This document shows positions 1-64,000 of a DNA stretch of 64,000 nucleotides, piece by piece. A program made the translations under genes and the position numbers. The DNA comes from a virus. The stretch is from positions 24,770 through 88,769 of IMG/VR virus record IMGVR_UViG_3300013093_003863. One strand, given 5' to 3'. Under the pieces are notes generated by a model that saw nothing but the letters and a program-made list of their open reading frames with translations, was not told where the DNA came from and did not search any database. The number at the start of each line of letters is the position of its first letter. Within the stretch, counting starts at the first letter, position 1.

Positions 1-59
1 AAACGCAGTGGATTGCTTGCCCAATCTCGTTGAATGTACTGGATAATATTTTTGATCAT
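1..59 (-). CDS. Partial gene, 5' end only (unknown)
   Basis: Nineteen codons of a minus-strand gene that runs off the left edge, beginning M-I-K-N-I-I-Q-Y-I-Q-R-D-W. Its ATG overlaps the TGA stop of the glycosyltransferase at 56-58 as ATGA, the coupling seen through this genome. The amphipathic N-terminus resembles small phage membrane proteins, but too little is visible to assign a function. Confidence 0.5.
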   Translation of the reverse strand, partial: MIKNIIQYIQRDWASNPLR

Positions 60-1063
60 GCGGTCAAGTTGGTCCAAAAACGAATACTGTTGCGTGCCCA
101 GATGTCAAGCAAACGTCGATCGTATTTGGCAGTGCTTCGTAATTTGGCATCGATTACGGCATACAATTCGGCACCGGTGGCACGTAGTACGCCCAAGTCC
201 GTCACATGTTCGGTCCATTGATACTGACTGTCAACCACTGTGGGAATGAATTGAGCCGACTCCAATATGGCCAAACTAAAACATTCGTTCTTGCTGGGCA
301 CAAAAGCAACACGGCACTCACTGATCAATTTGAACATTTCGTCTCGTTGATCAAGACCAAATGTGTACACATCTGCACCGGCAAATAGTTCACTGTCAGG
401 CTCGTGTGTGATCACAGTCGGGGTCACTGCCAATGCCCGTGCCATGGCCATGAATTCTCTGGCACCTTTACGATCGGTAGTGTCGCCGATGTATAACAAT
501 CCACGTGTTTGATTGGATCCTATTAGGCCTTGTGGCACAAATGGTGGCGGAGTGTAAACGGGTCTTTTGGGATGAACTTGATGACTGTAAGGAGCACACA
601 TGCCAACTCGCCATTCGGTACTGTTCACAACATCAATCTGTTGTTGCAAATATTCATCACTCAAGAAACTGTAACGCCCGTCGTTGTTCATTACATCACT
701 CTCGTGTTGTACAAATATGCCATTATGGTAATTGGCCGATGCAGCAAGGTAACTGTGCAAGTCGTGTGCAACAACCAAATCAGCCATTATACAATTTTGG
801 TTACAGACTTTGTCTATATCTTGTATAATTTGCGGATCCACCTGCAACCAAACGTGTCCGTCTCGCATGTTGGGTTGATAAGTACTGACATCGTTTGAGT
901 ATAATACAGTATCTGCACGTATCGCCTGAGTGGGCCGTGCATCGGTAATAAACACAGTTCGATACCCCATGCTCTTGTGCAAATCTAATACAGTATTGAT
1001 ATAACGCACAATGCCGTTGGGACGTACTAATACACTACTACAGGTATGAACAATAGTCTTCAA
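56..1063 (-). CDS. GT4-like glycosyltransferase
   Basis: A 335-residue protein with GT-B features of glycosyltransferase family 4. The N-terminus has a short strand followed by a glycine-containing loop (NGIVRYI), and the C-terminal half carries the E-x7-E nucleotide-sugar motif at E260/E268. It would transfer a sugar from an activated donor, perhaps to phage DNA, virion or host surface glycans; the acceptor cannot be read. There is no signal peptide. Its ATG overlaps the end of the DsbA-like gene upstream, so the two are probably cotranscribed. The family call is good, the substrate unknown. Confidence 0.75.
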   Translation of the reverse strand: MKTIVHTCSSVLVRPNGIVRYINTVLDLHKSMGYRTVFITDARPTQAIRADTVLYSNDVSTYQPNMRDGHVWLQVDPQIIQDIDKVCNQNCIMADLVVAHDLHSYLAASANYHNGIFVQHESDVMNNDGRYSFLSDEYLQQQIDVVNSTEWRVGMCAPYSHQVHPKRPVYTPPPFVPQGLIGSNQTRGLLYIGDTTDRKGAREFMAMARALAVTPTVITHEPDSELFAGADVYTFGLDQRDEMFKLISECRVAFVPSKNECFSLAILESAQFIPTVVDSQYQWTEHVTDLGVLRATGAELYAVIDAKLRSTAKYDRRLLDIWARNSIRFWTNLTA

Positions 1064-1326
1064 AGTGTTTTACCAACTGTTTCCAAAATTGTGTTCAATT
1101 CGTCATGATCTCTATTGGTTTCACCTAAACGTGCTTTGTGTGCAATTTTGATTGCCTTCTTTAGCGTGGCCGGTTTGATTTCTAGCTCTTCACCAATTGC
1201 CTTGATTGTTTCATTAAGCCCAGTGTTCAAGTCTTCTACTTCTTGCATTACTTGGCATCCCTCATTTATAAGTTGAGTCAATTTAATTTTTGCATCACCA
1301 TTAAACGTTCTGTTGTAATCGGACAT
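1060..1326 (-). CDS. dsbA: DsbA-like double-stranded DNA-binding protein
   Basis: An 88-residue, highly charged helical protein resembling T4 DsbA, the small double-stranded-DNA-binding protein associated with late transcription. Shared features are the length, an acidic N-terminal helix and a central K-rich stretch (LKKAIKIAHKARLG). The start is set by a good ribosome site, TAGGAGAAACAAATG. A sigma70-like promoter lies directly upstream. The stop overlaps the start of the glycosyltransferase gene. Homology is judged by eye. Confidence 0.6.
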   Translation of the reverse strand: MSDYNRTFNGDAKIKLTQLINEGCQVMQEVEDLNTGLNETIKAIGEELEIKPATLKKAIKIAHKARLGETNRDHDELNTILETVGKTL

Positions 1327-1345
1327 TTGTTTCTCCTAAAATTGT

Positions 1346-1374
1346 ATTATACGGGAGATGTTGTAGAAATGCAA
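1346..1374 (-). promoter_or_regulatory. Early (sigma70-like) promoter for dsbA
   Basis: On the minus strand TTGCAT (1369-1374) and TATAAT (1346-1351) are separated by 17 bp, close to the sigma70 consensus. The start would lie about 20 bases before the dsbA Shine-Dalgarno. Confidence 0.65.
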
Positions 1375-1403
1375 TAGTAGAATGCTCACTTTGTACAGAA
1401 TCT

Positions 1404-1476
1404 GGCGTAACTCATGTACTGGGCAGCAGCCGCCCACTTGACGCCTGGGCTTGCGCCCTAACCGTTGCGACAACGG
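1404..1476 (-). ncRNA. Structured RNA candidate between ACP and dsbA
   Basis: In 73 bases, four stems fit together. GGCGT (1404-1408) pairs with ACGCC (1441-1445) and encloses TGGGC/GCCCA (1420-1424 with 1432-1436). GGGC/GCCC (1447-1458) has a GCAA tetraloop on the minus strand. CCGTTG/CAACGG (1462-1476) has a 3-base loop. None is followed by a T-run, so a simple terminator is unlikely. It may be a 3' UTR element of the ACP gene or an independent RNA; no known class was recognised. Confidence 0.4.
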
Positions 1477-1479
1477 AAC

Positions 1480-1707
1480 CTAAGGTAGGTGTCTGTTGAC
1501 CAAATCCAATACTTCTTGTAATGTGCTTACTGCGATATCATCATTGGGGATTGTGATTTTATATTCGTCTTCGAGTCTAAACACCAACTCCATTCGAGCT
1601 AGACTGTCTATACCCAAACTGTCCAAAGTGGTGGATAAAGTCCAATTGGTGGCATCAAGATCTTGGTCCTGGGCTATAAAATCAAACAATTGTTGTGGTG
1701 TTATCAT
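1480..1707 (-). CDS. Acyl carrier protein
   Basis: A 75-residue protein of the phosphopantetheine-binding fold. The D-S-L (IDSLARMEL) motif carries the serine that would receive 4'-phosphopantetheine, and helix III ends in a typical LQEVLDLV segment. The start chosen is M-I-T-P-Q-Q; longer in-frame extensions are basic and unlike ACPs. In a phage it could act as an acyl or peptidyl carrier for a tailoring enzyme or replace the host AcpP in lipid synthesis. No ketosynthase or thioesterase lies next to it. The 9-mer CCGTTGCGA occurs on both sides of the gene (1462 and 1722). Confidence 0.85.
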   Translation of the reverse strand: MITPQQLFDFIAQDQDLDATNWTLSTTLDSLGIDSLARMELVFRLEDEYKITIPNDDIAVSTLQEVLDLVNRHLP

Positions 1708-1831
1708 ATAAATACTTAGTGCCGTTGCGATACGGACCGATAAAGATTTGAAGAACCTGAGGATTTTCCGTGTCTCTCCTCTGGGCAACAACGAATTGGC
1801 AGACGAGCTTCATTAATTATCACGGCACGCT
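1708..1831. other. Non-coding gap upstream of ACP
   Basis: This 124-base stretch holds no convincing gene. The minus-strand copy of TCGCAACGG repeats part of the hairpin on the other side of the ACP gene. A TATAAATA string at 1707-1714 reads on the plus strand, away from ACP. Confidence 0.3.
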
Positions 1832-4800
1832 TTATGCACCACGCCACTGTGCATACAATCCAGTTACGTACATCATATCGTATTCACCATAATAGAGTTT
1901 GTTTAATTCGGTTTTTACTGCTGGAGTCAATGATCCGGTACCGGGCACCACGTCAAAAGCAAAAATCATATTGCCATCTTCGTCGTCTCCAAGATAGTCA
2001 CCGCCCAATCGTCCCATTACAATATCAATATTTTTATCAACTATCGCGTTTCTTCTTTTTGCCCTTGCAAGATCATCGGCATTTTTTTGTTTGTGTAACT
2101 TTTTATATTTAAGATCACTATTTTCCAATTCTACGTAGCCGCGAACTTCAACCCCGGGAATTTGTGCTAGACTCATCCAATTACGTTTACCGCCGGGTGT
2201 TTGTTGTGATCCAGCAAGCAAGGTTATTTTTAATATGCTTAGTGCAACACCATACAGGGCTTTGGCAATGCCCTGTCCTCGATAATCTTCATCCACTGTG
2301 ACGGTACTCACTTGGTATGCATTATTGATAGGAAAACCTACCCGCATCAATTTCAATTGTCCGACGGCTTCTTGCCCTGATTGATCTAATATTCTTATTT
2401 CTAAAAAACGCCCAGTGTCAATGGTGGCATAATTTAATCCACTGCCACCCGGTAACGGTTTTATATTCTTTTGGCTTACTGCCCTGGGATCGGTATACCT
2501 AGGATGTTTTAACACATCTTTACCACCTGTATATTGATATGATTGTAAATTTTCAATTTCGGTTATCTCGTCTTCGCTTATGGCACCGATACCTATACCA
2601 ATACCGGCACTAGCCAATGTATATTTTACAGTGTCGATCCAGTTTTTGCCGTTGACTCGACTCACCACAGTAGGTATAACAGTATTCAATACTGCCTGTA
2701 ACAACATGTTGGTCTGTGCTGGAGAAAGTTGTACATTTTGCGCTATATGCAACAAGCCACCAGTTAATAGTGTACCAATGGTTGTTATTACACCACCTTG
2801 TATATAAGGATTTGTTTTGGCTTTGACTAGAATTTCTTTAACTTGTCCACGAACTGAAGGATCGGCTTTGGCTAATAATGCTTGTGCTTGTTCAACGTAA
2901 TTGTCAACAGGTTGTCGAGCGACTTCGCCAACCTCATCTTGGTAAAAATCTATTACAGCATCAGTAACTTGATTAGCAACTTCGGATTCAAATAAACTTT
3001 CATCTACGGCACGTGCATACTCTGTAGCATGTCCACTGCGGTCTACATGCCAAGCATAAAATCTAATATCAGGATATTCTTGGTGTAACTTTAAAAATGA
3101 TTCCAAATTGGGCTTTGAATCATCGTACATAATTGCTTTGTTATAAGGATATCCTGTTAACAATCTACGTATAATACGTGCTTTCTTTTCATCAATTGGC
3201 ACAGGATCTTGATCATTTCCTGCACGGTACACATGTACCTTGTTCATATCTATGTGCCATTGTTCAAATGTTTTTAAGAATATTTCTTTATTGTTAAAGT
3301 CACTTCTAGCAGTAACCATTACAACTTTATTACCGGTTGCAATATCATTTTTCAATTGCTCAATCATGGGTGCAATTGGTTGTGCATGTTTGAAAAAGTC
3401 TTCGGCATCTCTAAATGCACCAAAGTCAAATTCTTCGCCGGGTTGCTTTTTGTACAATGTAAACTCGTGACTGTCTAGGGTCTTGACAGTTTTACCATTG
3501 CGAACTACACCAACTCGAGTATTAGTAGTTACTAGCGTATCGTCAATGTCAAATATAACTAATTTCTTTTCGCCAACAGCTTCGTCAACGCCTTCTTTGG
3601 CATGTTTCTTTTTGCCAGCTTTCATATTAGCCAACCAGTGTGCCATACGAGCTTTCTCTCCCGTACTATGTTTGGCCGTTTTACGTAGGCTACTTACACT
3701 TGCTTTAGTATTAACACCACTGCGTTTAGCCAATCCTTTGCGTCCAGGATGCTTACCATCGGCAAAGTTTTCGCTCATGATCCAAGTGTCGGGAATTTGT
3801 TTATACTTTTCTACCCAGAGATCATGCATTTTTTGTCCGCTTATACCATGACTCTTGGCTACACGTGTCATGATCTTGTCTATGATATCGTATACTTTGT
3901 CGTCATTGTCGTCGACTGCTTGTATCTGTTTTTTATGTGCTTCCAATGCGGCACGTAATTCTTCTACGGCATCTTTATCTTTGTCATGATCCATGTTTTC
4001 GTCTACTTTGTTTTGACTTTGAACATAGTCAATAGCGGATTGTACTATGACTTGATCTATCCCGAGACAGTTTTTGCGATCGCTATAGCCCTGTTTATCC
4101 ATTGCGTGGAGATAGGGATATATTCCTTGGATTTTTGGGAATAGTCCCATTTGCCAGGCCAGCTCAAAACTTATTTCTCCCCTTGGACTATACCATTCGG
4201 GATCATGACGCCATTTAATTCCAAAATTGGGTTTGACACCGTTGGGCCCTTTCACTGGTGGACCGTTATAAAATACTCCGGCACTGTTAAATTCAAGACG
4301 TGTATTATTGAAGGTCATCATGTATTCGCCATCACCTTTAGACCACATGCGATAATTCATTTTATTTAACAGTGCCACAACTGCGGGATCTTGTGAGGGA
4401 TCTTGTGCGGGTGCTTCTTTAAGAGGTGGAGCCGGTCTAAATTCAAACATGTCGGCTTCAACGTCCGAATACTTGCTGACAAGTTTTGCTATAACAGGAT
4501 CCATTGCCTTGTAGGGAATGTTGTGTGCTATTTGAATTGGTTTAGCGTTGGGTCGGCGTAGATTTAGATAAAGATTGATTCTGTCAGGATGTATGATTTT
4601 ACCTTCGTCGACATCATTTTCCCAGACATTTTGTTCGGGACGATGTTTAGCCCAAAAGCCGGCGCCAGCATCAGTTTGTTGCCCACTGCGGCGGATTTTA
4701 TAGCCTTTGCTTTTCACATAGTCATACATGGTTTGAGCAATGCCTTGCCCACGATAGCGTTCTTCAACTTCTAGGTCTTGTGGTAGTAATTCGTCACCAT

Positions 4801-5332
4801 CAAAAGCAAATAACACATGACCCAACTCACGACCGTTGCTTGTAGCCGTAACATACATTACTTGATTATCGTAATCGTCATCATCAACGTATTCATCGTC
4901 TTTTTGTATTTCAATAGAAATATCTATACCGTTAAATGCTTCTTCAGTTATGCCACTTTTTTTTAAACCAAAGTATTCGGGATTGGCCTCGGCAAAGTCA
5001 CGCATGACAACACCGGCATTGGCATTGGCTTCGTTTTCTTGTGGAGTACCAGTTTCGCCTGCAGCTGCAGTCAACTCTCCGGCTAAGTTTTGTTTATGAT
5101 GTGTTAGTTCGTGTGCAAGAGTGCGTAGCACATCTATGGGATTGCGATTGGCAATGACAACATTTAGTGTTTTTGTTTCTGGGTTATACTGCCCAAAAGT
5201 TGTATCAACAGGAGCATCTAGCAATGTGATTTCAGGAAGTTCTTTAATTCCCAATTGCTCAGCGATCCAAGGAATGTACTTTTGTACAAATGCCCGGTTG
5301 TCGCTTTCTTTAGAATACTCTTTTGCTCGCAT
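1832..5332 (-). CDS. Multi-domain virion-type polyprotein: metallopeptidase, GNAT, HAD, GNAT
   Basis: A 1166-residue protein with at least four catalytic-type domains. Residues 1-110 hold a zincin HExxH (HELTH, 74-78). Residues 155-225 resemble a GNAT acetyltransferase (RGQGIA, 194-199). A basic segment at 520-575 has the pattern DGKHPGRKGLAKRSGV. A HAD phosphatase follows with FDIDDT (594-599) and a later MYDDSK. A glycine-rich hydrophobic stretch lies at 845-915, and a second GNAT-like domain has RGQGIA at 1018-1023. Candidate prohead-protease sites include VDE (582-584) and LFE (780-782). By analogy with T4 Alt it may be packaged in the capsid and delivered with DNA; that is inference. The ATG lies in the loop of a hairpin overlapping a late promoter. 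Confidence 0.7.
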   Translation of the reverse strand: MRAKEYSKESDNRAFVQKYIPWIAEQLGIKELPEITLLDAPVDTTFGQYNPETKTLNVVIANRNPIDVLRTLAHELTHHKQNLAGELTAAAGETGTPQENEANANAGVVMRDFAEANPEYFGLKKSGITEEAFNGIDISIEIQKDDEYVDDDDYDNQVMYVTATSNGRELGHVLFAFDGDELLPQDLEVEERYRGQGIAQTMYDYVKSKGYKIRRSGQQTDAGAGFWAKHRPEQNVWENDVDEGKIIHPDRINLYLNLRRPNAKPIQIAHNIPYKAMDPVIAKLVSKYSDVEADMFEFRPAPPLKEAPAQDPSQDPAVVALLNKMNYRMWSKGDGEYMMTFNNTRLEFNSAGVFYNGPPVKGPNGVKPNFGIKWRHDPEWYSPRGEISFELAWQMGLFPKIQGIYPYLHAMDKQGYSDRKNCLGIDQVIVQSAIDYVQSQNKVDENMDHDKDKDAVEELRAALEAHKKQIQAVDDNDDKVYDIIDKIMTRVAKSHGISGQKMHDLWVEKYKQIPDTWIMSENFADGKHPGRKGLAKRSGVNTKASVSSLRKTAKHSTGEKARMAHWLANMKAGKKKHAKEGVDEAVGEKKLVIFDIDDTLVTTNTRVGVVRNGKTVKTLDSHEFTLYKKQPGEEFDFGAFRDAEDFFKHAQPIAPMIEQLKNDIATGNKVVMVTARSDFNNKEIFLKTFEQWHIDMNKVHVYRAGNDQDPVPIDEKKARIIRRLLTGYPYNKAIMYDDSKPNLESFLKLHQEYPDIRFYAWHVDRSGHATEYARAVDESLFESEVANQVTDAVIDFYQDEVGEVARQPVDNYVEQAQALLAKADPSVRGQVKEILVKAKTNPYIQGGVITTIGTLLTGGLLHIAQNVQLSPAQTNMLLQAVLNTVIPTVVSRVNGKNWIDTVKYTLASAGIGIGIGAISEDEITEIENLQSYQYTGGKDVLKHPRYTDPRAVSQKNIKPLPGGSGLNYATIDTGRFLEIRILDQSGQEAVGQLKLMRVGFPINNAYQVSTVTVDEDYRGQGIAKALYGVALSILKITLLAGSQQTPGGKRNWMSLAQIPGVEVRGYVELENSDLKYKKLHKQKNADDLARAKRRNAIVDKNIDIVMGRLGGDYLGDDEDGNMIFAFDVVPGTGSLTPAVKTELNKLYYGEYDMMYVTGLYAQWRGA

Positions 5333-5344
5333 AATGAGTATTTA
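5314..5344 (-). promoter_or_regulatory. Late promoter overlapping stop codon, with start-codon hairpin
   Basis: Minus-strand TAAATA (5339-5344) begins with the TAA stop of the upstream gene and lies six bases before the ATG. AATACTC (5314-5320) and GAGTATT (5336-5342) form a perfect inverted repeat with the ATG (5330-5332) in the loop. RNA started from this promoter would lack one arm and have almost no leader. Confidence 0.55.
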
Positions 5345-6538
5345 GTGGAACATCAAGAAGCTATTCATAACATCACGTCGATTAGCTGCTCTGTCGCCGT
5401 GTCCGCTGGCAAATACTACCACATTCCATTTACGTACTGGTCCTACTGGAATTTTCAACATTTCATCGTAGCTGATAATAGTATTGGGACGTATAGGTTG
5501 ACTACTTTCCGCACCAAACGTTTTAATTAAACGTTGTTTAAATTCTTCCCAAGCTTCGGGTGATTTAAATTGTGTACGCCCTTCGGCATCCTTGATGGCC
5601 TTGCCTTTGGGATTGGTTACAATCAAGTCTCTAAACATATCTTTAGGCACTTCAAATGCTTGTTTAACTGTACCGCCACCGGCAATGTGTTGCTTGATTG
5701 GTTTGACTTCGCGACTTTTAGCTCCGCCACTGTGCTGAATTTCAAAGTTGTCGGGCAAGTTGGCCAATGCTGCCATGGCCATCTTGGTATAAGCATAAAA
5801 ATCCACATCCGGATAGTCACGTGCTACTTGTAATGCCATGTCTAAATATTCTTTACTGAAGAAGTCACCAGCATCATGCCAACGTACTACAAGTTTCATT
5901 CCTTTAGCAGCAAGTCCGCTTTTGATTTTATCAATGTTGGCTCGTAACATAGCAAACCACTCTTCGGGATGATTAATCAAAAAGTTAAGACTACGAGCAG
6001 CACTCATGCTACTGGCCGGGAACATTACATAGCCGCCTTTTCGTGCATAACAAAACAGTTGACAAGCACCGGCTCCGGGACAGGTTACAATTTCCACAAA
6101 GTCACCGGTCGCTTCGTCCATGATAATTCCGGCCAGCGCAGGTAGTGTTAGGTCCAATACTACCTCGCCCTCAGTGGCACTTTTTAACATTTTGGCGTTG
6201 GGACTGTCCAGTATGCTTTTGGGTCTAGCCATTATTTGTCTAGCCAAGTCATCTAAATCCCATTCATTGACCGGATTGCCTTCATCATCCACTTGATCAT
6301 CTTTGGTAATGGCCTTGATATTACTGCCATGTATTATACCAGCAAAACGATCTTGTTTGGTTTGAGTGTCGGTCTTGATTCGTTCAGCGCGACTTTGCAT
6401 TGTGCCACGATCAAGTCTACGATGCGGAGCATTTAGTCCAATGGCTTCATCAACTTCGCCGCCGATGTGTAGGGGCTTGACTGTGAATCCACCTAGTTTG
6501 GTGCCCTTGGATTCGATTAAAAATTCACTTGCTCTCAT
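5342..6538 (-). CDS. Gp88-like phage protein with capsid-targeting-like leader
   Basis: A 398-residue protein of the phage Gp88-like (DUF7227-type) group: a cysteine cluster CPGAGACQLFCYARKG near residue 150, a downstream WHDAGDFFS block and a C-terminal FASGHGDRAANRRD. Its biochemical role is not established. The start MRASEF is chosen because its ATG overlaps the TGA of the Dps gene; the longer frame would begin inside Dps. The N-terminus MRASEFLIE/S ends in L-I-E, matching the T4 gp21 protease site rule (L/I)xE, so the first nine residues may be a cleaved capsid-targeting peptide. That part is inference. Confidence 0.65.
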   Translation of the reverse strand: MRASEFLIESKGTKLGGFTVKPLHIGGEVDEAIGLNAPHRRLDRGTMQSRAERIKTDTQTKQDRFAGIIHGSNIKAITKDDQVDDEGNPVNEWDLDDLARQIMARPKSILDSPNAKMLKSATEGEVVLDLTLPALAGIIMDEATGDFVEIVTCPGAGACQLFCYARKGGYVMFPASSMSAARSLNFLINHPEEWFAMLRANIDKIKSGLAAKGMKLVVRWHDAGDFFSKEYLDMALQVARDYPDVDFYAYTKMAMAALANLPDNFEIQHSGGAKSREVKPIKQHIAGGGTVKQAFEVPKDMFRDLIVTNPKGKAIKDAEGRTQFKSPEAWEEFKQRLIKTFGAESSQPIRPNTIISYDEMLKIPVGPVRKWNVVVFASGHGDRAANRRDVMNSFLMFH

Positions 6539-6972
6539 TTTGCTGTTGCTCGTAGCATCCATGCATGTTTACGGAACGCATCAATACGTTCGGCCAAAAA
6601 GTTACTGAATCCATGTTCGCCAGCCGATTCGGCCAAGTCATAGACAACTTTGATTATGCCTATCATGTGTTCGGCATCTTCTAGTAATACGAGCACCATT
6701 TCTTCTGGTGGAAGAATTTGTGTTTCGTCTGCAATTTCGGTTAATGCACTGAAGCGTGTGTAACTGGCTGGAACATATCCACCACTTTTGCGAATGTTTT
6801 CGGCAAAATCGTCAATGCTACCGTAAACTTCCTCGTATATTTTTTGAAATAGTTTGTGGTATTGATAAAATGCAGCACCTTCTACGTTCCAGTGAAAGTT
6901 GTGACTTTTTAAATAAAAACTAAAACTGCTGGCAAAAGCAATTTTAGAGGAGTTAATTAATTCTTCGTTCAT
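6535..6972 (-). CDS. dps: Dps-family ferritin-like protein
   Basis: A 145-residue Dps/bacterioferritin-like protein of normal length. The first helix carries the ferroxidase signature SHNFHWNVEG (residues 23-32), and the SIDDFAENIR segment supplies the acidic ligands in the second helix. Dps oligomers oxidise and store iron and bind DNA during oxidative stress. Position inside the virion-protein block suggests it could protect packaged or newly injected DNA. No Shine-Dalgarno is present; the ATG sits six bases after a late-promoter box, so the mRNA may be leaderless or translation coupled to the gene upstream. Confidence 0.9.
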   Translation of the reverse strand: MNEELINSSKIAFASSFSFYLKSHNFHWNVEGAAFYQYHKLFQKIYEEVYGSIDDFAENIRKSGGYVPASYTRFSALTEIADETQILPPEEMVLVLLEDAEHMIGIIKVVYDLAESAGEHGFSNFLAERIDAFRKHAWMLRATAK

Positions 6973-6978
6973 AATGTA

Positions 6979-6984
6979 TATTTA
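6979..6984 (-). promoter_or_regulatory. Late promoter box for dps
   Basis: Minus-strand CTAAATA, where TAA (6982-6984) is also the stop codon of the upstream polyprotein. Six bases then separate the box from the dps ATG, leaving no room for a Shine-Dalgarno. Confidence 0.5.
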
Positions 6985-9426
6985 GTCAAAGTATCCGGCA
7001 CGTCGCATTTCGGCCAAACGCACTGCCATTAAACGTTGTTGGCGACGTTCAGCAATGCCCATGGGCTTTTGATATTGGCTGGTCATTGGAGTAGGCCCGG
7101 ACAATTTAGAAACATTTACACGTTGATTGCCGGGCGGAACTGGACTTGATGAATCATCGGGACCGGCTCCCACTGCAGGATCTGCAGCATTGTACTCGTT
7201 CAATTCAATTCCGTAGTGTTTGCATACTTTTAACAATTCGTCGTATGTGAGTAATTCTAAATGACTTACATCCACTTTGTGCTTTAACTGGTCAATCAAG
7301 GACTGTCTACTGGGACCATCTTCGTCAAGACCGGGTGTTCCGGGAATAGCACTTGTACTATCGTTTGGAACCATATGGCCATCCGCATATTCCATTACTT
7401 GCCCTTGGCCATGCCAAGCATCACCTTCACCGTGCCATGAATCTTCGTCGACGTCGTTTTCGTTCATGCCCATGGCATTGTCGATTCTGGTTTCGGCTTT
7501 GGTTTTATAGTAGTATTTGGGTCCGCCTTCTTTGGGATCAACAGCTCGCCACATGAACAATTCTTTGCCGTCTACGTTCATCAACTTGGCAGCACCCGGC
7601 ACTGACATTTCTCTTGGGGCATGATGAAACGAATAGCCTTTATAGTCAATGTCTTGGTTGCCCATCATGCCAGCAACACCGGCTGCACCCAATGTAAATG
7701 CACCCAGTGCGTTTGCAAATTTGCCTTCTTCTACACCTTCAACTGTTGGTGGTTTGCCAGTAATGTACATTTTCCACTCTTTTCCAGTTTGTGCAGTTTT
7801 ACGAGCACACATCTCTCGCATCTTTTGTTTTTGTTCAAACCATGCTTTACTGTTTTCGGGACCGGCACCGGGAAAAATCTTCCAAGTACGCCCATTGATC
7901 TGTATTTCAATGTTGGCAGTGCCCATTGGCTCGTCCTGACCTTTTTTGTGGCCTAATACTTGTTTACCAAATTTGGCAGTGTGTGGTTCAAATTCTGCTT
8001 CAGCTACACCTTGCTCTTTAATTTTTAAATTTTTAAATTGATTCATGCTACTGCCAAACATATTGTCAATTGCAGCTCTTGTTCTTTCTTGGTCTTGCCG
8101 TTTTTGCTCGCGTCTATCTGCGGTGGCTTGTTTTTTGGTGCCCGTTTTAATAGTCGTCATCATGTGGTCAAAAGGCTTATCGCCTGTGGTCTCAGCCACA
8201 TCTCGCTCGTATCCGGTTTCTTCAGCTGCACCGCCAGCGTCGTGTGCCAATTGTTGTATAGCCGCCCAATACTTACGTGGAGCCGTCATGTCATCGCCAT
8301 GCCAGCTGATCGCTTTGCCGAATTTGGCCATTACTTGATTGTAGGCCTTTTCACTGTCAACGCCAAATGTTACGGTATCATATGATCCTTCCGCCACATC
8401 CTGTTGTTTAAGAACAAACACACGTGCAGGACTAATAGGTGATTGACCTGCTCGTTGTGATTTTACTAAGACTTGCCAACTTCCAGTCATCATTTCTGGT
8501 TCACTAACTACTACACCTCGGTCCCAATACTGTTTATCATCTCTTGGAGGATTTGGTAGCATGTCTTTTGGGCCTAACCATAACATTACATGAGTTCCTG
8601 GTTGTAGTCTTGATTGTGACCCTTCCGCTACGCCCTGTTGTTCTCTAACTGCAGGATTGTCAATCTGTTGTGCCACTGCAGTCAAGCCTTCGTTGCCGTT
8701 GGTGATCTTTTTGTACATCCATGCTTCTAGTGGTACGCCCTGTTTAACAGATCGGTAAATCTTTTTTGCAGCCTCGGCTATGGCCCGTAGTTCGCCCAGT
8801 GCCATACCGTCCAGTTGTTCATCTTCCATGGCATAGGCTTCTGTGCCTCCGGTCATCATGGCTTCTTCTACACTCTCACCTAAATCACTGCCTTGAAATT
8901 CTATGTGGTCATATGGACTCCAGGGTTGGCCTGTACGACTGTCTACCTCTTCACCGTTCTCGCCATCATCAGCATATTCATAGTAATCATGACTGGCCAT
9001 GTCTACACCATCAAAATCTGCGTTGTAGTCAATGTAGTATTTTCTTACCTTGCCATCAGGACAATGTACGCCACGACTCAATATTTTTTCCACTGCCACT
9101 TGTGCATCAATAACCTTCTTCATTGGGCTACCACCTTTTCGGGCTATGTCTGCCAATAGGCTCAGATCCTGTGTGTACCAAGCCTGTGCCAAAGCATGTA
9201 GATAACCCATACCATTGTCACCACCGCCGTATTCGGGACTGGGTGCAAATTCTTTTAAAGGTTTATTTTTAACACAGTTATTGACCTTGACCTCTTTGCC
9301 ATAAGTGGGACTGGCCTTTGATCCTTCTTTGTGCCAACCGGTGCGGCAGTGTTCACGATTGCGTTGTGCTTGAGTGCGTTTGGCTTCTGCAATGCTCATG
9401 GCATCTACAATATCATTTAAAAACAT
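6982..9426 (-). CDS. Modular virion-type polyprotein with repeated VAEG linkers
   Basis: An 814-residue hydrophilic protein made of dissimilar modules joined by similar linkers: QGVAEGS near residue 265, QDVAEGS near 344, QGVAEAE near 472, EGVEEGK near 565, LDEDG near 700, and IAE/LAE close to the C-terminus. A leader MFLNDIVDAMSIAE/A fits the T4-type capsid-targeting and gp21 cleavage rule. An alanine/glycine segment after EGVEEGKFANALGA looks weakly membrane-like. No enzyme domain was recognised. The linkers could be prohead-protease sites that release small internal proteins, which is inference. It abuts the next gene by one base (9426). Confidence 0.6.
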   Translation of the reverse strand: MFLNDIVDAMSIAEAKRTQAQRNREHCRTGWHKEGSKASPTYGKEVKVNNCVKNKPLKEFAPSPEYGGGDNGMGYLHALAQAWYTQDLSLLADIARKGGSPMKKVIDAQVAVEKILSRGVHCPDGKVRKYYIDYNADFDGVDMASHDYYEYADDGENGEEVDSRTGQPWSPYDHIEFQGSDLGESVEEAMMTGGTEAYAMEDEQLDGMALGELRAIAEAAKKIYRSVKQGVPLEAWMYKKITNGNEGLTAVAQQIDNPAVREQQGVAEGSQSRLQPGTHVMLWLGPKDMLPNPPRDDKQYWDRGVVVSEPEMMTGSWQVLVKSQRAGQSPISPARVFVLKQQDVAEGSYDTVTFGVDSEKAYNQVMAKFGKAISWHGDDMTAPRKYWAAIQQLAHDAGGAAEETGYERDVAETTGDKPFDHMMTTIKTGTKKQATADRREQKRQDQERTRAAIDNMFGSSMNQFKNLKIKEQGVAEAEFEPHTAKFGKQVLGHKKGQDEPMGTANIEIQINGRTWKIFPGAGPENSKAWFEQKQKMREMCARKTAQTGKEWKMYITGKPPTVEGVEEGKFANALGAFTLGAAGVAGMMGNQDIDYKGYSFHHAPREMSVPGAAKLMNVDGKELFMWRAVDPKEGGPKYYYKTKAETRIDNAMGMNENDVDEDSWHGEGDAWHGQGQVMEYADGHMVPNDSTSAIPGTPGLDEDGPSRQSLIDQLKHKVDVSHLELLTYDELLKVCKHYGIELNEYNAADPAVGAGPDDSSSPVPPGNQRVNVSKLSGPTPMTSQYQKPMGIAERRQQRLMAVRLAEMRRAGYFD

Positions 9427-10337
9427 TATTTGACTCCTGCGGCAGCATTTTGTTTTTGTGTTGCCTGTTTAACTGCTGTAGCAATTTGTTGTGATGCTTG
9501 TGGATCTAGTAGTGCCGGCCCAAGTTCATCAGTTACAGTGGCAGCAAACTTTTTAGCTTGTGGGCTCATGCCTTTTCCTGTTGCAGGATCAGCATTGGGA
9601 GTGTTTAAAAATTCAGCTCCACCGTTTGCCGCAGTAGGAACACCACCTACGGGCTTTTTACCAGTGGCTTGAGAAATTTTTTGTAAACCGGTTGTTATTG
9701 TTTGTTTTTGCTTTGCTGCCACCTGTGGATTTTGTTGTTGTCCACCTTGGGCTGGATTACTGGCTCCTGCTTCTTGAACGTAGGCCTTCCACTCGCGTGC
9801 AATAGCCTCTTCTATGCTTTCTTCGCAACCACCAACACCTTGTCCGGGACGAGGTGGGTTCTTGTCGGTGCCCTTCCAGTAACCACCAAATTTGGCACCA
9901 CGTGGATTATGTTCAGCCGCCGCCATACTGTCTTCGTTCTTGGGACGGATGTGATGTTTTTTCATGTTGATGGCCTTGGCAGCCTGTATCTGTGCCGGAC
10001 TAGCAGCTTCTGCTTGTGTCTGGGCCTGTTGATTTTGTGCAACTTGTTGGCTGGGTGGAGTTGTTGCCGGTGGTTTGAATGCAGTTGAGCCTATTTCTTT
10101 TTGCACTGTGTATGTTTTACCATCACTAGCCTTCATTTGCGTAAATGGTTGCAGAGCAAGTTGTTTGGCTACGTCTTGAGGATTGAACCCGTATTTTTTT
10201 GCAGCCGTATCCACATCCAAGTAATCCAACTGCTTGCCAGTTTGTGGATCGGATATGGCCACTGCCTTCATGCCCTGCGGAGCCATTTCATCTAACCGTT
10301 TGAATGTGTTTATGATATTGCTAAAATGCTGATCCAT
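9426..10337 (-). CDS. Low-complexity virion-type protein
   Basis: A 303-residue protein rich in Ala, Gln, Pro and Lys, mostly disordered in appearance. The leader MDQHFSNIINTFKRLDE/M ends in L-D-E, again compatible with a T4-type capsid-targeting peptide. A short ordered part near residues 20-70 (DPQTGKQLDYLDVDTAAKKYG) resembles a small DNA-binding or LysM-like fold but is not assigned. A GCEESIEEA segment near 170-180 may be an internal cleavage site. It lies between two other leader-bearing proteins with single-base overlaps, pointing to one late operon. Confidence 0.55.
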   Translation of the reverse strand: MDQHFSNIINTFKRLDEMAPQGMKAVAISDPQTGKQLDYLDVDTAAKKYGFNPQDVAKQLALQPFTQMKASDGKTYTVQKEIGSTAFKPPATTPPSQQVAQNQQAQTQAEAASPAQIQAAKAINMKKHHIRPKNEDSMAAAEHNPRGAKFGGYWKGTDKNPPRPGQGVGGCEESIEEAIAREWKAYVQEAGASNPAQGGQQQNPQVAAKQKQTITTGLQKISQATGKKPVGGVPTAANGGAEFLNTPNADPATGKGMSPQAKKFAATVTDELGPALLDPQASQQIATAVKQATQKQNAAAGVK

Positions 10338-11581
10338 TATTTTTTGGCCTTTGGTGGTTTGATATCGTGCTTGACGTTGCTTTGTCTATTGGAATAGCCT
10401 TGCAATCGTTTTTGCACTTGTGCCTTGGTCATGCCACCAGCACCCAATTCAGTAACAACGGTAGCAACTGAACTGCTTACAGTGGCACCAGAATCTTCAC
10501 TTAGTCGATTTAATTCTTGTTTGAGTTGTTGTCTTAACGACTTTGTTTCGTTAACACTCTCGCCTGCATGTTTAAAATATTGTACTTGACGTTCACGTTT
10601 TTCTGCACCGGCTCTAGTGGGATACTTGCCCAAATTCTTGTCGCCATGTTTGCTCTTTAACTCGTAACCGCCTTTGACTTTAACAATGTGCTCCTCCACA
10701 CCTTTCTTTAAAAAGTTAGGTATCTCTCCTGGTGCTTTACTTTTGTTCACGGGCTTTTGTGGTATATTATATTTAGGACCATCAAGTCGAGTGGCAAGTG
10801 GACCAAAGTGTTTACTGGCTTTGGGATCGACTTCTATACGTTTGCGATTGGGATAACTCAGTGATGTCTTTTCGTCGGCCCAACGTTGGCCTTCCGCCAT
10901 ACCTTGTGGTTGTTGTGCTGACTGATATAATTCGGGGTACGCTTTTCTAATATCAATAATAGCATCTTTTACAGTTTTGTTAGTTCTGTCGCCAACTTCT
11001 TGGCCTAGTACCTGTCTATTTTGTTTTACATACGTTAAAATATTTCTAACAGTATCAGCATCACGGCCCACTAACTCAAGTGCGTGTGCTCCGTCTCCGT
11101 GTGGATATAGTGCTTTTGACCAATTATGCCAGTCTGATTCTACAGGATTGTAGCCCTCTTCTATGCCTTCCCAATCACTTGGATCGTGTTCGCCATAATA
11201 GTAGTGCTCCATGGCCTCTTGACGGCTCCAGTGATATTTTTGCATTAGATGTTGTATTTTTCTTTCTGCTTCGTCTTCGTCATCAAGCATTTCATTAACA
11301 GTTTGTTCAGCATTGCCAATATTGAACGCAGGCAATCCGTCTTCGTGTTCTTTGTCCATTTCGTGTTGGCTCAATGCATAGTCCATGACAGTGACCATCA
11401 TTTCTTTAATAGCTCCGAGTTTTTCCTCGACCCATTCAGGTAAATGTTCGTTGTCGCTTAACGCACCTTCTAAGTGACTGGCTACACGTACAATGGTGTG
11501 CAAGGTGTTTTTGGCCATAGTTGCATCAGTGCCATCACTGGGTGCATCGGTAAATTCTTGTAAAAATTCTGTGGGTTTCAT
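10337..11581 (-). CDS. Virion-type modular protein with capsid-targeting-like leader
   Basis: A 414-residue, charged, helix-rich protein. Leader MKPTEFLQE/F matches (L/I)xE. It carries a QGMAEGQ linker near residue 227, related to the VAEG linkers of the 814-residue protein. A KGVEEH segment is followed by VKVKGGYELKSK and a KRERQVQYFKH module that I associate with other T4-like marine phage proteins. A zincin, kinase or nuclease motif is not visible. A good ribosome site (CAGGAATCACGATG) precedes the ATG. Confidence 0.55.
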   Translation of the reverse strand: MKPTEFLQEFTDAPSDGTDATMAKNTLHTIVRVASHLEGALSDNEHLPEWVEEKLGAIKEMMVTVMDYALSQHEMDKEHEDGLPAFNIGNAEQTVNEMLDDEDEAERKIQHLMQKYHWSRQEAMEHYYYGEHDPSDWEGIEEGYNPVESDWHNWSKALYPHGDGAHALELVGRDADTVRNILTYVKQNRQVLGQEVGDRTNKTVKDAIIDIRKAYPELYQSAQQPQGMAEGQRWADEKTSLSYPNRKRIEVDPKASKHFGPLATRLDGPKYNIPQKPVNKSKAPGEIPNFLKKGVEEHIVKVKGGYELKSKHGDKNLGKYPTRAGAEKRERQVQYFKHAGESVNETKSLRQQLKQELNRLSEDSGATVSSSVATVVTELGAGGMTKAQVQKRLQGYSNRQSNVKHDIKPPKAKK

Positions 11582-11592
11582 CGTGATTCCTG

Positions 11593-11609
11593 AATATATT
11601 GTATATTTA
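11593..11609 (-). promoter_or_regulatory. Late promoter and AT stem before the 414-residue gene
   Basis: Minus-strand GCTAAATA (box 11604-11609). AATATA and TATATT (11593-11607) form a short AT-only stem just before CAGGA. The stem is weak, but its left arm overlaps the promoter as in stronger cases elsewhere in this window. Confidence 0.45.
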
Positions 11610-11612
11610 GCG

Positions 11613-11891
11613 TTAAGTAGAAAACGTTAAATCTTGTGAATCTACAGTTTTGCTATCAACAGTTAAATTGCGAGGTCTAAATACAGTTTCAGCTCCGCAA
11701 CTTTCTATACGAACTTGGTGTGTGCCGGATTCGATATCGACTTCTAAGTTTTCTTGTATGAATATTTCGTATGCGGGCCAGATCCAACTGCGTTCGGTCA
11801 ATAAGTCATTGTCCACATACACACGATATGCCGGAGTACCGTGTTGTGTTGTATCACAGTAAACATCGAGCGTGATCACTGTGCGGGCCAT
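11613..11891 (-). CDS. Beta-rich CBM-like small protein
   Basis: A 92-residue all-beta protein with the pattern YRVYVDNDLLTERSW followed by alternating hydrophobic strands. This resembles small xylan-binding-type carbohydrate modules and the protein at 13163-13609 (ILVDDTEIVRAL). It may be a virion decoration that binds host glycans. The assignment is tentative. The gene follows the nucleotidyltransferase by a few bases. Confidence 0.45.
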   Translation of the reverse strand: MARTVITLDVYCDTTQHGTPAYRVYVDNDLLTERSWIWPAYEIFIQENLEVDIESGTHQVRIESCGAETVFRPRNLTVDSKTVDSQDLTFST

Positions 11892-11892
11892 G

Positions 11893-13134
11893 TTACATGG
11901 CTCCTAACTTTCTACCCACAATTATTTCCAGTTTCTTTTGTTCAAGTTCTTTTAGTTTTGGAGCATACGCACGTTCAGCTTCGGGATCGCCTTTGACCAT
12001 GTTTTGAATACTGTTGATACGCATGTCGATCATGTCTAATAGATTTTGTTTGGCTCGAGCAAGGCCACTATCAAAACTATCATTTTCTTTCAAGCCCCGA
12101 CCCACGGTATTTTTAACTGGTGTTTGGCCAGTTTTGGGTGCTTTAACTCCGGTCAAATGAAGTGCCTTCATTTCGTCGCCCAATGTCTTGCCAGTTACTG
12201 CATTTTGATCGCCAGCAGTGCTCATTACATAGCGTGGATCATTCCCGCCTTTGACCACACCAACCCCGCCCATTTCACTGACTAGAGAATTGGCTCGCTT
12301 GGCACTCTTTTTAACCTCCATACCACCTGCAGGTTCAGCCGGTGCCGGTAACCGTGTAGCGGTCTTTGCTGGTGGTGTCCCGGCAACAGGTTCGGCTCCC
12401 GAATCCGGGGTTATTTTATTGAATATGTGTACCAGCTCGGGAGTGGCACGTCCATATAATGCCTTTAAGAAAGCATCACGTTGCTTGGGGTCGTTTCTAA
12501 CTTGGTTGTAGACTGCACGGCATTCGGTGCCATGACTGATATCCACTATTTCACCATTTACAGTAAACGGCACTTTCTTTTCGGGAACAACCAGCACATA
12601 AGCATGTCCTTCACCTACAGTAACAGTGTCAGTTAGATTCTTTGGTAATGTTTTAAACGGCTTTTCGTCGCCCACTGCTTTTCCCGGGGGAATAGTGGCT
12701 CGACGTCCTGTGGGCGTAAACTCTTGATAAAAGCTATCAACTTCCAAACGTTCTTTGTCGGGAGCACCAACGGCAAAAATTAAAACTGTAGAGTTTGTAT
12801 CGATTCCAGCAGCCGCTACCACTGAATCTATCCCGTAAGGATCATTGACCAATAGTATTTGATGATCGTTGACTCCAGCTGCCTTCATGAGCTGGATTTT
12901 TTCATTGGCGTTAAACGGATTCTTGGGAAGTGATTTCTTGTCGTATTTTTGTCCCGATGCTATTTTGTCTTGAACTGTATTGGGACTAGTGGTAATACGC
13001 ACATTGTCAGCACCAAATTTGGCCTGCAACAGTTTTAGTACAGCAAGATGCCCTTGATGAAAGGGCTGAAAGCGTCCGGGATAAGCTACCAGTACACGAC
13101 GCTCTTGTGCTTCAAATAATTCAGTGACAAACAT
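11893..13134 (-). CDS. Nucleotidyltransferase (cytidylyltransferase fold) with virion leader
   Basis: A 413-residue protein. Residues 14-200 form a nucleotidyltransferase domain of the HxGH family: VLVAYPGRFQPFHQGH near residues 14-29 is the nucleotide-binding motif shared by NadM/NadR-type NMN adenylyltransferases and cytidylyltransferases. The C-terminal half is low complexity with a coiled-coil tail. The leader MFVTELFE/A fits (L/I)xE, so this enzyme may be packaged in the capsid. It could act in NAD metabolism or nucleotidylation of a host target; neither is proven. The start codon is held in a 9-bp hairpin overlapping the late promoter. Confidence 0.7.
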   Translation of the reverse strand: MFVTELFEAQERRVLVAYPGRFQPFHQGHLAVLKLLQAKFGADNVRITTSPNTVQDKIASGQKYDKKSLPKNPFNANEKIQLMKAAGVNDHQILLVNDPYGIDSVVAAAGIDTNSTVLIFAVGAPDKERLEVDSFYQEFTPTGRRATIPPGKAVGDEKPFKTLPKNLTDTVTVGEGHAYVLVVPEKKVPFTVNGEIVDISHGTECRAVYNQVRNDPKQRDAFLKALYGRATPELVHIFNKITPDSGAEPVAGTPPAKTATRLPAPAEPAGGMEVKKSAKRANSLVSEMGGVGVVKGGNDPRYVMSTAGDQNAVTGKTLGDEMKALHLTGVKAPKTGQTPVKNTVGRGLKENDSFDSGLARAKQNLLDMIDMRINSIQNMVKGDPEAERAYAPKLKELEQKKLEIIVGRKLGAM

Positions 13135-13160
13135 AGTAATATTCTCTATTACTATATTTA
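13133..13160 (-). promoter_or_regulatory. Late promoter plus start-codon hairpin of the nucleotidyltransferase gene
   Basis: ATAGTAATA (13133-13141) and TATTACTAT (13147-13155) are a perfect 9-bp inverted repeat with a 5-base loop that takes in part of the ATG. The minus-strand TAAATA box (13155-13160) overlaps one arm, so RNA started there would lose most of it. Confidence 0.6.
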
Positions 13161-13162
13161 GT

Positions 13163-13609
13163 TTATATTGTTTCTAACAACCAAATATAAAACGGACAAG
13201 CAAACGGCAGTTCCCATGCACCGTTCCAGCCGAGATCCACACATCGGGTCAACACAGGACGATCAGGATCATCGGCACGAAATTGAGTCTTGAAAACTAA
13301 TATACTGTCCAAGTCAACTTCGTCAATCGTGATTTTTTTAATGTTCAGCAGCATGTCCTTGACTATTGCAGTCTTGTCGGCATTTTCCACAGTGTCGTCA
13401 TTGGTTTTATTTTCCAATCGGATCTTGAGCATGTGATCGGTTTCGGCAAGCTCGAGATCGAATTCGATTGTTTCAACTTCGCCACTGGGATTTTTAACCA
13501 AAGCCCTGACAATTTCTGTATCATCCACCAGGATCGAGTACTCGGGCACCTTGTGCCAATAAGTACCTCCCAGTGTGATTTTGAAATGAAGTTTTTCGGT
13601 CTTGGACAT
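13163..13609 (-). CDS. CBM-like virion protein
   Basis: A 148-residue, mostly beta protein (YSILVDDTEIVRAL; LELAETDHMLKIRLENK) that resembles calcium-dependent xylan-binding-type carbohydrate modules. The final third contains several aromatic residues (WNGAWELPFACPFYIWLL). Next to a glycosyltransferase and a second CBM-like protein, it may bind sugars on the host or on the virion. Family assignment is by pattern only. Confidence 0.45.
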   Translation of the reverse strand: MSKTEKLHFKITLGGTYWHKVPEYSILVDDTEIVRALVKNPSGEVETIEFDLELAETDHMLKIRLENKTNDDTVENADKTAIVKDMLLNIKKITIDEVDLDSILVFKTQFRADDPDRPVLTRCVDLGWNGAWELPFACPFYIWLLETI

Positions 13610-13611
13610 GA

Positions 13612-14496
13612 TTACGCCGGTGTTGGAGCAGCTTCTAGTTTTTGTCCTTGTGCAGCCAGGGTATCTTCAATGATGCCCATGCTTCCACGCTCGGCAATTT
13701 TTAGTTTGTCCAAGTCTCCGGCATACTCGTAGTGTCCCACGTGATTCAACAACACTTTGCTGTGTGCCCAAATCTCGCCACCTAGTTCTTGCCAGCGTCG
13801 GCAAAACAACCAATCTTCGCTCAAGTAGTGTCCACGCTCGTCGATCTTGCAATCAAAGATACTATACATCATGGGCTCGAATTGTTTGCCTAGGCCCACA
13901 TCGTCGACATATTTTGTTTCGGGATGTGCCTTGATCAAGTCTTCGTATACCTTGCGTTTGAACATCAAGAAGCCGGTGCCCATGGTGTCCACTGTAAAGA
14001 TATCGCCTTGAATCTTGGTTTCGGGTTTGAGATTGATAACATAATTGACTGGCAAGGCTTTCTTGGGATACAGGCCACCGATCACGTCTTTCTCGTATGC
14101 CATCATTTGCAGTATGGACTCGGGCTGGAATCTAATATCAGCATCAATAAACATAAAGTGAGTGGCTTGAGTATTGGTCATCATCTTGGCCATCAAGTTG
14201 TTGCGTGCACGTGTCACCAAACTCTCGTTTACCATGGTGTCCAAGCTCCAGTTTAGACCGGCTTGTTGTGCCAACAAAATAAAGCGTAACAAGCTGGTCA
14301 TTGTGGGTTCACTTACCATACCACCATAACAAGGAATACCAATGTGCAAATGATTCTTTCTAAAATCATACGGGGTACCTTGTGGTTGAGGTTGTTGTGC
14401 CTGTGCAGCTTGTGCAGCCTGTTTGGCAGCAGCAGCCTTGATCAAAGCCACGGCATCGTTTTGACTCTTTTTAGCGTCAGGTTTTTTAGTACTCAT
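13612..14496 (-). CDS. GT-A fold glycosyltransferase
   Basis: A 294-residue protein with an Ala/Gln-rich N-terminal tail and a GT-A core: HIGIPCYGG near residue 55, RARNNLMAKM, the metal-binding D-x-D (FIDADIRF) and a later EDWLFCRRWQELGG. It resembles phage and bacterial glycosyltransferases that act on small acceptors. The start at 14496 is chosen from AAAAGGAAAACATG; the upstream frame overlaps a small gene. The acceptor is unknown. Confidence 0.7.
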   Translation of the reverse strand: MSTKKPDAKKSQNDAVALIKAAAAKQAAQAAQAQQPQPQGTPYDFRKNHLHIGIPCYGGMVSEPTMTSLLRFILLAQQAGLNWSLDTMVNESLVTRARNNLMAKMMTNTQATHFMFIDADIRFQPESILQMMAYEKDVIGGLYPKKALPVNYVINLKPETKIQGDIFTVDTMGTGFLMFKRKVYEDLIKAHPETKYVDDVGLGKQFEPMMYSIFDCKIDERGHYLSEDWLFCRRWQELGGEIWAHSKVLLNHVGHYEYAGDLDKLKIAERGSMGIIEDTLAAQGQKLEAAPTPA

Positions 14497-14518
14497 GTTT
14501 TCCTTTTTGGTTAATTGA

Positions 14519-14695
14519 TTATGCTTTGCTAACTTCGACAACAACTCCGTTGCCAAGTAATTCTTCGGCCACTGATGCCAATGCTGACATTGTATCTTCT
14601 GATACAATATCGCTATCAGTGACAGTAGCTTCAGGTGTGTTTTTGTGCAATTTGCTAACTGTGATAACGATCACTTCTTCTTGAATCCGTGCCAT
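14519..14695 (-). CDS. Small protein, 58 residues
   Basis: A short gene MARIQEEVIV...VVVEVSKA with a strong ribosome site, AAGGAGTGC, before a double ATG; the second ATG has the better spacing. Alternating hydrophobic residues at both ends suggest a beta-alpha-beta mini-fold. No family recognised. Confidence 0.6.
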   Translation of the reverse strand: MARIQEEVIVITVSKLHKNTPEATVTDSDIVSEDTMSALASVAEELLGNGVVVEVSKA

Positions 14696-14721
14696 CATGC
14701 ACTCCTTGAATTATATACAGA

Positions 14722-14727
14722 TATTTA
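14722..14727 (-). promoter_or_regulatory. Late promoter box
   Basis: Minus-strand TAATAAATA directly after the stop of the 14728-15432 gene, followed by a leader of about 20 bases with AAGGAG before the small gene at 14695. Confidence 0.55.
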
Positions 14728-15432
14728 TTAGGCCTGTACAACCTCGTGAATTTTTCCCACTATACCCGGACTCATTAAAGAGAGCATGGTCACAACGCCC
14801 AAATCATTGGTGTAGAAAAAAGCTCCCCACATGCCTGGATAGGGTCGTTTCAAATTGTGTCTTAACCCGGCAGTGAGTTTTACATCTTCTTGACTTTCTA
14901 ATAGATTAAGCATTTGTTCTTTTAGTAGCAAATCGTAAGTGCCATCTCTCAACAGTATCTTATATTTAAAAGGTATTTTTGGAGCAATGATTACATCTGA
15001 ACAGAGCAATTCTTCTGTGCCTGCCCGCGGACCAGTTATAGCCCGAATGCAACTATAAGTCGATAAGATTTTTGCTACTGATTTTAAATCATTTTCGTCT
15101 TTTGTATAAAATTGAACATTAGAATCTTCAATACGAGTTTTTGTAAGAGATACAAAATTTTCTTTCAGTGTCCTGATACTTTTTAATAAACCAAAATCGA
15201 CTTTATCGTACCTATCGGCTTGTGCTTTGTGTCGCCAACTGCCGCCCCAATTGCTTCGATTTTGAGCTTGAAGTTTCAATAGTTCTACGGCACGTTCGGT
15301 ATTATCATAACAAGCCACTTGAGCACAGTCGGCATGTATTTCCATACGCCAAAGATACTGACCCCAGAATCGTTTCTTGGTCTCTTTGAACTTGATACCG
15401 TAATTAAGACTGTTCCAGAATGATGTATCCAT
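14728..15432 (-). CDS. Unknown protein downstream of clpA
   Basis: A 234-residue protein of unknown function. The start MDTSFWNSLNYG overlaps the last 29 bases of the ClpA gene; a longer upstream frame lies wholly within ClpA. Visible features are a Trp-rich N-terminus (KKRFWGQYLWRMEIHA) and a mixed alpha/beta body with a C-terminal PYPGMWGAFFYTNDLG. Overlap with clpA suggests coupled translation. Confidence 0.55.
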   Translation of the reverse strand: MDTSFWNSLNYGIKFKETKKRFWGQYLWRMEIHADCAQVACYDNTERAVELLKLQAQNRSNWGGSWRHKAQADRYDKVDFGLLKSIRTLKENFVSLTKTRIEDSNVQFYTKDENDLKSVAKILSTYSCIRAITGPRAGTEELLCSDVIIAPKIPFKYKILLRDGTYDLLLKEQMLNLLESQEDVKLTAGLRHNLKRPYPGMWGAFFYTNDLGVVTMLSLMSPGIVGKIHEVVQA

Positions 15433-17683
15433 TTTCGTCCACAGTAGGTTGTTGAAGTTGCATTTTGGGCGAGAATATAAATTCACCAGCATAGTCAACT
15501 TCAATTACAGTATCACGTGCAACACTTTCAAACAAGATCTTTTTACTCAGTGGTACTTTGATCAAATCATTTATCTTGCGTGCCAAGGGCCTTGCACCCA
15601 TTTTGCTATCGTAGCCGACCGCGGCCAATCGATCAACTGCAGCCTCGGTCAACGTGATCTTGATTGCTTTTTCGCTCAACAACTCGTTGACTTCGTTGAT
15701 AAATTTAATAACAATTTTTTTGATACTAACTTGTGTAAGTCGATTGAACTTGCAAACACTGTCCAGTCTATTGCGGAATTCGGGTCTAAAGAATTCTTTG
15801 ACTGCTCGGTCGTCTTCGTCGGTCTTTTGCAGTTCGGTACTAAATCCAATGGTGTTACGCTCGTTGTCGCTGGCACCCAAGTTGCTGGTTAGAATAACAA
15901 TACAGTTACGTGCGTCGGCTTTCTTGCCGTTGCTGCTGGTAATTATTCCTTCGTCCATGAGTGCCAGCAACACATTCATTACATCGGGATGTGCTTTCTC
16001 AACTTCGTCAAACAGGATAACCGAGTTGGGATTCTTTTCAATATCGCTGATTAACATGCCACCTCCCAAGTTGCCGTCATCGTAGCCCACATACCCGGGA
16101 GGAGCACCGATCAATTTGGCCATGCTGTGTTTTTCTTGATACTCGCTCATGTCGTAACGCAACATTCGCATGCCCATACCTTCGGCAAGCAATTTGGCCA
16201 GTTCGGTTTTACCAGTGCCGGTTGGTCCCAAGAACAAAAAGTTGCCCACTGGCTTGTTGAGACTTTTTAAGCCGGCTCGTGCCACGTAGATCTTTTCCAA
16301 TACTGTGTCAACTACACTATCTTGTCCGTACAGTTTTGTCTTGATAGTGTCTTCCAGTCCCACCAGGCTCTTGGTACTTTCGCTACCAATTTGTTCGGCC
16401 GGTATCTTGATAAATTTACTGATAACATCCACTATGTTGCTTTTGGTAACAGTCCAATCCACGGCATGTATTTTCAATCGTGCTGCTGCTGTGTCGACGA
16501 GATCAATGGCTTTGTCAGGCAAACGTCGATCTGTTTGATAACGTACACTGAGATCAACAGCAGCTTCAATGGCATCGTCACCGATCTTGCCACCATGAAA
16601 TGCTTCAAAATATTCTCGTAGATTGTACAAGATTTCTTTTGCCACTGTGGGAGTGGGCTCTTCAACAACAATTCTACAGAACCTACGCATCAAGGCACGA
16701 TCCTTTTCAAAACTCTGTGTGTACTCTTCCCAGGTGGTACTGGCCAAGACCTTGATACTGCCCTTGGACAAGGCCGGTTTGATCATGTTGGCAAAGTCCA
16801 CACCTGATCCGCTACTGCCCGATCCGGCACCACGCATTTGATGTGCTTCGTCAATGAACAAAACACATTTGCCTTTTAGTTGCAGTGCCGCAATTACGTC
16901 TTTGAACTTTTCTTCAAACTCGCCGCGATATTTGCTTCCGGCAAGCAAATTGCCAATATCTAGATTGTAAACAGTGTAGTCTTTCAAGTAATCGGGGCAG
17001 TCACCATTCACAATGTTACGTGCCAGGCCTTCGGCAATGGCAGTTTTACCTACACCGGCATCGCCTACCAGTAACACGTTGCTTTTGTTACGCTTGGCCA
17101 AAACTTGTGCTATTTCATCTAGTTCAAAGTCTCTGCCCACCACCGGATCAATTTTGCCTTCTTTGGCCTGTACATTTAAATTTTCACAGTACTCTCTCAG
17201 TATCTCATCGGCTCGAACATTGTTTGTTCTACGTGCCGGTCTTGCTTCGGTATAGTTGTTACGATAAAATTCAATTAGTTCTAGTTTGTTGATGCCGTAT
17301 TTGTTGAAAAAGTAACTGGCATGACTATTGGCTTCGGCAGCAATACTCAAAAATATATCAATTACTTGAGCATGGCTACGACCCGAAAACATCACTTGTG
17401 TCAGTGCACGATTAAACACACGTTCTAGGCTTTGTGTTTTCTTTGGTGTTGTATTTTCTTCTGTGGTGATAATGTAGGTTTGTTTGTGCAAGTATTCTTC
17501 TAGATCAGTTGCCAATCCAGCAACATCGATCCCGAAGTTGGCCAACAATTCGTTGAACGGTTTAAACACTATTAAACCATGTGCAAGATGTTCGAGTGTT
17601 ACATATTCATGATTGTGTTGTTTGGCCAATTCGGTGGCATTTTGTATTACCACTTCAATTTCGGGATTTGTATGTAAGCTCAT
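15404..17683 (-). CDS. clpA: ClpA-like AAA+ unfoldase
   Basis: A 759-residue Hsp100 protein of full ClpA length: Clp-N domain (1-140), AAA1 with Walker A GDAGVGKT (207-214) and FIDEAH, AAA2 with Walker A GPTGTGKT (486-493), Walker B ILFDEVEKAH and a C-terminal D2-small domain (SKMGARPLARKI). I-G-F at 612-614 matches the ClpP-docking loop of ClpA/ClpX, so it could engage the host ClpP. No M-domain is present, so it is not ClpB. ClpA degrades ssrA-tagged proteins, and this phage also encodes a tmRNA. No Shine-Dalgarno; the ATG lies five bases after a late box. Confidence 0.92.
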   Translation of the reverse strand: MSLHTNPEIEVVIQNATELAKQHNHEYVTLEHLAHGLIVFKPFNELLANFGIDVAGLATDLEEYLHKQTYIITTEENTTPKKTQSLERVFNRALTQVMFSGRSHAQVIDIFLSIAAEANSHASYFFNKYGINKLELIEFYRNNYTEARPARRTNNVRADEILREYCENLNVQAKEGKIDPVVGRDFELDEIAQVLAKRNKSNVLLVGDAGVGKTAIAEGLARNIVNGDCPDYLKDYTVYNLDIGNLLAGSKYRGEFEEKFKDVIAALQLKGKCVLFIDEAHQMRGAGSGSSGSGVDFANMIKPALSKGSIKVLASTTWEEYTQSFEKDRALMRRFCRIVVEEPTPTVAKEILYNLREYFEAFHGGKIGDDAIEAAVDLSVRYQTDRRLPDKAIDLVDTAAARLKIHAVDWTVTKSNIVDVISKFIKIPAEQIGSESTKSLVGLEDTIKTKLYGQDSVVDTVLEKIYVARAGLKSLNKPVGNFLFLGPTGTGKTELAKLLAEGMGMRMLRYDMSEYQEKHSMAKLIGAPPGYVGYDDGNLGGGMLISDIEKNPNSVILFDEVEKAHPDVMNVLLALMDEGIITSSNGKKADARNCIVILTSNLGASDNERNTIGFSTELQKTDEDDRAVKEFFRPEFRNRLDSVCKFNRLTQVSIKKIVIKFINEVNELLSEKAIKITLTEAAVDRLAAVGYDSKMGARPLARKINDLIKVPLSKKILFESVARDTVIEVDYAGEFIFSPKMQLQQPTVDENGYIILEQS

Positions 17684-17688
17684 AAAAA

Positions 17689-17694
17689 TATTTA
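17689..17694 (-). promoter_or_regulatory. Late promoter box for clpA
   Basis: Minus-strand CTAAATA in which TAA (17692-17694) is the stop of the DnaJ-like gene. Five T residues separate it from the clpA ATG; if the start site follows the T4 rule (box ending at -6), transcription begins on the A of the ATG. Confidence 0.5.
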
Positions 17695-18534
17695 GTTAGA
17701 GTTGAGTATGTTTTGGATAGTGTCAAGTTGTTGTTGATCGAGATTTTTAGGAACAGTCACAGTCATCTCGGCATATAAATCTCCTCGATGTTCTGAATGC
17801 ATTTGATATATTCCCTGTTGTGCCAATCTGAATTTAACGTTGGGTTGTGTACCCGGTGGAATAGCAATGGTAAATTTTTTATTGTCAAGACCAACAACTT
17901 CGGCAACACCGCCTACTATTGCAGTTAAACAGTTTACACTAAACCGGGTGTGTAAGTCAATGCCATTTGATACATGAAAATTGTCGTTGGCATGAACTGT
18001 TATCTGCACAAACAAATCGCCACGCGGCAAAGTATTAAACATATTATCGCCAAGTCCGGGATATTTTATTTGAGTTCCGCTTGTTACTCCACGTGGAACC
18101 ATGACTTCTACTGCTTCTCTTGTGCCAGTGGTGGTTTGTATGCTAATTGTCTTGGCTTGCTCGTGCAAGGTTTCTGCTAGACTAATTGGCAATTCGATCC
18201 GTAAATCTTTATTGCGTCTCTGTTGTTGTGGACGTAAATGTGCAAAAGGATCGTTTCCAAATCCAAAGTTTTTGAATATTTCTTGTATGTCGGGATGCCC
18301 GCCATTGTGCCAAGTAAAGTGTACTCCGCCGGAGCCGGGATTGCGACGCTCGTGGTCATAGCGTTGACGTCGGTCACTATCGGACAAAGTATCATACGCA
18401 GTTTGAATCTCTTGAAATTTTTGAGTATCTCCGCCTTTATCGGGATGATGCTGGCTGGCCAATTTTCGGTAAGCTCGTTTGATTTCATCGGTTCCGGCAG
18501 ATTCTTCAACACCTAGTGTTTCATAATGAGTCAT
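17692..18534 (-). CDS. DnaJ/CbpA-type co-chaperone
   Basis: A 280-residue class II J-protein: J-domain with HPD at residues 30-32, a Gly/Phe-poor linker with WHNGG, and two C-terminal substrate-binding domains (RIELPISLAETL; GTQPNVKFRLAQQGI). It lacks the Cys-rich zinc domain of DnaJ. It would stimulate the host DnaK. The gene stands directly before clpA, and the genome also encodes a GroES-like protein, so the phage carries several proteostasis factors. Confidence 0.9.
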   Translation of the reverse strand: MTHYETLGVEESAGTDEIKRAYRKLASQHHPDKGGDTQKFQEIQTAYDTLSDSDRRQRYDHERRNPGSGGVHFTWHNGGHPDIQEIFKNFGFGNDPFAHLRPQQQRRNKDLRIELPISLAETLHEQAKTISIQTTTGTREAVEVMVPRGVTSGTQIKYPGLGDNMFNTLPRGDLFVQITVHANDNFHVSNGIDLHTRFSVNCLTAIVGGVAEVVGLDNKKFTIAIPPGTQPNVKFRLAQQGIYQMHSEHRGDLYAEMTVTVPKNLDQQQLDTIQNILNSN

Positions 18535-18553
18535 AGTATTATTATAAATGAAA

Positions 18554-18580
18554 AACCGGACAGAGTCAACATGTCCGGTT
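18554..18580 (-). terminator. Rho-independent terminator after the lysis operon
   Basis: AACCGGAC (18554-18561) and GTCCGGTT (18573-18580) form a perfect 8-bp stem with an 11-base loop, followed on the minus strand by TTTTCATTT. It lies just past the stop of the holin-like gene. Confidence 0.8.
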
Positions 18581-18597
18581 ATATTGTAGTCGAAAAA

Positions 18598-19200
18598 CTA
18601 CGCAGTGCCGGCTTTCTTTTCCATTGTTCGGCCAAATGCACTTACGCCCAGTATACCACCAAACGCCAAGTGGATAAGTCCACCGTTGCTGAGTGTTAGA
18701 CTCTGCCAAGCAGTATAGCCCATTTGAACCCCAAATCCCTTTTCAATGATGGGCAAGAACATGCTGATCATGGGAAAGGCCACAAAGTCCATGAAACAGA
18801 TCAGCATGTACAACCAACCCATTGCCGGACGCCAAAAACTCTTCATCCAGTGTTCGGGCTCTTTGCCCTCACTGGCCGCCATTAAGTTACCAAATGCAGC
18901 GGTTGTGTTAGCATCTGGAGCAACTGGTTGTTGTCCAAATCCTGTTCGTGACTGCCCAAACCCTCCGCCAAACCCACCTGTGCTCATACTGTTACCCAAT
19001 GGCACATTGCCATTACCAAATCCGCCGGGAGCGGATGATCCAAAGTTGGATTGTGTGGGAGTGGCATTAAACACGGGTGCTGGTGTTGGTTGAGCAGGAG
19101 CACTACTTGTAAACAAACTAGGGGCTTTACTGGTTTGTGCCGCAGCTATGTCGGCACTTGTTGGGTGTTGACCTTCGTCATCGGGATCTAATTTTGGCAT
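18598..19200 (-). CDS. Putative 3-TM holin with long disordered N-terminus
   Basis: A 200-residue protein. Residues 1-110 are Gly/Phe/Pro/Ala-rich and disordered (GGFGGGFGQSRTGFGQ). Residues 115-195 have two or three hydrophobic segments: a WRPAMGWLYMLICFMDFVAFP start, a middle FLPIIEKGF region and a final LIHLAFGGILGVSAFGR. This matches the GTA-holin-3TM type, whose segments begin RP-x-x and end GR. Position next to lipoproteins and a GH19 endolysin supports a holin role. The long tail is unusual; it may regulate lysis timing. Confidence 0.65.
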   Translation of the reverse strand: MPKLDPDDEGQHPTSADIAAAQTSKAPSLFTSSAPAQPTPAPVFNATPTQSNFGSSAPGGFGNGNVPLGNSMSTGGFGGGFGQSRTGFGQQPVAPDANTTAAFGNLMAASEGKEPEHWMKSFWRPAMGWLYMLICFMDFVAFPMISMFLPIIEKGFGVQMGYTAWQSLTLSNGGLIHLAFGGILGVSAFGRTMEKKAGTA

Positions 19201-19211
19201 TTTGTTTTCCT

Positions 19212-19472
19212 TTATCCTATGGCACCGACTAAACTAATCGCACCATTTATAACTGTATTTAATGTTTCCTTCATGGCCATTTGTTCCATGGCCTGAATTA
19301 CATCTAGTTGTTGTTGCACATCTTGTAATACTTCTTGTGCTTGGTCCGGGGGCATATTGCCCGATTGCACTTGTTGTATTACCTGTTGAACAAATTGTGC
19401 TGCATTTGCAAACTGTTGATCGCCACTGTTGATCAAAGTGGCCAAATGGTTGTTTAAATCGTCTTGTGTCAT
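19212..19472 (-). CDS. Small Gln-rich helical protein in lysis cassette
   Basis: An 86-residue protein rich in Gln (QFVQQVIQQVQSG; VLQDVQQQLDVIQAMEQ) with a hydrophobic C-terminal end INGAISLVGAIG. It overlaps the downstream end of the lipoprotein gene at ATGA. No family recognised; position suggests a lysis accessory or antiholin-like role. Confidence 0.55.
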   Translation of the reverse strand: MTQDDLNNHLATLINSGDQQFANAAQFVQQVIQQVQSGNMPPDQAQEVLQDVQQQLDVIQAMEQMAMKETLNTVINGAISLVGAIG

Positions 19473-19873
19473 GATGGTCTCTTTCCTTGTACATGTTGGA
19501 TTAGTCTTGCACTATTTTCTATACTTTCAAATTTGAGTTTGCAATACAATGCATTGATCTTTTCTCCGCTGTTGTATCTTTTCCGTAATTCTTGTGCTAT
19601 TGTATCTAAAGCCTTTGAAGCCGTGATACTGTCTTCGTTGTGTGCTCGATCACTTTCGTATAGTGCATAAAGTCCTGTGTTGTATGCGATAGTATTTGCA
19701 CTGGCTCGTGATGCCGCATCATCGGCACAATTAGCACTGGCAAGTTGTGCATCATATCGTATGGTTGTTATCAATTGATATTCGTTGTTGTCATATTTGC
19801 CCATTAACAGAGCATCCACCGCCGCGCAACCAGATAGACCAACTATCATGAATAAAGGTATTAATCGTTTCAT
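19469..19873 (-). CDS. Lipoprotein in lysis cassette
   Basis: A 134-residue predicted lipoprotein. The start MKRLIPLF is set by AAAAGGCAACAAAATG; the signal peptide ends in the lipobox LSGC, after which a soluble helical domain with two cysteines follows. It may be an outer-membrane spanin subunit or another envelope factor. It overlaps the next lipoprotein gene. Confidence 0.6.
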   Translation of the reverse strand: MKRLIPLFMIVGLSGCAAVDALLMGKYDNNEYQLITTIRYDAQLASANCADDAASRASANTIAYNTGLYALYESDRAHNEDSITASKALDTIAQELRKRYNSGEKINALYCKLKFESIENSARLIQHVQGKRPS

Positions 19874-20145
19874 TTTGTTGCCTTTTCGTAAATTCGTTTT
19901 TGTGTATTGTACCAATTGTTCCAGTCATCAATCTTGCCGGCACATAGATAATATTGTGTATAGTTGTCGGTTACCACAGTTAATACCTCGCTTAGTTTTT
20001 CAGTATTAGTGTCAACGGTTTTTAAATCCGGACATGCTTCCATCATAGCAGGTGGAACATCGGGCCACTGTGGAGCAACTGTAACAGGAGGTGCTCGAAA
20101 ACTGCCGCATCCAGCTAATAATAAAACGGGTACGAGATATTTCAT
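19870..20145 (-). CDS. o-spanin-like lipoprotein (Rz1-type)
   Basis: A 91-residue predicted lipoprotein with signal peptide and lipobox LLLAGCGS, a short Pro-rich stretch (APPVTVAPQWPDVPPAM), and a C-terminal helix CAGKIDDWNNWYNTQKRIYEK. Length, Pro-rich region and location after a membrane-anchored coiled-coil protein match an outer-membrane spanin. It would fuse inner and outer membranes with the 151-residue partner at the end of lysis. Confidence 0.65.
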   Translation of the reverse strand: MKYLVPVLLLAGCGSFRAPPVTVAPQWPDVPPAMMEACPDLKTVDTNTEKLSEVLTVVTDNYTQYYLCAGKIDDWNNWYNTQKRIYEKATK

Positions 20146-20597
20146 TTCTTTGTCTCCGGATTAGCTGCGGCATCATTTAAATCTTTAATTGCCAAAGGAT
20201 CAACCTTGCACGTTGCATCAATCTTGGCAGCATCTTTTACAATACGTTCTTGAATTACAACTTGTCGTTTGTATATTACTTGATTCTTCTGCTTGCGTAC
20301 TTGTGCAAGTTTTGTATTAGCCTCGTTACTTTGTGCCTTTGCTGCATCAACTCGTGCTTGTGCCGCATCAACTTGTGCTTGCCATATGGCAGTAACACCT
20401 GCACCGCCAAACATAAAAATGCCCAGTACAAATACCAAAACGCCTAGTGGTTTGAATAACCAACCGTATATTTTTAGCCCGGGGAAATGTGTTAAAAATC
20501 CTGCAAGGAAATATATCAGTACTCCTGCACCAGCCGTTGCGGGCCAGAACCAAACAGGCAAATGTGCCAGTATGTGTTGAATGATAAACTCAAACAT
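20142..20597 (-). CDS. Inner-membrane coiled-coil protein, i-spanin-like
   Basis: A 151-residue protein with two N-terminal membrane segments (WPATAGAGVLIYFLAGFL and PLGVLVFVLGIFMFGGAGV) followed by a long Ala/Gln/Lys coiled coil (QAQVDAAQARVDAAKAQ). Classical Rz has one membrane segment, so this is an unusual version. Start and stop overlap its neighbours by four and one bases, typical of spanin pairs. Confidence 0.6.
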   Translation of the reverse strand: MFEFIIQHILAHLPVWFWPATAGAGVLIYFLAGFLTHFPGLKIYGWLFKPLGVLVFVLGIFMFGGAGVTAIWQAQVDAAQARVDAAKAQSNEANTKLAQVRKQKNQVIYKRQVVIQERIVKDAAKIDATCKVDPLAIKDLNDAAANPETKK

Positions 20598-21223
20598 TAT
20601 GCACCAAATAGTTGTAATGCGTGATTGTAACGAGCAGTACGATCTTCAATGCCCAATGTACCGCCGTTAATTACCTTGGTGGCATGTACTATGTCGCCAG
20701 CATCGCTGATGGCATTTAGGCCATGATGTTCCCAAAAGAAACAGGCACTCTCTACTGCACCGTCGGGTGTTTCGCAATAGGCCACAGTTTCTTCAAGGCC
20801 TTTACCTATTTCTCGAGCAAATGCCTCGTACAGACTACGTCCAGTAAGTTGTATTAGGCCACGTCCGTGAAACATCCAACCATCTCCGCTTTCTTCTGAT
20901 CCATTGCCCATACGATCACAATAGGCTCGATTGGCAATTTTCTCGGGATTGTGTGCATATTGATTTGCAATATCCATAGTAGGGAAACGCTTCTTCCAAA
21001 TAGCCATTAATGCCTGTGGTTTGTAGTTTAAGTTTTCTACCAGAGCAGTATAGTTACCGCTCTCGTGCCCGGTTTGTGCCATGAACATAGCCACACGCTC
21101 TTTAGTGGTAATTTTGTATTTTGGCAACTCGTCGCACAGGGCATCATACCAGCTCTGGGCATGTGGATTACCATTTAGTAATTGGTGTACGTGGTTTGCG
21201 GTAAAATCGAATTCGAAACTCAT
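20597..21223 (-). CDS. GH19-type endolysin
   Basis: A 208-residue glycoside hydrolase family 19 (chitinase/lysozyme-like) domain without a signal peptide. Hallmarks are FMAQTGHESGNYTALVENLNY with the catalytic Glu, FHGRGLIQLTGRSLYEAF, and the terminal INGG...GIEDRTARYNHALQLFG. It cleaves the glycan strands of peptidoglycan and needs the holin for release. First gene of the lysis operon. Confidence 0.92.
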   Translation of the reverse strand: MSFEFDFTANHVHQLLNGNPHAQSWYDALCDELPKYKITTKERVAMFMAQTGHESGNYTALVENLNYKPQALMAIWKKRFPTMDIANQYAHNPEKIANRAYCDRMGNGSEESGDGWMFHGRGLIQLTGRSLYEAFAREIGKGLEETVAYCETPDGAVESACFFWEHHGLNAISDAGDIVHATKVINGGTLGIEDRTARYNHALQLFGA

Positions 21224-21238
21224 TGAAAATCTCCCCTA

Positions 21239-22096
21239 TTAGGTTACAAAAGTATTTAGCAAGGAAACAGTTTCTTTTTCGTTTGTAACAATTTTGTTAT
21301 CTACTAGAAAGTCGACCCACTGCTGAATTTGACTCGGGGATAACAGTTTATAGGTGCGTCGATGTATGCTGGCCGTGAGCAGTTTGGGATTGGATTTTGC
21401 AGTTTCTAGTAGATGGTCAAAATTGTCGGCTTCCCAATCGGCTATGTTTAAAACATTGTAGTAACTGTACAAATTATACAATTTATCGTAGGTGCCACAT
21501 TGTGAAAGCACAAATCCCGAATACAAATGAAATTCTGTAACCAAATTGGGATACCGTACATTGGTTTGAAAAAACTCGGGAAAATCACTCACACTGTCTA
21601 CTAGATTGCGTACAGTGTCGGTATGAAACAAAAAAGGTACACCGGCCGGACCCAGCACCCGTGGCATAGCGATGTTGTAGTAGCGTTCGACAAATTTTTG
21701 GCTTGATTCAAACACGGGAAACACATTGATAGCTCCGGTTCTCGGTCGACCTTGCGGGTCAAATAGATTGTCAAACGATTGCACAAACCAAGTCTTGGCA
21801 TCCAGAACCATGCTCCATGTCATGGCAGATTCTCCGGCGGCCAACAGTTTTAACAGTTGTTGTTCTTCCCAACCGTTGATTCGGCTTTGATAATTCCATT
21901 TGCTTTTGGGAACAACACGCACCAACGAGCACAACGGTCCCCACCAATTGCAATCAATTTTGTGAACAATACGGTCATGATCGTTGACCACAACGGTGAT
22001 ACAACCTACGTTGTTCACGTGTTGTTGTATGCTTTGTGCTTGTATTTTTAGTAAGGGTAGTTCGGGTTCAAATACTACAGTAATGAGTTCTAGCAT
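21239..22096 (-). CDS. DUF6492-like glycosyltransferase
   Basis: A 285-residue protein with GT-A-like pattern: an N-terminal LELITVVFEPELPLLKIQAQSI strand-helix, a Q-x-x-x-K-L-L block (WEEQQLLKLLAA) and a D-A-K variant of the DxD site (MVLDAKTWFV). Proteins of this type (DUF6492) occur in cyanophages and bacteria. It may glycosylate phage or host surface components. TATAAGTA lies five bases upstream of the ATG and may be a weak late box. Confidence 0.6.
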   Translation of the reverse strand: MLELITVVFEPELPLLKIQAQSIQQHVNNVGCITVVVNDHDRIVHKIDCNWWGPLCSLVRVVPKSKWNYQSRINGWEEQQLLKLLAAGESAMTWSMVLDAKTWFVQSFDNLFDPQGRPRTGAINVFPVFESSQKFVERYYNIAMPRVLGPAGVPFLFHTDTVRNLVDSVSDFPEFFQTNVRYPNLVTEFHLYSGFVLSQCGTYDKLYNLYSYYNVLNIADWEADNFDHLLETAKSNPKLLTASIHRRTYKLLSPSQIQQWVDFLVDNKIVTNEKETVSLLNTFVT

Positions 22097-22104
22097 AGAA
22101 ATAC

Positions 22105-22665
22105 TTATAGTATTCCTGCGGCTGCCTTTAAACTTCGAATATATTCAGTATTGGCCGATCTAGCCGGTATCGGCAAGCCGGCAGCACTACGCATCTCGTC
22201 CAAGGACTGATTGCCAAATTTGGCATCGTAGTCTTCGGGAGTGCACGGAATCATTTCCTTCAACGAGTCAACATCAAAGTAAGTTTCTCTATTGTCTTTT
22301 ACATAACGAACACGCCAGTCCTTGAGTTTTTGCTTGGTCACGTTCATCATGTCCTTCATGATTGTTTCTATATTGTCTACCACTTGTTCGTTGCGATCCA
22401 GTTCCAAGAACACAAGATAATCGCCGTCGTCCATTTCGCCGGTGCTGGTGTCGGCATCAATAACACAGTCGTAGCCCTTTTCAAGAAAGTTAACGAGATC
22501 GGCAGCCGGTTGTTTGCCGGCGACTTTGAAGCTCAGTACAACAATGTCTCGGTCCTCGCCAATCTTGCTCTTGAATTCGTCGATGTGCAATTCGGGATGC
22601 ACTAGACGTTTCAGATCGCCTGGCTCTAGTCCTTCAAAAATATTATTGTGTTGGTTGTTCAGCAT
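22105..22665 (-). CDS. Conserved structural-type phage protein
   Basis: A 186-residue acidic protein resembling hypothetical virion proteins of T4-like marine phages (ERDIVVLSFKVAG-type core, then DYLVFLELDRN). The C-terminal tail LDEMRSAAGLPIP has an L-D-E that could be a processing site. It overlaps the next gene by 23 bases. Function unknown. Confidence 0.55.
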   Translation of the reverse strand: MLNNQHNNIFEGLEPGDLKRLVHPELHIDEFKSKIGEDRDIVVLSFKVAGKQPAADLVNFLEKGYDCVIDADTSTGEMDDGDYLVFLELDRNEQVVDNIETIMKDMMNVTKQKLKDWRVRYVKDNRETYFDVDSLKEMIPCTPEDYDAKFGNQSLDEMRSAAGLPIPARSANTEYIRSLKAAAGIL

Positions 22666-23200
22666 CAGCTTCTCCGCCCAAGGATTGATTGTCGATATTG
22701 GTAGTTTGATTTAGAGTTTGATCTCCGCCTTCTTCGTAGGCCTGATCAATATCTTCCATGTCCACTGTGCCCGATGCCAATTCCAATGCACCCTGCTCGA
22801 TGTCTTGCATGAGTTTTTTGGGCATGATGATTTCTACCAACCAAATTGGACTTTTGATCAGTTTTGGTACTTTTGTACCAGGTTTGTAATCGTACGGTGT
22901 TTTTACTTTTTTGGGATGTTCAAAGTAGTCACGTTTGTAATTTACTTCGCAATCAAATTCCACTAACCGTGCAGCTCCACGCGGGTCGGGCATTTTTTTG
23001 TAAGGCCACATAAATGTGCAACCCACAAAATACTTTTCGTATACAGGTCCTTTGACCAGTTCGCCCTGTTTCCAGTTCGCGAATGCATAAACATCTAGTT
23101 CGTCTACCACACGCTCGAAGTCTAGCAGTGTGTTGACTGCAGAGTCGGTCATGAAGATATCTTTGGTGTTGTCTAATAGTTCTTTAATATTTGCCGGCAT
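22643..23200 (-). CDS. Conserved structural-type phage protein
   Basis: A 185-residue protein starting MPANIKELLDNTKDIFMTD. The central part (KGPVYEKYFVGCTFMWPYKKMPDP) and the basic DYFEHPKKVKTP segment recall cyanophage virion structural proteins; the C-terminus is acidic and Gln-rich. The ATG at 23200 follows a perfect TATAAATA by seven bases, with no Shine-Dalgarno. Confidence 0.55.
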   Translation of the reverse strand: MPANIKELLDNTKDIFMTDSAVNTLLDFERVVDELDVYAFANWKQGELVKGPVYEKYFVGCTFMWPYKKMPDPRGAARLVEFDCEVNYKRDYFEHPKKVKTPYDYKPGTKVPKLIKSPIWLVEIIMPKKLMQDIEQGALELASGTVDMEDIDQAYEEGGDQTLNQTTNIDNQSLGGEADAEQPTQ

Positions 23201-23207
23201 AGTAGTG

Positions 23208-23215
23208 TATTTATA
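23208..23215 (-). promoter_or_regulatory. Late promoter TATAAATA
   Basis: Perfect T4-type TATAAATA on the minus strand, seven bases before the ATG at 23200. The expected start site leaves a leader of about two bases. Confidence 0.65.
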
Positions 23216-23220
23216 CAATC

Positions 23221-24405
23221 CTAGAACTTGTAATGGTTGTTGATTCCGGTGTCGTGATAGTCGGCAGATCCTAGACAGTAAAACGGGCTTAAAAATCCCA
23301 CAAATCCCACGGGTCGTCCCAGCTCGTTATTGAAATACTTGGGATCTATGGTTTTGACCAAGAGATTTTGTCCGGCCTCTTGAATACGAAAAGCAGCGGT
23401 ATTTTGAAAGTTGTGATAAAACCAATAGTCCATTTCGTTGTAAAAACTGTTGGTGGGTTTACTGGTTTGAAACGTAGCCGGATCGTAGTCGGGATAGATC
23501 AAGGGTTTGACCACTTGTTCATAGGCACTGCGATGTGCAATGCTGTAATTGGGCCAACGCACTAGATACTGTAGATGTTTGTTGGCCGGCAAGCTGAACC
23601 AGGTGCGTATTATGTGTGCTTGTTTTTGCACTATTTCGGGAAAATCTGGAGTCCAATAAAAATATTCGTTCGTGATATTGTTGTAATCGTAAACAGTATT
23701 ACTATGATTGGCCTGCAAATCCATAAAATACACATACCATTTGCCGTCCTTGATGCACATCTTGGGCTTGTCAATTCCGTACAACACACAGATTTTTTTG
23801 CCGGTATCGGCAAATTCACGATGTTCTTTCATGGCCACAGCATCGTGCTTGCACACATGAGCCAATTGAAAATAGTCTTTGCCTCGAAAAACCCAAGTTT
23901 CATCAGTGGCACTGTCCAAGATAAATTCACTGTAGTCGTGTATGGTAATTCGCACTCGAGGAAAATGTGTTTGGACCCAATTCAGTAACGGTCTAGCAGC
24001 AAAATCGTATTCGCTAAGAGTATTTTGGGGTTTGGTATTGAACGGATCACTGCTGACTCCTTTTTCGCCCTGTTTGGGATAGCGAAAAACTATTTCATCT
24101 ATGTGTATGCCGTTGCGTAAAAAACTGTAAATAGCAGTAGTACTGTCGCCACCGCCGGACGCTTCAACTCGAATCCAATCATAACGTTCGCGTAATTGTT
24201 GTGCACGTTGTCTATACAATTCACGCAAGTCTGTTTCGGGTTCTTGTTCCCATGCCATGGCATCAAATATTGGTCTATTAAAATTCCATTCGGGAAAACG
24301 ATTGGTCTTGGTGGCAGTAATCAGTGCCTGCACTTTGTTGTATATTTTTTCATCACCAAGTTGGTAGTACCCCAACTTGGTATTTTGTTCAATGCCTTTA
24401 ATCAA
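23221..24405 (-). CDS. PP-loop ATP pyrophosphatase-like enzyme, copy 1
   Basis: A 394-residue protein with the N-type PP-loop motif S-G-G-G-D-S-T-T near residue 85, which binds the ATP phosphates in asparagine synthetase, PAPS-reductase-like and tRNA-thiolation enzymes. A later GIDKPKMCIKDGKWYVYFMD block is shared in pattern with the protein at 62575-63687. It probably adenylates a substrate for amidation, thiolation or transamidation. The TTG start overlaps the stop of the Bug receptor gene (TTGATTAA). The substrate is unknown. Confidence 0.7.
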   Translation of the reverse strand: MIKGIEQNTKLGYYQLGDEKIYNKVQALITATKTNRFPEWNFNRPIFDAMAWEQEPETDLRELYRQRAQQLRERYDWIRVEASGGGDSTTAIYSFLRNGIHIDEIVFRYPKQGEKGVSSDPFNTKPQNTLSEYDFAARPLLNWVQTHFPRVRITIHDYSEFILDSATDETWVFRGKDYFQLAHVCKHDAVAMKEHREFADTGKKICVLYGIDKPKMCIKDGKWYVYFMDLQANHSNTVYDYNNITNEYFYWTPDFPEIVQKQAHIIRTWFSLPANKHLQYLVRWPNYSIAHRSAYEQVVKPLIYPDYDPATFQTSKPTNSFYNEMDYWFYHNFQNTAAFRIQEAGQNLLVKTIDPKYFNNELGRPVGFVGFLSPFYCLGSADYHDTGINNHYKF

Positions 24406-25291
24406 TTTTTACACCAGTGCTCAATTTCTTCCACTGGGCCTGTTGCGATTCGTACCAGGCATGCAAGTCTTGATCTTTCATTTCGCTCATGCTGTAACAA
24501 TGATCGATCAAGTAGGATTTTTGCACCGATTCGGCTCGAGCAGCCTGTACCAGTATCTTACGCCATTCGCGAAATTTTTCATCCGGCACCGATTTTGGTA
24601 CAACCAAATGATGCGGGGCATCCATGTTGGACACTATTTTTGCAAATCCCTCGCCGGCCAAGATCGGATGATGATTGACCGATTTGGGGCCAGTGGTTCC
24701 CAGTATGTGTACCTTGTCGCCCCAGGACTCGCTTTCGCCTAGAAATCCCACGTGCAAGTCAATGTTGCCCGACATCATGGACAAAATGCTGTCGTTTGTA
24801 CTCTTGAACGGCACAACTTGAACATTGGGAAATTTAGACACAATCTGCAACGAAGTCAAATGGGTAGTCACTCCCAATCCGCTTGTGCCAATATTGAGTG
24901 GTTTGTCCTTGGGAACATCGGCCCAGGTTTGATACTTGGTGCTACTGATTGCTATTGGTGCATTACATTGTGGCATTAGTTCTTGAAAATCGTTGACATT
25001 GTAACTTTCATTGGGATAAAAATTGGGTCGGATAAAAAATGCACTGCTGGTGGCCAAAATAGTATTACTGTTATTTTTCACAAAATTAGCAGCAATGGCA
25101 TTGCCAGCACCGGGTTTGGTATCAAACACAAAGGTGTATTTGTCCTGTATATGGTTGGCTTCCTCGACCAAGGTCCTACTGTATGCAGCCATGGTGTCTG
25201 CGGGACTAAAAGCATAATAAATTGTCACAGTTTCTTTAGCCATGCTCGTGATTGCAAATGCAGAAAGAACAACGGCGAGTAATTTTTTCAT
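24398..25291 (-). CDS. Bug/TctC-family solute-binding protein, copy 1
   Basis: A 297-residue periplasmic receptor of the tripartite-tricarboxylate (Bug/TctC) family with signal peptide MKKLLAVVLSAFAITSMA. The mature part has the KPGAGNAIAANFV motif and downstream GTSGLGVTTHL typical of Bug proteins that bind small carboxylates. No TctA/TctB membrane genes accompany it, so it may use host transport partners, sequester a ligand, or signal. It is coupled to a PP-loop gene. The ribosome site is AAAGGAATTTCTATG. Confidence 0.9.
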   Translation of the reverse strand: MKKLLAVVLSAFAITSMAKETVTIYYAFSPADTMAAYSRTLVEEANHIQDKYTFVFDTKPGAGNAIAANFVKNNSNTILATSSAFFIRPNFYPNESYNVNDFQELMPQCNAPIAISSTKYQTWADVPKDKPLNIGTSGLGVTTHLTSLQIVSKFPNVQVVPFKSTNDSILSMMSGNIDLHVGFLGESESWGDKVHILGTTGPKSVNHHPILAGEGFAKIVSNMDAPHHLVVPKSVPDEKFREWRKILVQAARAESVQKSYLIDHCYSMSEMKDQDLHAWYESQQAQWKKLSTGVKID

Positions 25292-25484
25292 AGAAATTCC
25301 TTTGTAAGTGTTTGTATTTTATACTAAAATTGTCAATCGAGCAATCGTAATTGCCCATTTGCTTGTAGAGAAAATCTACTTACGGGAATTGGCGTTCCAG
25401 GCATATCATGCTAGTAAAAGGGTTTCGCTACCCTAGGCGTCAATGTGCAGTCCGACGTCAGAATCATTTCCGGCGTTGCTACAG
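25292..25484 (-). other. Hairpin-rich leader upstream of Bug copy 1
   Basis: This 193-base stretch, transcribed from TATAAATA at 25485-25492, has no gene. It holds AGGGT/ACCCT, GCAT/ATGC, GTAGA/TCTAC and GCAAT/ATTGC hairpins in a row. CTACCCTAGGC (25428-25438) recurs at 63772-63782 in the tmRNA region. It may be a structured 5' leader or a small RNA. Confidence 0.35.
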
Positions 25485-25492
25485 TATTTATA
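25485..25492 (-). promoter_or_regulatory. Late promoter TATAAATA
   Basis: Perfect minus-strand TATAAATA located about 195 bases before the Bug receptor gene, just past the stop of the gene at 25495. Confidence 0.6.
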
Positions 25493-25494
25493 AT

Positions 25495-26148
25495 TTATTT
25501 TTGCAGTCGATTATTTCTGTCGGGTCGACAACCGGCCAGCACATACTCGTCAAGCCAGTGCTCGTCAATGTATTTTACATACTTGTGATTGGCATCTTCA
25601 CTGATAAAACTCATTAATTTTTCCGGATCAGTTTCTACAGGAAATTGAGTTATAGTTCCAACCCACTTCATGTAGTGTTCGCGGTGCAGGAAAAATGCCT
25701 CATGATCCAAAAAATGCACAAGAAAACCGCTGGGAATTAAAATATTGTAATAGTATTCTTGTGCAATAGGCGTTGTGTGTTGTTTACGTACACGCATCTG
25801 TTGCACTTGATTGATATTTTGATCTCGTACAATAATGGCCACTTGCACATCAATACCAAAACTTTCAGCACGACGTGCAACTCCTACTATGTCGGGAATC
25901 CTACGCTCACCATCAAAAAAGAACGGACAACTTACGTTAGCAAGATGATAGTCCCGGTTGTCAAAATGGCCGGCTTCTAGTTTTTTGGGATCGACCCAAT
26001 ACTCGGCAAACGGTTCTTGATCACTAGGTACCCAATAGTTAGAGAGCATTTCGTCCCACCCGGCTACCGCAGGATGTTGACTTAGTACACGACTAAACAA
26101 ATGATTTCCTGACCCTTGCGGCCCGGTTATGATTAGTAAATGTTTCAT
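25495..26148 (-). CDS. Sulfotransferase-like P-loop protein
   Basis: A 217-residue P-loop protein with ITGPQGSGNHLFSRVLSQHP at residues 6-25, the 5'-phosphosulfate-binding motif type of PAPS-dependent sulfotransferases, followed by a WDEML segment. It could transfer sulfate from PAPS to a small molecule or glycan. The start overlaps the stop of the oxygenase gene. A nucleotide kinase is the alternative. Confidence 0.65.
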   Translation of the reverse strand: MKHLLIITGPQGSGNHLFSRVLSQHPAVAGWDEMLSNYWVPSDQEPFAEYWVDPKKLEAGHFDNRDYHLANVSCPFFFDGERRIPDIVGVARRAESFGIDVQVAIIVRDQNINQVQQMRVRKQHTTPIAQEYYYNILIPSGFLVHFLDHEAFFLHREHYMKWVGTITQFPVETDPEKLMSFISEDANHKYVKYIDEHWLDEYVLAGCRPDRNNRLQK

Positions 26149-26816
26149 AGTATTAGCGGAGTTCGCTTGAGTTCTTTCAAGAATGCTTTGGTCTTGTCTG
26201 TTATAATACCAGTTAACTGTAGCGTAACTCGGGGATGGAATCCGGCATTGGCGGTACTGTGTGGCATGTTACGCCAATCAAATGTATGTACATCTCCAGC
26301 ACGCCATTGTGTATGTGTATAGTTACCGTAACTCCAAAACTGTCCCGGTTGCCAGTCAGTTAGTGCGATAAAGTATCGGCCAACACGTTCAGGTTGTTCG
26401 GGGAACCATTTGTATAGTTTGTCAATATGCAAGTGCCACAACTGACCGGGTTGTTGTACATGGATACGTTCCATGTTGTCTTCTAACGCAAATGCATCAC
26501 TTATTGTCTGCAACTTCTTGGGCAGTCGCCACGCCAAGTTTGTAATGATAACTTTGGGATCAATTCCCACACGCTCCAAGTCATATTCCTCATCCACTAG
26601 TTCGGGACGTGGAACATCCACTCCCTCGCCCTTGAATCCACGTGTTTCCCAATTGGCCGGCTTTGAATTTGCAACAATCTTTTTAACTTCTCGAGAGAAG
26701 TCTGCTTCTATTCGGCCCAGCTCAAAGTACACATCTCGTTTCTTATCAACAACGGTGTTGTCAAAATGATATGTGCTCGCTTTGCGTAATTTATCCCAAC
26801 TGCTTTCTTTTTTCAT
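26145..26816 (-). CDS. Asp/Asn beta-hydroxylase-like oxygenase
   Basis: A 223-residue protein with the double-stranded beta-helix metal motif H-x-D (WHLHIDKL) and a distal H...R (FHPRVTLQLTG), as in aspartyl/asparaginyl beta-hydroxylases and related 2-oxoglutarate-Fe(II) oxygenases. Between them lies WSYGNYTHTQWRAGDVHTFDWRN. It probably hydroxylates a small molecule or protein side chain. It lies between two sulfotransferase-like genes with four-base overlaps. Confidence 0.7.
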   Translation of the reverse strand: MKKESSWDKLRKASTYHFDNTVVDKKRDVYFELGRIEADFSREVKKIVANSKPANWETRGFKGEGVDVPRPELVDEEYDLERVGIDPKVIITNLAWRLPKKLQTISDAFALEDNMERIHVQQPGQLWHLHIDKLYKWFPEQPERVGRYFIALTDWQPGQFWSYGNYTHTQWRAGDVHTFDWRNMPHSTANAGFHPRVTLQLTGIITDKTKAFLKELKRTPLIL

Positions 26817-27445
26817 TTTATTACCTTTACTGTTACGTCATTCTCAATATAATTTTGCTTGTATTCCGCGGGAGGAGTTGCTATCGCCAACGCTCTGCAC
26901 AATTGATGATTGTTTGTTGGCATTGCAAGATTTTGGTCATACTCGGTCCAGGACTCTACTAGATTTGTATTCTGTTGATGTATACGTCGAGCCATTGTTT
27001 TTAAATCCACATAATACTTATGGTATAGCGGATACGTGATATCAAAATGTCCGCATTTGACCCACCAACCCAAACAAGCATCATCACTGCGGTGAACTAA
27101 TACAACGGGACACTCGGGCCAAGTTTTACGTAAAAAATCTATGTGGTTGCAAAAGATGTGACTTTTAATAATACGTATACCATTGTTGTCTCGTGCAAAG
27201 GGTGCATCAAATATGGCTTCTAAACTGGCCCGGCCATGAAAGTCCACCGACTCGGGCAAGTCCGATTCCATTCCGGGATCAAAGTACGCACCCAAGTGCA
27301 TCAAGTCCATGGTACCGCTAGCATCGTGATAATAAGTCCATTCCGCACGATAGTCACTGCGATCTATATCGGGACTGTAATAAATGTTTTTAACAACACT
27401 GCTCCATTTTGAGCCCGGAGCACCGGCTACAAAAATGTACTTCAT
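26813..27445 (-). CDS. Sulfotransferase-like P-loop protein
   Basis: A 210-residue protein with an N-terminal VAGAPGSKWSSVVKNI P-loop variant and a central VHRSDD segment like the PAPS-binding arm of sulfotransferases. Sequence is divergent from the neighbour at 25495, so the two may act on different acceptors. Start and stop overlap adjoining genes. Confidence 0.6.
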   Translation of the reverse strand: MKYIFVAGAPGSKWSSVVKNIYYSPDIDRSDYRAEWTYYHDASGTMDLMHLGAYFDPGMESDLPESVDFHGRASLEAIFDAPFARDNNGIRIIKSHIFCNHIDFLRKTWPECPVVLVHRSDDACLGWWVKCGHFDITYPLYHKYYVDLKTMARRIHQQNTNLVESWTEYDQNLAMPTNNHQLCRALAIATPPAEYKQNYIENDVTVKVIK

Positions 27446-28425
27446 TAGTCTTTACTGATATCAATCTTTTCCAACATGGGTAAAAATGTATCACGTAGAC
27501 TTTGTGCATGTCGAACCAATCCTGCAGGAGTCAATTCTGCATCATCGGTAAACACCACATTGTCATAACACCATTGTTGATACTGTTTACTGTGTACGGC
27601 GGCACTAAATGTCTTGACATACCAGTCAACGACTTCTTGTGGTGTGTTGGGTGGCAATGCAATACTCCAAGCGGCATATACATTTACTCCGGGGGCAACA
27701 CCGTTCAACAAAGGTACATTGGGATACTGTGCCATCTTGTGTGTTCCACTAAATCCAATTGCTTTGACTTTGCCGGCTTCGATCAAGGGTTTGGCCACTG
27801 CAATGGGCATGATACCAAACTCTGTGCCCAAGTTACCATCAAACTGTGCCACACTAGTAACTGCTTGCAATGGTCCATTAAATTTAACTGTTTTAACTAA
27901 CTCGGTATTACCGTGTCCTTTAACCATTAAGTATTCAAACACTGTGCGATGTGCCCCTCCGCCCACCGCTACACTAATGGGGCGGTTGGTTGTGCTGATC
28001 AACTTTACAAATTCTTCAGGAGTATTAATTGTACTTCGAACACTGGCCACTAGCACTTGTGGACTCTTGCCCATGGTCAACACATGAGTAAATTCATTCC
28101 ATTGCCATTTCTTTACAGACTTTTCCCAAATATCGTTTGTGACAAATGTGCTCATATGGCTTAACGCATTTATAGTATATCCATCTGGAGTGGCTTTGTA
28201 CAATTCGTTCATTGACACCACACTGTCGGCTCCGGGCTTGTTTACCACATACCACTTGACCGTGGGTTGTGTTTGATTCACAATGGCCATTAGTTCTCTA
28301 AATGCCAGTTCATTACCAGCACCAGGATTGTTGCCTACAATTACTTCAATGGGCTTGTTGGGACTGGGTTCCCATGCAAATGCTAATGCAGGCAGTAGTA
28401 ATAATATTGTTAAAATTCGTTTCAT
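27445..28425 (-). CDS. Bug/TctC-family solute-binding protein, copy 2
   Basis: A 326-residue receptor with signal peptide MKRILTILLLLPALAFA and the Bug core: VIVGNNPGAGNELAFRELM, then PISVAVGGGAHRTVF. This copy is not next to a PP-loop gene but lies between a sulfotransferase-like gene and an amidotransferase. The ligand is probably a carboxylate; no membrane transporter subunits are encoded nearby. Ribosome site TAGGACTTTAACATG. Confidence 0.88.
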   Translation of the reverse strand: MKRILTILLLLPALAFAWEPSPNKPIEVIVGNNPGAGNELAFRELMAIVNQTQPTVKWYVVNKPGADSVVSMNELYKATPDGYTINALSHMSTFVTNDIWEKSVKKWQWNEFTHVLTMGKSPQVLVASVRSTINTPEEFVKLISTTNRPISVAVGGGAHRTVFEYLMVKGHGNTELVKTVKFNGPLQAVTSVAQFDGNLGTEFGIMPIAVAKPLIEAGKVKAIGFSGTHKMAQYPNVPLLNGVAPGVNVYAAWSIALPPNTPQEVVDWYVKTFSAAVHSKQYQQWCYDNVVFTDDAELTPAGLVRHAQSLRDTFLPMLEKIDISKD

Positions 28426-28426
28426 G

Positions 28427-28981
28427 TTAAAGTCCTATTAATTGATTTATTTCATCGGGCATCCAAGCAACAGGCATGCGTTCTGGATGCCACACAACTC
28501 CGGCTAAGGCTAGCCTACTATCTATCCATGCTTCACAGTTTCCGGTTTCGTCTGTTGCTAATACAGTGGCATTTGGGTGTAATTGTTCTATGTATAAATT
28601 ATGATGACTGTTTACTGTTTTTGTTTCACCAAAATAATTTATTTCGTGCAGTACATCCAAGTGTCCATCTATGGTACTTACTTTACCGCCTAATGCATCT
28701 ACCAACAAAAAACATCCATGACAAATACCAATTATTGGCTTGCCCTGTTTCATTACTTCTGTTGCTAGTTTTAATTCTGTGTTACGTCTAATTGCACTGT
28801 CATCACCACCTGTGATAATTAATGCATCAATTGAAATTGCTAATTGTTTAAAATCTTGATCGTTTCTATTGGGAATAAAAACAAGCGTATGCTCTCGTAA
28901 ATATGAATACCATCCATGTTCAATTGAGTCATACGCTCGACTTTTGTGATATAAAACTCGTTGTGTGAGTCCTATCTTCAA
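28427..28981 (-). CDS. Class I glutamine amidotransferase-like (peptidase C26)
   Basis: A 184-residue protein with the triad of the C26 family: nucleophile Cys in IIGICHGCFLLVDALGG, and His/Glu in VVWHPERMP near the C-terminus, with an ITGGDDSAI oxyanion-type segment. It could hydrolyse gamma-glutamyl compounds or supply ammonia to a partner such as a PP-loop synthetase. It starts at TTG overlapping the diiron gene. Ammonia transfer to the neighbour at 23221 is only a suggestion. Confidence 0.8.
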   Translation of the reverse strand: MKIGLTQRVLYHKSRAYDSIEHGWYSYLREHTLVFIPNRNDQDFKQLAISIDALIITGGDDSAIRRNTELKLATEVMKQGKPIIGICHGCFLLVDALGGKVSTIDGHLDVLHEINYFGETKTVNSHHNLYIEQLHPNATVLATDETGNCEAWIDSRLALAGVVWHPERMPVAWMPDEINQLIGL

Positions 28982-28982
28982 A

Positions 28983-29678
28983 TTACCATCCGTAAGCGTC
29001 GGCTACTAGTTCTTTACCAGCTTCTGCGGCTACGGTATTCTTGCAGGAAATTTCATACAAGTCTTTACGCATAGCTTCTACTAGTGCAAAGGCACGAGCT
29101 TGAGCTTCTGGAGTTGTTACTAGTTGTTCTAATTTACGTGCACCAATTTTACTGTGGAAACCTTCGTCCTTGGCAATCTTGGCATAAGCACCAGAGATAA
29201 ATTCATCTTCAATACATTCGGCCATTTGATTCCAAACTGCTTCAGCACGTCCTTCAGCAACTAACTGATAAGCTGCCAATGCAATTGGATCATTCTCGGC
29301 ATCGTACTTGGCCAATAAACCAGCACCTTTGGCAGTTGGCTTAGCGGCTTCGCGAGCAATAGCGGCTTGTACATCAATTGGACTACCTTGGATGTGTTCG
29401 ATAACTTCTTTAACTAAACGGAAGTGTACTGCTTCATCGTGTGCTTGTTGTGTTAACAGTTGCAGTTCCACTGGATCTGCGTCAGCACCTAGTTCGGAAA
29501 CTTGCTTGCTGATTTCAACCATGTTCATACGCTCGTTTACCATACGACCAATAAAGTGATCAACTAGTTCTTCTTGAGCAGGCTTGCTGTCAAAATATGC
29601 TTTAACATTGTGTTGACTTGCTTTAAATAACGCTTGATTGTCGGCCACGATTTTGGCAACAAATTGTTTTGAGTCCAT
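28983..29678 (-). CDS. Ferritin-like diiron-carboxylate protein
   Basis: A 231-residue all-helical protein with two E-x-x-H pairs (DEAVHFRLV and DEGFHSKIG) and further Glu residues in MVEISKQ and MAECIEDEF, as expected of a four-helix diiron site. This resembles ferritin-like oxidases and MiaE-type hydroxylases. It may be the oxidative partner of the biosynthetic island. Strong ribosome site AAGGAGATAGTATG. Confidence 0.7.
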   Translation of the reverse strand: MDSKQFVAKIVADNQALFKASQHNVKAYFDSKPAQEELVDHFIGRMVNERMNMVEISKQVSELGADADPVELQLLTQQAHDEAVHFRLVKEVIEHIQGSPIDVQAAIAREAAKPTAKGAGLLAKYDAENDPIALAAYQLVAEGRAEAVWNQMAECIEDEFISGAYAKIAKDEGFHSKIGARKLEQLVTTPEAQARAFALVEAMRKDLYEISCKNTVAAEAGKELVADAYGW

Positions 29679-29687
29679 ACTATCTCC

Positions 29688-29730
29688 TTAAATATATTTA
29701 ATAGAATTTGCATTTCTGCAAAAATATTTA
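29688..29730 (-). promoter_or_regulatory. Two late boxes and a palindrome before the diiron gene
   Basis: Minus-strand GGATAAATA (box 29725-29730) and TTAAATA (29695-29701). The second is half of a 14-bp palindrome, TTAAATATATTTAA (29688-29701), whose other half touches the AAGGAG site. Confidence 0.5.
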
Positions 29731-29751
29731 TCCAAAACAAAGAAAATTTCA

Positions 29752-30477
29752 ATGAATACCAAAATTTTTAACTTAATCAAAGAAAATTTGCACTCTGCAT
29801 TTAATTTACCCAAATATGCCAATATCGTTATAGACGAAAACACTCAAGTGGATCAACTGCCCTGGACTCCGGCACGCTATCGCAAGTTTCGAGATGCAGT
29901 AGAATCAGAACTGAGTTTACCTTGTGATTATGTTGGCACCTTGCGTAGCATAGTAGATGATCTCAGTGAACGATATATCCTACGCTTTTTTAGCGAGATT
30001 TGGAAACCACGCACCAATGATTATGATTACACCGGTTGGGCACTTGTTGAAGAAATTAATGCCCAAAATCCTCGAGCAGTACTAGATGTAGGTTGCGGAT
30101 ACCATCCGTTTAAAGGACGTATACAAAATCTAGTGGGAATTGATCCTTACAACAATTGTGCCGATTTTGAAGTTGATATATTAGACTATAAGGTAAACCA
30201 AAAGTATGATCACATACTTGCACTAGGATCAATCAATTTTAATAGTCGTGATGATATTGAAGCAAGATTCAGTCATTGCGTTGATCTATTAGAATCGGGA
30301 GGTAAATTTTATCTACGTGCCAACCCTGGCATTGTACACAAGAATGGGCCTTATGTGGAAATATTTCCTTGGAGCTTTGAGATAGTAAGTGAATTTGCCG
30401 AGCGATACAATCTAAAGTTGCTGAAGTATAAACAAGATGCCAATGATAGATTGTACTTTGTATATGAAAAATTATAG
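29752..30477 (+). CDS. Class I SAM-dependent methyltransferase
   Basis: A 241-residue protein with Rossmann motif I VLDVGCGYHPFKG followed by VGIDPY and a motif II LALGSINF. The methyl acceptor is unknown. It is divergent from the diiron gene and may be part of the same island or head the plus-strand operon with PhoH. The ribosome site is weak (AAAGAAAATTTCAATG). Confidence 0.75.
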   Translation: MNTKIFNLIKENLHSAFNLPKYANIVIDENTQVDQLPWTPARYRKFRDAVESELSLPCDYVGTLRSIVDDLSERYILRFFSEIWKPRTNDYDYTGWALVEEINAQNPRAVLDVGCGYHPFKGRIQNLVGIDPYNNCADFEVDILDYKVNQKYDHILALGSINFNSRDDIEARFSHCVDLLESGGKFYLRANPGIVHKNGPYVEIFPWSFEIVSEFAERYNLKLLKYKQDANDRLYFVYEKL

Positions 30478-30544
30478 TGCAGTCTAATACTTAGTCCTTA
30501 GATAAATTTCATTAACACTAGTAAAACCTTTTTGGGTTGGTTCT

Positions 30545-30586
30545 TAAATACTTGCGTGAACATACTGTTGTTCGCAACACAGTATG
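30545..30586 (+). promoter_or_regulatory. TAAATA promoter box and UUCG hairpin in the phoH leader
   Basis: TTAAATA (box 30545-30550) is followed by CATACTGTTG TTCG CAACACAGTATG (30561-30586), a hairpin with a UUCG tetraloop and a two-base bulge. It lies at the expected RNA 5' end, 34 bases before the phoH start, so it may stabilise the RNA. Confidence 0.5.
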
Positions 30587-30619
30587 GAACATGATGACAC
30601 AAACCCCAAGGAGGTACTC

Positions 30620-31381
30620 TTGTCCAAACGTAAGAATCGATTAGTAGAAACCGTTCAGTATCAACAACCCAAACAAAAAAGACATATCCAGCCCGACTTA
30701 CGAGTAGTAACCGAGGAATACGTACAACGAAGTCGACGTGTAGAATTAAAGCCTAAGAGTTTAAATCAAGAAACTTACATTGATTTATTGACCAATTCTC
30801 AGAAACTGATTATATTTGCAACAGGACCTGCTGGCACAGGCAAAACCATGTTGGCTGTAATGGCCGCCATCAAAGCCTATCAAGAAGGAGACTGTAAAAA
30901 GATTGTCGTCACTCGTCCGGCAGTGGGCGTAGATGATGAACAACATGGATTCTTGCCCGGAACGCTAAATGAAAAAATGGCACCCTGGACAAGACCCATA
31001 ATGGATGTGTTTGCCGAGTATTACCGACCGGCTGACATTGCTCGAATGCTAGACGAACAAGTTATTGAGGTTTCTCCCCTAGCGTTCATGCGTGGACGGA
31101 CATTTAAAAATTCGTGGATCATAGCTGACGAAATGCAGAATGCCACACCATCTCAGATGAAAATGCTGTTGACACGTTTAGGCGATGCAAGCAAAATGGT
31201 AGTAACCGGAGACACACAACAAGCGGACCGTAAAGAAAACAACAACGGATTAATTGACTTCAAACGTATTGTGGGACAATACGAAAATAGTCGCTATGTC
31301 GCAGGTGTTGAATTCGAAGGACGCGATATACACCGTCATCCTGCGGTATTTGAAATACTTAAAATGTACGGGGAGGTATAG
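30620..31381 (+). CDS. phoH: PhoH-family ATPase
   Basis: A 253-residue PhoH domain with Walker A GPAGTGKTMLA, the VTRPAVGVDDEQHGFLPGTL block, Walker B WIIADEMQNATPSQMKM and sensor VVTGDTQQ. PhoH proteins are common in T4-like phages; their function is uncertain, with RNA helicase or RNase roles proposed. The TTG at 30620 is chosen over an upstream ATG because AAGGAGGT lies just before it. Cotranscribed with the radical-SAM gene. Confidence 0.9.
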   Translation: MSKRKNRLVETVQYQQPKQKRHIQPDLRVVTEEYVQRSRRVELKPKSLNQETYIDLLTNSQKLIIFATGPAGTGKTMLAVMAAIKAYQEGDCKKIVVTRPAVGVDDEQHGFLPGTLNEKMAPWTRPIMDVFAEYYRPADIARMLDEQVIEVSPLAFMRGRTFKNSWIIADEMQNATPSQMKMLLTRLGDASKMVVTGDTQQADRKENNNGLIDFKRIVGQYENSRYVAGVEFEGRDIHRHPAVFEILKMYGEV

Positions 31382-31385
31382 CCAA

Positions 31386-31391
31386 TAAATA
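31386..31391 (+). promoter_or_regulatory. TAAATA box before the radical-SAM gene
   Basis: AATAAATA lies four bases before the ATG at 31396, with no Shine-Dalgarno nearer than GGGGAGG 20 bases upstream. Whether it is a promoter or only AT-rich context is not clear. Confidence 0.35.
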
Positions 31392-31395
31392 TTAG

Positions 31396-32412
31396 ATGTT
31401 CAAATATGGCGATATACGCAAAGTACATCTAGAGATAAGTAGTCGTTGCAATGCTTCGTGCCCTGAGTGCCTTAGAAACCTCAGGGGCGGAGACATTGAA
31501 GATCACGGTGATTATGTAGTACATGACATGAGTTTGAGCGAGGCTCAAACTATCTTTCCGGTAGACTTTTTACAACAACTTGATATTTTTACAATCAATG
31601 GCAACTTTGGTGACTTTATTACCTGCCGTGACGGATTGGAAATTGTACAATACATCAGTGACGCCAATCCCCGTATGTCAATTGAGATCAGCACCAACGC
31701 CAGTGGCCAACCCAAGATCTGGAGCCAACTTGGTAAAATCAAAAACCTACAAGTAATATTTAGAATTGATGGATTGGCCGATACACATCACTTGTATAGG
31801 CAATATACCGATTTTGATTTGATAATCAGTAATGCCAAACGGTTTATTGCTGCGGGCGGAAATGCAGCCTGGTACATGATCGAATTTGACTTCAATCAAC
31901 ATCAACGTGATACTGCACGACAAATGAGCAAGGACTTGGGATTCAAAGAATTTCGACTTATCAATCACGGAAGAAACAACACTGTGGTGTTTACACGAGA
32001 CGGTGAATTTAGCCATACCATTGGTACTCCCGATCCCGATATCAGAGATTATCAAGTATTATTGGACATGCGTGAATTTGTTAAGACTCGTGAAGGAGGT
32101 AATCGAGTCTACTACGAATCTCGAATCAGCAAAAAGAAAATCCGTTGTCAAGTGCAGAATCCGGCCAGCATTTATGTACAAAGCAACGGACAAGTATATC
32201 CCTGTTGTTGGGTGGGATTTGCACCCGATACTAATAAAATAACTCCGGGAATGGATCAAACTGCTGCCATTGCCAAGAACAACAACGCACTAGATGTTGG
32301 AATAGAATCGGCCATGTCTTGGTTCGCCGAGCTGGAAAAAACTTGGTCTATAGATACTGTGCTGAACGGAAGACACTACAAGTGTAATTCTATTTGCGGG
32401 TCAGACGACTGA
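31396..32412 (+). CDS. Radical-SAM protein
   Basis: A 338-residue radical-SAM enzyme with the cluster motif C-x3-C-x2-C in SSRCNASCPECLRN, a GG-like MSIEISTNAS segment and C-terminal cysteines (IRCQV, VYPCCWVG, CNSICG) suggesting a SPASM-type auxiliary cluster. Such enzymes modify peptides or cofactors. A second radical-SAM gene lies just beyond on the opposite strand. The last 23 bases overlap the convergent gene at 32390. Confidence 0.85.
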   Translation: MFKYGDIRKVHLEISSRCNASCPECLRNLRGGDIEDHGDYVVHDMSLSEAQTIFPVDFLQQLDIFTINGNFGDFITCRDGLEIVQYISDANPRMSIEISTNASGQPKIWSQLGKIKNLQVIFRIDGLADTHHLYRQYTDFDLIISNAKRFIAAGGNAAWYMIEFDFNQHQRDTARQMSKDLGFKEFRLINHGRNNTVVFTRDGEFSHTIGTPDPDIRDYQVLLDMREFVKTREGGNRVYYESRISKKKIRCQVQNPASIYVQSNGQVYPCCWVGFAPDTNKITPGMDQTAAIAKNNNALDVGIESAMSWFAELEKTWSIDTVLNGRHYKCNSICGSDD

Positions 32413-32632
32413 CTGCATTGTGTAGTTCGGATAGATATGCTGTTTGATTTCTAAATTTATTTTCAAGTTCGGCAAGTCGATGTTTTAGCATGGCAATTTC
32501 GTTATCGCGTTGATCATTGGACGATTTGACATCTTTAAGAACTTTTTCGTGACTGAGCAAGTTGGGACGAGGCGGTGCATTGGGGTCCACTGCACGTTTC
32601 TTTTTGACTTTGTACATGTCTAACATACTCAT
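32390..32632 (-). CDS. Small coiled-coil protein
   Basis: An 80-residue protein starting MSMLDMYKVKKKRAV, with a basic N-terminus and a C-terminal coiled coil (DNEIAMLKHRLAELENKFRNQ). It ends inside the convergent radical-SAM gene. The start follows the AATAAATA at the stop of the gene upstream, with no Shine-Dalgarno. Unknown function. Confidence 0.55.
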   Translation of the reverse strand: MSMLDMYKVKKKRAVDPNAPPRPNLLSHEKVLKDVKSSNDQRDNEIAMLKHRLAELENKFRNQTAYLSELHNAVSRLTRK

Positions 32633-32634
32633 AT

Positions 32635-33792
32635 TTATTTCCAATAGGGTTCAAACTCGGGAACTATATCCAAGACATTTTCTTTGCGTACACGATCAAG
32701 TTCATTGGTTCGGTTCATTACCACGTTCCATTCGGTCAACGGAATTTGATTCATGTAATTGATTATGCCCTGTGCTCTGGGATAGTTCTTGAGTCGTTGT
32801 TGTGCAAGATCTTTAAGTTCTGGAGGCAAATTTGTAATGTTTTGCTCCACCGGGTAATTGGCAATACTTAAATCGTATTTGTCAAATCCATTGGAGTCAA
32901 TGAAATCCAAGACTTGATGCAATGATAATATATTGTAAATGGTCACAACAATATTGAATCTAATATTGACCTTGAACTTTTTTATCAAATCGAGATTGGC
33001 CACGAACCGACTCCAATTGCTGCCACTGCGAATATATTCAAATACCGATCCTAGGCCGTCCATGCTCACTATGAACAATACGTTGGTAAAATAGGTCAAA
33101 TAGTCTTCGATATTGTAGGTTCCCAGGGTCAAACGTGTTAAATTTGTCACGTATGTGAGTCTAATATCTCGCATGCCCAACTGCCGCAGATGTTCTAACA
33201 TAGCCCAATGTTCTTGCTGAAAGAACACTTCGCCACCGGCAAAGTAAACTTCTCGTAATTCACCAAGATCACCGTACTTGGCAATAATGTCTTCCCACAC
33301 TGTGGTATCGTGTGCTTGTATTATGTAACTGCCATTTACAGTGGCGTTTAATTCTTGGGCCCAGGTATGACTGTATCCGGGCCCGCACATGCGGCATTTC
33401 AAATTACATACATTGCTGAATCTAGCGTCCCAATACTGCATTTGAAAATTGTGCAAGGTACCATCGGGTTCGGTTTTGGCCAGTAACCAATCTAGATTAC
33501 TTTCGGGTATGTTGATATTTTTGCTGGTTCTAAAACTTTCAAGACCGTGGCGTTCTTGTCTATAACAATTGGCACAGGCTTCGTGTTCGTGTCCCTGCAT
33601 CATGGCCCGACGCACCGACTTCATTTCGGGAACATTTACTATGTCTTGAGCAGTAGCAAAATCTCGTATGTTTCCAAACTCGACTGCTTGTTTATCGGCA
33701 CTGCAACAAGGACCAAACTTGCCGTTGGGCTCGTGAAAGAAATGAACCCATGGCAAGATGCAAAAAGTCTTACTCGGCAACAACTGAGTCAA
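32635..33792 (-). CDS. Radical-SAM protein, twitch-type
   Basis: A protein of about 385 residues with an N-terminal FCILPWVHFFHEPNGKFGPCC segment (auxiliary-cluster type) and radical-SAM motif FSNVCNLKCRMCGPGYSHT, followed by a VYFAGGEVFFQQEH segment. This architecture is common in T4-like marine phages with unknown products. The exact TTG start is uncertain: several TTG codons overlap the end of the gene at 33770. Confidence 0.8.
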   Translation of the reverse strand: MTQLLPSKTFCILPWVHFFHEPNGKFGPCCSADKQAVEFGNIRDFATAQDIVNVPEMKSVRRAMMQGHEHEACANCYRQERHGLESFRTSKNINIPESNLDWLLAKTEPDGTLHNFQMQYWDARFSNVCNLKCRMCGPGYSHTWAQELNATVNGSYIIQAHDTTVWEDIIAKYGDLGELREVYFAGGEVFFQQEHWAMLEHLRQLGMRDIRLTYVTNLTRLTLGTYNIEDYLTYFTNVLFIVSMDGLGSVFEYIRSGSNWSRFVANLDLIKKFKVNIRFNIVVTIYNILSLHQVLDFIDSNGFDKYDLSIANYPVEQNITNLPPELKDLAQQRLKNYPRAQGIINYMNQIPLTEWNVVMNRTNELDRVRKENVLDIVPEFEPYWK

Positions 33793-34156
33793 CTGTGGCT
33801 GCCTCTGCGTCTACTGCAGGTTCTTCTTTGGGAATAAACTGCTCAAGGTAAGCAAGATCCAATTGTGCCATTACATTGATAACATATTTGGGATAGGCTT
33901 CCAAAAAGTATTTGAATAGCTTGTCAAAGTCGCCATCATAAGCATTGAAACGATTTTTAACAATGGTCTTCTTGCTTAAATTTAGTACTACACCGGCGTA
34001 ACTGTGGTCATTGGGCTTTAGGCCTTTAGTAAACTCAATGCGTTCGTCGTATTGATGATTGTTGGGATCGCTCATGTATCCTCTAACATGTGTCATTTTG
34101 GGATCTTTGGGCTTGATCACGTAAAACGCCAAGAGGTGTAAATCTTTAATTTTCAT
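33770..34156 (-). CDS. Conserved phage protein next to clamp loader
   Basis: A 128-residue protein (LHLLAFYVIKPKDPKMTHVRGYM; YAGVVLNLSKKTIVKNRF) with an acidic Ala-rich tail. Location after the clamp-loader large subunit recalls T4 gp62, but length and sequence do not clearly fit, so I leave it unnamed. It overlaps both neighbours. Confidence 0.5.
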   Translation of the reverse strand: MKIKDLHLLAFYVIKPKDPKMTHVRGYMSDPNNHQYDERIEFTKGLKPNDHSYAGVVLNLSKKTIVKNRFNAYDGDFDKLFKYFLEAYPKYVINVMAQLDLAYLEQFIPKEEPAVDAEAATVDSVVAE

Positions 34157-35082
34157 TCGTGTCCTATCTTTGATAATTCGGTTATGATTGCTGATACATT
34201 GATTTCTGCGTCGGACACCAGTGTATGATTGGCATATCCACGGCTTATAATTATAATTGCTTCGTCCTGTCCTTCGGGCGTTGAACTCCAGATATCCAAG
34301 TTATCGTACATCCAACGAAAGAAACTTTCCATGTCTTCGTTGGCAATTTGACTGCAAATTAATCCACGTGCTTCGCGAAATTTTCCAGCCTTGAACAATG
34401 CCACACTGTCCAGTTTCCAATCTTTGACACTGGAATCGGTTTGTCCGGGATTGATCAAAGTACCAGTAGTGGTACTTCGTTGCAACAGGTTCAAACACTT
34501 GCGTAAATCGGGATAGGTTGCTTTGACATAGCTGTCTAAAACATCTAGATCAAATTCAATACCTTCGGTTACCAACACAGTGGCTGCTCGTGCAGTGAAT
34601 TCGGTAGCATCGGTTTTGTCAATGTGGAATCCTTGACATCTACTGTGTATGGGCGGAAGTATTTTGTTGGGATAGTTACAGGTCAAGATAAAACGTACAT
34701 TTTGACTGTAGTCTTCCATCAAGTTACGCAGTGCCGGTTGTACACTATTGGGATTCATATAGTCGGCTTCGTCAATGAGCACAACTTTGAACTTGCCAAA
34801 CGGCATGGTTTGGCAAAAATTAATTAGCTTGTCGACCCACTCGACTTTACGTGCTTCTTTACTGCCGTTTGCATACATTACATCGTATTCTTCGATACCC
34901 AGCTCGTTGATCAATATCTTGGCCAGTGTTGTTTTACCGGTACCGGGACTGCCGCTCAATAACAAATGCGGGATAATGCCATCCTTGATCCAGCTTTCGA
35001 CTGTTTGTCGTTGTTCGGGATCGGTAAAAACATAATTTTCTACTGTGTTGGGTCGGTACTTTTCGGTCCAAAGTTCTTTCAT
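34153..35082 (-). CDS. 44: Clamp-loader ATPase (T4 gp44-like)
   Basis: A 309-residue AAA+ clamp-loader subunit: EKYRPNTVENYVFTD start, Walker A SGSPGTGKTTLAK, Walker B VVLIDEADYMNP, and the SRC arginine-finger motif IHSRCQGF. It loads the sliding clamp for replication and late transcription in T4-like phages. The polymerase and clamp genes are not in this window. Confidence 0.9.
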   Translation of the reverse strand: MKELWTEKYRPNTVENYVFTDPEQRQTVESWIKDGIIPHLLLSGSPGTGKTTLAKILINELGIEEYDVMYANGSKEARKVEWVDKLINFCQTMPFGKFKVVLIDEADYMNPNSVQPALRNLMEDYSQNVRFILTCNYPNKILPPIHSRCQGFHIDKTDATEFTARAATVLVTEGIEFDLDVLDSYVKATYPDLRKCLNLLQRSTTTGTLINPGQTDSSVKDWKLDSVALFKAGKFREARGLICSQIANEDMESFFRWMYDNLDIWSSTPEGQDEAIIIISRGYANHTLVSDAEINVSAIITELSKIGHE

Positions 35083-35270
35083 TTAATATTCCAATCTTGT
35101 TTTGCTTGTTGCCATACTTGACGCGGATGCGTTATGCACCATACAGGAATTATAACGCAGGCTGCAAGTAATAGCAACCAAGTTGGTGTAGTTGCAGGGT
35201 GATGTGGACAACGCCCTTGACGATAGTCGCACCCGGGACTATACTCGTGTCTACAAGTGGTACATTTCAT
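35079..35270 (-). CDS. Small Cys-rich membrane protein
   Basis: A 63-residue protein with a C-x2-C...C...C pattern (MKCTTCRHEYSPGCDYRQGRC), probably zinc-binding, and one membrane segment (TWLLLLAACVIIPVWCI). It overlaps both neighbours by four bases. Function unknown. Confidence 0.6.
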   Translation of the reverse strand: MKCTTCRHEYSPGCDYRQGRCPHHPATTPTWLLLLAACVIIPVWCITHPRQVWQQAKQDWNIK

Positions 35271-35503
35271 TGTTTAAGTATCCTCATAATGCGATCTTGC
35301 TCTTGTTCTTTGAGCCATTCTTCCTCGCCGGCATAAGTGCTACAAGCCGCCAAACTTTCATCTACAAGCCATTTGAGCCGGTACAACTCTTGTTTGGTGT
35401 TCCAAGTAACAAATCCATCATTGCGAGGATTGACGCATTCGGCACGCATCATCCAAATGCCATGTCGTATGGCATTGGCATCCCAGTCACGTCGGTATCC
35501 CAT
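35267..35503 (-). CDS. Conserved small phage protein
   Basis: A 78-residue charged helical protein (RHGIWMMRAECVNPRNDGFVTW; CSTYAGEEEWLKEQEQDR). No motif of known function. Coupled to the Cys-rich gene by ATGA overlap. Confidence 0.55.
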   Translation of the reverse strand: MGYRRDWDANAIRHGIWMMRAECVNPRNDGFVTWNTKQELYRLKWLVDESLAACSTYAGEEEWLKEQEQDRIMRILKQ

Positions 35504-35504
35504 T

Positions 35505-35879
35505 TTACCAACGTGTTTTAGAATCGACTAATTTGCCGGTGTTGTGTGTGTCATCTCCGGTGGGTTCGGTATCGGATACCAACAAGATATCGTTGGGGTC
35601 AATTCTACGAATTGTTCGTTCGCCGTCGTGATCCTCAATACCAACTCCACGTGTCCAACGACCGTGGGCAACCATGACCCATTGTCCCACTCTAATATCT
35701 TCTTGCTCGGGTCCAATGGCATATACCTGTGCCCATCTTGGACGAACTCCAGCGGTTCTACCGTCGTCGCCGAGTAAGTACAATCCACTACTGGTTTTCC
35801 TCTCTTTGAAGTTCATATCGGTCACCAGCACATGATCTTTGATGGTGCGTATTTCTTTGATTTTAATTGGTTTTAACAT
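35505..35879 (-). CDS. GroES/gp31-like co-chaperonin
   Basis: A 124-residue protein starting MLKPIKIKEIRTIKDHVLVTDM with the GroES fold pattern: a glycine-rich mobile loop (KERKTSSGLYLLGDDGR), an RPRWAQVYAIGPEQEDIRVGQWVMV beta core, and a short C-terminal extension (SDTEPTGDDTHN). It would cap host GroEL so that phage head proteins fold, as T4 gp31 does. The longer frame upstream overlaps a gene and is rejected. Confidence 0.75.
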   Translation of the reverse strand: MLKPIKIKEIRTIKDHVLVTDMNFKERKTSSGLYLLGDDGRTAGVRPRWAQVYAIGPEQEDIRVGQWVMVAHGRWTRGVGIEDHDGERTIRRIDPNDILLVSDTEPTGDDTHNTGKLVDSKTRW

Positions 35880-35880
35880 A

Positions 35881-36318
35881 TCAAATTCTAGTAGGTCCTT
35901 GTGATTTTTTTTGCTCTTTAGCGGTGGGTATAGGTTGTTGTACCACTGATGCTGTTTTGGCCGCTGCTGCTGCCAAACTGCCACGTGCCGGTGGCTCAGA
36001 TGGTGTTGTTGGCTCCAATGGGCCACTGTTGGTAAGATTGTTTACCATGTTATGTAATTCTTGTGCTTGGCTTTTTTCAATTAATTTTTGTTGTGCCATG
36101 ACCACTGCCGGGTCATTGGGACTGTACGGAGCATCGGCAACTGCATAGGCCTGATCCATGATTTGATTTCGCCCCATGGCCACTTCACCGTTGTTGCCCA
36201 ATAAATCACCACGTGCATTGACACGCATGTTGCCAACGGCTGTGACATTTTCGTTGGTTAATTTGACTCGATCAATATCAACCATTTTGCCACGTGCGGT
36301 TTTGTATATTTTTGACAT
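35881..36318 (-). CDS. Conserved phage protein with Ala/Pro-rich tail
   Basis: A 145-residue protein. The N-terminal KMVDIDRVKLTNENVTAVGNMRVNARGD and MGRNQIMDQAY blocks are shared in pattern with T4-like marine phage proteins; the second half is low complexity. Possibly virion-associated; not assigned. Confidence 0.55.
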   Translation of the reverse strand: MSKIYKTARGKMVDIDRVKLTNENVTAVGNMRVNARGDLLGNNGEVAMGRNQIMDQAYAVADAPYSPNDPAVVMAQQKLIEKSQAQELHNMVNNLTNSGPLEPTTPSEPPARGSLAAAAAKTASVVQQPIPTAKEQKKSQGPTRI

Positions 36319-36327
36319 CGTTATTCC

Positions 36328-36846
36328 TTATTTTAAAAATTCTCGTATATCAAGATCATAATACATACTATTGATCTTGTGTACGCCCAGCAAGTATAAC
36401 ACATAACTGGCTACACTACTACCACGACCCAATCCCCATAATACTGAATTAGCTCGCATGGTGTCTACAAAGTATTTAAGATATTGTAGCAAGGAGAATA
36501 GGTTTCTTTCCTGATACAACAATAGCTCTTGTCCCACACGTTGTAGTTCGGCATCGGTTTGGCACAAATTTAATACATGTTGTGCAATATCCAAATCTTG
36601 ATATTCTTCGGGCATGTACCATGTTTGTTGTTGTCCCCAGTGAAACAGTTCCAAGGAAACGTCCTCTTGGGGAACTGTATATTGTCGCAGTTGCGGAAAT
36701 CCGCTAAAGGTCTGCATCACTGCTGTGTTATAAGGCAAACTGTCCACGACTCGAAACTTTGACAAGTCCAAGTCAGGATCGAGATAAAGCAAGTCGCAAA
36801 GTTCTCGAGTATCGGTATAGGCCTGTCCGTAGGGATCGTAATTCAT
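36328..36846 (-). CDS. Fragment resembling DNA polymerase III alpha
   Basis: A 172-residue protein whose C-terminal block VLWGLGRGSSVASYVLYLLGVHKINSMYYDLDIREFL resembles the G-x-G-R-G-S...A-Y-x-L-G-I-x-x-I-x-P-x-x-x-x-L segment of bacterial Pol III alpha. The catalytic aspartates and PHP domain are missing, so it cannot be a polymerase. A conserved phage remnant or a decoy subunit is possible. Confidence 0.55.
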   Translation of the reverse strand: MNYDPYGQAYTDTRELCDLLYLDPDLDLSKFRVVDSLPYNTAVMQTFSGFPQLRQYTVPQEDVSLELFHWGQQQTWYMPEEYQDLDIAQHVLNLCQTDAELQRVGQELLLYQERNLFSLLQYLKYFVDTMRANSVLWGLGRGSSVASYVLYLLGVHKINSMYYDLDIREFLK

Positions 36847-37082
36847 TTAATATCAATTAGCTTGTCGAAGTTGGGATTCTTTTTGGCCATTTCTTCCATT
36901 TGTTTTCGAGTGCGTTCGTTTAATTCAAATTGGTAGTCGTCCAACATCATGTGTATTTGTTGTACTATGTCTCCTCGACCCCAGCGATAAGCCATACTCA
37001 GTCTAGAGTTGAGCTCGCTTATTTTCTTTGACAGCTCTTCTTGAGATAAAGAACTTAATACAGGTGTGAGTGGATGTCCCAT
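36843..37082 (-). CDS. Small helical phage protein
   Basis: A 79-residue helix-rich protein (SLSQEELSKKISELNSRLSMAYR; QFELNERTRKQMEEMAKK). Coupled by ATGA overlap to the Pol III-like fragment. Unknown function. Confidence 0.55.
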   Translation of the reverse strand: MGHPLTPVLSSLSQEELSKKISELNSRLSMAYRWGRGDIVQQIHMMLDDYQFELNERTRKQMEEMAKKNPNFDKLIDIK

Positions 37083-37126
37083 ACTCGTAGTATATGTGAA
37101 TGTTGTTTAAAAATCAAGTCTTTTGG

Positions 37127-38575
37127 TTAACTTAGATACCAAGTGTTCGCAGCCGAAATATAGGTCAATTGAGCTGTTACATTACCGGCACTGAACTTGT
37201 TGCTTGGAACCCATTTGACTGTGGATGTCGAGTATACATTTGCCGAAACAATGGGAGCTACCGATACAATTTTGAATCGTTGTCGATCAACCGGACTAGG
37301 CGGCAATATAATATTACCGCTAGAAATTGACGCCGACCCAGTGCTGTCGATGATCACGGTGCTTACTGCATTATTGGCAGTGAACACACTACCACCACTG
37401 GTTACAAAATTTGTAATATAAGTACCGCCTTCTACTATGCCCGATTTGGTATAGAAGTTGCCGTACACATGAACGCTCTGGTCGTTTTCAATGCCCATGC
37501 CCTGTAGTACAACATTACCGCTATTGCCGCCATCGTCGGCAGTAAAGAATGCAATATTACCACCTAGACCGTATGTGACATTGGATCCGGTCGCATAATG
37601 CACAATGGTTGACAATTGCTGGAACACATTGCCAGTACCACCGGTGCCGGTATAGGCAACAGCATTGCGATATCCAAGATAATCACCGCTTTGTACCGGA
37701 GTAATTGTGGCAGTACTCAAATTACCGCGTGCAGCAGTAAGAGTATAACCGCCAATTTTGGTTGTATCAAGTTGTGCATTTGTGGTGCTGGCCAAACTCA
37801 AATTACCAAGTGCCACTGAATTATACGATCCCAGGGCACTGACAATGTTTTGTCCTTGATCGCCGGCCAGTGCCACTCCCAATGCTGTTTGGCCGCCATT
37901 GTTTTGACCATAGCCCAAGAACAATGTGGGAGCTGCAGTGATTGCAGGATTGAAATAGATCTGTGGGTCACGCAAACTGTTGCGATTGCGAGTAACATCA
38001 AATATCAAATAGTGTGATCCGCCGTCGATTGAACTAAAATCAAATACATAATTGCCGATTGCATCAAAAGTAATAGTACTTGTGCCGGCATTGAATCCAG
38101 CAATATCGCCGTCGGCAATGCTCACACTAGAGGGAAGTGTTACAGTATATGCGGTATTGGTCACATTGATCCAAACTCGCATCAAGCCATAGCCCAATGC
38201 ACCCGATCCAGTACTAGCTGGCCAGTTAATAAAACTCAAGCTGATTGAGGCATTTGTGGTTAACTTTTGAAAGTTGGCTTTTGAAAAATCCAGCTGAACT
38301 GCACCGCTTGCTGTACCCAAATCCAATAAACTCTGTGTCCAAGATGCCAATTGCGGAGCAATAATCTGTGCCCCGGCCATGTTGTTGTTTAAGGTTTGTC
38401 CATTTAAGGCACTGGTTGTAATGACTTTTGACTGTAGATCAGAAATTTCGTTTTCGGCATAGATAAAGTTATTCTTGATATTGGTAAAATTATCTCTGAA
38501 TCCTTGGCTGGAATTATCTTGCCCAGCAATCGGGAAAGTGCCGTCTACGTTGTATGGATTGATGTTGCTTGACAT
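37127..38575 (-). CDS. Tail fibre or appendage-type structural protein
   Basis: A 482-residue beta-rich, Ser/Thr/Gly/Asn-rich protein typical of phage fibres. The N-terminus NINPYNVDGTFPIAGQDNSSQGFRDNF with a following AENEISDLQSK helix is repeated in the 98-residue protein at 38627, so this is probably an attachment module. A good ribosome site (TAGGACGCAG) precedes the ATG. Confidence 0.65.
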   Translation of the reverse strand: MSSNINPYNVDGTFPIAGQDNSSQGFRDNFTNIKNNFIYAENEISDLQSKVITTSALNGQTLNNNMAGAQIIAPQLASWTQSLLDLGTASGAVQLDFSKANFQKLTTNASISLSFINWPASTGSGALGYGLMRVWINVTNTAYTVTLPSSVSIADGDIAGFNAGTSTITFDAIGNYVFDFSSIDGGSHYLIFDVTRNRNSLRDPQIYFNPAITAAPTLFLGYGQNNGGQTALGVALAGDQGQNIVSALGSYNSVALGNLSLASTTNAQLDTTKIGGYTLTAARGNLSTATITPVQSGDYLGYRNAVAYTGTGGTGNVFQQLSTIVHYATGSNVTYGLGGNIAFFTADDGGNSGNVVLQGMGIENDQSVHVYGNFYTKSGIVEGGTYITNFVTSGGSVFTANNAVSTVIIDSTGSASISSGNIILPPSPVDRQRFKIVSVAPIVSANVYSTSTVKWVPSNKFSAGNVTAQLTYISAANTWYLS

Positions 38576-38588
38576 GTAATCTGCGTCC

Positions 38589-38612
38589 TAAATATGATAT
38601 CAAGTATTTATA
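38589..38612 (-). promoter_or_regulatory. Late promoter TATAAATA with AT stem
   Basis: Perfect minus-strand TATAAATA (38605-38612). TAAATA and TATTTA (38589-38594) could pair across a 10-base loop, next to the AGGAC ribosome site. Confidence 0.65.
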
Positions 38613-38626
38613 CTCAAAGAGTCATA

Positions 38627-38923
38627 TTAAAAACTATTGCTGACTGCGGCTCGTACCCAAGTGTTTGTGGCAATACATAGATAGATGTAACTAGAATTAT
38701 AGGCTATTTGTCCGGTGATTCCGGGTGCACTAGAACTGACCGGCACTGTGGTTGACGATATATAGGCCGAACTATTGGCCTGCAATGCCGAAATCTCAGT
38801 GGCAGCAACAGTAAAGTTTTCTTGTATGACAGTAAAATTGGTTCTAAAACCCTGTGTATCATTGTCTTGCCCGGCAATGGGGTAAGTGATATCTATATTG
38901 GTTGCATTGATGTTTGATGCCAT
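38627..38923 (-). CDS. Small appendage protein sharing the fibre N-terminal module
   Basis: A 98-residue protein whose first 45 residues (NINATNIDITYPIAGQDNDTQGFR, then NF and AATEISALQ) match the N-terminus of the 482-residue fibre protein. The rest is a short Ser-rich beta region ending in an aromatic YIYLCIATNTWVRA. Likely binds the same virion site. Ribosome site TAGGAGTAAAG. Confidence 0.65.
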   Translation of the reverse strand: MASNINATNIDITYPIAGQDNDTQGFRTNFTVIQENFTVAATEISALQANSSAYISSTTVPVSSSAPGITGQIAYNSSYIYLCIATNTWVRAAVSNSF

Positions 38924-38944
38924 TTGATCTTTACTCCTACAGTA

Positions 38945-38950
38945 TATTTA
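38945..38950 (-). promoter_or_regulatory. Late promoter box
   Basis: Minus-strand CATAAATA in which TAA (38948-38950) is the stop of the 1206-residue gene. AGGAG lies 17 bases before the ATG at 38923. Confidence 0.55.
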
Positions 38951-41900
38951 TGGAAAAGCACCGTACTGCGGGAACTTTAAATATTGATCTTGTGATCCTG
39001 GGACGTAATATTGATCTCGGTCCGAGAAGAATCTAGTGGTCCCGCCATTGAATGTTGTTTGTGTGCTATTGGCCAATTGTGTGCTATTGGTTTTATACGG
39101 CACATAATAGGGAACTGTGTGTCCCAGCGTAGTATCTAGTGTGTAAATCAAAATACTTCCGTTGTAGGTTTGGCCCATGGCCACTTGTATTTTGCTGTTT
39201 AACACAACGGGTTTGACAAATATCAAATTTACCACATCGTTAACAATGTCAATTTGCCAAATACCGCCGCGTTGATTTACACTGTTGGCCAGACTGGTCA
39301 CTAGAATTGTTGGCGGAATTTGCGGATATGTGATTAATGGTGGAGTAGTAGTAAATGTAATCGACGTGTTGCCGTTTATGTTGGCCAATGTGTAATTTGC
39401 ATTGGTTATCACAGTGCCGTTGACTAACACTGTGGTTGGACTGCTTACAATATTGGCCAAGGTAAAAGTCGCAACATTTCCGTTGGCAGTAAATGATTGT
39501 AAGTTTACTCCGCTGTAGACCGATATTTGAGCCGGATTTGATGGCACAACAACATTGGCCGGCGGTGTTGTAAACAACAAAGTGGTGCCCGATATGGTAT
39601 AACTTGAATTAGATTGCAAAATTCCGTTTACATAAACATTGACTGCACCGGCATTGGCAATGCTTTGACTTATGGTATAGGATGATATTGTGTTATTGCC
39701 AGTTATTGTGGTCGAAGCTTGAGTGGATTCTAGATAGCCCGGCACAATCGAGTAGTCATCATAAGCCTCAGAACTGTAGCCTTGATCCACTCCGGTCAAA
39801 ATATCATTACCGATATAGGCATCTACATAATCTACCCAACCGTCGTATGATCCGCCATTGACAAAATTTTCTTGTTTGGCAAAAATCAAGGTCTGTCCCG
39901 ATTGATAATTTGTTACTCCGTCTATGCCACCATGATTGTTGATATAATCTACAGGTCTGCCGTTGATTTGATCAAACGGAACCGACAATGCATAATTCAC
40001 TGTGGCCACAATGGCTCCGATGTTGTTGACCGGCAAGTAGTCAAAAGTTGTTTCGTATCCGGTAATATACACATTGGCACTGGTGTCAAAATATCGACTG
40101 TAGTTGTTGTCCATGTTGTATCGATCAATGGTAAAGTCAATATTCTTGAAGTTAATGCCTGTGGCTGCAAGATTGTAAGCAATTTTTTTACTGTAACCCG
40201 GTTGTGTATAGGCCAAGACCACAGCCTTGACATAGCCCAAGGGCGGATTGAAACTGTTGCCCGAACTGCCTTCTTGGTCGCTGGTCATCCAATTGGGCAA
40301 ACTGCTCTGGTCATAATAGCCAACATTGTTTACCAATCTCGATATCATGTTGGCCGAGTTGTTGGGATAGATAACGTCGTAATTGTTACCGATAGCATCA
40401 ATATAGGGATTGGCTATCACCCCGGCAAGATTGATCTCGAGTGGAGCACCTTGTCCAGCGGAATTTTCTTCGGGATCAACAATTTCAACATAAACAACCT
40501 CGTACTTGACATTGTAGTTGTCGTCAAATACCACCGCAGTTTTAATCGAGCCAAAATTGTAGGTTTTGGTCCAATGATTGTTGAGTATGGCATTGGCATA
40601 GTTGACATATTGGGTACTGTTAAGTCCGGGCAAGAACAACATTCTTAGATTGTTAGCAACGCCAAACCAAGGATCGGTGGGTTTGTAAATGTAATCGGGA
40701 TTGAATATGATTGTATCATTCAATATTGATTGCAAGGCTGCACGTTGATTTTGTGCCGGCATTGCTGTAAGATACAAATCCACATAGGGCCTTTGATCTA
40801 TTAGATCTACAACCACTGTGAATTTTCTCAACGACGATGAAGTTCCATCAGTGGTAGCGGCTTGTACAGTAAAATTATAAGTTCTATCTAGAGTCAATGC
40901 CCCGTTATCAAATGTGGTTGCAAAATCATCTAGACTGAACAGTTCAAAACTTACACGTCCACTGATATCGCCCGATGGCAATAACGACAAGCCCTGTGGA
41001 AGTCCGGCAGGATATCCCGGAGCATCATATAAACTATAAACTAGATCTTTGCCAATTACACTGGTTGCCGTCACAGACAATTCGCTGACGCTGCCGTTAC
41101 GGATAGTGCCGAGATTGGCTGGTGTGACCCAATTCACAATATTGTTGACATCGCCCAGCACAGTCAAGTTGAAGAATTCCGGGGTGCTGGTGTAGGTATT
41201 TCCACTAATGGTCTTGGACACAACTATACCAAACGTGTAAGTCTGTTCTGAAGTGGATTGACTGTTCAATTTTCCGTACAACCATCCGGTTGTGCTGTCC
41301 AGTGTCAGTCCCGGCAAGTTGGCCGGTGATGTATTTCCCGACGAAAAACTGTCAAAGCCAATATAGTCAAAACCTTGATCGGTACCAGAAACAAAAGTAT
41401 CAAATGTTCCAGCTTCGTTGGCCAAACTGTACGTGATAGTGTCACCGGAAAAATCTAGACCTTGAAATTTATAAGCATAATAACTGTCTTGTCTAGCAGT
41501 TGGTATAGCTCCGGGAGTGTTTAAAAGAATAGGAGTGTATACACCGTTGTAGGACTGTACCGAAATGGTATAGGACTGCAAATCATAATTGGCACCATCA
41601 TAAGCCTGCACAGTAAAACTATAACTCAAGGATTGTGTTGCAGTATTGCCAAAATCGTATGCATCGCCGGGATGATCGTATTCTTGTTGATATATGATAG
41701 CACCACTAGCGGGATCGGTCACAATCGTGTTGTATCCCGATATTGATGAAGCATTGGCTTGCGGAATTGGATAAATGTAACCGCTGATGACACCGGTATT
41801 GGCGTCCAGTGTAACCCCATCGGGCAATGCCCCCGATTCAATACTCCACTGTACTTGAACCAATGGGCTGAGTTCGGTCACTGTGAGTTGTTGATAAAAA

Positions 41901-42568
41901 TAACTGCCGTCGTAATAGGTTTCCAACGAAGTCACTGCGGGTTCAATAACCGGGCCATTGACATCGGTGATGCTGATACTGAACGATCTATCATTTACAA
42001 TTCCACTTGAATCTTGGGCACGTACTGTAAACGAATAAGTCTTGGTTTGATCAACCACAGTTGATGTAGTAAAAGTTGGTACGCCTTGCAGATATCCTGC
42101 CTTGGCTATTTCCATGCCCGCCGGCAATTCGCCCGACAACAGAGTATAAGTTACTGCACTATTGTCTGTGGTTTGCGTCTGTAACGGAATTTGATAATAT
42201 TCGTTGTTGGGCACTGTGCCCAAACTGCCACTGGCCGTTACCCAAGAAATTTTATTTGTAATTGAATTGACAATGTTTATTGTAAATGTACCATCTAGTA
42301 CGTAACCATTTTGGCTGTTTGCACGAACTGTAAACGAATAGGGTACTCGTAATTGACTATTAGTTGAGTAAATAGATGTTGGAGTTCCGCTGATGACGCC
42401 GCTGGAATTACAAGTCAATCCCTGCGGCAGTGCTCCACTAATGATGGAAAAAGTAATTGGTGCCCCGTTATTGGCCGAATCGTATGCCAACAATTGGTAG
42501 GATATGGGTAATTGGCTGGCAAAATTGGCTATAGTGCCCGGAGTAGTAATCCAACTTAGATTTGACAT
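38948..42568 (-). CDS. Large tail adhesin with repeated Ig-like (He_PIG type) domains
   Basis: A 1206-residue protein of tandem beta domains. At least five repeats carry the putative-Ig pattern S-G-x-L-P-x-G-L/M-x-L-x-x-x-x-G-x-I-S-G: SGALPQGLTCNSSGVISG near residue 45, SGELPAGMEIAKAGYLQG near 140, SGALPDGVTLDANTGVISG near 240, then GLTLDSTTGWLYG and GLSLLPSGDISG. The C-terminal third has different Asn/Thr-rich repeats. It is probably a tail fibre, adhesin or baseplate protein; no enzymatic motif is visible. Confidence 0.7.
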   Translation of the reverse strand: MSNLSWITTPGTIANFASQLPISYQLLAYDSANNGAPITFSIISGALPQGLTCNSSGVISGTPTSIYSTNSQLRVPYSFTVRANSQNGYVLDGTFTINIVNSITNKISWVTASGSLGTVPNNEYYQIPLQTQTTDNSAVTYTLLSGELPAGMEIAKAGYLQGVPTFTTSTVVDQTKTYSFTVRAQDSSGIVNDRSFSISITDVNGPVIEPAVTSLETYYDGSYFYQQLTVTELSPLVQVQWSIESGALPDGVTLDANTGVISGYIYPIPQANASSISGYNTIVTDPASGAIIYQQEYDHPGDAYDFGNTATQSLSYSFTVQAYDGANYDLQSYTISVQSYNGVYTPILLNTPGAIPTARQDSYYAYKFQGLDFSGDTITYSLANEAGTFDTFVSGTDQGFDYIGFDSFSSGNTSPANLPGLTLDSTTGWLYGKLNSQSTSEQTYTFGIVVSKTISGNTYTSTPEFFNLTVLGDVNNIVNWVTPANLGTIRNGSVSELSVTATSVIGKDLVYSLYDAPGYPAGLPQGLSLLPSGDISGRVSFELFSLDDFATTFDNGALTLDRTYNFTVQAATTDGTSSSLRKFTVVVDLIDQRPYVDLYLTAMPAQNQRAALQSILNDTIIFNPDYIYKPTDPWFGVANNLRMLFLPGLNSTQYVNYANAILNNHWTKTYNFGSIKTAVVFDDNYNVKYEVVYVEIVDPEENSAGQGAPLEINLAGVIANPYIDAIGNNYDVIYPNNSANMISRLVNNVGYYDQSSLPNWMTSDQEGSSGNSFNPPLGYVKAVVLAYTQPGYSKKIAYNLAATGINFKNIDFTIDRYNMDNNYSRYFDTSANVYITGYETTFDYLPVNNIGAIVATVNYALSVPFDQINGRPVDYINNHGGIDGVTNYQSGQTLIFAKQENFVNGGSYDGWVDYVDAYIGNDILTGVDQGYSSEAYDDYSIVPGYLESTQASTTITGNNTISSYTISQSIANAGAVNVYVNGILQSNSSYTISGTTLLFTTPPANVVVPSNPAQISVYSGVNLQSFTANGNVATFTLANIVSSPTTVLVNGTVITNANYTLANINGNTSITFTTTPPLITYPQIPPTILVTSLANSVNQRGGIWQIDIVNDVVNLIFVKPVVLNSKIQVAMGQTYNGSILIYTLDTTLGHTVPYYVPYKTNSTQLANSTQTTFNGGTTRFFSDRDQYYVPGSQDQYLKFPQYGAFP

Positions 42569-42589
42569 GTATAATCGTTTCTCGTAGTG

Positions 42590-42636
42590 TTGGATCGGGC
42601 CAAGGCCTTAATCCAAATCCTTATATAGCTTATTTA
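42590..42636 (-). promoter_or_regulatory. Late box and leader stem before the adhesin gene
   Basis: Minus-strand TAAATA at 42631-42636. TTGGAT (42590-42595) and ATCCAA (42611-42616) form a 6-bp stem in the leader, with AAGGCCTT in its loop. Confidence 0.45.
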
Positions 42637-42662
42637 GCGGATTTGAATAAAGCGGGTCTGGG

Positions 42663-42989
42663 CTAATTGATAGAGAAACTGCTGCCGCAACCGCAAGTGG
42701 TTTGGGCGTTGGGATTTTTGATTGAGAAATTGCTGCCCATTAAATCGTCTCGATAGTCGATTTCGGCACCGGTCAAATACTGCATGCTCATTGCATCAAC
42801 CAAGACTTGTACTCCTGATTCGTCTAGAGCAAAATCATCTTCGTTTTGTTCTTCATCGAGAGTAAAGCCATAACTCATGCCCGAACATCCGCCGCCCTGT
42901 ACAAATATGCGTAGTTTAAGGTCGGGATTGTTTTCTTCGGCAAGAATATCTCGTAGTTTTATAGTAGCGTTTTCGGTAATTGTAATCAT
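42663..42989 (-). CDS. IscA/ErpA-type iron-sulfur carrier
   Basis: A 108-residue A-type Fe-S carrier of full length. The three cluster ligands are C35 ([11 protein letters not shown]), C99 and C101 (TTCGCGSSF). It could deliver Fe-S clusters to the two phage radical-SAM enzymes or to host proteins. Start overlaps the SOD stop, so both are translated together. Confidence 0.92.
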
Positions 42990-43531
42990 AATCTTCTATT
43001 AATTGCGTCCCAGTCCATGATACGCCAGATGTTGTCTAGGTACTTGGCCTTGTCGGTGTGATAGTCCAAGGTCCAAGCATGTTCCCACCAATCCACTAAC
43101 AAGGCAATGTCGGTGCGTTTGGCGTGATTGCGAATGGTTTTGATCTGTCCCGATTTGCTGAGATAAATCCAATTGGATCCCTGCAACTTCATGGCTTCGG
43201 TTTTGAATGCTTCCTTGAAGTCATTGAAGTTTTTGTGATTGCGTTCGATCAGGTTCAAAATAGTTCCGTGCGGCTTGCGGGCCCCGGGACTGCGAAATTG
43301 TGCAAACCAAATGCTGTGTAAAAATGCTCCGGCTTCGTTAAAACCGGGATCGCCTTCGCCCCGGTTGTAGCGATCCACATAGCCTTTGTACAGTTTGCCA
43401 AAGTGCAAATCCACTGTGGCCCCACTCATGACCGGAGCAAGTGCGGTTCTACTGTAGGGCAATTTTATTTGCTCCAAGGTCTGTTTGTTTTTGGCTTCTA
43501 GTAATTCTATGGTGTGTCTAATGTCGTTCAT
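42986..43531 (-). CDS. sod: Fe/Mn superoxide dismutase
   Basis: A 181-residue SOD with the four metal ligands in place: H43 ([13 protein letters not shown]), H72 (FLHSIWF), D147 and H151 ([12 protein letters not shown]). H43 sits on an atypical first helix. It removes superoxide during infection. The gene lies with the Fe-S carrier and IF-1, and a Dps ferritin is encoded elsewhere, so oxidative stress and iron are a theme. Confidence 0.92.
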
Positions 43532-43534
43532 ACA

Positions 43535-43753
43535 TTATTTATTGCGATACACTACACGTCCGCGATTCATGTCGTATGGTGACATTTCAACTTCCACACT
43601 GTCGCCTAATAATATACGTATATTATTCTGTCGCAGTTTGCCACCGATAGTGGCCATGACCCGGTGTTGATTTTCCAACACAATTCTAAACATGGCATTG
43701 GGAAGGACTTCCTCGACTCGACCGGCCATTCTAATTAAATCTTCTTTGCTCAA
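43535..43753 (-). CDS. infA: Translation initiation factor IF-1
   Basis: A 72-residue OB-fold protein aligning throughout with bacterial IF-1: [66 protein letters not shown]. It would bind the ribosomal A site during initiation and could favour phage mRNAs. The TTG start has AGGAG 10-11 bases upstream. IF-1 in a phage is uncommon. Confidence 0.93.
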
Positions 43754-43777
43754 CGGTTGGTTTACTCCTAATAATTC

Positions 43778-43783
43778 TATTTA
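43778..43783 (-). promoter_or_regulatory. Late promoter box before infA
   Basis: Minus-strand GTAAATA in which TAA is the stop of the 43781-44293 gene; AGGAG follows within the leader of IF-1. Confidence 0.5.
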
Positions 43784-44293
43784 CTGTTTACTTAGTGCCA
43801 TTTCTTCAAATGTGTCATATTTGTATTGCCACATATAGTTGTCCAATCGGGGCTCAAAACTGTCTCGATCAAACGGAATAGAATGTTGTTTCAAGTGTAC
43901 CGGAAAACTAAAGAAATAGAATTTTTCTTTGTTTTCTTCGTACACACAGGCAAACACGTGCTCTTTATTTTGACATCCCGATATCAAGGCCGAATATTGA
44001 GGATTTTTTGCAGTGCCATTTTTTCGAACCACGCTGAATTTGGCATCTACATTGTTGCTATAATCACTGCCCGCACCCAGTGTTATCTCTAGGTTTTTGT
44101 TCACTGTGGCAATTGCGATCTCTAACAAATCATCATATTTGAGATATTTAAGATCGCTTTTGCTCCAAGGAAAATCCGGTTCCGAGTGTTGTAGGATTCG
44201 ATCTATTAGAAATTTTACAATTTGTCTATTTTGTGCAATACGTTTTGTGTACCAAGGAGCTCGATATCGAACTTCGGTGAGCATTTGCGACAT
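43781..44293 (-). CDS. Unknown protein
   Basis: A 170-residue mixed alpha/beta protein. D-x-x-x-x-x-D-A-K-F-S-V (DYSNNVDAKFSVV) and HVFACVYEENKEKFYFFSF could be a PD-(D/E)xK-like core, but the motif is incomplete. Strong ribosome site GAGGAGATAATTTATG. Confidence 0.5.
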   Translation of the reverse strand: MSQMLTEVRYRAPWYTKRIAQNRQIVKFLIDRILQHSEPDFPWSKSDLKYLKYDDLLEIAIATVNKNLEITLGAGSDYSNNVDAKFSVVRKNGTAKNPQYSALISGCQNKEHVFACVYEENKEKFYFFSFPVHLKQHSIPFDRDSFEPRLDNYMWQYKYDTFEEMALSKQ

Positions 44294-44296
44294 AAA

Positions 44297-44692
44297 TTAT
44301 CTCCTCATTCTACTGATGTCAACTGCCTGCTCGTCACTGAACACAGGTACGGCATTGCTCTTGTGCATGGTGCCAATGCCCAATATTTTAGTGCCAGTGT
44401 ATTGTGGTATTTCTTTTGAGCGTACTGCACCCGAGTGGCCTGTATCGAGACTGGCAATTTCGTGTCCGGTACTGCGTCCCGCAGGTGTGGACAATTTGTA
44501 ATTCAATGCCGGAGCCCGCATGGCACGACTTTGGCGTTTTGCTTCTAATTCGGCACCTTGACGCTTGAGCAATTCTCGCCATTCCTGTTCTAAACGTTCG
44601 TGCTCACGCTTTTGTTCTGCTGATTTAAATTTCATTTTGCCTTTGCATTTGCCATTTAAACTTAGTGCAGGATGATGAAGATGCATGGTCAT
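44297..44692 (-). CDS. Conserved phage protein
   Basis: A 131-residue basic protein with patterns shared by other T4-like phages: HHPALSLNGKCKGKMKFKS, MRAPALNYKLSTPAGR, DTGHSGAV and a terminal MHKSNAVPVFSDEQAVDIS. No enzymatic motif seen; function unknown. Ribosome site AGGTGACTTTATG. Confidence 0.6.
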   Translation of the reverse strand: MTMHLHHPALSLNGKCKGKMKFKSAEQKREHERLEQEWRELLKRQGAELEAKRQSRAMRAPALNYKLSTPAGRSTGHEIASLDTGHSGAVRSKEIPQYTGTKILGIGTMHKSNAVPVFSDEQAVDISRMRR

Positions 44693-44729
44693 AAAGTCAC
44701 CTATATTAGTACGTCAGAAGTTAATTATA

Positions 44730-45101
44730 TTACATTTCTTCATCAAAGTCAACCGGCACCACATTAACCTGTTGCATTTTTGCAACACTGTTTCTAATTA
44801 CAGTACTTAGGTTTAGAGCCGCTTGTTTACTGAGAATTAGGGTACTTTCTTGCCTTACATACCCACGTGTTAACATGGTCCAAATTTGACACCAACGACT
44901 GATACTGTACCAAGGGCTTACTGTTTCTACATAAAATGTCACTGTGACGTTTTGCAGTTCCCGATCATGCTCGTCGCCAACCTCAATCCACATCTGCGGA
45001 AAGTGATCGGTGTCGCCACATTCACAAGCAATGGTGTAGACCCGAGCTGTGTCCCAATTGCGATTTAACATAATTCCTTGTGCAGGTGTTTGAGGTTTCA
45101 T
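44730..45101 (-). CDS. Unknown small protein
   Basis: A 123-residue protein beginning MKPQTPAQGIML, chosen for AGGATATTCAAGATG. It has VYTIACECGDTDHFPQMWIEVG, then a beta-rich segment. No family recognised. Upstream bases 45102-45198 contain no gene. Confidence 0.55.
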   Translation of the reverse strand: MKPQTPAQGIMLNRNWDTARVYTIACECGDTDHFPQMWIEVGDEHDRELQNVTVTFYVETVSPWYSISRWCQIWTMLTRGYVRQESTLILSKQAALNLSTVIRNSVAKMQQVNVVPVDFDEEM

Positions 45102-45198
45102 CTTGAATATCCTATAGTGGTATGATTGAAATATTTTGGGGGTAAGTTTTGGTAAGCCATTAGTGCCACAATGCTTAAAAATATCAGTAGTTCTCGAG

Positions 45199-45594
45199 TC
45201 ATTTATCAATTACTTTTTCTGCTAACATTTTGCCAATCTCATCGGGATCTTTAATTTCCTGCATTTTAAAGTCAGGTCCGGCCATGTAGTGTCGTTCACC
45301 CACAATAAAAATATGATCACGCCAACGTGCTTTGAGTGCTGCAATCAGCTCGTCGTCGTTGCGACCCTGTGCAATGAACTTATTAGTTTCTTCCTCAAAG
45401 AAATAAATAACATCACCATGTTTCTCGCTTTTGACTGCATGTATAATGGAACTTAAATATTTCTTTACATTGTCTCCGGTTTCATTTACATCTTTCATGA
45501 CCTCAAAAAACCCAAGTATAAACCTTGTTAGTTTGTAGACTGCATAAAATATCAAGGCTTGGCCACAGGCCGTTACAAATTCATTAAACTCCAT
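45199..45594 (-). CDS. Small membrane-anchored protein
   Basis: A 131-residue protein with one N-terminal membrane segment (CGQALIFYAVYKLTRFILGFF) and a soluble domain with ALKARWRDHIFIVGERHYM. Function unknown. Confidence 0.55.
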   Translation of the reverse strand: MEFNEFVTACGQALIFYAVYKLTRFILGFFEVMKDVNETGDNVKKYLSSIIHAVKSEKHGDVIYFFEEETNKFIAQGRNDDELIAALKARWRDHIFIVGERHYMAGPDFKMQEIKDPDEIGKMLAEKVIDK

Positions 45595-45603
45595 CTTCGC
45601 TCC

Positions 45604-46452
45604 TTAAATGTCAAAACCAATTGTGGGATCAAACTCGTCTGCTCGCTCTTCGTAATATTTATAGCCTCGGGGATTACAAATAATTCGTGTTGAACCAATG
45701 GTATAATCAAACGGATCATGTGTATGTCCATGTGTCCATACCTGGATTTCGGGATGATCTAAAATAAATTCGCTTAGGTCACTGCTGTAAGCACCATTCA
45801 TTAACACATCTTTTTCATACTTGGGCTTGATGCTTAACTTGCTGGGACTGTGATGTGTCACTACCACAACCGGCAGTGCACCGCCTTCACGAGCACGATT
45901 TTCTGCAAGAGCAGTGGCAAAATACTTCATGGTCTGTAAATGTTCTTGCACAGTATATTCGGGTTGCAGTCTATGATAAGCATCTCGTTCTTTATTGTAC
46001 ATAGTGATTTGACGATAATCATTCATAGCCCCCTGCATATGGTACAGGGTCAGTGCATCTTGTCGATTCATGTCGGTCCACAATGTTGCACCCAAAAATA
46101 GCACACCATCCAGCACCATGCTTTCTTTTTCGAGTAAGTGCACATTGGGGGGCAATTGACTTTTGATATGATCATAAGTTTTATGAAACACAGATCTATA
46201 GAATTCGTGATTACCCATGACCATTATAACCTTGCGATACTTGCGACTGCACTCTTCCAAGACGAATCTATAGAATCTGTCGGGCCGCTTGTCCTCTTGC
46301 TCGTGTGCTAACAACACCATTTCGGGATTGTAGTTTTCTTTCTTGAAACTTCTAGCTTCGAATATATCGCCGGATAGGATTAACACATCACCCCCGGGCA
46401 GGGTCAAATCTGCAAAATCAATGTGCAGGTCGCTGATTACATTTACTCTCAT
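45604..46452 (-). CDS. Metallophosphoesterase
   Basis: A 282-residue calcineurin-like phosphoesterase. All motif blocks are present: D-x-H (ISDLHIDF), G-D (LILSGDIFEA), G-N-H-E (VMVMGNHEFY), a TTHHS-like VTHHSPSK, and G-H-T-H (WTHGHTHDP). The start MRVNVISDLH is chosen because its strand begins the fold. The substrate may be a nucleotide, phosphoprotein or DNA end; not resolved. Confidence 0.9.
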   Translation of the reverse strand: MRVNVISDLHIDFADLTLPGGDVLILSGDIFEARSFKKENYNPEMVLLAHEQEDKRPDRFYRFVLEECSRKYRKVIMVMGNHEFYRSVFHKTYDHIKSQLPPNVHLLEKESMVLDGVLFLGATLWTDMNRQDALTLYHMQGAMNDYRQITMYNKERDAYHRLQPEYTVQEHLQTMKYFATALAENRAREGGALPVVVVTHHSPSKLSIKPKYEKDVLMNGAYSSDLSEFILDHPEIQVWTHGHTHDPFDYTIGSTRIICNPRGYKYYEERADEFDPTIGFDI

Positions 46453-46453
46453 A

Positions 46454-47029
46454 CTAATCCCACATTCCTCTATAATATTTGGCAAACAATCTTAGTCCAT
46501 TTGCAATGCGATCTTCGACTTCCTGATAACCTTCTCGGTCAAATCCCTTGTCGGTGTGAAACTTATCCTCCCAATCGTTGTCAGGATGCAAGTGTTCAAA
46601 GGTCCAAATCATTTCACTTAGTATCCAGGACCAACGTTCATGTACTGTACTGTCTGTGTATCCGTTCTTGGGGTTGGCTTCTTCTGAAGGCCACAACTCT
46701 TCGGGACAATCTTCGGGATCGGTTAATGGACTGCCGTGTTTGTCCATTTGAAGTTGTTTCAACATGGGCAAAATAATTATGGCCAGGGTTGCGTCCATGC
46801 TCCAAGTATCATAATGGTCAATTTTGACATATTTGATCTTAGGATGCACACAATCCAAAATCCATTTTATGCCTCGGCTAATAAATTCAATTCGATCTGT
46901 CCAACGCTCAACCCATTCGGGGTATGGGGGACCGTCTTCTCGTGCCCAGTCACACCAAAAGAATATCCGTTCCATAATCGTGTAAGGTGAAATCCAATGA
47001 TTACGATAGTTAGAAATGTAGATACGCAT
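46454..47029 (-). CDS. Conserved phage hypothetical
   Basis: A 191-residue protein with a central YDTWSMDATLAIIILPMLKQL block followed by DTEDCPEELWPSEEA-like acidic sequence and HERWSWILSEMIWTFE. This pattern occurs in T4-like phage hypotheticals. It abuts the homing-endonuclease gene. Function unknown. Confidence 0.55.
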   Translation of the reverse strand: MRIYISNYRNHWISPYTIMERIFFWCDWAREDGPPYPEWVERWTDRIEFISRGIKWILDCVHPKIKYVKIDHYDTWSMDATLAIIILPMLKQLQMDKHGSPLTDPEDCPEELWPSEEANPKNGYTDSTVHERWSWILSEMIWTFEHLHPDNDWEDKFHTDKGFDREGYQEVEDRIANGLRLFAKYYRGMWD

Positions 47030-47826
47030 TATGGTTTACTCTTACAATTATTAAAATGCCATTGATTCATTTGTGGTGCTCCGCCTTCTTTACCGCAATG
47101 CGGGCATTGTAGTTTGGGCTTTGGTTTTCCGGTCATTGACTTACTTCTTTTTTCATTTGCTTCCGTGGTAGTTGCATTCAGGCTCCAAGTTATTTTTCTG
47201 CCTTTTAACGCATCTCTTTTTTTCTGTTTTGTTTCTTCCGAATCCTTCTTTCCCAATCTAGCCAATCTATTCTTAACTCGTTGCTCTTCAGTCCTTACCT
47301 TACCTCTATTTGCATCTGCAATTTTTTGAATATGCTCTTTAGTTTTTGGTTTTCTTAGTTTTTCTTTATGCTCTTCTGACAGAAGTTTGCCTTTATTGGC
47401 ATGACTGATTTTTCTTTTTGTTGATTCTGAAACAATTCTACCAGTACGTTGTTCTTTCCATAATTTTCGAGTACTATCGGAAACTTTATGTCCTTTTAGT
47501 GAGTTACTAATTTTTGACTTTGTTTCGTCATCACGCGGTCCTCTGATTATATTGGCCTTTGCTAACCCTTCTCGTATATTTTTTCTGGCCTCATCAGTAT
47601 GTTTCCTACCAGTCCAAGTCCTACGAGTCGCTTCTCTCCTTGCTTCATCTGTAGTTATTTGTCCGGATAATGCCTTCCATGCAACTAAATCTTGCCATCT
47701 ACCGTCTTCTTCGTACAATTTACGATGTGCTTCAGCATGTTCTTCAACGGTTAACTCAATTAAATTTTCTGGATCATCAGTGCCACCTGCATGTTTTGGT
47801 ATAATATGATGCTTGTGCTTTCCCAT
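47029..47826 (-). CDS. HNH homing endonuclease with NUMOD3-type repeats
   Basis: A 265-residue protein: N-terminal HNH domain (HKHHIIPKHAGGTDDPENL), several basic NUMOD3-like DNA-binding repeats (HTDEARKNIREGL; STKRKISHANKGK; EEHKEKLRKPK), and a C-terminal zinc-finger-like CPHCGKEGGAPQMNQWHFNNC. It is free-standing; the flanking genes look intact, so no intron is evident here. Regulation is unusually readable: an early promoter, a hairpin over the ribosome site, and a late promoter overlapping one arm. Confidence 0.9.
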   Translation of the reverse strand: MGKHKHHIIPKHAGGTDDPENLIELTVEEHAEAHRKLYEEDGRWQDLVAWKALSGQITTDEARREATRRTWTGRKHTDEARKNIREGLAKANIIRGPRDDETKSKISNSLKGHKVSDSTRKLWKEQRTGRIVSESTKRKISHANKGKLLSEEHKEKLRKPKTKEHIQKIADANRGKVRTEEQRVKNRLARLGKKDSEETKQKKRDALKGRKITWSLNATTTEANEKRSKSMTGKPKPKLQCPHCGKEGGAPQMNQWHFNNCKSKP

Positions 47827-47829
47827 TTT

Positions 47830-47853
47830 TAAATACTCCTAGTAGAGTATTTA
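47830..47853 (-). promoter_or_regulatory. Late promoter and ribosome-site hairpin of the homing endonuclease
   Basis: TAAATACTC and GAGTATTTA (47830-47838 with 47845-47853) form a perfect 9-bp stem with a 6-base loop. The minus-strand late box TAAATA (47848-47853) is inside the upstream arm, and the AGGAG site is at the loop-stem junction. Early read-through RNA should fold; RNA started at the late promoter cannot. Confidence 0.7.
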
Positions 47854-47880
47854 GTCCGATATATAAACTTTCATATCTAT

Positions 47881-47909
47881 ATTATAGCACCTTTTTCATT
47901 TCTCGTCAA
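47881..47909 (-). promoter_or_regulatory. Early promoter upstream of the homing endonuclease
   Basis: Minus-strand TTGACG (47904-47909) and TATAAT (47881-47886) with 17-bp spacing. The -35 box lies in the last codons of the 47896 gene. Confidence 0.75.
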
Positions 47910-48099
47910 CTCGATCCAGTACCCTGCGAGCATATTTACTTATGCCGCCGCCGTGATCCATTCGCTCAACATCTTCTAATGCTAGTCTAAGTCGAGCATT
48001 TTCCTCTTGTAAACCGTAAACTCGATTACGCAAATTGGCAGCATCGATCCACGATCCAATTGCAGATATCAATTTGGCAACAACATAGCCCCAATTCAT
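47896..48099 (-). CDS. Small coiled-coil protein
   Basis: A 67-residue protein with an N-terminal hydrophobic segment (YVVAKLISAIGSWI) and a leucine-rich coiled coil (QEENARLRLALEDVERM). It is the last gene of the early operon and lacks the F-x-L-R-W terminus. ATGA overlap with the paralog upstream. Confidence 0.55.
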   Translation of the reverse strand: MNWGYVVAKLISAIGSWIDAANLRNRVYGLQEENARLRLALEDVERMDHGGGISKYARRVLDRVDEK

Positions 48100-48362
48100 T
48101 GGGCGTACTTTAATAAAAACATCATGTACTTCGGCTCGTCCACAATCCTAACCTCAGGCTTGATTGTGTCTATCTCCTCGTTGGACCACTGTAATTCAAT
48201 TCCATAGGTTTCGCAAAACCATTGATGCATTGACCGCGAAGTTTTACAATGTTCCCGGCCTTCACCATCTCGGCATTTCCGCATTGCGGCCCAAAAACCT
48301 GCACTGCCCATGACTGTGTCCAGTCTGCGTTCGTGATCACGGTATAGGTCGTTTATTGCCAT
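48096..48362 (-). CDS. FxLRW-family paralog (88 aa)
   Basis: Ends in YMMFLLKYAQ, the K-Y variant of the array signature. Upstream is the shared W-x-C-x-[ED]-x-[YF]-G helix, here WFCETYG, and a basic helix with MRKCRDGEG. The start ATG lies inside the CGATGG of the previous gene's R-W codons. Unknown function. Confidence 0.6.
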   Translation of the reverse strand: MAINDLYRDHERRLDTVMGSAGFWAAMRKCRDGEGREHCKTSRSMHQWFCETYGIELQWSNEEIDTIKPEVRIVDEPKYMMFLLKYAQ

Positions 48363-48580
48363 CGTAATACAAATAATGTTAACGCTTCTTCGCTGGGAAA
48401 TTTAATTATCATACCCGGCATGAAACATTTGTGTGTTTTTACCCACGCACCAATCTCGTGCTCATTTTCATTGTACCATATATAGTTGGTTACCCACACG
48501 CATTTGGGTACGTACAGGTTCTTTTGTCCATAGTCATTGTAATCGTCAACAACAATAAACTTTTCTACAGGTGGCATCAT
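48353..48580 (-). CDS. FxLRW-family paralog (75 aa)
   Basis: Ends FPSEEALTLFVLRWQ. A beta-rich protein with several aromatic strands (CVWVTNYIWYNENEHEIGAWV). The ATG-ATG start overlaps the TGA stop of the previous gene. Unknown function. Confidence 0.6.
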   Translation of the reverse strand: MMPPVEKFIVVDDYNDYGQKNLYVPKCVWVTNYIWYNENEHEIGAWVKTHKCFMPGMIIKFPSEEALTLFVLRWQ

Positions 48581-48789
48581 AGGTAAGTCAAGGCAAACAC
48601 AGTGGCAATCTCTTCACGATAAAATGTAAACACAGTTTCTGGCGGAATTTCGCCCGTCATGTCGTCCCAACGTCGTTGACGAAATGCAAAGTCAAAATCT
48701 TGACCCTGTCGCCAGCCTCGTGCTCGTAGCTCTTCTACCAGAGCCAATATTGGACCTGCTTCCTGATTGGTTACAGTGATTTGGATCAA
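48577..48789 (-). CDS. FxLRW-family paralog with TTG start
   Basis: Ends FTFYREEIATVFALTYL, a divergent T-Y terminus. The TTG at 48789 is chosen because the previous gene ends GAGGTGGAGTTGA: GAGG is spaced five bases before the TTG, and TTGA merges start with stop. A GTG six bases earlier is in frame but has no ribosome site. Confidence 0.55.
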   Translation of the reverse strand: MIQITVTNQEAGPILALVEELRARGWRQGQDFDFAFRQRRWDDMTGEIPPETVFTFYREEIATVFALTYL

Positions 48790-49007
48790 CTCCACCTCAG
48801 TGCAAAAAAGGTTGCCGTTTGATCATCTTTAAAGTAAAAATCTGTTCGATCGGACAAGTATACCACATTCCATTTATCTTTAAATACGCCTAGGTTTTCC
48901 CCAAGCCACCATTCTATCTCATCGATTCGTTTGTCATGTTCGTAATGGCTGTGGTATACCTTGACAGTAACCTTAAAGGGCCAAAGTTCTTTTTTAAGTT
49001 GTCTCAT
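48786..49007 (-). CDS. FxLRW-family paralog (73 aa)
   Basis: Ends FYFKDDQTATFFALRWS. A basic N-terminus (RQLKKELWPFKVTVKVY) is followed by an acidic helix (DEIEWWLGENLG). The start at 49007 follows GAGGTGGTC, which encodes the R-W-S end of the previous gene. Confidence 0.65.
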   Translation of the reverse strand: MRQLKKELWPFKVTVKVYHSHYEHDKRIDEIEWWLGENLGVFKDKWNVVYLSDRTDFYFKDDQTATFFALRWS

Positions 49008-49234
49008 GACCACCTCAGTAAAAAGAACGCCAAGTCCTCTTCGTTCTTGATATAAACAACGGTACTGATAATATCATTCCAAGTAGAGCATTTGAAGCCG
49101 GTTTGGTCAATCCAGGATATCAATTTAATCCGTTCCATCTTTTTCATGGCTGGAATCTCAACACGGTATTGATACCCGTCCAATTGGTAAGGGCCAGCAG
49201 TGCTGGGTATTCGATCTATCTGCATCATGACCAC
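49004..49234 (-). CDS. FxLRW-family paralog (76 aa)
   Basis: Ends VVYIKNEEDLAFFLLRWS. The last bases TTGAGGTGGTCATGA of the preceding gene supply both ribosome site and start. The start may be either ATG of the ATG-ATG pair at 49226-49231 on this strand. Function unknown. Confidence 0.62.
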   Translation of the reverse strand: MVMMQIDRIPSTAGPYQLDGYQYRVEIPAMKKMERIKLISWIDQTGFKCSTWNDIISTVVYIKNEEDLAFFLLRWS

Positions 49235-49479
49235 CTCAATAAAAACAGGGTGCGATCTTGTTCACGTTTAAACTCAAAAACACCTTCACCAACAAAACGC
49301 CATCCCGGCCCCGATACAGTGGCTCCTATACCGCCTCCAAATGTTTCTACACACCATTCCATGCAAGGTCGCCAACCCGGATCCGGGTTACCCGGATATA
49401 CATGTTTGCTGACGCGGTCTCGAATCGGTGCCGCCACACTGGCCACATACCAACCCGTTAATTCGTTCTTCATGCCCAC
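49225..49479 (-). CDS. FxLRW-family paralog (about 82 aa)
   Basis: Ends FEFKREQDRTLFLLRWS. Contains the W-C-V-E-T-F-G helix and a glycine-rich GGGIGATVSGPGWRFVGEG beta region. The probable start is MKNELTGWY at 49473, after GAGGTGGGC. Confidence 0.65.
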   Translation of the reverse strand: MGMKNELTGWYVASVAAPIRDRVSKHVYPGNPDPGWRPCMEWCVETFGGGIGATVSGPGWRFVGEGVFEFKREQDRTLFLLRWS

Positions 49480-49691
49480 CTCAATAAAAACACGGTAATT
49501 TCTTCATCGGTTCGAAACTGCCAAGTATCAAAACTTGTGCGGATTCCACAGTCGTTTTCTTTGCTCCAATGGTGTACGGGATCCATATCTCGTTCGTTAA
49601 GACCCCAGCCGGGATTGCTAGGCCAAAGTCCATAATCAACGTCGGCCCGCAATCTCATTCCGGTCCTGATCCATGTAATTTTTTTATTCAC
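49470..49691 (-). CDS. FxLRW-family paralog, GTG start (73 aa)
   Basis: Ends WQFRTDEEITVFLLRWA. The helix motif appears as HWSKENDCG. GTG start overlaps the previous stop as GTGAATAA. Unknown function. Confidence 0.62.
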   Translation of the reverse strand: MNKKITWIRTGMRLRADVDYGLWPSNPGWGLNERDMDPVHHWSKENDCGIRTSFDTWQFRTDEEITVFLLRWA

Positions 49692-49914
49692 GATTTAAAT
49701 ATTTAAGTATAAACCAAGTCTCCTTGGCGTCATCATAGAAATCCAAAAAGACTTGACGTTGTGTGCCATGTTGATCAGAATACCAACGATGTTCACGAAC
49801 TGTAAATCCCAGTTCACGCTTCATTACACCACGCATCACAACATAACTTCTTGGCCAGTCATCCAGTAACTGATCCTGAATCCTATCCCATTCTTTTTTA
49901 GTTAACGTAATCAT
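49684..49914 (-). CDS. FxLRW-family paralog (76 aa)
   Basis: Ends LDFYDDAKETWFILKYLNRE, a K-Y variant with three extra residues. Start MITLTKKEW at 49914 is chosen because its ATG overlaps the previous stop; an upstream frame would lie inside that gene. Confidence 0.6.
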   Translation of the reverse strand: MITLTKKEWDRIQDQLLDDWPRSYVVMRGVMKRELGFTVREHRWYSDQHGTQRQVFLDFYDDAKETWFILKYLNRE

Positions 49915-50171
49915 GACCATTTCAATACAAATGCAGTATGACTGCTTTCTTGATCCCAACGTAGATACATGCCCTGTGTGCTGGTTACAATCAATCTACC
50001 ACCTAATGGTTTTAATTCATAGTTGATTACAGTTTTAATGTCCCACCCAGTTTTCTCGACTATTTTGCCACAATACGAGCAAAAGTTACTAAAATAACTT
50101 GGCCACTCATCGGCATCAAATCTACCAGTTGTCACACTAATACAAAATTTATCATTCGTGATCCGGTTCAT
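49911..50171 (-). CDS. FxLRW-family paralog (86 aa)
   Basis: Ends LRWDQESSHTAFVLKWS. One of the longer members, with CSYCGKIVEKTGWD, two cysteines spaced C-x2-C. Start MNRITNDKF follows GAGGTGGGC. Confidence 0.62.
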   Translation of the reverse strand: MNRITNDKFCISVTTGRFDADEWPSYFSNFCSYCGKIVEKTGWDIKTVINYELKPLGGRLIVTSTQGMYLRWDQESSHTAFVLKWS

Positions 50172-50395
50172 GCCCACCTCAATAAAAACAAGGTTCTATG
50201 ATGGCTGTCGGCAATATACAAGTCACAATGAAAAGTTTGTCGACCCTGTCGAGTACGACTATGTTCGCCTTGCCATTCATACTCAACTCCATTGTCCTTA
50301 CACCAATCATAAACGTCGTGTAAAAAATCTCGTACTGTGCGATATTGCTCCGCAGTGGCCGTTCCAGTCACAATATGTTCCTCAGGTCGTCTCAT
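50168..50395 (-). CDS. FxLRW-family paralog (75 aa)
   Basis: Ends LYIADSHHRTLFLLRWA. The shared helix is DWCKDNGVEYEW. Start MRRPEEH; the previous gene ends M-W-L and lacks the R-W ribosome site. Confidence 0.62.
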   Translation of the reverse strand: MRRPEEHIVTGTATAEQYRTVRDFLHDVYDWCKDNGVEYEWQGEHSRTRQGRQTFHCDLYIADSHHRTLFLLRWA

Positions 50396-50619
50396 AGCCA
50401 CATCAGGGTAAAATAACTTGCATCTTCGGGACGTCGAAATCTAAAACTGAAACCTTTGGCTCCAACTAAACCACTGAGGTGATATTCCCCGCCCGCCGCA
50501 GTCGCAATCCAATCCAGTATTTTTCTTATAGGGTATTCAGGACCGCCCAAAACATCCTCCCAAAGTATTCGTACTTCGGTCCAGTCTTCGGGAGGAGGCC
50601 AAAATTCAAGTTGTTTCAA
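50392..50619 (-). CDS. FxLRW-family paralog, TTG start (75 aa)
   Basis: Ends FRFRRPEDASYFTLMWL. Trp-rich (FWPPPEDWTEVRILWEDV) with a WIATAAGGEYH helix-strand region. Begins at TTG within the end of the previous gene; no clear Shine-Dalgarno. Confidence 0.58.
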   Translation of the reverse strand: MKQLEFWPPPEDWTEVRILWEDVLGGPEYPIRKILDWIATAAGGEYHLSGLVGAKGFSFRFRRPEDASYFTLMWL

Positions 50620-50866
50620 AACGTTTGTATTTTAAATTAAAATAAGTCAAATTGTGTTCTTCTAAATCACCATACAGATGAACCTTATATCCATATCCAT
50701 AAATATCAGCACCTATTCCGTATGATAATGATTTGGGAACACAATTCTTCATGCACCATTTACCAGCTTCGCTTTGTTGCCATTCCCAAATTGAACCTGC
50801 AGCATATATTTCGGGATCATCATTATCACCCATTCTAAATTCATGTAATACTGTTCTTATAACCAT
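50606..50866 (-). CDS. FxLRW-family paralog (86 aa)
   Basis: Ends LYGDLEEHNLTYFNLKYKRFETT, a K-Y variant with a tail. Shared helix WCMKNCVPKSLSYG. Likely translated from ATG at 50866 without strong ribosome site. Confidence 0.58.
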   Translation of the reverse strand: MVIRTVLHEFRMGDNDDPEIYAAGSIWEWQQSEAGKWCMKNCVPKSLSYGIGADIYGYGYKVHLYGDLEEHNLTYFNLKYKRFETT

Positions 50867-50869
50867 TTG

Positions 50870-51112
50870 CTAAAATACTCCGTTGTCATATTGATTCGTG
50901 TTTATTCGCTCACTGTATCCACAATACAATTGAAACATAAGTGCATCATGATCGTCCGCAAAAACGAAATCCATATGATTTGCCTTGGCACGCCATGCGT
51001 ATCGTTCAGTGTTGGGCATGCCAAATCGTTCTATTGACCATGCACATAACTCGTTCCACGCCGCATCATTGTTATAAGGTGATTGCCAGGGTACTCGTAC
51101 GGTTATCGCCAT
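50870..51112 (-). CDS. FxLRW-family paralog, divergent (80 aa)
   Basis: Its terminal signature has decayed to VFADDHDALMFQLYCGY plus a 14-residue tail. Shared helix CAWSIERFGMPN. The ATG lies in the K-W-R codons of the previous gene (AAATGGCGA). Confidence 0.58.
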   Translation of the reverse strand: MAITVRVPWQSPYNNDAAWNELCAWSIERFGMPNTERYAWRAKANHMDFVFADDHDALMFQLYCGYSERINTNQYDNGVF

Positions 51113-51303
51113 TTTAATGCAAAGTGACTTGCGTCTTTGGGGTTGAGGAATCGAAAACGATATCGAGGATTTGGACCAAGCCCCAAATCCATATCAATTT
51201 CGTAATCAATGTCGTGTATCAAAAGCCAAGTGCCAGCGTCCAACGCTCGATCGGCACCTTCAATGGTTATAGTGGTCATGTTTAATTGTAACACATCCGC
51301 CAT
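51103..51303 (-). CDS. FxLRW-family paralog (66 aa)
   Basis: Ends FRFLNPKDASHFALKWR. An alternative start MTTITIEGADRALD at 51279 would give 58 residues. First member of the array on the transcript. Confidence 0.6.
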   Translation of the reverse strand: MADVLQLNMTTITIEGADRALDAGTWLLIHDIDYEIDMDLGLGPNPRYRFRFLNPKDASHFALKWR

Positions 51304-51309
51304 TTGTTG

Positions 51310-51672
51310 TCAAAACGTCTGTTGTTTTAATGTTTCCCATACCTTTTTCTGGTCCAGGAACTTTTGACGCAATCGCTCATATTCTTGTGCACAGGCTTTG
51401 AGTTCTTCAAACTCTTCTTCCAACCGGGGATCGGGAGTGAGCATGGCCAATTGGTTTCGAATTTCTCGTAGTGTTTCCATTAGACTGGCATCTCCAAATT
51501 TTATGTCGGCACCTTCATCCATTTGCAGTGTCTTGCCCTGTATAACAGTACTTGAACTCCAAGCGGGGCTTATCGAGGTATTGACATAGTACTGTCCACT
51601 GGCACTTGATAAATTTTGCCATGGGGTTGCTGGTACTGTAAGGTTACCGTAGCTTGTTGGGTAATAACTCAT
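51310..51672 (-). CDS. Conserved phage protein with C-terminal coiled coil
   Basis: A 120-residue protein: beta-type N-terminus, a GKTLQMDEGADIKFGDASLME block, and a coiled coil (LEEEFEELKACAQEYERLRQKFL). Similar proteins occur in T4-like marine phages. It opens the early operon; its ATG coincides with the predicted transcription start, so its mRNA may be leaderless. Confidence 0.6.
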   Translation of the reverse strand: MSYYPTSYGNLTVPATPWQNLSSASGQYYVNTSISPAWSSSTVIQGKTLQMDEGADIKFGDASLMETLREIRNQLAMLTPDPRLEEEFEELKACAQEYERLRQKFLDQKKVWETLKQQTF

Positions 51673-51678
51673 AAATAC

Positions 51679-51708
51679 ATTATACGTTATTTGCGACTAC
51701 AAAGTCAA
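51679..51708 (-). promoter_or_regulatory. Early promoter of the paralog-array operon
   Basis: Minus-strand TTGACT (51703-51708) and TATAAT (51679-51684) with 18-bp spacing. Six bases separate TATAAT from the ATG at 51672, the usual distance to +1. Confidence 0.65.
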
Positions 51709-51727
51709 GTTCTACCAAATAATTGGA

Positions 51728-51733
51728 TAAATA
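51728..51733 (+). promoter_or_regulatory. Late promoter for the TRAP receptor gene
   Basis: Plus-strand GGATAAATA, then about 24 bases including CAGGAG before the ATG at 51758; a normal leader. Confidence 0.55.
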
Positions 51734-51757
51734 TTTACTACACAACAGGAGCATTTG

Positions 51758-52804
51758 ATGACCGAACGCAGGAAAATTCGTTGGTTAATTGCACATTTCC
51801 CGCAATACTTATTTGTAAGAACTGCCAAAGCCTTCAAGCATGAGTTAGAAAAATTGTGCCCGGGAGAATTTGAAATAGAAATTCTTACTATGTCTGAATA
51901 TGCCGACCAGTACAACAAGCATCCCGAGTTCAAATCATCGCCGCCGGTGATTGCCGGTTTAGATGGTAAAGTCAATACCAATGATCATGTCAAGACGAAC
52001 ACCAGCTGGGCTCAAAATGCAAAAAAATGGGCAGCACTATTCCAAGCTCTCGGCGACGACGAATTTCAATTGAGTCAAACCCAAATCAGCATAATTGGAA
52101 ACGAGCTGGACAAAAATTTCCACGCCATAGATTTACCATTCTTGTTTGATGATCACGACCACGTGACGCGAGTACTAGATGGCGACATAGGCAATAAATT
52201 ATGTACCGAGATCGGGCAAAAAACACCAATTACAGCATTGGCATTTACATATTCTGGCGGTTATCGAGTAATTGGCTCGAATACAAAAATTACCAATTTG
52301 TCAGATTTGGCCAACACCAACTTATTGACTCAAACTGCACACAGCGTGAAACTGTTTGAAGAAATTGGAGCTAAACCGGTTCGCAGATTGGCACTGAGTG
52401 GAGATCAATTGGCCGATGTTGCCAACGATCCAGCAGCATCAGTAGAAACCACATACTTACGCTTTAGCGGTAAACATGTTTACAAAACCGAACACAGTAT
52501 GTTTACTACAAGTATTTTGACCGGTAACAAGTTTTGGAATTCATTAACCAACAAACAACAGGACGCTTTCCGTATTGCTGCAAAGAAAACAGCCAAACAC
52601 GAACGCAAATGGAGCATTGATGATGCAAAAAAATACGAAGATCTTGCACAAGAAAATGGTGTTGAAATCATTGGTATTAGCGAACAAGATCGAGCAGTTT
52701 TGCAACAGGCCGCTCTTTTAACCTACCAAGAACTTGAATCATTGGGCATTGATCCAATATTGGTACAGTCTATTATAGCACAACGAAACAGTCACATACA
52801 GTAA
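51758..52804 (+). CDS. DctP-like TRAP-type solute receptor without signal peptide
   Basis: A 348-residue protein with the TRAP dicarboxylate-receptor pattern: periplasmic-binding-like domains, DLPFLFDDHDHVTRVLDG, ALAFTYSGGYRVIGSNTKI and a conserved helix near the C-terminus. Known DctP proteins are exported, but this one begins MTERRKIRWLIAHFP with no hydrophobic signal segment. It may act in the cytoplasm, ride in the virion, or be delivered by another route. No DctQM genes are seen. Ribosome site CAGGAGCATTTGATG. Confidence 0.8.
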   Translation: MTERRKIRWLIAHFPQYLFVRTAKAFKHELEKLCPGEFEIEILTMSEYADQYNKHPEFKSSPPVIAGLDGKVNTNDHVKTNTSWAQNAKKWAALFQALGDDEFQLSQTQISIIGNELDKNFHAIDLPFLFDDHDHVTRVLDGDIGNKLCTEIGQKTPITALAFTYSGGYRVIGSNTKITNLSDLANTNLLTQTAHSVKLFEEIGAKPVRRLALSGDQLADVANDPAASVETTYLRFSGKHVYKTEHSMFTTSILTGNKFWNSLTNKQQDAFRIAAKKTAKHERKWSIDDAKKYEDLAQENGVEIIGISEQDRAVLQQAALLTYQELESLGIDPILVQSIIAQRNSHIQ

Positions 52805-52815
52805 TTGTACCAAGA

Positions 52816-52842
52816 AAAAACCCGCTGATTCAGCGGGTTTTT
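52816..52842. terminator. Bidirectional terminator
   Basis: AAAAACCCGCTG (52816-52827) and CAGCGGGTTTTT (52831-52842) form a 12-bp stem with a 3-base loop, with A- and T-runs at either end, between convergent genes. Confidence 0.9.
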
Positions 52843-52861
52843 CACGACTAATAATTTAGAA

Positions 52862-53146
52862 TTATACCAGTCCCATTGCCATTGCTTTGTAAGCAACAGC
52901 CACCATTTTGCGACTGGCTTCACCATGCACATACTCGGTAACTACAACACCGTTCTTGGCCACACGAGTGTTGGCATAAATTGCATATCCGCGATTGCGA
53001 ATAACACTGATTGTGGCACTTGGGTTCTTGATACCAAAACGCTTGGCGATTTGACCTTCGCTTAGGGTTTCACCATTGAGTACCAATGCTTGGAATAGTT
53101 TACCTTGTTTTGTTTCGAGGTCGAAATGTTTCAAACTGATTGACAT
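52862..53146 (-). CDS. Winged-helix DNA-binding protein
   Basis: A 94-residue protein starting MSISLKHFDL with a winged helix (LSEGQIAKRFGIKNPSATISVIRNRGYAIYANTRV). It likely regulates transcription. A strong early promoter and AAGGAAA precede it. The recognition helix resembles that of the gene at 53591 (DLIRARGTAIYSD). Confidence 0.7.
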   Translation of the reverse strand: MSISLKHFDLETKQGKLFQALVLNGETLSEGQIAKRFGIKNPSATISVIRNRGYAIYANTRVAKNGVVVTEYVHGEASRKMVAVAYKAMAMGLV

Positions 53147-53192
53147 AAAAATTTCCTTTAAAATATTTGCAGTAATTTCAACTGCTACGTCT

Positions 53193-53221
53193 ATTATAAT
53201 GCAACTGTTACAAAATAGCAA
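53193..53221 (-). promoter_or_regulatory. Early promoter of the winged-helix gene
   Basis: Minus-strand TTGCTA (53216-53221) and TATAAT (53193-53198) at 17 bp. Confidence 0.75.
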
Positions 53222-53231
53222 CAAGTTTTGG

Positions 53232-53594
53232 TTAAACATCTTGATCATCGTTGTCCAAAACTTGCCACCCCAACCGCTTTAAATCGTCGATTATTTCCAT
53301 GGTAACCACACCTTCAGGAACATATCCCTCGGGAGAATCGTCGTTAATAATTCCCGAGCAGTACCAATTTAAATACTCACCTTCTTCCCTAAGATCAGCC
53401 ACCACACCACCGGCCCGGCGCCAACTGCAACCCCAAGTGTCCCCTTTAAGTATAACCCAAGGTTCCATTTTTTGAAAGTCGTTGTTGCACATGGCGGCAT
53501 AGAGATTTTGAGCGTATGCTTCGCTGGCTCGTACTTTGGTTCGAAACCATTCGGCCGCCATCATGTCCTCAAACATATTTGGAGCGTCGTTCAT
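53232..53594 (-). CDS. Unknown early protein
   Basis: A 120-residue protein with WVILKGDTWGCSWRRAGGVVADLREEGEYLNWYCSG and a terminal EIIDDLKRLGWQVLDND. No family recognised. Coupled to the gene upstream by ATGA. Confidence 0.55.
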   Translation of the reverse strand: MNDAPNMFEDMMAAEWFRTKVRASEAYAQNLYAAMCNNDFQKMEPWVILKGDTWGCSWRRAGGVVADLREEGEYLNWYCSGIINDDSPEGYVPEGVVTMEIIDDLKRLGWQVLDNDDQDV

Positions 53595-53926
53595 GCTATT
53601 ATGGGTGCAGTTTTTGCTCGGTCACTGTAGATCGCAGTGCCACGAGCACGTATTAGATCCACTGCCGCTTGCGGGTTGTCCTCAAACATAACCTTCATAT
53701 CCGTCACGCTTATGTTGTGTTCCACTGTTATTGTATATATCTCGTAGCATCGGTGTGCGTTGATGCGGGCCCGCATCATCATGTTAGCAATGGGTAAACT
53801 GGGCGGTCGAGTGTTGCTCAGTTTAGCCCACATTAGTTTTCGTTCGTAGGTACTGATATCAAGGACCGACTCTAAGCCTTGATTGTCCCACATCATTAAA
53901 AATTTGTTAGGTTCCGGTTTGCTCAT
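53591..53926 (-). CDS. Winged-helix-like small protein
   Basis: A 111-residue protein ending NISVTDMKVMFEDNPQAAVDLIRARGTAIYSDRAK, similar to the C-terminal half of the 52862 regulator. It may be a second regulator. Overlaps both neighbours by four bases. Confidence 0.55.
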   Translation of the reverse strand: MSKPEPNKFLMMWDNQGLESVLDISTYERKLMWAKLSNTRPPSLPIANMMMRARINAHRCYEIYTITVEHNISVTDMKVMFEDNPQAAVDLIRARGTAIYSDRAKTAPIIA

Positions 53927-54174
53927 TTTCCATCGATAATCTCAATCTTGGTCACATTGGCCACTTTGAAACTACGCCATTCTTGCTTGTCCAAGCAGTA
54001 GGCACTTATTACAGTTTCGTTTTTGGCCTTGGTTTTTTTGCTTTCGTTCAACTTGGCCGGCAATGCCTCAGATCTCAGCGTACAGGGCATGACCCGTACA
54101 CTGCCATCTAGTTTGGTAAAGGTAACTTCACAATCGTTGTTGTGCAATAAATCTACAATTTCTTGATATTCCAT
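53923..54174 (-). CDS. WYL-like small protein
   Basis: An 83-residue beta protein (CEVTFTKLDGSVRVMPCTL; ETVISAYCLDKQEWRSFKVANVTKIE) resembling a Sm-like or WYL-type ligand-binding beta barrel. The strand order and the final RSFKVANVTKI fit this type. A consensus early promoter and AGGAGACTG precede it. Confidence 0.55.
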   Translation of the reverse strand: MEYQEIVDLLHNNDCEVTFTKLDGSVRVMPCTLRSEALPAKLNESKKTKAKNETVISAYCLDKQEWRSFKVANVTKIEIIDGK

Positions 54175-54192
54175 AACAGTCTCCTATACTTA

Positions 54193-54221
54193 ATTATATG
54201 CTATTATAACTCATTTGTCAA
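54193..54221 (-). promoter_or_regulatory. Consensus sigma70 early promoter
   Basis: Minus-strand TTGACA (54216-54221) and TATAAT (54193-54198) at 17 bp, a perfect consensus pair. It is divergent from the late gene at 54268. Confidence 0.85.
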
Positions 54222-54228
54222 CTCGTAA

Positions 54229-54268
54229 TTTTGGCAAATGGCGTAAATACAACAAAGGATTTGCAAAA
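54229..54268 (+). promoter_or_regulatory. Late promoter enclosed by a ribosome-site hairpin
   Basis: TTTTGGCAAAT (54229-54239) can pair with ATTTGCAAAA (54259-54268) with one bulged G; TAAATA (54244-54249) lies between. The right arm sits between AAAGG and the ATG. RNA from the late promoter would lack the left arm. Confidence 0.55.
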
Positions 54269-54642
54269 TGTCAATATACACTCCACCAAATTACGGAGCC
54301 CAATACCCAGGAAGCCCAATTTATGGTCAACCTCCAGCTACAGGGATTGCAAATCGTACTCCTATAACACCCGGCCCCGAAACTGCTCGGTCCAATTTAT
54401 CCAATCCTACACCACCGGCACCAACAATAGGAACCAAGATCAAGGTTCACAATCCGGTCACACCCAGTCCAGTGGCTGCTCCTGTACATGTTCCAATAAC
54501 ACCTCCGCCCGTGATTGGCGTTCCGGCACGTACTCCATTGATAACTCCCTTGGGAACTCATCCCACGTATACCACTCCCACCGAGCGTTGGGAATACGAT
54601 TACGGCAACGGCGGAGCCGGCAACGGTGATGGCGGACCTTAA
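54268..54642 (+). CDS. Pro/Thr-rich late protein
   Basis: A 124-residue low-complexity protein rich in Pro, Thr and Gly (PNYGAQYPGSPIYGQPP; TPSPVAAPVHVPITPPP). Such proteins are often virion decoration or fibre linkers. Ribosome site AAAGGATTTGCAAAATG. Confidence 0.6.
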   Translation: MSIYTPPNYGAQYPGSPIYGQPPATGIANRTPITPGPETARSNLSNPTPPAPTIGTKIKVHNPVTPSPVAAPVHVPITPPPVIGVPARTPLITPLGTHPTYTTPTERWEYDYGNGGAGNGDGGP

Positions 54643-54656
54643 TTTACTATTTTGGA

Positions 54657-54662
54657 TAAATA
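54657..54662 (+). promoter_or_regulatory. Late promoter box
   Basis: GGATAAATA followed by AAAGGAATAG before the ATG at 54688. Confidence 0.55.
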
Positions 54663-54687
54663 ATTGTATCTAATAAAGGAATAGAAC

Positions 54688-54978
54688 ATGGCAATATCTC
54701 CACAAACTGGCATACCCGCATATCTAGGCACCAACGGTGCCAACGGAACAACTGCGGTTGGTAAGAGAAACAAAGTGGCAAACACACTAGGTACCAGTGC
54801 AACCACTGGCCAACCCAACTATCCAGCCAGCACTGTAAGTGCAGCAACTGGTACTCCGGCTTATCTAGGCCCAAATAGCAGCAACGGCACTACTGTTACA
54901 GCTAGACCGGCCGCTGGTTCATTGAATGTCAACACAACTGTAACCGGAAAACCAGTATACGGCGGTGTTTATAGTTAA
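54688..54978 (+). CDS. Low-complexity protein with repeated TGxPAYLGxN units
   Basis: A 96-residue protein with two similar units: TGIPAYLGTNGANGTT near residue 7 and TGTPAYLGPNSSNGTT near residue 52. The repeats suggest a structural or surface role. Late-type promoter and ribosome site. Confidence 0.55.
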   Translation: MAISPQTGIPAYLGTNGANGTTAVGKRNKVANTLGTSATTGQPNYPASTVSAATGTPAYLGPNSSNGTTVTARPAAGSLNVNTTVTGKPVYGGVYS

Positions 54979-54980
54979 TC

Positions 54981-55208
54981 ATGGCCGATAAAGAAACTGC
55001 AACAACTGTCAAGGTAGCCAGTCCAGTTATCTCTGTTGTGGCTGCACCAAAATCCAAAATAGTTGCTCCTGTGGTAGCAACGACTACACCGCTACCGCCA
55101 AAGTCAATTGCTCCTACTGTTGCAACAACCATTCCAGCGTTAACAACAAGACCTGCCCCTGGCGGTGATACTGTTCAGCCAGCAGCAATTGGCAAGGCAA
55201 AATATTAA
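54981..55208 (+). CDS. Pro/Val/Thr-rich small protein
   Basis: A 75-residue low-complexity protein with three imperfect VATT-x-P repeats (VVATTTPLPPKSIAPTVATTIPAL). Two bases after the previous stop. Possibly structural. Confidence 0.5.
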   Translation: MADKETATTVKVASPVISVVAAPKSKIVAPVVATTTPLPPKSIAPTVATTIPALTTRPAPGGDTVQPAAIGKAKY

Positions 55209-55832
55209 TTAATCCGTTACAGGTTTAATACCGCGACCCAGTATAGTTCCATATACTGGGTTTTCTTCTGTGTAAAGCACTTCAAATCCGTGATTCATCA
55301 AAAACGGCACCACTGCACCACTCTTGCCCGAATAGTGTCCCCACCACTTGTTGTACCAGGTGTCATCGCAGACAACAAGACTTGTGGGTGCTAAACGTGA
55401 TACTGCCAACTCGGCTTGCCTTAAATGTGCACGTTGACTATTGACATTGTTCATTTCAGGCATACCCAAATCACGATAACGCTGTTGTTGCTCCAACACA
55501 AACGCTTCGGTTCGATCCGGATGCCAATCCCAATCAAAATTATCTAGATATAAAAAACTTATATAAGCAATGTGCCCGGGAAAAGTCGCCAAGTAATCTT
55601 CTCCGGTGCTCTGCACAACTTCTACATTGGGCAAGGCCAGCAAACGAACTAGATCACAATGATGTGGATCTACATCCACAGTCCACAAGTATCGACCTTT
55701 GCGTAGAGCCCATTCGGCCAATACCTGTGTGCTACCATCGTCCCCGGCACGACCGCATCCGATCTCGACCCAACAACCGGGTTCGGTCAGCTGATCAATG
55801 TACTGTTCGGCTTTGCGAAATACTGCTCCCAT
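55209..55832 (-). CDS. Methyltransferase-like protein
   Basis: A 207-residue protein with class I SAM-fold features: WVEIGCGRAGDDGS (motif I), LWTVDVDPHHC (acidic residue of motif II) and SLVVCDDTWYNKWWGHY. It resembles class I methyltransferases encoded next to glycosyltransferase genes. The acceptor is unknown. The start overlaps the stop of the small gene at 55832. Confidence 0.65.
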   Translation of the reverse strand: MGAVFRKAEQYIDQLTEPGCWVEIGCGRAGDDGSTQVLAEWALRKGRYLWTVDVDPHHCDLVRLLALPNVEVVQSTGEDYLATFPGHIAYISFLYLDNFDWDWHPDRTEAFVLEQQQRYRDLGMPEMNNVNSQRAHLRQAELAVSRLAPTSLVVCDDTWYNKWWGHYSGKSGAVVPFLMNHGFEVLYTEENPVYGTILGRGIKPVTD

Positions 55833-55996
55833 TATGTTGCGGCTTTATCCTTCTTGTTAGTGCGAAATTTAGATTCGTTCTCAATTACTCGTACAAAACT
55901 ACGAATAAATGCTCCACGTTGATGTCTATCTGTGTAAGCGGCCGCACTGCGTTTTACCTGCTTGGGTAATTTGATTGCTCTAGGATCGTATGCCAT
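55832..55996 (-). CDS. Small basic protein, 54 residues
   Basis: MAYDPRAIKLPKQVKRSAAAY... ends in KFRTNKKDKAAT. It shares overlap with the methyltransferase (TAATG) and has AAGGAATATAAATGG as ribosome site. Basic character suggests nucleic-acid binding. Confidence 0.6.
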   Translation of the reverse strand: MAYDPRAIKLPKQVKRSAAAYTDRHQRGAFIRSFVRVIENESKFRTNKKDKAAT

Positions 55997-56006
55997 TTAT
56001 ATTCCT

Positions 56007-56189
56007 TTAGGCTTTTTTAGTCGCAGCTCTTGCGTTTTTAGTCTCGGTAATTTCATTACGGCGAGCCTTTACTGCCTTGGCCAGTTCTTGTAGTGCTTTG
56101 CGAGCACGAGTTCCGGCGGCATTATTGCCCGCTTCGAACTTTTCATTTTCGGCTAGGTATGCTTCGTAATGTGTTTTTAAATCAGTCAT
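56007..56189 (-). CDS. Small Ala/Lys-rich, histone-like protein
   Basis: A 60-residue protein ending TRARKALQELAKAVKARRNEI and NARAATKKA, with the Lys/Ala pattern of small phage DNA-binding proteins. Overlaps the GDSL gene by eight bases. Confidence 0.55.
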   Translation of the reverse strand: MTDLKTHYEAYLAENEKFEAGNNAAGTRARKALQELAKAVKARRNEITETKNARAATKKA

Positions 56190-56592
56190 TTTTGTTTCCT
56201 TTAGTTTGTTTTGCTATTTCCTTATATCCAGCCCAACTTGGGTGAATTCCGTCTGGTTGCAGTCGAGTAATTGGTAATACTGCATCACCGTGTTCCTTGG
56301 CCACTTCTCGTACAATCGCTTGTACGTCGGGTTTGATTGCCGGCAAGATCCAAAATACCCTATTGCCTTTAACCTTGCCACGCACCCGTTCCAGTTCTTT
56401 TCGTGTCTTGATACCTTTATGATCGTTTGAGCCTAGACTGATAATAACTGTTTTGGCAGTCAAATCATTTTTCAAATAGTCTCGATTCCAAGCCCAAGTG
56501 TTCCACCCGCTCTTGGCATACGCCACACATTCGGGTCTAAACATTTGTGTACCTACTGCTATACTATCGCCTAGTACTAAACAATCAATCAT
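56182..56592 (-). CDS. SGNH/GDSL-type hydrolase
   Basis: A 136-residue compact SGNH hydrolase: block I GDSIAVGT with nucleophile Ser, block III GSNDHKG and block V DGIHPS. It is about half the usual size. It probably deacetylates or de-esterifies a surface sugar or lipid. Start MIDCLVLGDS at 56592. Confidence 0.75.
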   Translation of the reverse strand: MIDCLVLGDSIAVGTQMFRPECVAYAKSGWNTWAWNRDYLKNDLTAKTVIISLGSNDHKGIKTRKELERVRGKVKGNRVFWILPAIKPDVQAIVREVAKEHGDAVLPITRLQPDGIHPSWAGYKEIAKQTKGNKND

Positions 56593-56980
56593 TGTTATCA
56601 ACCTCTATAGTAATTGGACCGTAAAATATTACATCTCTATCACTCCATTCCCACCCTAGTTGTTCAGGGCCATATTCATAATCCGTTTGGAATGATTCTA
56701 TTAGTTCGGCTTTTTCATCTTCAGTGAGATCGCCTTCGATGCCCCATTCAATGCGTTCGCCTTCATCTTCATCTACCCAACCAAACACTCCGGTATGAAT
56801 TCCCTCTTCACTGTCGGGATCGTATTCGGCCCATGCGTCTTCAGTTTCGTCCCAATCTTCCGGATTGGAATAAACTGCATAGGTGTTAAAACGATTTACA
56901 AACGTAATAGTCTTGCCTGCCTTTGTAAATTCAATACGCTCCACTGCACTGTCTTCCTGGTCTGGTGAGAATTTAATCAT
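56585..56980 (-). CDS. Unknown acidic protein
   Basis: A 131-residue acidic protein (WVDEDEGERIEWGIEGDLTEDEKAELI) with MIKFSPDQED start after AAGGAGACAGT. No domain recognised; acidic character may mimic DNA. Confidence 0.55.
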   Translation of the reverse strand: MIKFSPDQEDSAVERIEFTKAGKTITFVNRFNTYAVYSNPEDWDETEDAWAEYDPDSEEGIHTGVFGWVDEDEGERIEWGIEGDLTEDEKAELIESFQTDYEYGPEQLGWEWSDRDVIFYGPITIEVDNND

Positions 56981-57888
56981 ACTGTCTCCTTTGCATCTGG
57001 ATCTACTGCTAGGCCCTGCCATGCCTTGATTTTGACTTCTTCATCATTGTATACATTGGTCCACTGCTCGCCAGTCCACCGTGCTTGATGCGTCCACTCA
57101 CTTTTACCTGCAGGTTTAATCATGTAATTGCCGGTACGCACCGGTTTAATTTTCTTAGGGAACCACTCGGTCATGGGATAGTCAATGTCATCCATTTCTC
57201 TGTACTTTTCCCATTTGCCTGTAGTATCCCGGCTACCAGCAATGTAAAAGCCAAAACTACTGCTTTTACCATCGGTACTACCACCCCAATTGTCAATCTC
57301 TTCGCCATCGTACAACACCGAGTTGATAATAGGTTCACCATCAATTTCATCGTAGCCCAATATCAACTTGGCGATGTCAAATGGTTGTGTTAGTTCAATT
57401 TCACCTTCAAAGAATGTGCCCTTTTCATTACTGTCGCCCAAGAACACAACTGTACCTGCCGCTTCTTGATCAATCCACACTTCATCATTGCAGTCAAATT
57501 CGGGCTCGGGTTCTTCTTCATTGAATCCAGTTAAGCCATCTAGTTGACGTTCGTAAACTGTCTCGCCAGTTTCATCTTCAATTTGTAGTGTGCCAGCATC
57601 TCTATTGACTCCATGTGCATGTGCCAAATTATCACACTCGTACCATGAACCTGCAGGGAACGGTTGCATCTCTTCAGGAATATTGTTTTCCTCTGCGTAG
57701 TCACTATCCCAAGCATAGTCAGTGAGATCTAGTCTACGACTTTTAAAGTAATCGTAAATTTCTCGATCTACTGTACCCATAACTTTCTCACCACCATAGC
57801 CCCATAGACTAATTTTGTAGGTACGTGGTGTAAACTTTAATACTTCCAATAACTTTTCATGTTCGGGGTTTGAGATTTCTTCAGTCAT
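56977..57888 (-). CDS. Unknown acidic protein
   Basis: A 303-residue acidic protein of beta-rich modules, with repeated W-containing segments (WGYGGEKVMG; NWGGSTDGKSSSFGFY; WTHQARWTGEQWTNVY). The start MTEEISNPEHEK follows AGGATCAAAA. It may be a host-takeover factor that mimics DNA; function unknown. Confidence 0.55.
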   Translation of the reverse strand: MTEEISNPEHEKLLEVLKFTPRTYKISLWGYGGEKVMGTVDREIYDYFKSRRLDLTDYAWDSDYAEENNIPEEMQPFPAGSWYECDNLAHAHGVNRDAGTLQIEDETGETVYERQLDGLTGFNEEEPEPEFDCNDEVWIDQEAAGTVVFLGDSNEKGTFFEGEIELTQPFDIAKLILGYDEIDGEPIINSVLYDGEEIDNWGGSTDGKSSSFGFYIAGSRDTTGKWEKYREMDDIDYPMTEWFPKKIKPVRTGNYMIKPAGKSEWTHQARWTGEQWTNVYNDEEVKIKAWQGLAVDPDAKETV

Positions 57889-57896
57889 TTTTGATC

Positions 57897-58094
57897 CTAT
57901 TGATGATTTAGTTGCCACCATGCCAACCATTGCGTAAAACTATTATACACTTCTCTTGCTTCTCGGTCATCCTGTTCGAGTTTTTTGCCTCTAACATAAA
58001 ACCCATCTGGGCCAATACGCAACCATTCCTCGGGTTCGTTGTTTTCGTTTGTTAAAAACGTAATGGTATTTTTTATTGCTTCAGTATCAGCCAT
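57897..58094 (-). CDS. Conserved small phage protein
   Basis: A 65-residue protein with IGPDGFYVRGKKLEQDD and an aromatic tail FTQWLAWWQLNHQ. Overlaps the gene at 58073. Ribosome site GAGGAATATACATG. Confidence 0.55.
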   Translation of the reverse strand: MADTEAIKNTITFLTNENNEPEEWLRIGPDGFYVRGKKLEQDDREAREVYNSFTQWLAWWQLNHQ

Positions 58095-58279
58095 GTATAT
58101 TCCTCTTCGGTAAATGTTACACTCATTTGAATCCATCCATTACTATATGCTTCTTGAATAGCTTTTGCAATTCTTTTGGGACAATTGAGATCAATTTCAA
58201 GAAAGGCTCTATTACCTACCACTACGCCATCTGACACTGTGTAGCCGGGATCGTCTCGTCTTACTACTTTGAATGCCAT
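58073..58279 (-). CDS. Distant FxLRW-like paralog
   Basis: A 68-residue protein ending VTFTEEEYTWLILKQ, similar in spacing to the array signature (F-x-x-x-x-x-W-x-[IL]-L-K). It may be an outlier of the family. The ATG overlaps the small membrane-protein stop. Confidence 0.5.
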   Translation of the reverse strand: MAFKVVRRDDPGYTVSDGVVVGNRAFLEIDLNCPKRIAKAIQEAYSNGWIQMSVTFTEEEYTWLILKQ

Positions 58280-58452
58280 TATCCAATCCTAGTTGTGCTA
58301 AAAATATCCCGAACAATGCCACGCAGTGCCTGACCAAGGGTTGAACCACGACTCATTCGTTCCTCGACGTTGAGCTTGGCCAGCCATACAATCAGAATCA
58401 CAAAGTAACCCAACATGGCCAAAGTCATGGCATCTAAAAATAAATCTAACAT
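58279..58452 (-). CDS. Small membrane protein, 57 residues
   Basis: MLDLFLDAMTLAMLGYFVILIVWL forms one membrane helix, followed by a basic tail (RMSRGSTLGQALRGIVRDI). Overlaps the next gene as TAATG. Confidence 0.6.
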   Translation of the reverse strand: MLDLFLDAMTLAMLGYFVILIVWLAKLNVEERMSRGSTLGQALRGIVRDIFSTTRIG

Positions 58453-58461
58453 AATTGTTCT

Positions 58462-59772
58462 TTATAACTTTTCGCCTGGAGCAAAGCCCCTAAACGATTT
58501 GAATCTTGGAAAGCGCAAACTATAGCTACCGTCTTGATTTTGTGTGACTGCATCGGCACGCACTTCAACCACTTGCCCAATAGTTCCTGCTTTATCGGCC
58601 CATACTGTATCCCGCAACTCATCTGATAAGCCACCGCCCACACTTACACGAATTAGCTTACCATCGTCCTCGCCTTCACAGATCAAGTTGCCCAGTCTTC
58701 CCGCATTCTTGCCTGTACCTTCTTCACAGTCTACTACAGTGAGCGATACTTCGATGTAGGGTTTGAGTTTGAGCCATGTGCGTCCACGTTTGCATTCGTA
58801 AACTGCCTCGGGGTCTTTGATCATGATGCCTTCGTAGCCGCCTGCAATGGCCTCACGATTGATTGCATTGTATCGTTGTTGTCCGGCCTTGGTATCTAAG
58901 TCTACAACTTTTTGTCCAACAACTGCAACATTAGGCATGTGGTCTCCAACATGAGCAAGCCAATTTGTCAGTGTAGTACTACGGTCCCGTTGTTTAAAAT
59001 CACCGCGGCCTGCACTAAATTCCGCTAAACTAAGTATGTCAAATAAATGCAATACGGCATCTTGTGTTTGAGCATTTTCTTTTCTACGTGCCTGCTTCAT
59101 TAGGTCTTGGAAACTAGCACTCATAACCTCGCCATCAAGCACTGTAGGTACCTTGAATAACCGGGCATGCCGGGCAATCTGTTCCTTGATGTGCGGAAAG
59201 TTTGCCAGCTCTTTGCCATTGCGACTGTACTGGTCCACTCTACCATCGGGATACACAATAGTGATCACACGCATGCCATCTAGTTTTACTTCAACAATTT
59301 TTTCGCCAACAAGTAAATCTTCATGATGCGTACTGTCGCTAGCCAGCTGACAACTAAAAACGGGAATTGAGTACCGGTCATTTATTTTTGCCACCACTTT
59401 GTTTACGGTTTTCTCGCTTACACCACAACGCAGGTCTTTGATTAAAATTCTGCGATACCAACCATTCCATTCTTGAACAGTGGCATGGTTCATCATGTGC
59501 ACTATGGCCACACGAGCCGCGTCTCCGGTCAATTGTCTCTTTGCTAGCAGTTCAGCATTCTTCCAAAATGTATTGGGATTAAGACCGCGTCCATCCTTTA
59601 CTGCTTCGGGCACTTGCTTAACGCCATAAGTTATCATTGGATCAAGAGCAGCACGAATACCGCGGAACAATTCCGCATTGCCAGCAATAGCTTCAGCTTC
59701 AAGAATTGCTTCTTTGTTTAAACGACTGGGATGCTCTTCTAAACTGGTTATAACTCGAAAACATTCTGACAT
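58462..59772 (-). CDS. 30: ATP-dependent DNA ligase (T4 gp30-like)
   Basis: A 436-residue ligase with the adenylation lysine in EVKLDGMRV (K163), the downstream LDGEVMS motif, GYEGIMIKDP and WLKLKP blocks, and a C-terminal OB domain (LRFPRFKSFR). It seals nicks in replicating DNA. A perfect sigma70 promoter lies upstream. Confidence 0.95.
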   Translation of the reverse strand: MSECFRVITSLEEHPSRLNKEAILEAEAIAGNAELFRGIRAALDPMITYGVKQVPEAVKDGRGLNPNTFWKNAELLAKRQLTGDAARVAIVHMMNHATVQEWNGWYRRILIKDLRCGVSEKTVNKVVAKINDRYSIPVFSCQLASDSTHHEDLLVGEKIVEVKLDGMRVITIVYPDGRVDQYSRNGKELANFPHIKEQIARHARLFKVPTVLDGEVMSASFQDLMKQARRKENAQTQDAVLHLFDILSLAEFSAGRGDFKQRDRSTTLTNWLAHVGDHMPNVAVVGQKVVDLDTKAGQQRYNAINREAIAGGYEGIMIKDPEAVYECKRGRTWLKLKPYIEVSLTVVDCEEGTGKNAGRLGNLICEGEDDGKLIRVSVGGGLSDELRDTVWADKAGTIGQVVEVRADAVTQNQDGSYSLRFPRFKSFRGFAPGEKL

Positions 59773-59801
59773 TGCAATTCCTTATTTCTTAATATGTACA
59801 T

Positions 59802-59830
59802 ATTATAGCACTTTTGCCATTCTGTGTCAA
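59802..59830 (-). promoter_or_regulatory. Consensus sigma70 early promoter of the ligase gene
   Basis: Minus-strand TTGACA (59825-59830) and TATAAT (59802-59807) at 17 bp, followed by AAGGAATTGCAATG. Confidence 0.9.
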
Positions 59831-59831
59831 A

Positions 59832-60077
59832 TCACTGATTCTGTGATTTTGTCAACAAGAACATGGTGACATCTGCGCTATCAACTTTGACACATTGTGA
59901 GCTATATCTTGTGATGGTTTTTCGCCAGTTCCAACTGTTATGATCACTTAACGGAGTCATTGCGGCCTGCTTGGGAGTAAACCGTTCGATCCTACCCAAT
60001 ACTAGTCCGCCGCCATTGACGCCTTCAAATGCAACTACATCACCCACAGTCAATTCTCGTCCTAGAAAATCTTTCAT
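59832..60077 (-). CDS. Small beta protein, FxLRW-like end
   Basis: An 81-residue beta protein (KDFLGRELTVGDVVAFEGVNGG) ending VKVDSADVTMFLLTKSQNQ, weakly like the array signature. Ribosome site AAAGGAAGTGTAAATG. Confidence 0.5.
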   Translation of the reverse strand: MKDFLGRELTVGDVVAFEGVNGGGLVLGRIERFTPKQAAMTPLSDHNSWNWRKTITRYSSQCVKVDSADVTMFLLTKSQNQ

Positions 60078-60383
60078 TTACACTTCCTTTAATTTTTCAA
60101 ATACAGTCAACTTGCTGATCATGTACTGTGTTTGATCCAAGTTCTGTATAACACTGGTCAAACTTGATTTGATGTGTTTGATTTGTGATTCGTCAAGTTC
60201 GCGTATAAACCGTGAACTCTGCAAGGGATTTGTCAGTTTAAGTTCGTACCCCACTTGGAATACCGTCTGCTTTTCAAGTTGCGACATGCCAACGACACTG
60301 TTGTGTCCCAACATGAGAGCAACGTCATGTTCTGTGACCTCGGCTAAGAATTTTGTACTGTCTACTTTGGCTATGATTTTCAT
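60078..60383 (-). CDS. Conserved small phage protein
   Basis: A 101-residue protein starting MKIIAKVDSTKFLAEVTEHDVALM, with a C-terminal helical region (DESQIKHIKSSLTSVIQNLDQ). Similar proteins occur in other T4-like phages. The ATG overlaps the stop of the 53-residue gene. Confidence 0.55.
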   Translation of the reverse strand: MKIIAKVDSTKFLAEVTEHDVALMLGHNSVVGMSQLEKQTVFQVGYELKLTNPLQSSRFIRELDESQIKHIKSSLTSVIQNLDQTQYMISKLTVFEKLKEV

Positions 60384-60541
60384 TCTACTTCTACCTCTCT
60401 GTATTCGCGCCATTCTTGTACGTTACTTGTGAATTCATCTCGCCATACTAGGGCTTTGGCTTCGTCATCAAACACCTTGACCACAGTTTCATGTTGGTCA
60501 CAACCGTTATAAAAAACTTCAACGCCTAGATAAACTTTCAT
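60380..60541 (-). CDS. Small acidic protein, 53 residues
   Basis: MKVYLGVEVFYNGCDQHETVVKVFDDEAKA..., a small alpha/beta protein with an acidic tail (REYREVEVE). Overlaps both neighbours by four bases, so it is coupled within the operon. Confidence 0.65.
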   Translation of the reverse strand: MKVYLGVEVFYNGCDQHETVVKVFDDEAKALVWRDEFTSNVQEWREYREVEVE

Positions 60542-60885
60542 TTTGCAAACGCCTTAACATGTCGGCAATCACCTCTAAACTTGAATCCCGAACAACTGCA
60601 ACTGTATACTCCATCTTCTAATCGCACAATGTACAAGTCGCCCCGGCTACCAGTAACTTCCCAACGATTGGGGTTTGTGGTTTCTTCAACTGTAAAGTTA
60701 TTGGGGTCGGCAATTTCTCGAAACTTACGACCACGTGTGTCTATACGTATAGGCGTTTTAAATTTGAAAACTGCCCGATCCCCGGCCCGGATATAGGCAA
60801 ACATCTTGCTCTTACTGTCGTCCATGTAGTAGGCATGGTTCGGAGTCGAATCAGGCCACTCAGTGGTTTCTTGAAATAACTTCAT
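60538..60885 (-). CDS. SWIM zinc-finger protein
   Basis: A 115-residue protein with the SWIM signature C-x-C-x(n)-C-x-H (YSCSCSGFKFRGDCRHVKA) at the C-terminus and a beta-rich N-terminal region. SWIM domains bind DNA or protein partners. Likely an early protein. Confidence 0.75.
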   Translation of the reverse strand: MKLFQETTEWPDSTPNHAYYMDDSKSKMFAYIRAGDRAVFKFKTPIRIDTRGRKFREIADPNNFTVEETTNPNRWEVTGSRGDLYIVRLEDGVYSCSCSGFKFRGDCRHVKAFAK

Positions 60886-60894
60886 GTCTACTCC

Positions 60895-61596
60895 TTAATA
60901 AGGTACGTTTTTATAAAACACGTGCGGGCCGGCCTTGGCCACTACTTGGCCTTGTCTGGCCCATCTGGGGTTAACATAATTTGCGTGATAATGTAATACA
61001 TCTTCACTGTCTAATTTTTTAACTCTAAGTCCATTCATTAATGCTTGAGCCTCGGTCACATACTTGTTTTTCTGTTCTTGAGACCACTGTATTAATCTTT
61101 CGTCAGTCCAACTAAATTGTTTAGGAGAGTAAACTACCTTGCACATAGTATCACCCCAAGCACCTTCTCGTAAACGATTGATATGTACTTGACCCACTGC
61201 CAATTGTGCATTTTCATTCAAGTTACCTGCTTCACGAAAAATACTGTATGCAAGGCAATCTACGTCCCGTTGACTTTGTCCGGCAATTTTTTTACCTTTA
61301 AGGTCAACTGCTAGTTCGCCCTTTGCAATATCGGCCTTGAATGGAACATTGTCTAACTTGGCAATAGGCTTGGCTTTGGGAGCAGGCTCGTCGAATGAGA
61401 TTTGCACATAATAGCCCTTGGCGGCTTTGGTTTTTTCAACCTTTGCTAACTCGGCTCGTTTTTCGGTATTGGTTTTAAAGTTGGCAACATTGACCTTGTG
61501 TCCTTTAGCCCTAATAGGATTTCCAAATTGGTCTTCGGTCCACATTGCATAAACCTGCGTACTTGCCAACAACAGTAAAATTGATAATCTTTTCAT
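60895..61596 (-). CDS. SleB/CwlJ-type cell-wall hydrolase with signal peptide
   Basis: A 233-residue protein: signal peptide MKRLSILLLLASTQVYA, a Lys/Ala-rich linker, and a Hydrolase_2 domain (DCLAYSIFREAGNLNENAQLAVGQVHINR; CKVVYSPKQFSW; HYHANYVNPRW). It is exported, unlike the GH19 endolysin, so it may remodel the wall during infection or act in superinfection control. Confidence 0.85.
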   Translation of the reverse strand: MKRLSILLLLASTQVYAMWTEDQFGNPIRAKGHKVNVANFKTNTEKRAELAKVEKTKAAKGYYVQISFDEPAPKAKPIAKLDNVPFKADIAKGELAVDLKGKKIAGQSQRDVDCLAYSIFREAGNLNENAQLAVGQVHINRLREGAWGDTMCKVVYSPKQFSWTDERLIQWSQEQKNKYVTEAQALMNGLRVKKLDSEDVLHYHANYVNPRWARQGQVVAKAGPHVFYKNVPY

Positions 61597-61623
61597 CTTG
61601 AATTAATTTATTACTATAACTTG

Positions 61624-61652
61624 ATTATAGCAAAAATCCCAATTTGGTGCAA
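61624..61652 (-). promoter_or_regulatory. Early promoter of the SleB-type gene
   Basis: Minus-strand TATAAT (61624-61629) with a weak TTGCAC -35 (61647-61652) at 17 bp. Confidence 0.55.
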
Positions 61653-61695
61653 ATCGGGCGTTGTTTTTGTGCAACAAAAAACTAATACTTGAGTA

Positions 61696-62574
61696 TTACT
61701 CGACCAAGCGTCTAAAATGCTGAGTCTGTTCCTCAATGTACTGATTGGGGTTACGCACCGGCTTCATGGGAATGTATCCGGTCTGCATCAAATTTTCTAC
61801 TTCGGGCAAGTAGTTGACAAAATTTGTCAGCACATCTACAACCACGGGATTGTGCAATAAATTACTGTCATTGGGAACTGCAAACGCCAGCCATTGGTGC
61901 AATTGAAATCCCGGCAGTGTGGTCGATATCAAGGGCAAGTCAACACCTCGAACTCGATCACTCACGGCCAGTATTCGTACCAAGCCGGCCTTGTGATTGG
62001 GATATTCGGTGCTGAATCCGTCGAACCCACAGGCAACTTCTTTACTGGCTACAGCCATGGTCAACTGTGCTCCGCCTTTGTAGGGCACTGGCTCAAAATG
62101 TGTGCCGAATCGGTTGTTCAAGTAACGTATGGCCAAAAATGCATGAGCACCTCCGGCAGCACATAACACTGTATCTTTTTTGGCAGCTGCGATCAATTCA
62201 GACAAACTTTGATAACCAGTGGGATTGGACACAAACACAGTGGGAGTATCAATTATGGGCGAAAAGAATGTCATGGTTTGAGCATGTAGATTTTCTCTGT
62301 TCTTGACCACGTGGTTGTAAACAAAATCACTAGTGGCTCCGTTTAATATGGTATTGTTGTGATTCAATTGCATGTGTGCATAGGCCACATCGCCTTGACC
62401 ACCTGTCTTGTAGTTTATGATATTTTTTACACCACGATTGGATAACATGATACTGAGCATGTGGCTGGTTATGTCGCTAGCACCACCGGGCGATACCGGC
62501 ACCACAATTTCAATAACTTCCTCGGCATACACCAAGTTGGCGACAAAGATCAATAGCAACAACAGTTTTTTCAT
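61696..62574 (-). CDS. Bug/TctC-family solute-binding protein, copy 3
   Basis: A 292-residue Bug receptor with signal peptide MKKLLLLLIFVANLVYA, EIVVPVSPGGASDITSHML and VLCAAGGAHAFLAIRY. It directly follows a PP-loop gene (GGACCCTAAATG), the same gene pair as at 23221-25291 but in reverse order. No TctA/TctB subunits are visible. Confidence 0.9.
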   Translation of the reverse strand: MKKLLLLLIFVANLVYAEEVIEIVVPVSPGGASDITSHMLSIMLSNRGVKNIINYKTGGQGDVAYAHMQLNHNNTILNGATSDFVYNHVVKNRENLHAQTMTFFSPIIDTPTVFVSNPTGYQSLSELIAAAKKDTVLCAAGGAHAFLAIRYLNNRFGTHFEPVPYKGGAQLTMAVASKEVACGFDGFSTEYPNHKAGLVRILAVSDRVRGVDLPLISTTLPGFQLHQWLAFAVPNDSNLLHNPVVVDVLTNFVNYLPEVENLMQTGYIPMKPVRNPNQYIEEQTQHFRRLVE

Positions 62575-63687
62575 TTAGGGTCCTAGGTTATAAGATTTAG
62601 CGTGAAGGGTTCGACTTAAAAATATATGATTGGGTTTTTCAAATGCTGTTTGATTCAAGTATTCGTAAAAGCCGCGTTCGCTGGCCAAATTGTGCCAGCC
62701 GCGTACATAATTGGTGACTATGGGATTTTGACTTTTCAAGGCGTCGATCACACTCTTTTCGCTGCGTACTGCATCAAAATCAAACACACTCTTGGATACA
62801 TCTAACTGGGTCTCGGTCACATGCGAGCCATTTATTTTCTGTGCAAAACTAACACCCTGAGATAGTTCGGGGTGTCGTCCCACTGCTCTAGCCCAGGCAG
62901 TATATCCCGGACTGCTTCGGGTATAAAATCGTGTACGTACTTCGAGATTTTTATCTTGGCGTTGCAACTGTTTCAGCATGTTCTTGGCCATGTGACTCTG
63001 TTTGCAATTGATCACTGGATCAAGGAAAAAGCACTCTTGATGTTGTTGTCCCATGGCTATTTTTAATCCGTTGTGATCGCTCTGCTTGGTCCACCAGGTG
63101 CCGTCCCGGAATCCCACTATGGGTTTTTCTAGCCCCACAATGGCTGCCCAAGTATAAGCCCCGTGATGTTGTTCGCAGATTCTAGTGGAATACTCGCAAA
63201 TTTGTCCGTGTATGGGGAAACGTGCACTACCTCCGCGATTTTGAAAAAGCCATTCGTCATTTTGAATTTCGGGTTCTCTAACTTCGGGATCGTCTTCACT
63301 GTAACTGGTAATAATAGTGGTGGGATCCCAGTGATTGGTTTTCATCCAGGTCACATGGCTGTAGGGTTGCCCGGGCACTTTGTCTCCGTACTTGATAATT
63401 ATTTCATCCAAGTGAATACGATTTTGTGCAAAGATATTGTATATGGTATGACTGTCAGTTCCACCGCTCCAGTGTAGCACCAGTCGTTGATATTTGTTAC
63501 GCAGATTGTGGGCATGCTGGGTCATCAGCTGATCTAGAGTTTGCGGCGGCTCGCGACTCCAATCGCCTAATGCATCATTTTCTTGATCATAGCAGTGAAA
63601 GGTAACGGGTAGCCCGGTCTTGTACGATTCAAATTGGGCCAGGTACCAATTGAAAATTTGTTTGTTGTTTACTTGATAATAGATCAT
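62575..63687 (-). CDS. PP-loop ATP pyrophosphatase-like enzyme, copy 2
   Basis: A 370-residue protein starting MIYYQVNNKQIFNWYLAQFE with a PP-loop S-G-G-T-D-S-H-T near residue 75 and a VGLEKPIVGFRDGTWWTK segment that parallels copy 1. It likely adenylates a carboxyl or carbonyl group. The start is placed at 63687 because a promoter reads straight into this ATG; a longer frame would lie upstream of the promoter. Confidence 0.7.
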   Translation of the reverse strand: MIYYQVNNKQIFNWYLAQFESYKTGLPVTFHCYDQENDALGDWSREPPQTLDQLMTQHAHNLRNKYQRLVLHWSGGTDSHTIYNIFAQNRIHLDEIIIKYGDKVPGQPYSHVTWMKTNHWDPTTIITSYSEDDPEVREPEIQNDEWLFQNRGGSARFPIHGQICEYSTRICEQHHGAYTWAAIVGLEKPIVGFRDGTWWTKQSDHNGLKIAMGQQHQECFFLDPVINCKQSHMAKNMLKQLQRQDKNLEVRTRFYTRSSPGYTAWARAVGRHPELSQGVSFAQKINGSHVTETQLDVSKSVFDFDAVRSEKSVIDALKSQNPIVTNYVRGWHNLASERGFYEYLNQTAFEKPNHIFLSRTLHAKSYNLGP

Positions 63688-63693
63688 GTCGCT

Positions 63694-63722
63694 AGTATAC
63701 ACGAATGAGGAGATTTTGTCAA
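63694..63722 (-). promoter_or_regulatory. Early promoter giving a leaderless PP-loop mRNA
   Basis: Minus-strand TTGACA (63717-63722) and TATACT (63694-63699) at 17 bp; six bases (AGCGAC) separate the -10 box from the ATG. Confidence 0.75.
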
Positions 63723-63728
63723 GGAAGA

Positions 63729-63746
63729 AGCCCACCAAAGTGGGCT
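63729..63746 (-). terminator. Terminator downstream of tmRNA
   Basis: AGCCCAC (63729-63735) and GTGGGCT (63740-63746) with a 4-base loop, followed on the minus strand by TTCTTCCTT. It separates the tmRNA from the PP-loop promoter. Confidence 0.7.
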
Positions 63747-63755
63747 GGTTGTTTC

Positions 63756-63928
63756 TGTTACGAGGTATTTCCTACCCTAGGCCGAGTTTAGGCAGCCAAT
63801 GCGAACAGTTCGTCGTTTGCGTTTACGTTTTTTGCTTCTTCGACCGGGTCACCCCAATCCTAACGGCTTCTACATTGCCGAGCGCCACTATTCTTACTCT
63901 TTGCCCAATCGATCACCATGTCAGGCCC
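63756..63928 (-). ncRNA. ssrA: tmRNA coding piece (circularly permuted ssrA)
   Basis: Reading the minus strand from 63928, GGGCCTGACATGGTGATCGATTGGG aligns with the E. coli tmRNA 5' end (GGGGCUGA...GAUUCGACGGG), giving the 5' acceptor strand and D-loop. The tag frame GCA-AAC-GAC-GAA-CTG-TTC-GCA-TTG-GCT-GCC-TAA (63788-63820) encodes A-N-D-E-L-F-A-L-A-A-stop, the bacterial tag type with LAA terminus. GGGCCU pairs with AGGUCC of the acceptor piece, with G3-U70 wobble, the alanine identity element. The left end is approximate. Confidence 0.85.
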
Positions 63929-63990
63929 ATCATAAAAACACAATACCAAAGTAAATTTACAGTGAATACCAAAGTAAATTTATGCTCTTA
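63929..63990 (-). other. tmRNA intervening segment with direct repeat
   Basis: Between the CCA end of the acceptor piece and the coding piece are 62 bases carrying AATACCAAAGTAAATTTA twice (63942-63959 and 63965-63982). In two-piece tmRNAs this segment is removed by processing. Confidence 0.6.
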
Positions 63991-64000
63991 TGGTGGACCT
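63991..64000 (-). ncRNA. ssrA: tmRNA acceptor piece, 3' end only (cut by window)
   Basis: On the minus strand AGGTCC-A-CCA: six acceptor-stem bases, discriminator A and a DNA-encoded CCA. The remainder lies beyond the window. Confidence 0.7.

What the first reader, a model, noticed from the sequence alone, without database searches (positions are those of the whole stretch)
63756..64000. Phage-encoded, circularly permuted (two-piece) tmRNA
The minus strand first shows AGGTCC-A-CCA at 64000-63991, the 3' end of an acceptor piece. A 62-base spacer follows, then a coding piece beginning GGGCCTGACATGG...GATTGGG, like the tmRNA 5' end and D-loop, and carrying a tag frame A-N-D-E-L-F-A-L-A-A-stop (63788-63820). 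The acceptor strands pair perfectly across the spacer with a G3-U70 wobble, the alanine identity element. Two-piece tmRNAs are known from alpha-, some betaproteobacteria and cyanobacteria; I do not recall one described in a phage, but could not check.
Basis: partly seen in the sequence, partly recalled or inferred. Interest (0 to 1): 0.95.

Follow-up and report, generated by a model that had tools for sequence, protein, structure and literature searches.

The report
Phage two-piece tmRNA at contig end
The end of this phage contig carries part of a real split ribosome-rescue RNA (a permuted tmRNA), a kind already known in phages; what looks new is that related phages shuffle its parts and, in some, hide a whole protein gene in the spacer between its two pieces.

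Summary
Window 63788-64000(-) matches Rfam tmRNA_permuted at 58.7 bits (cut-off 47), truncated because the 88,769-bp viral contig ends at base 64000. A relative with the same gene downstream (L027, 354-kb contig) has the whole gene, including T-arm, seventh acceptor pair and a P2 strand that pairs 7/7 with the window's changed P2. Two-piece tmRNAs in phages were already published in 2022 (PMC9004378).

Three points go beyond that. (1) The tag ANDE[hydrophobic]FALAA occurs in at least 119 viral contigs but in one of 84,980 species' genomes, on a contig that looks viral. (2) The gene is a mosaic: left of the tag it matches L027, right of it other phages; across about 200 viral tmRNAs both D/P2 types occur with both common 3' modules. 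(3) In related viruses the spacer can be a complete protein gene: in loci not selected for it, 12 of 12 spacers of 170 nt or more are ORFs; ribosome-binding site right after CCA, dN/dS 0.10-0.57, nuclease and DUF2061 families recognised. The window's own 62-nt spacer has no such gene.

The parts
63991..64000 (-). 3' end of the acceptor (tRNA-like) piece: AGGTCC-A-CCA (positions 67-76), cut by the contig end
   Evidence: RF04321 truncated hit; complete T-arm and C66 in relative L027
63929..63990 (-). intervening segment (ITS/IVS, 62 nt) predicted to be removed; its ends pair (UAAGAG / UUUUUA)
   Evidence: identical to the L027 ITS; end-pairing general in viral ITSs
63942..63982 (-). 18-nt unit TAAATTTACTTTGGTATT in two copies, period 23 (63982-63965 and 63959-63942); single copy in L014/L042/L048
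63747..63928 (-). coding (mRNA-like) piece, G1 at 63928; 3' end near 63747 inferred from conservation and the terminator
63902..63908 (-). P2 5' strand UUGGGCA; pairs 7/7 with UGUUCAA of L027
63864..63880 (-). stem CGGC/GCCG (CGGG/CCCG in L027: a both-sided compensatory change)
   Evidence: alignment
63788..63820 (-). tag reading frame ANDELFALAA*, resume codon GCA
   Evidence: same tag called by ARAGORN in many viral relatives
63729..63746 (-). intrinsic-terminator-like hairpin AGCCCAC-TTTG-GTGGGCT just after the coding piece
63694..63722 (-). sigma70-like promoter TTGACA-17-TATACT (11/12) of the next gene

Best explanation
The feature is the cut-off end of a phage-encoded, circularly permuted tmRNA (ssrA) gene. 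Transcription runs acceptor piece - 62-nt spacer - coding piece - terminator. Host tRNA-processing enzymes should cut at G1 and at the encoded CCA, giving two RNAs held together by the 7-bp acceptor stem and helix P2. Alanyl-tRNA synthetase charges it through G3-U70. Host SmpB and EF-Tu bring it to stalled ribosomes, which resume at GCA and add A-ANDELFALAA, a tag ending in the LAA that Clp proteases read. The phage probably uses it to keep ribosomes cycling and to recycle truncated proteins when mRNAs are being destroyed during takeover. The gene is a mosaic: its tRNA-like half and spacer belong to one phage lineage and its part 3' of the tag to another, with the junction at the strongly conserved tag sequence. 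Shown: gene structure, covariation, mosaicism, viral context. Inferred: transcription, processing, charging, tagging, benefit to the phage.
For: RF04321 hit. Relative L027 (94% identity over the coding piece before the tag, identical ITS, same downstream gene) supplies T-arm, C66 and P2 3' strand; co-folding gives the acceptor stem, T-arm and P2. P2 covaries over 59 distinct viral strand pairs: 6.41/7 paired versus 4.65 +/- 0.13 shuffled. Viral context: clamp loader, DNA ligase, PhoH, endolysin, virion protein by PHROGs. Mosaic: informative sites switch at the tag against six different partners, Fisher 9.5e-6 to 3.7e-11; both D/P2 types occur with both common 3' modules. No SmpB in G000 or in 17 large related viral contigs, so the host's must serve (contigs may be incomplete).
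Against: The window has only 10 nt of the acceptor piece; its own T-arm, C66 and P2 3' strand are unseen. In the genome search the hit is 36.8 bits, below cut-off. L027 barely passes RF01850 (85.6 against 84) and has an unusual 6-nt T-loop. No expression data. The Fisher sites are not independent, and it is unknown whether the window or L027 is the recombinant.
Confidence: 0.9

Rival explanations
1. A decaying or inhibitory tmRNA: present but not able to complete trans-translation, as with the tag-less tmRNA of mycobacteriophage DS6A, which inhibits the cell's own tmRNA.
For: The tRNA-like part is divergent (6-nt T-loop in L027); an inhibitory phage tmRNA is reported for DS6A (PMC11915505).
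Against: Tag frame, resume region, LAA end and all visible stems are intact; both-sided compensatory changes in P2 and in the CGGC/GCCG stem indicate selection on structure. DS6A-type forms lack the tag frame; this one has it.
Confidence: 0.08
2. Host DNA: a bacterial ssrA fragment carried on a misassembled or contaminated contig.
For: The match sits exactly at the contig end; several viral contigs end or start inside this gene.
Against: L027 has the gene inside a 354-kb contig with the same downstream gene; the tag-coding 27-mer pattern is in 50 viral contigs and in 0 of 84,980 species' genomes; the amino-acid pattern is in >=119 viral contigs and 1 genome.
Confidence: 0.02

Closest known systems
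Two-piece (permuted) tmRNA of phages, e.g. Methylophilales phage Melnitz (PMC9004378)
   Same: Phage-encoded permuted ssrA with encoded CCA and tag frame; aquatic phages.
   Different: Melnitz is alpha-type with tag ANDNYVPVDYALAA and a glutamine riboswitch at its 3' side; the window has a beta-like tag piece, an alpha-like D/P2 region, tag ANDELFALAA and a plain terminator. blastn finds no relative of the window gene among 50,697 phage records.
Betaproteobacterial permuted tmRNA (Rfam RF01850)
   Same: Tag piece and 3' region align; L027 85.6 bits, other viral relatives up to 148.6.
   Different: D region GAUCGAUUGGG with compensating P2 strand in place of UUCGACAGGG/CUGGAC; hydrophobic residue in the middle of the tag.
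Alphaproteobacterial permuted tmRNA (Rfam RF01849)
   Same: The AUCGA D region; relatives L014/L048 also have the alpha-type T-loop GGCRGUN (88.2 bits).
   Different: The alpha Rfam consensus tag region differs (longer, ANDN-type); the window's own match is weak (21.3 bits).
tmRNA genes with inserts: group I intron form, and one permuted gene with a tRNA-Ala in its intervening sequence (PMC11915505)
   Same: Extra genetic material sits in a part removed during maturation.
   Different: In relatives found here the insert is a protein gene filling the spacer of a permuted tmRNA; the passages of that paper found by search do not mention this.

Membership tests
permuted tmRNA (RF04321) | Covariance-model score above gathering cut-off | tested here: met
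   58.7 against 47 in truncated mode; complete L027 94.9
permuted tmRNA (RF04321) | Order acceptor piece - spacer - coding piece on one strand, CCA encoded | tested here: met
permuted tmRNA (RF04321) | 7-bp acceptor stem with G3-U70 | tested here: met
   6 of 7 pairs visible in the window, the seventh in L027
permuted tmRNA (RF04321) | T-arm | tested here: inconclusive
   off the contig; in L027 GAGGC-UUCGAA-GCCUC with a 6-nt loop
permuted tmRNA (RF04321) | P2 helix joining the two pieces | tested here: met
   window UUGGGCA against L027 UGUUCAA, 7/7; covariation over 59 viral pairs
permuted tmRNA (RF04321) | Tag frame with Ala resume codon and terminal AA-stop | tested here: met
   ANDELFALAA*
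permuted tmRNA (RF04321) | Cleavage into two RNAs, alanylation, tagging | not testable with these tools
   needs RNA and protein work
betaproteobacterial tmRNA (RF01850) | Score above 84 bits | tested here: inconclusive
   window too short; L027 85.6
alphaproteobacterial tmRNA (RF01849) | Score above 50 bits | tested here: not met
   window 21.3 bits; partial because of truncation
phage-encoded gene | Viral genes on the same contig and in relatives | tested here: met
   PHROG hits; L027 synteny

The most novel reading that the evidence does not exclude
In a subset of phages related through this tmRNA, the spacer of the permuted gene is a cargo slot. A protein gene fits between CCA and G1 with its ribosome-binding site (UAAGGA) abutting CCA and its stop codon usually one base before G1. 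Excising the spacer to make tmRNA would release a minimal mRNA of RBS, ORF and stop. The RBS is complementary to the gene's own last codons in a helix that continues the acceptor stem, so tmRNA processing and translation of the nested gene may be mutually regulated, and a nibbled spacer could become a nonstop message for the same tmRNA. The nested genes are shown by sequence; the coupling is inference. The probability given is for the nested genes being real, expressed genes; the coupling alone I would put near 0.3.
Probability: 0.85. Interest if true: 0.75.

Novelty: new variant of a known kind. Interest (0 to 1): 0.55.

Why it matters
Two-piece tmRNA in phages is known but little studied. 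The window's group adds a tag nearly absent from sequenced cellular species and clear modular recombination between tRNA-like and mRNA-like halves, so the pieces are exchangeable parts. The nested protein genes in relatives would be a new gene arrangement: a functional RNA gene that holds an mRNA in the part it throws away. That makes it testable whether tmRNA maturation controls a phage protein, and shows a way in which insertions can be tolerated inside a conserved RNA gene.

Tried and rejected
(a) Circular contig split at the tmRNA: the far contig end has no tmRNA-like T-arm. (b) Neighbour-protein search in IMG/VR found no confirmed relative, although L027 later proved to have the same downstream gene. 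(c) blastn of the window tmRNA or L048 against phage records: no match. (d) 'A hydrophobic tag residue is the rule in viral tmRNAs' rejected: an unrestricted tag pattern also gave many K, Q and R; only its near absence from cells stands. (e) Variant T-loop GGCAGUG as a viral novelty rejected: it matches the Rfam alpha consensus. (f) Nested ORFs as chance: 26 of 30 spacers of 170-1000 nt carry one against 0.9 expected; loci L239 onward were chosen by an RBS+ATG pattern, so the unbiased figure is 12 of 12. (g) A Burkholderiales centre for the genome search could not be obtained, so bacterial tag frequencies beyond the exact-pattern scans are untested. (h) The 2,886-nt 'ITS' of L004 is a mis-paired acceptor and was dropped from the unbiased count.

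Full report
What is there. The minus strand at the right end of the window reads AGGTCC-A-CCA, a 62-nt spacer, and a coding piece GGGCCTGACATGGTGATCGATTGGG... with the frame ANDELFALAA* at 63820-63788. Rfam RF04321 (tmRNA_permuted) matches at 58.7 bits, E = 8.1e-9, in 5'-truncated mode. ARAGORN is silent because the gene is cut. The window is bases 24770-88769 of an 88,769-bp virus record, so nothing lies to the right, and the other contig end does not continue the gene. The contig is viral: clamp loader, ATP-dependent DNA ligase, PhoH, endolysin, virion structural protein. No SmpB was found in it or in 17 large related viral contigs, which may be incomplete.

A complete relative. L027 (IMGVR_UViG_3300022602_000024, 354,429 bp) has the gene whole: identical spacer, 94% identity over the coding piece before the tag, and the same downstream gene. 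It shows the T-arm (GAGGC-UUCGAA-GCCUC, a 6-nt loop), C66 as partner of G7, and the P2 3' strand UGUUCAA, which pairs 7/7 with UUGGGCA shared by L027 and the window. In most viral relatives this helix is built on CUGGAC and CGACAGGG, so both strands have changed together. Over 59 distinct viral P2 strand pairs, 6.41 of 7 positions pair, against 4.65 +/- 0.13 when partners are shuffled. A stem in the coding piece also differs from L027 by a both-sided change (CGGC/GCCG against CGGG/CCCG). A hairpin terminator follows the coding piece, then a strong sigma70-like promoter for the next gene.

Already known. Two-piece tmRNAs in phages were described in 2022 (PMC9004378): of 133 unique tmRNA structures in 402 phages, 53 were two-piece, 50 of those from marine or aquatic samples. 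The 2025 tmRNA database lists 79 bacteriophage sequences (PMC11915505). The gene itself is a new member of that kind.

Tag. The DNA pattern of this tag is in 50 IMG/VR contigs and in no genome of 84,980 bacterial and archaeal species. Without the residue restriction, viral tags also have K, Q, R, T, A, S there, so hydrophobic is one viral variant, not a rule. In E. coli terms (from memory) this residue lies between the SspB and ClpX contacts; LAA is kept.

Mosaic. The window matches L027 up to the tag and other phages (L190, L034, L177, L200, L025, L161) after it; informative sites switch there with Fisher p from 9.5e-6 to 3.7e-11, sites not being independent. Across about 200 viral permuted tmRNAs, the two D/P2 types (UCGAUU with CAAGA; UCGAC with CUGGAC) each occur with the two commonest 3' modules. 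The AUCGA D region is alpha-like, and the alpha T-loop GGCRGUN is found in close relatives such as L014, while the tag piece is beta-like. So tRNA-like and mRNA-like parts have been exchanged among phages, with the conserved tag sequence as a likely seam. Whether the window or L027 is the recombinant is not known.

Nested genes in relatives. The window's spacer is short and has no ORF; it carries a 23-nt tandem duplication of the spacer seen in L014/L042/L048. In other viral permuted tmRNAs the spacer is longer. Among 172 unique genes from loci not chosen for it, 12 have spacers of 170 nt or more, and all 12 are filled by one ORF. With loci fetched by an RBS+ATG pattern added, 26 of 30 spacers of 170-1000 nt are filled, against 0.9 expected by chance. 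Starts lie mostly 8-13 nt after CCA, every one of 29 with a spacer of 150 nt or more has a ribosome-binding-site-like motif there (6 of 98 short spacers without an ORF do), and in 24 of 36 cases the stop ends one base before G1. The first bases after CCA pair with the last bases of the spacer: 5.89 of 6 against 4.31 with letters shuffled; the pairing is general in viral spacers. The flanking tmRNA is called by Rfam across the insert in L192, L084, L197, L346, L350, L277, L290, L330 and L312. Nested proteins include a staphylococcal-nuclease-like protein (PF00565, 2.6e-12; 57% identical to a free-standing Melnitz nuclease), DUF2061 (3.5e-20), CxxCxxCC, PGDYG, and an HNH-like protein just under cut-off. 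A 62-aa family nested in L330, L277, L350 and L252 is a free-standing gene directly upstream of the tmRNA in cultured phage Melnitz. dN/dS between homologues is 0.10-0.57. Independent contigs show the same arrangement (L197/L346, L236/L328, L240/L299), which argues against assembly artefacts. I found no report of this in the papers searched; the passages of the 2025 database paper found by search mention only a tRNA and a repeat inside such spacers, and its supplements could not be read.

How it most likely works. For the window: host processing, alanylation by G3-U70, host SmpB, ribosome rescue and tagging for proteolysis, in service of a phage that is dismantling host mRNA. These steps are inferred from family knowledge; structure, covariation and mosaicism are shown. 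For nested genes: the spacer, once cut out, is a minimal message, and the helix that hides its RBS also holds the processing sites, so the two outputs could be coupled; this is a hypothesis.

Verdict. Real, correctly read, and a member of a known class; interesting for its mosaic make-up, its nearly virus-only tag and, above all, for the nested-gene variant in its relatives.

Noticed in passing
L084:3144-3780(-), L197:3150-3572(-), L346:6913-7335, L192:9677-10141, L312:5886-6538, L330, L277, L350, L252, L200, L017, L087, L155 and others: Protein genes filling the intervening segment of viral permuted tmRNA genes, with the RBS directly after CCA and the stop just before G1; under purifying selection.
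   Followed up: yes
L351:1786-1927 (Melnitz MZ577097.1): The 142-nt spacer of the cultured phage Melnitz tmRNA has an unannotated ORF of 54 aa (1805-1969, RBS-like GGAGAAG) that runs about 40 nt into the coding piece.
   Followed up: partly
window 24398-25291, 27445-28425, 61696-62574 (-) and 51755-52804 (+): Three TctC-type and one DctP-type extracellular solute-binding proteins on one phage contig; an unusual set of auxiliary genes.
   Followed up: partly
window 62575-63687 and 23221-24405 (-); L027:2760-3875(-): Two proteins with a PP-loop-like motif (SGGTDS, SGGGDS) and no Pfam or PHROG match; one lies directly downstream of the tmRNA in both the window and L027.
   Followed up: partly
window 47029-47826 (-), L027:4227-4775 (+), L312 spacer: HNH-type proteins with a similar start (KHHIIPKH.GG.DDPENLVEL): in the window with NUMOD3, in L027 next to the tmRNA on the other strand, in L312 inside the tmRNA spacer; hints at homing-type insertion near this gene.
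   Followed up: partly
L060:2072-2362 and 2951-3156 (-): Two permuted-tmRNA matches in one 4.6-kb viral contig, the second partial with an odd tag by ARAGORN.
   Followed up: no
L003, L026, L032, L112 and the window: Several viral contigs start or end inside this tmRNA, some within 10 nt of the tag; the shared conserved sequence probably breaks assembly graphs.
   Followed up: no
window 1480-1791, 15404-17683, 17692-18534 (-): From translation only: acyl-carrier-like protein (DSLGIDSLARMEL), ClpA/B-like ATPase and DnaJ-like protein; a chaperone set on a phage.
   Followed up: no
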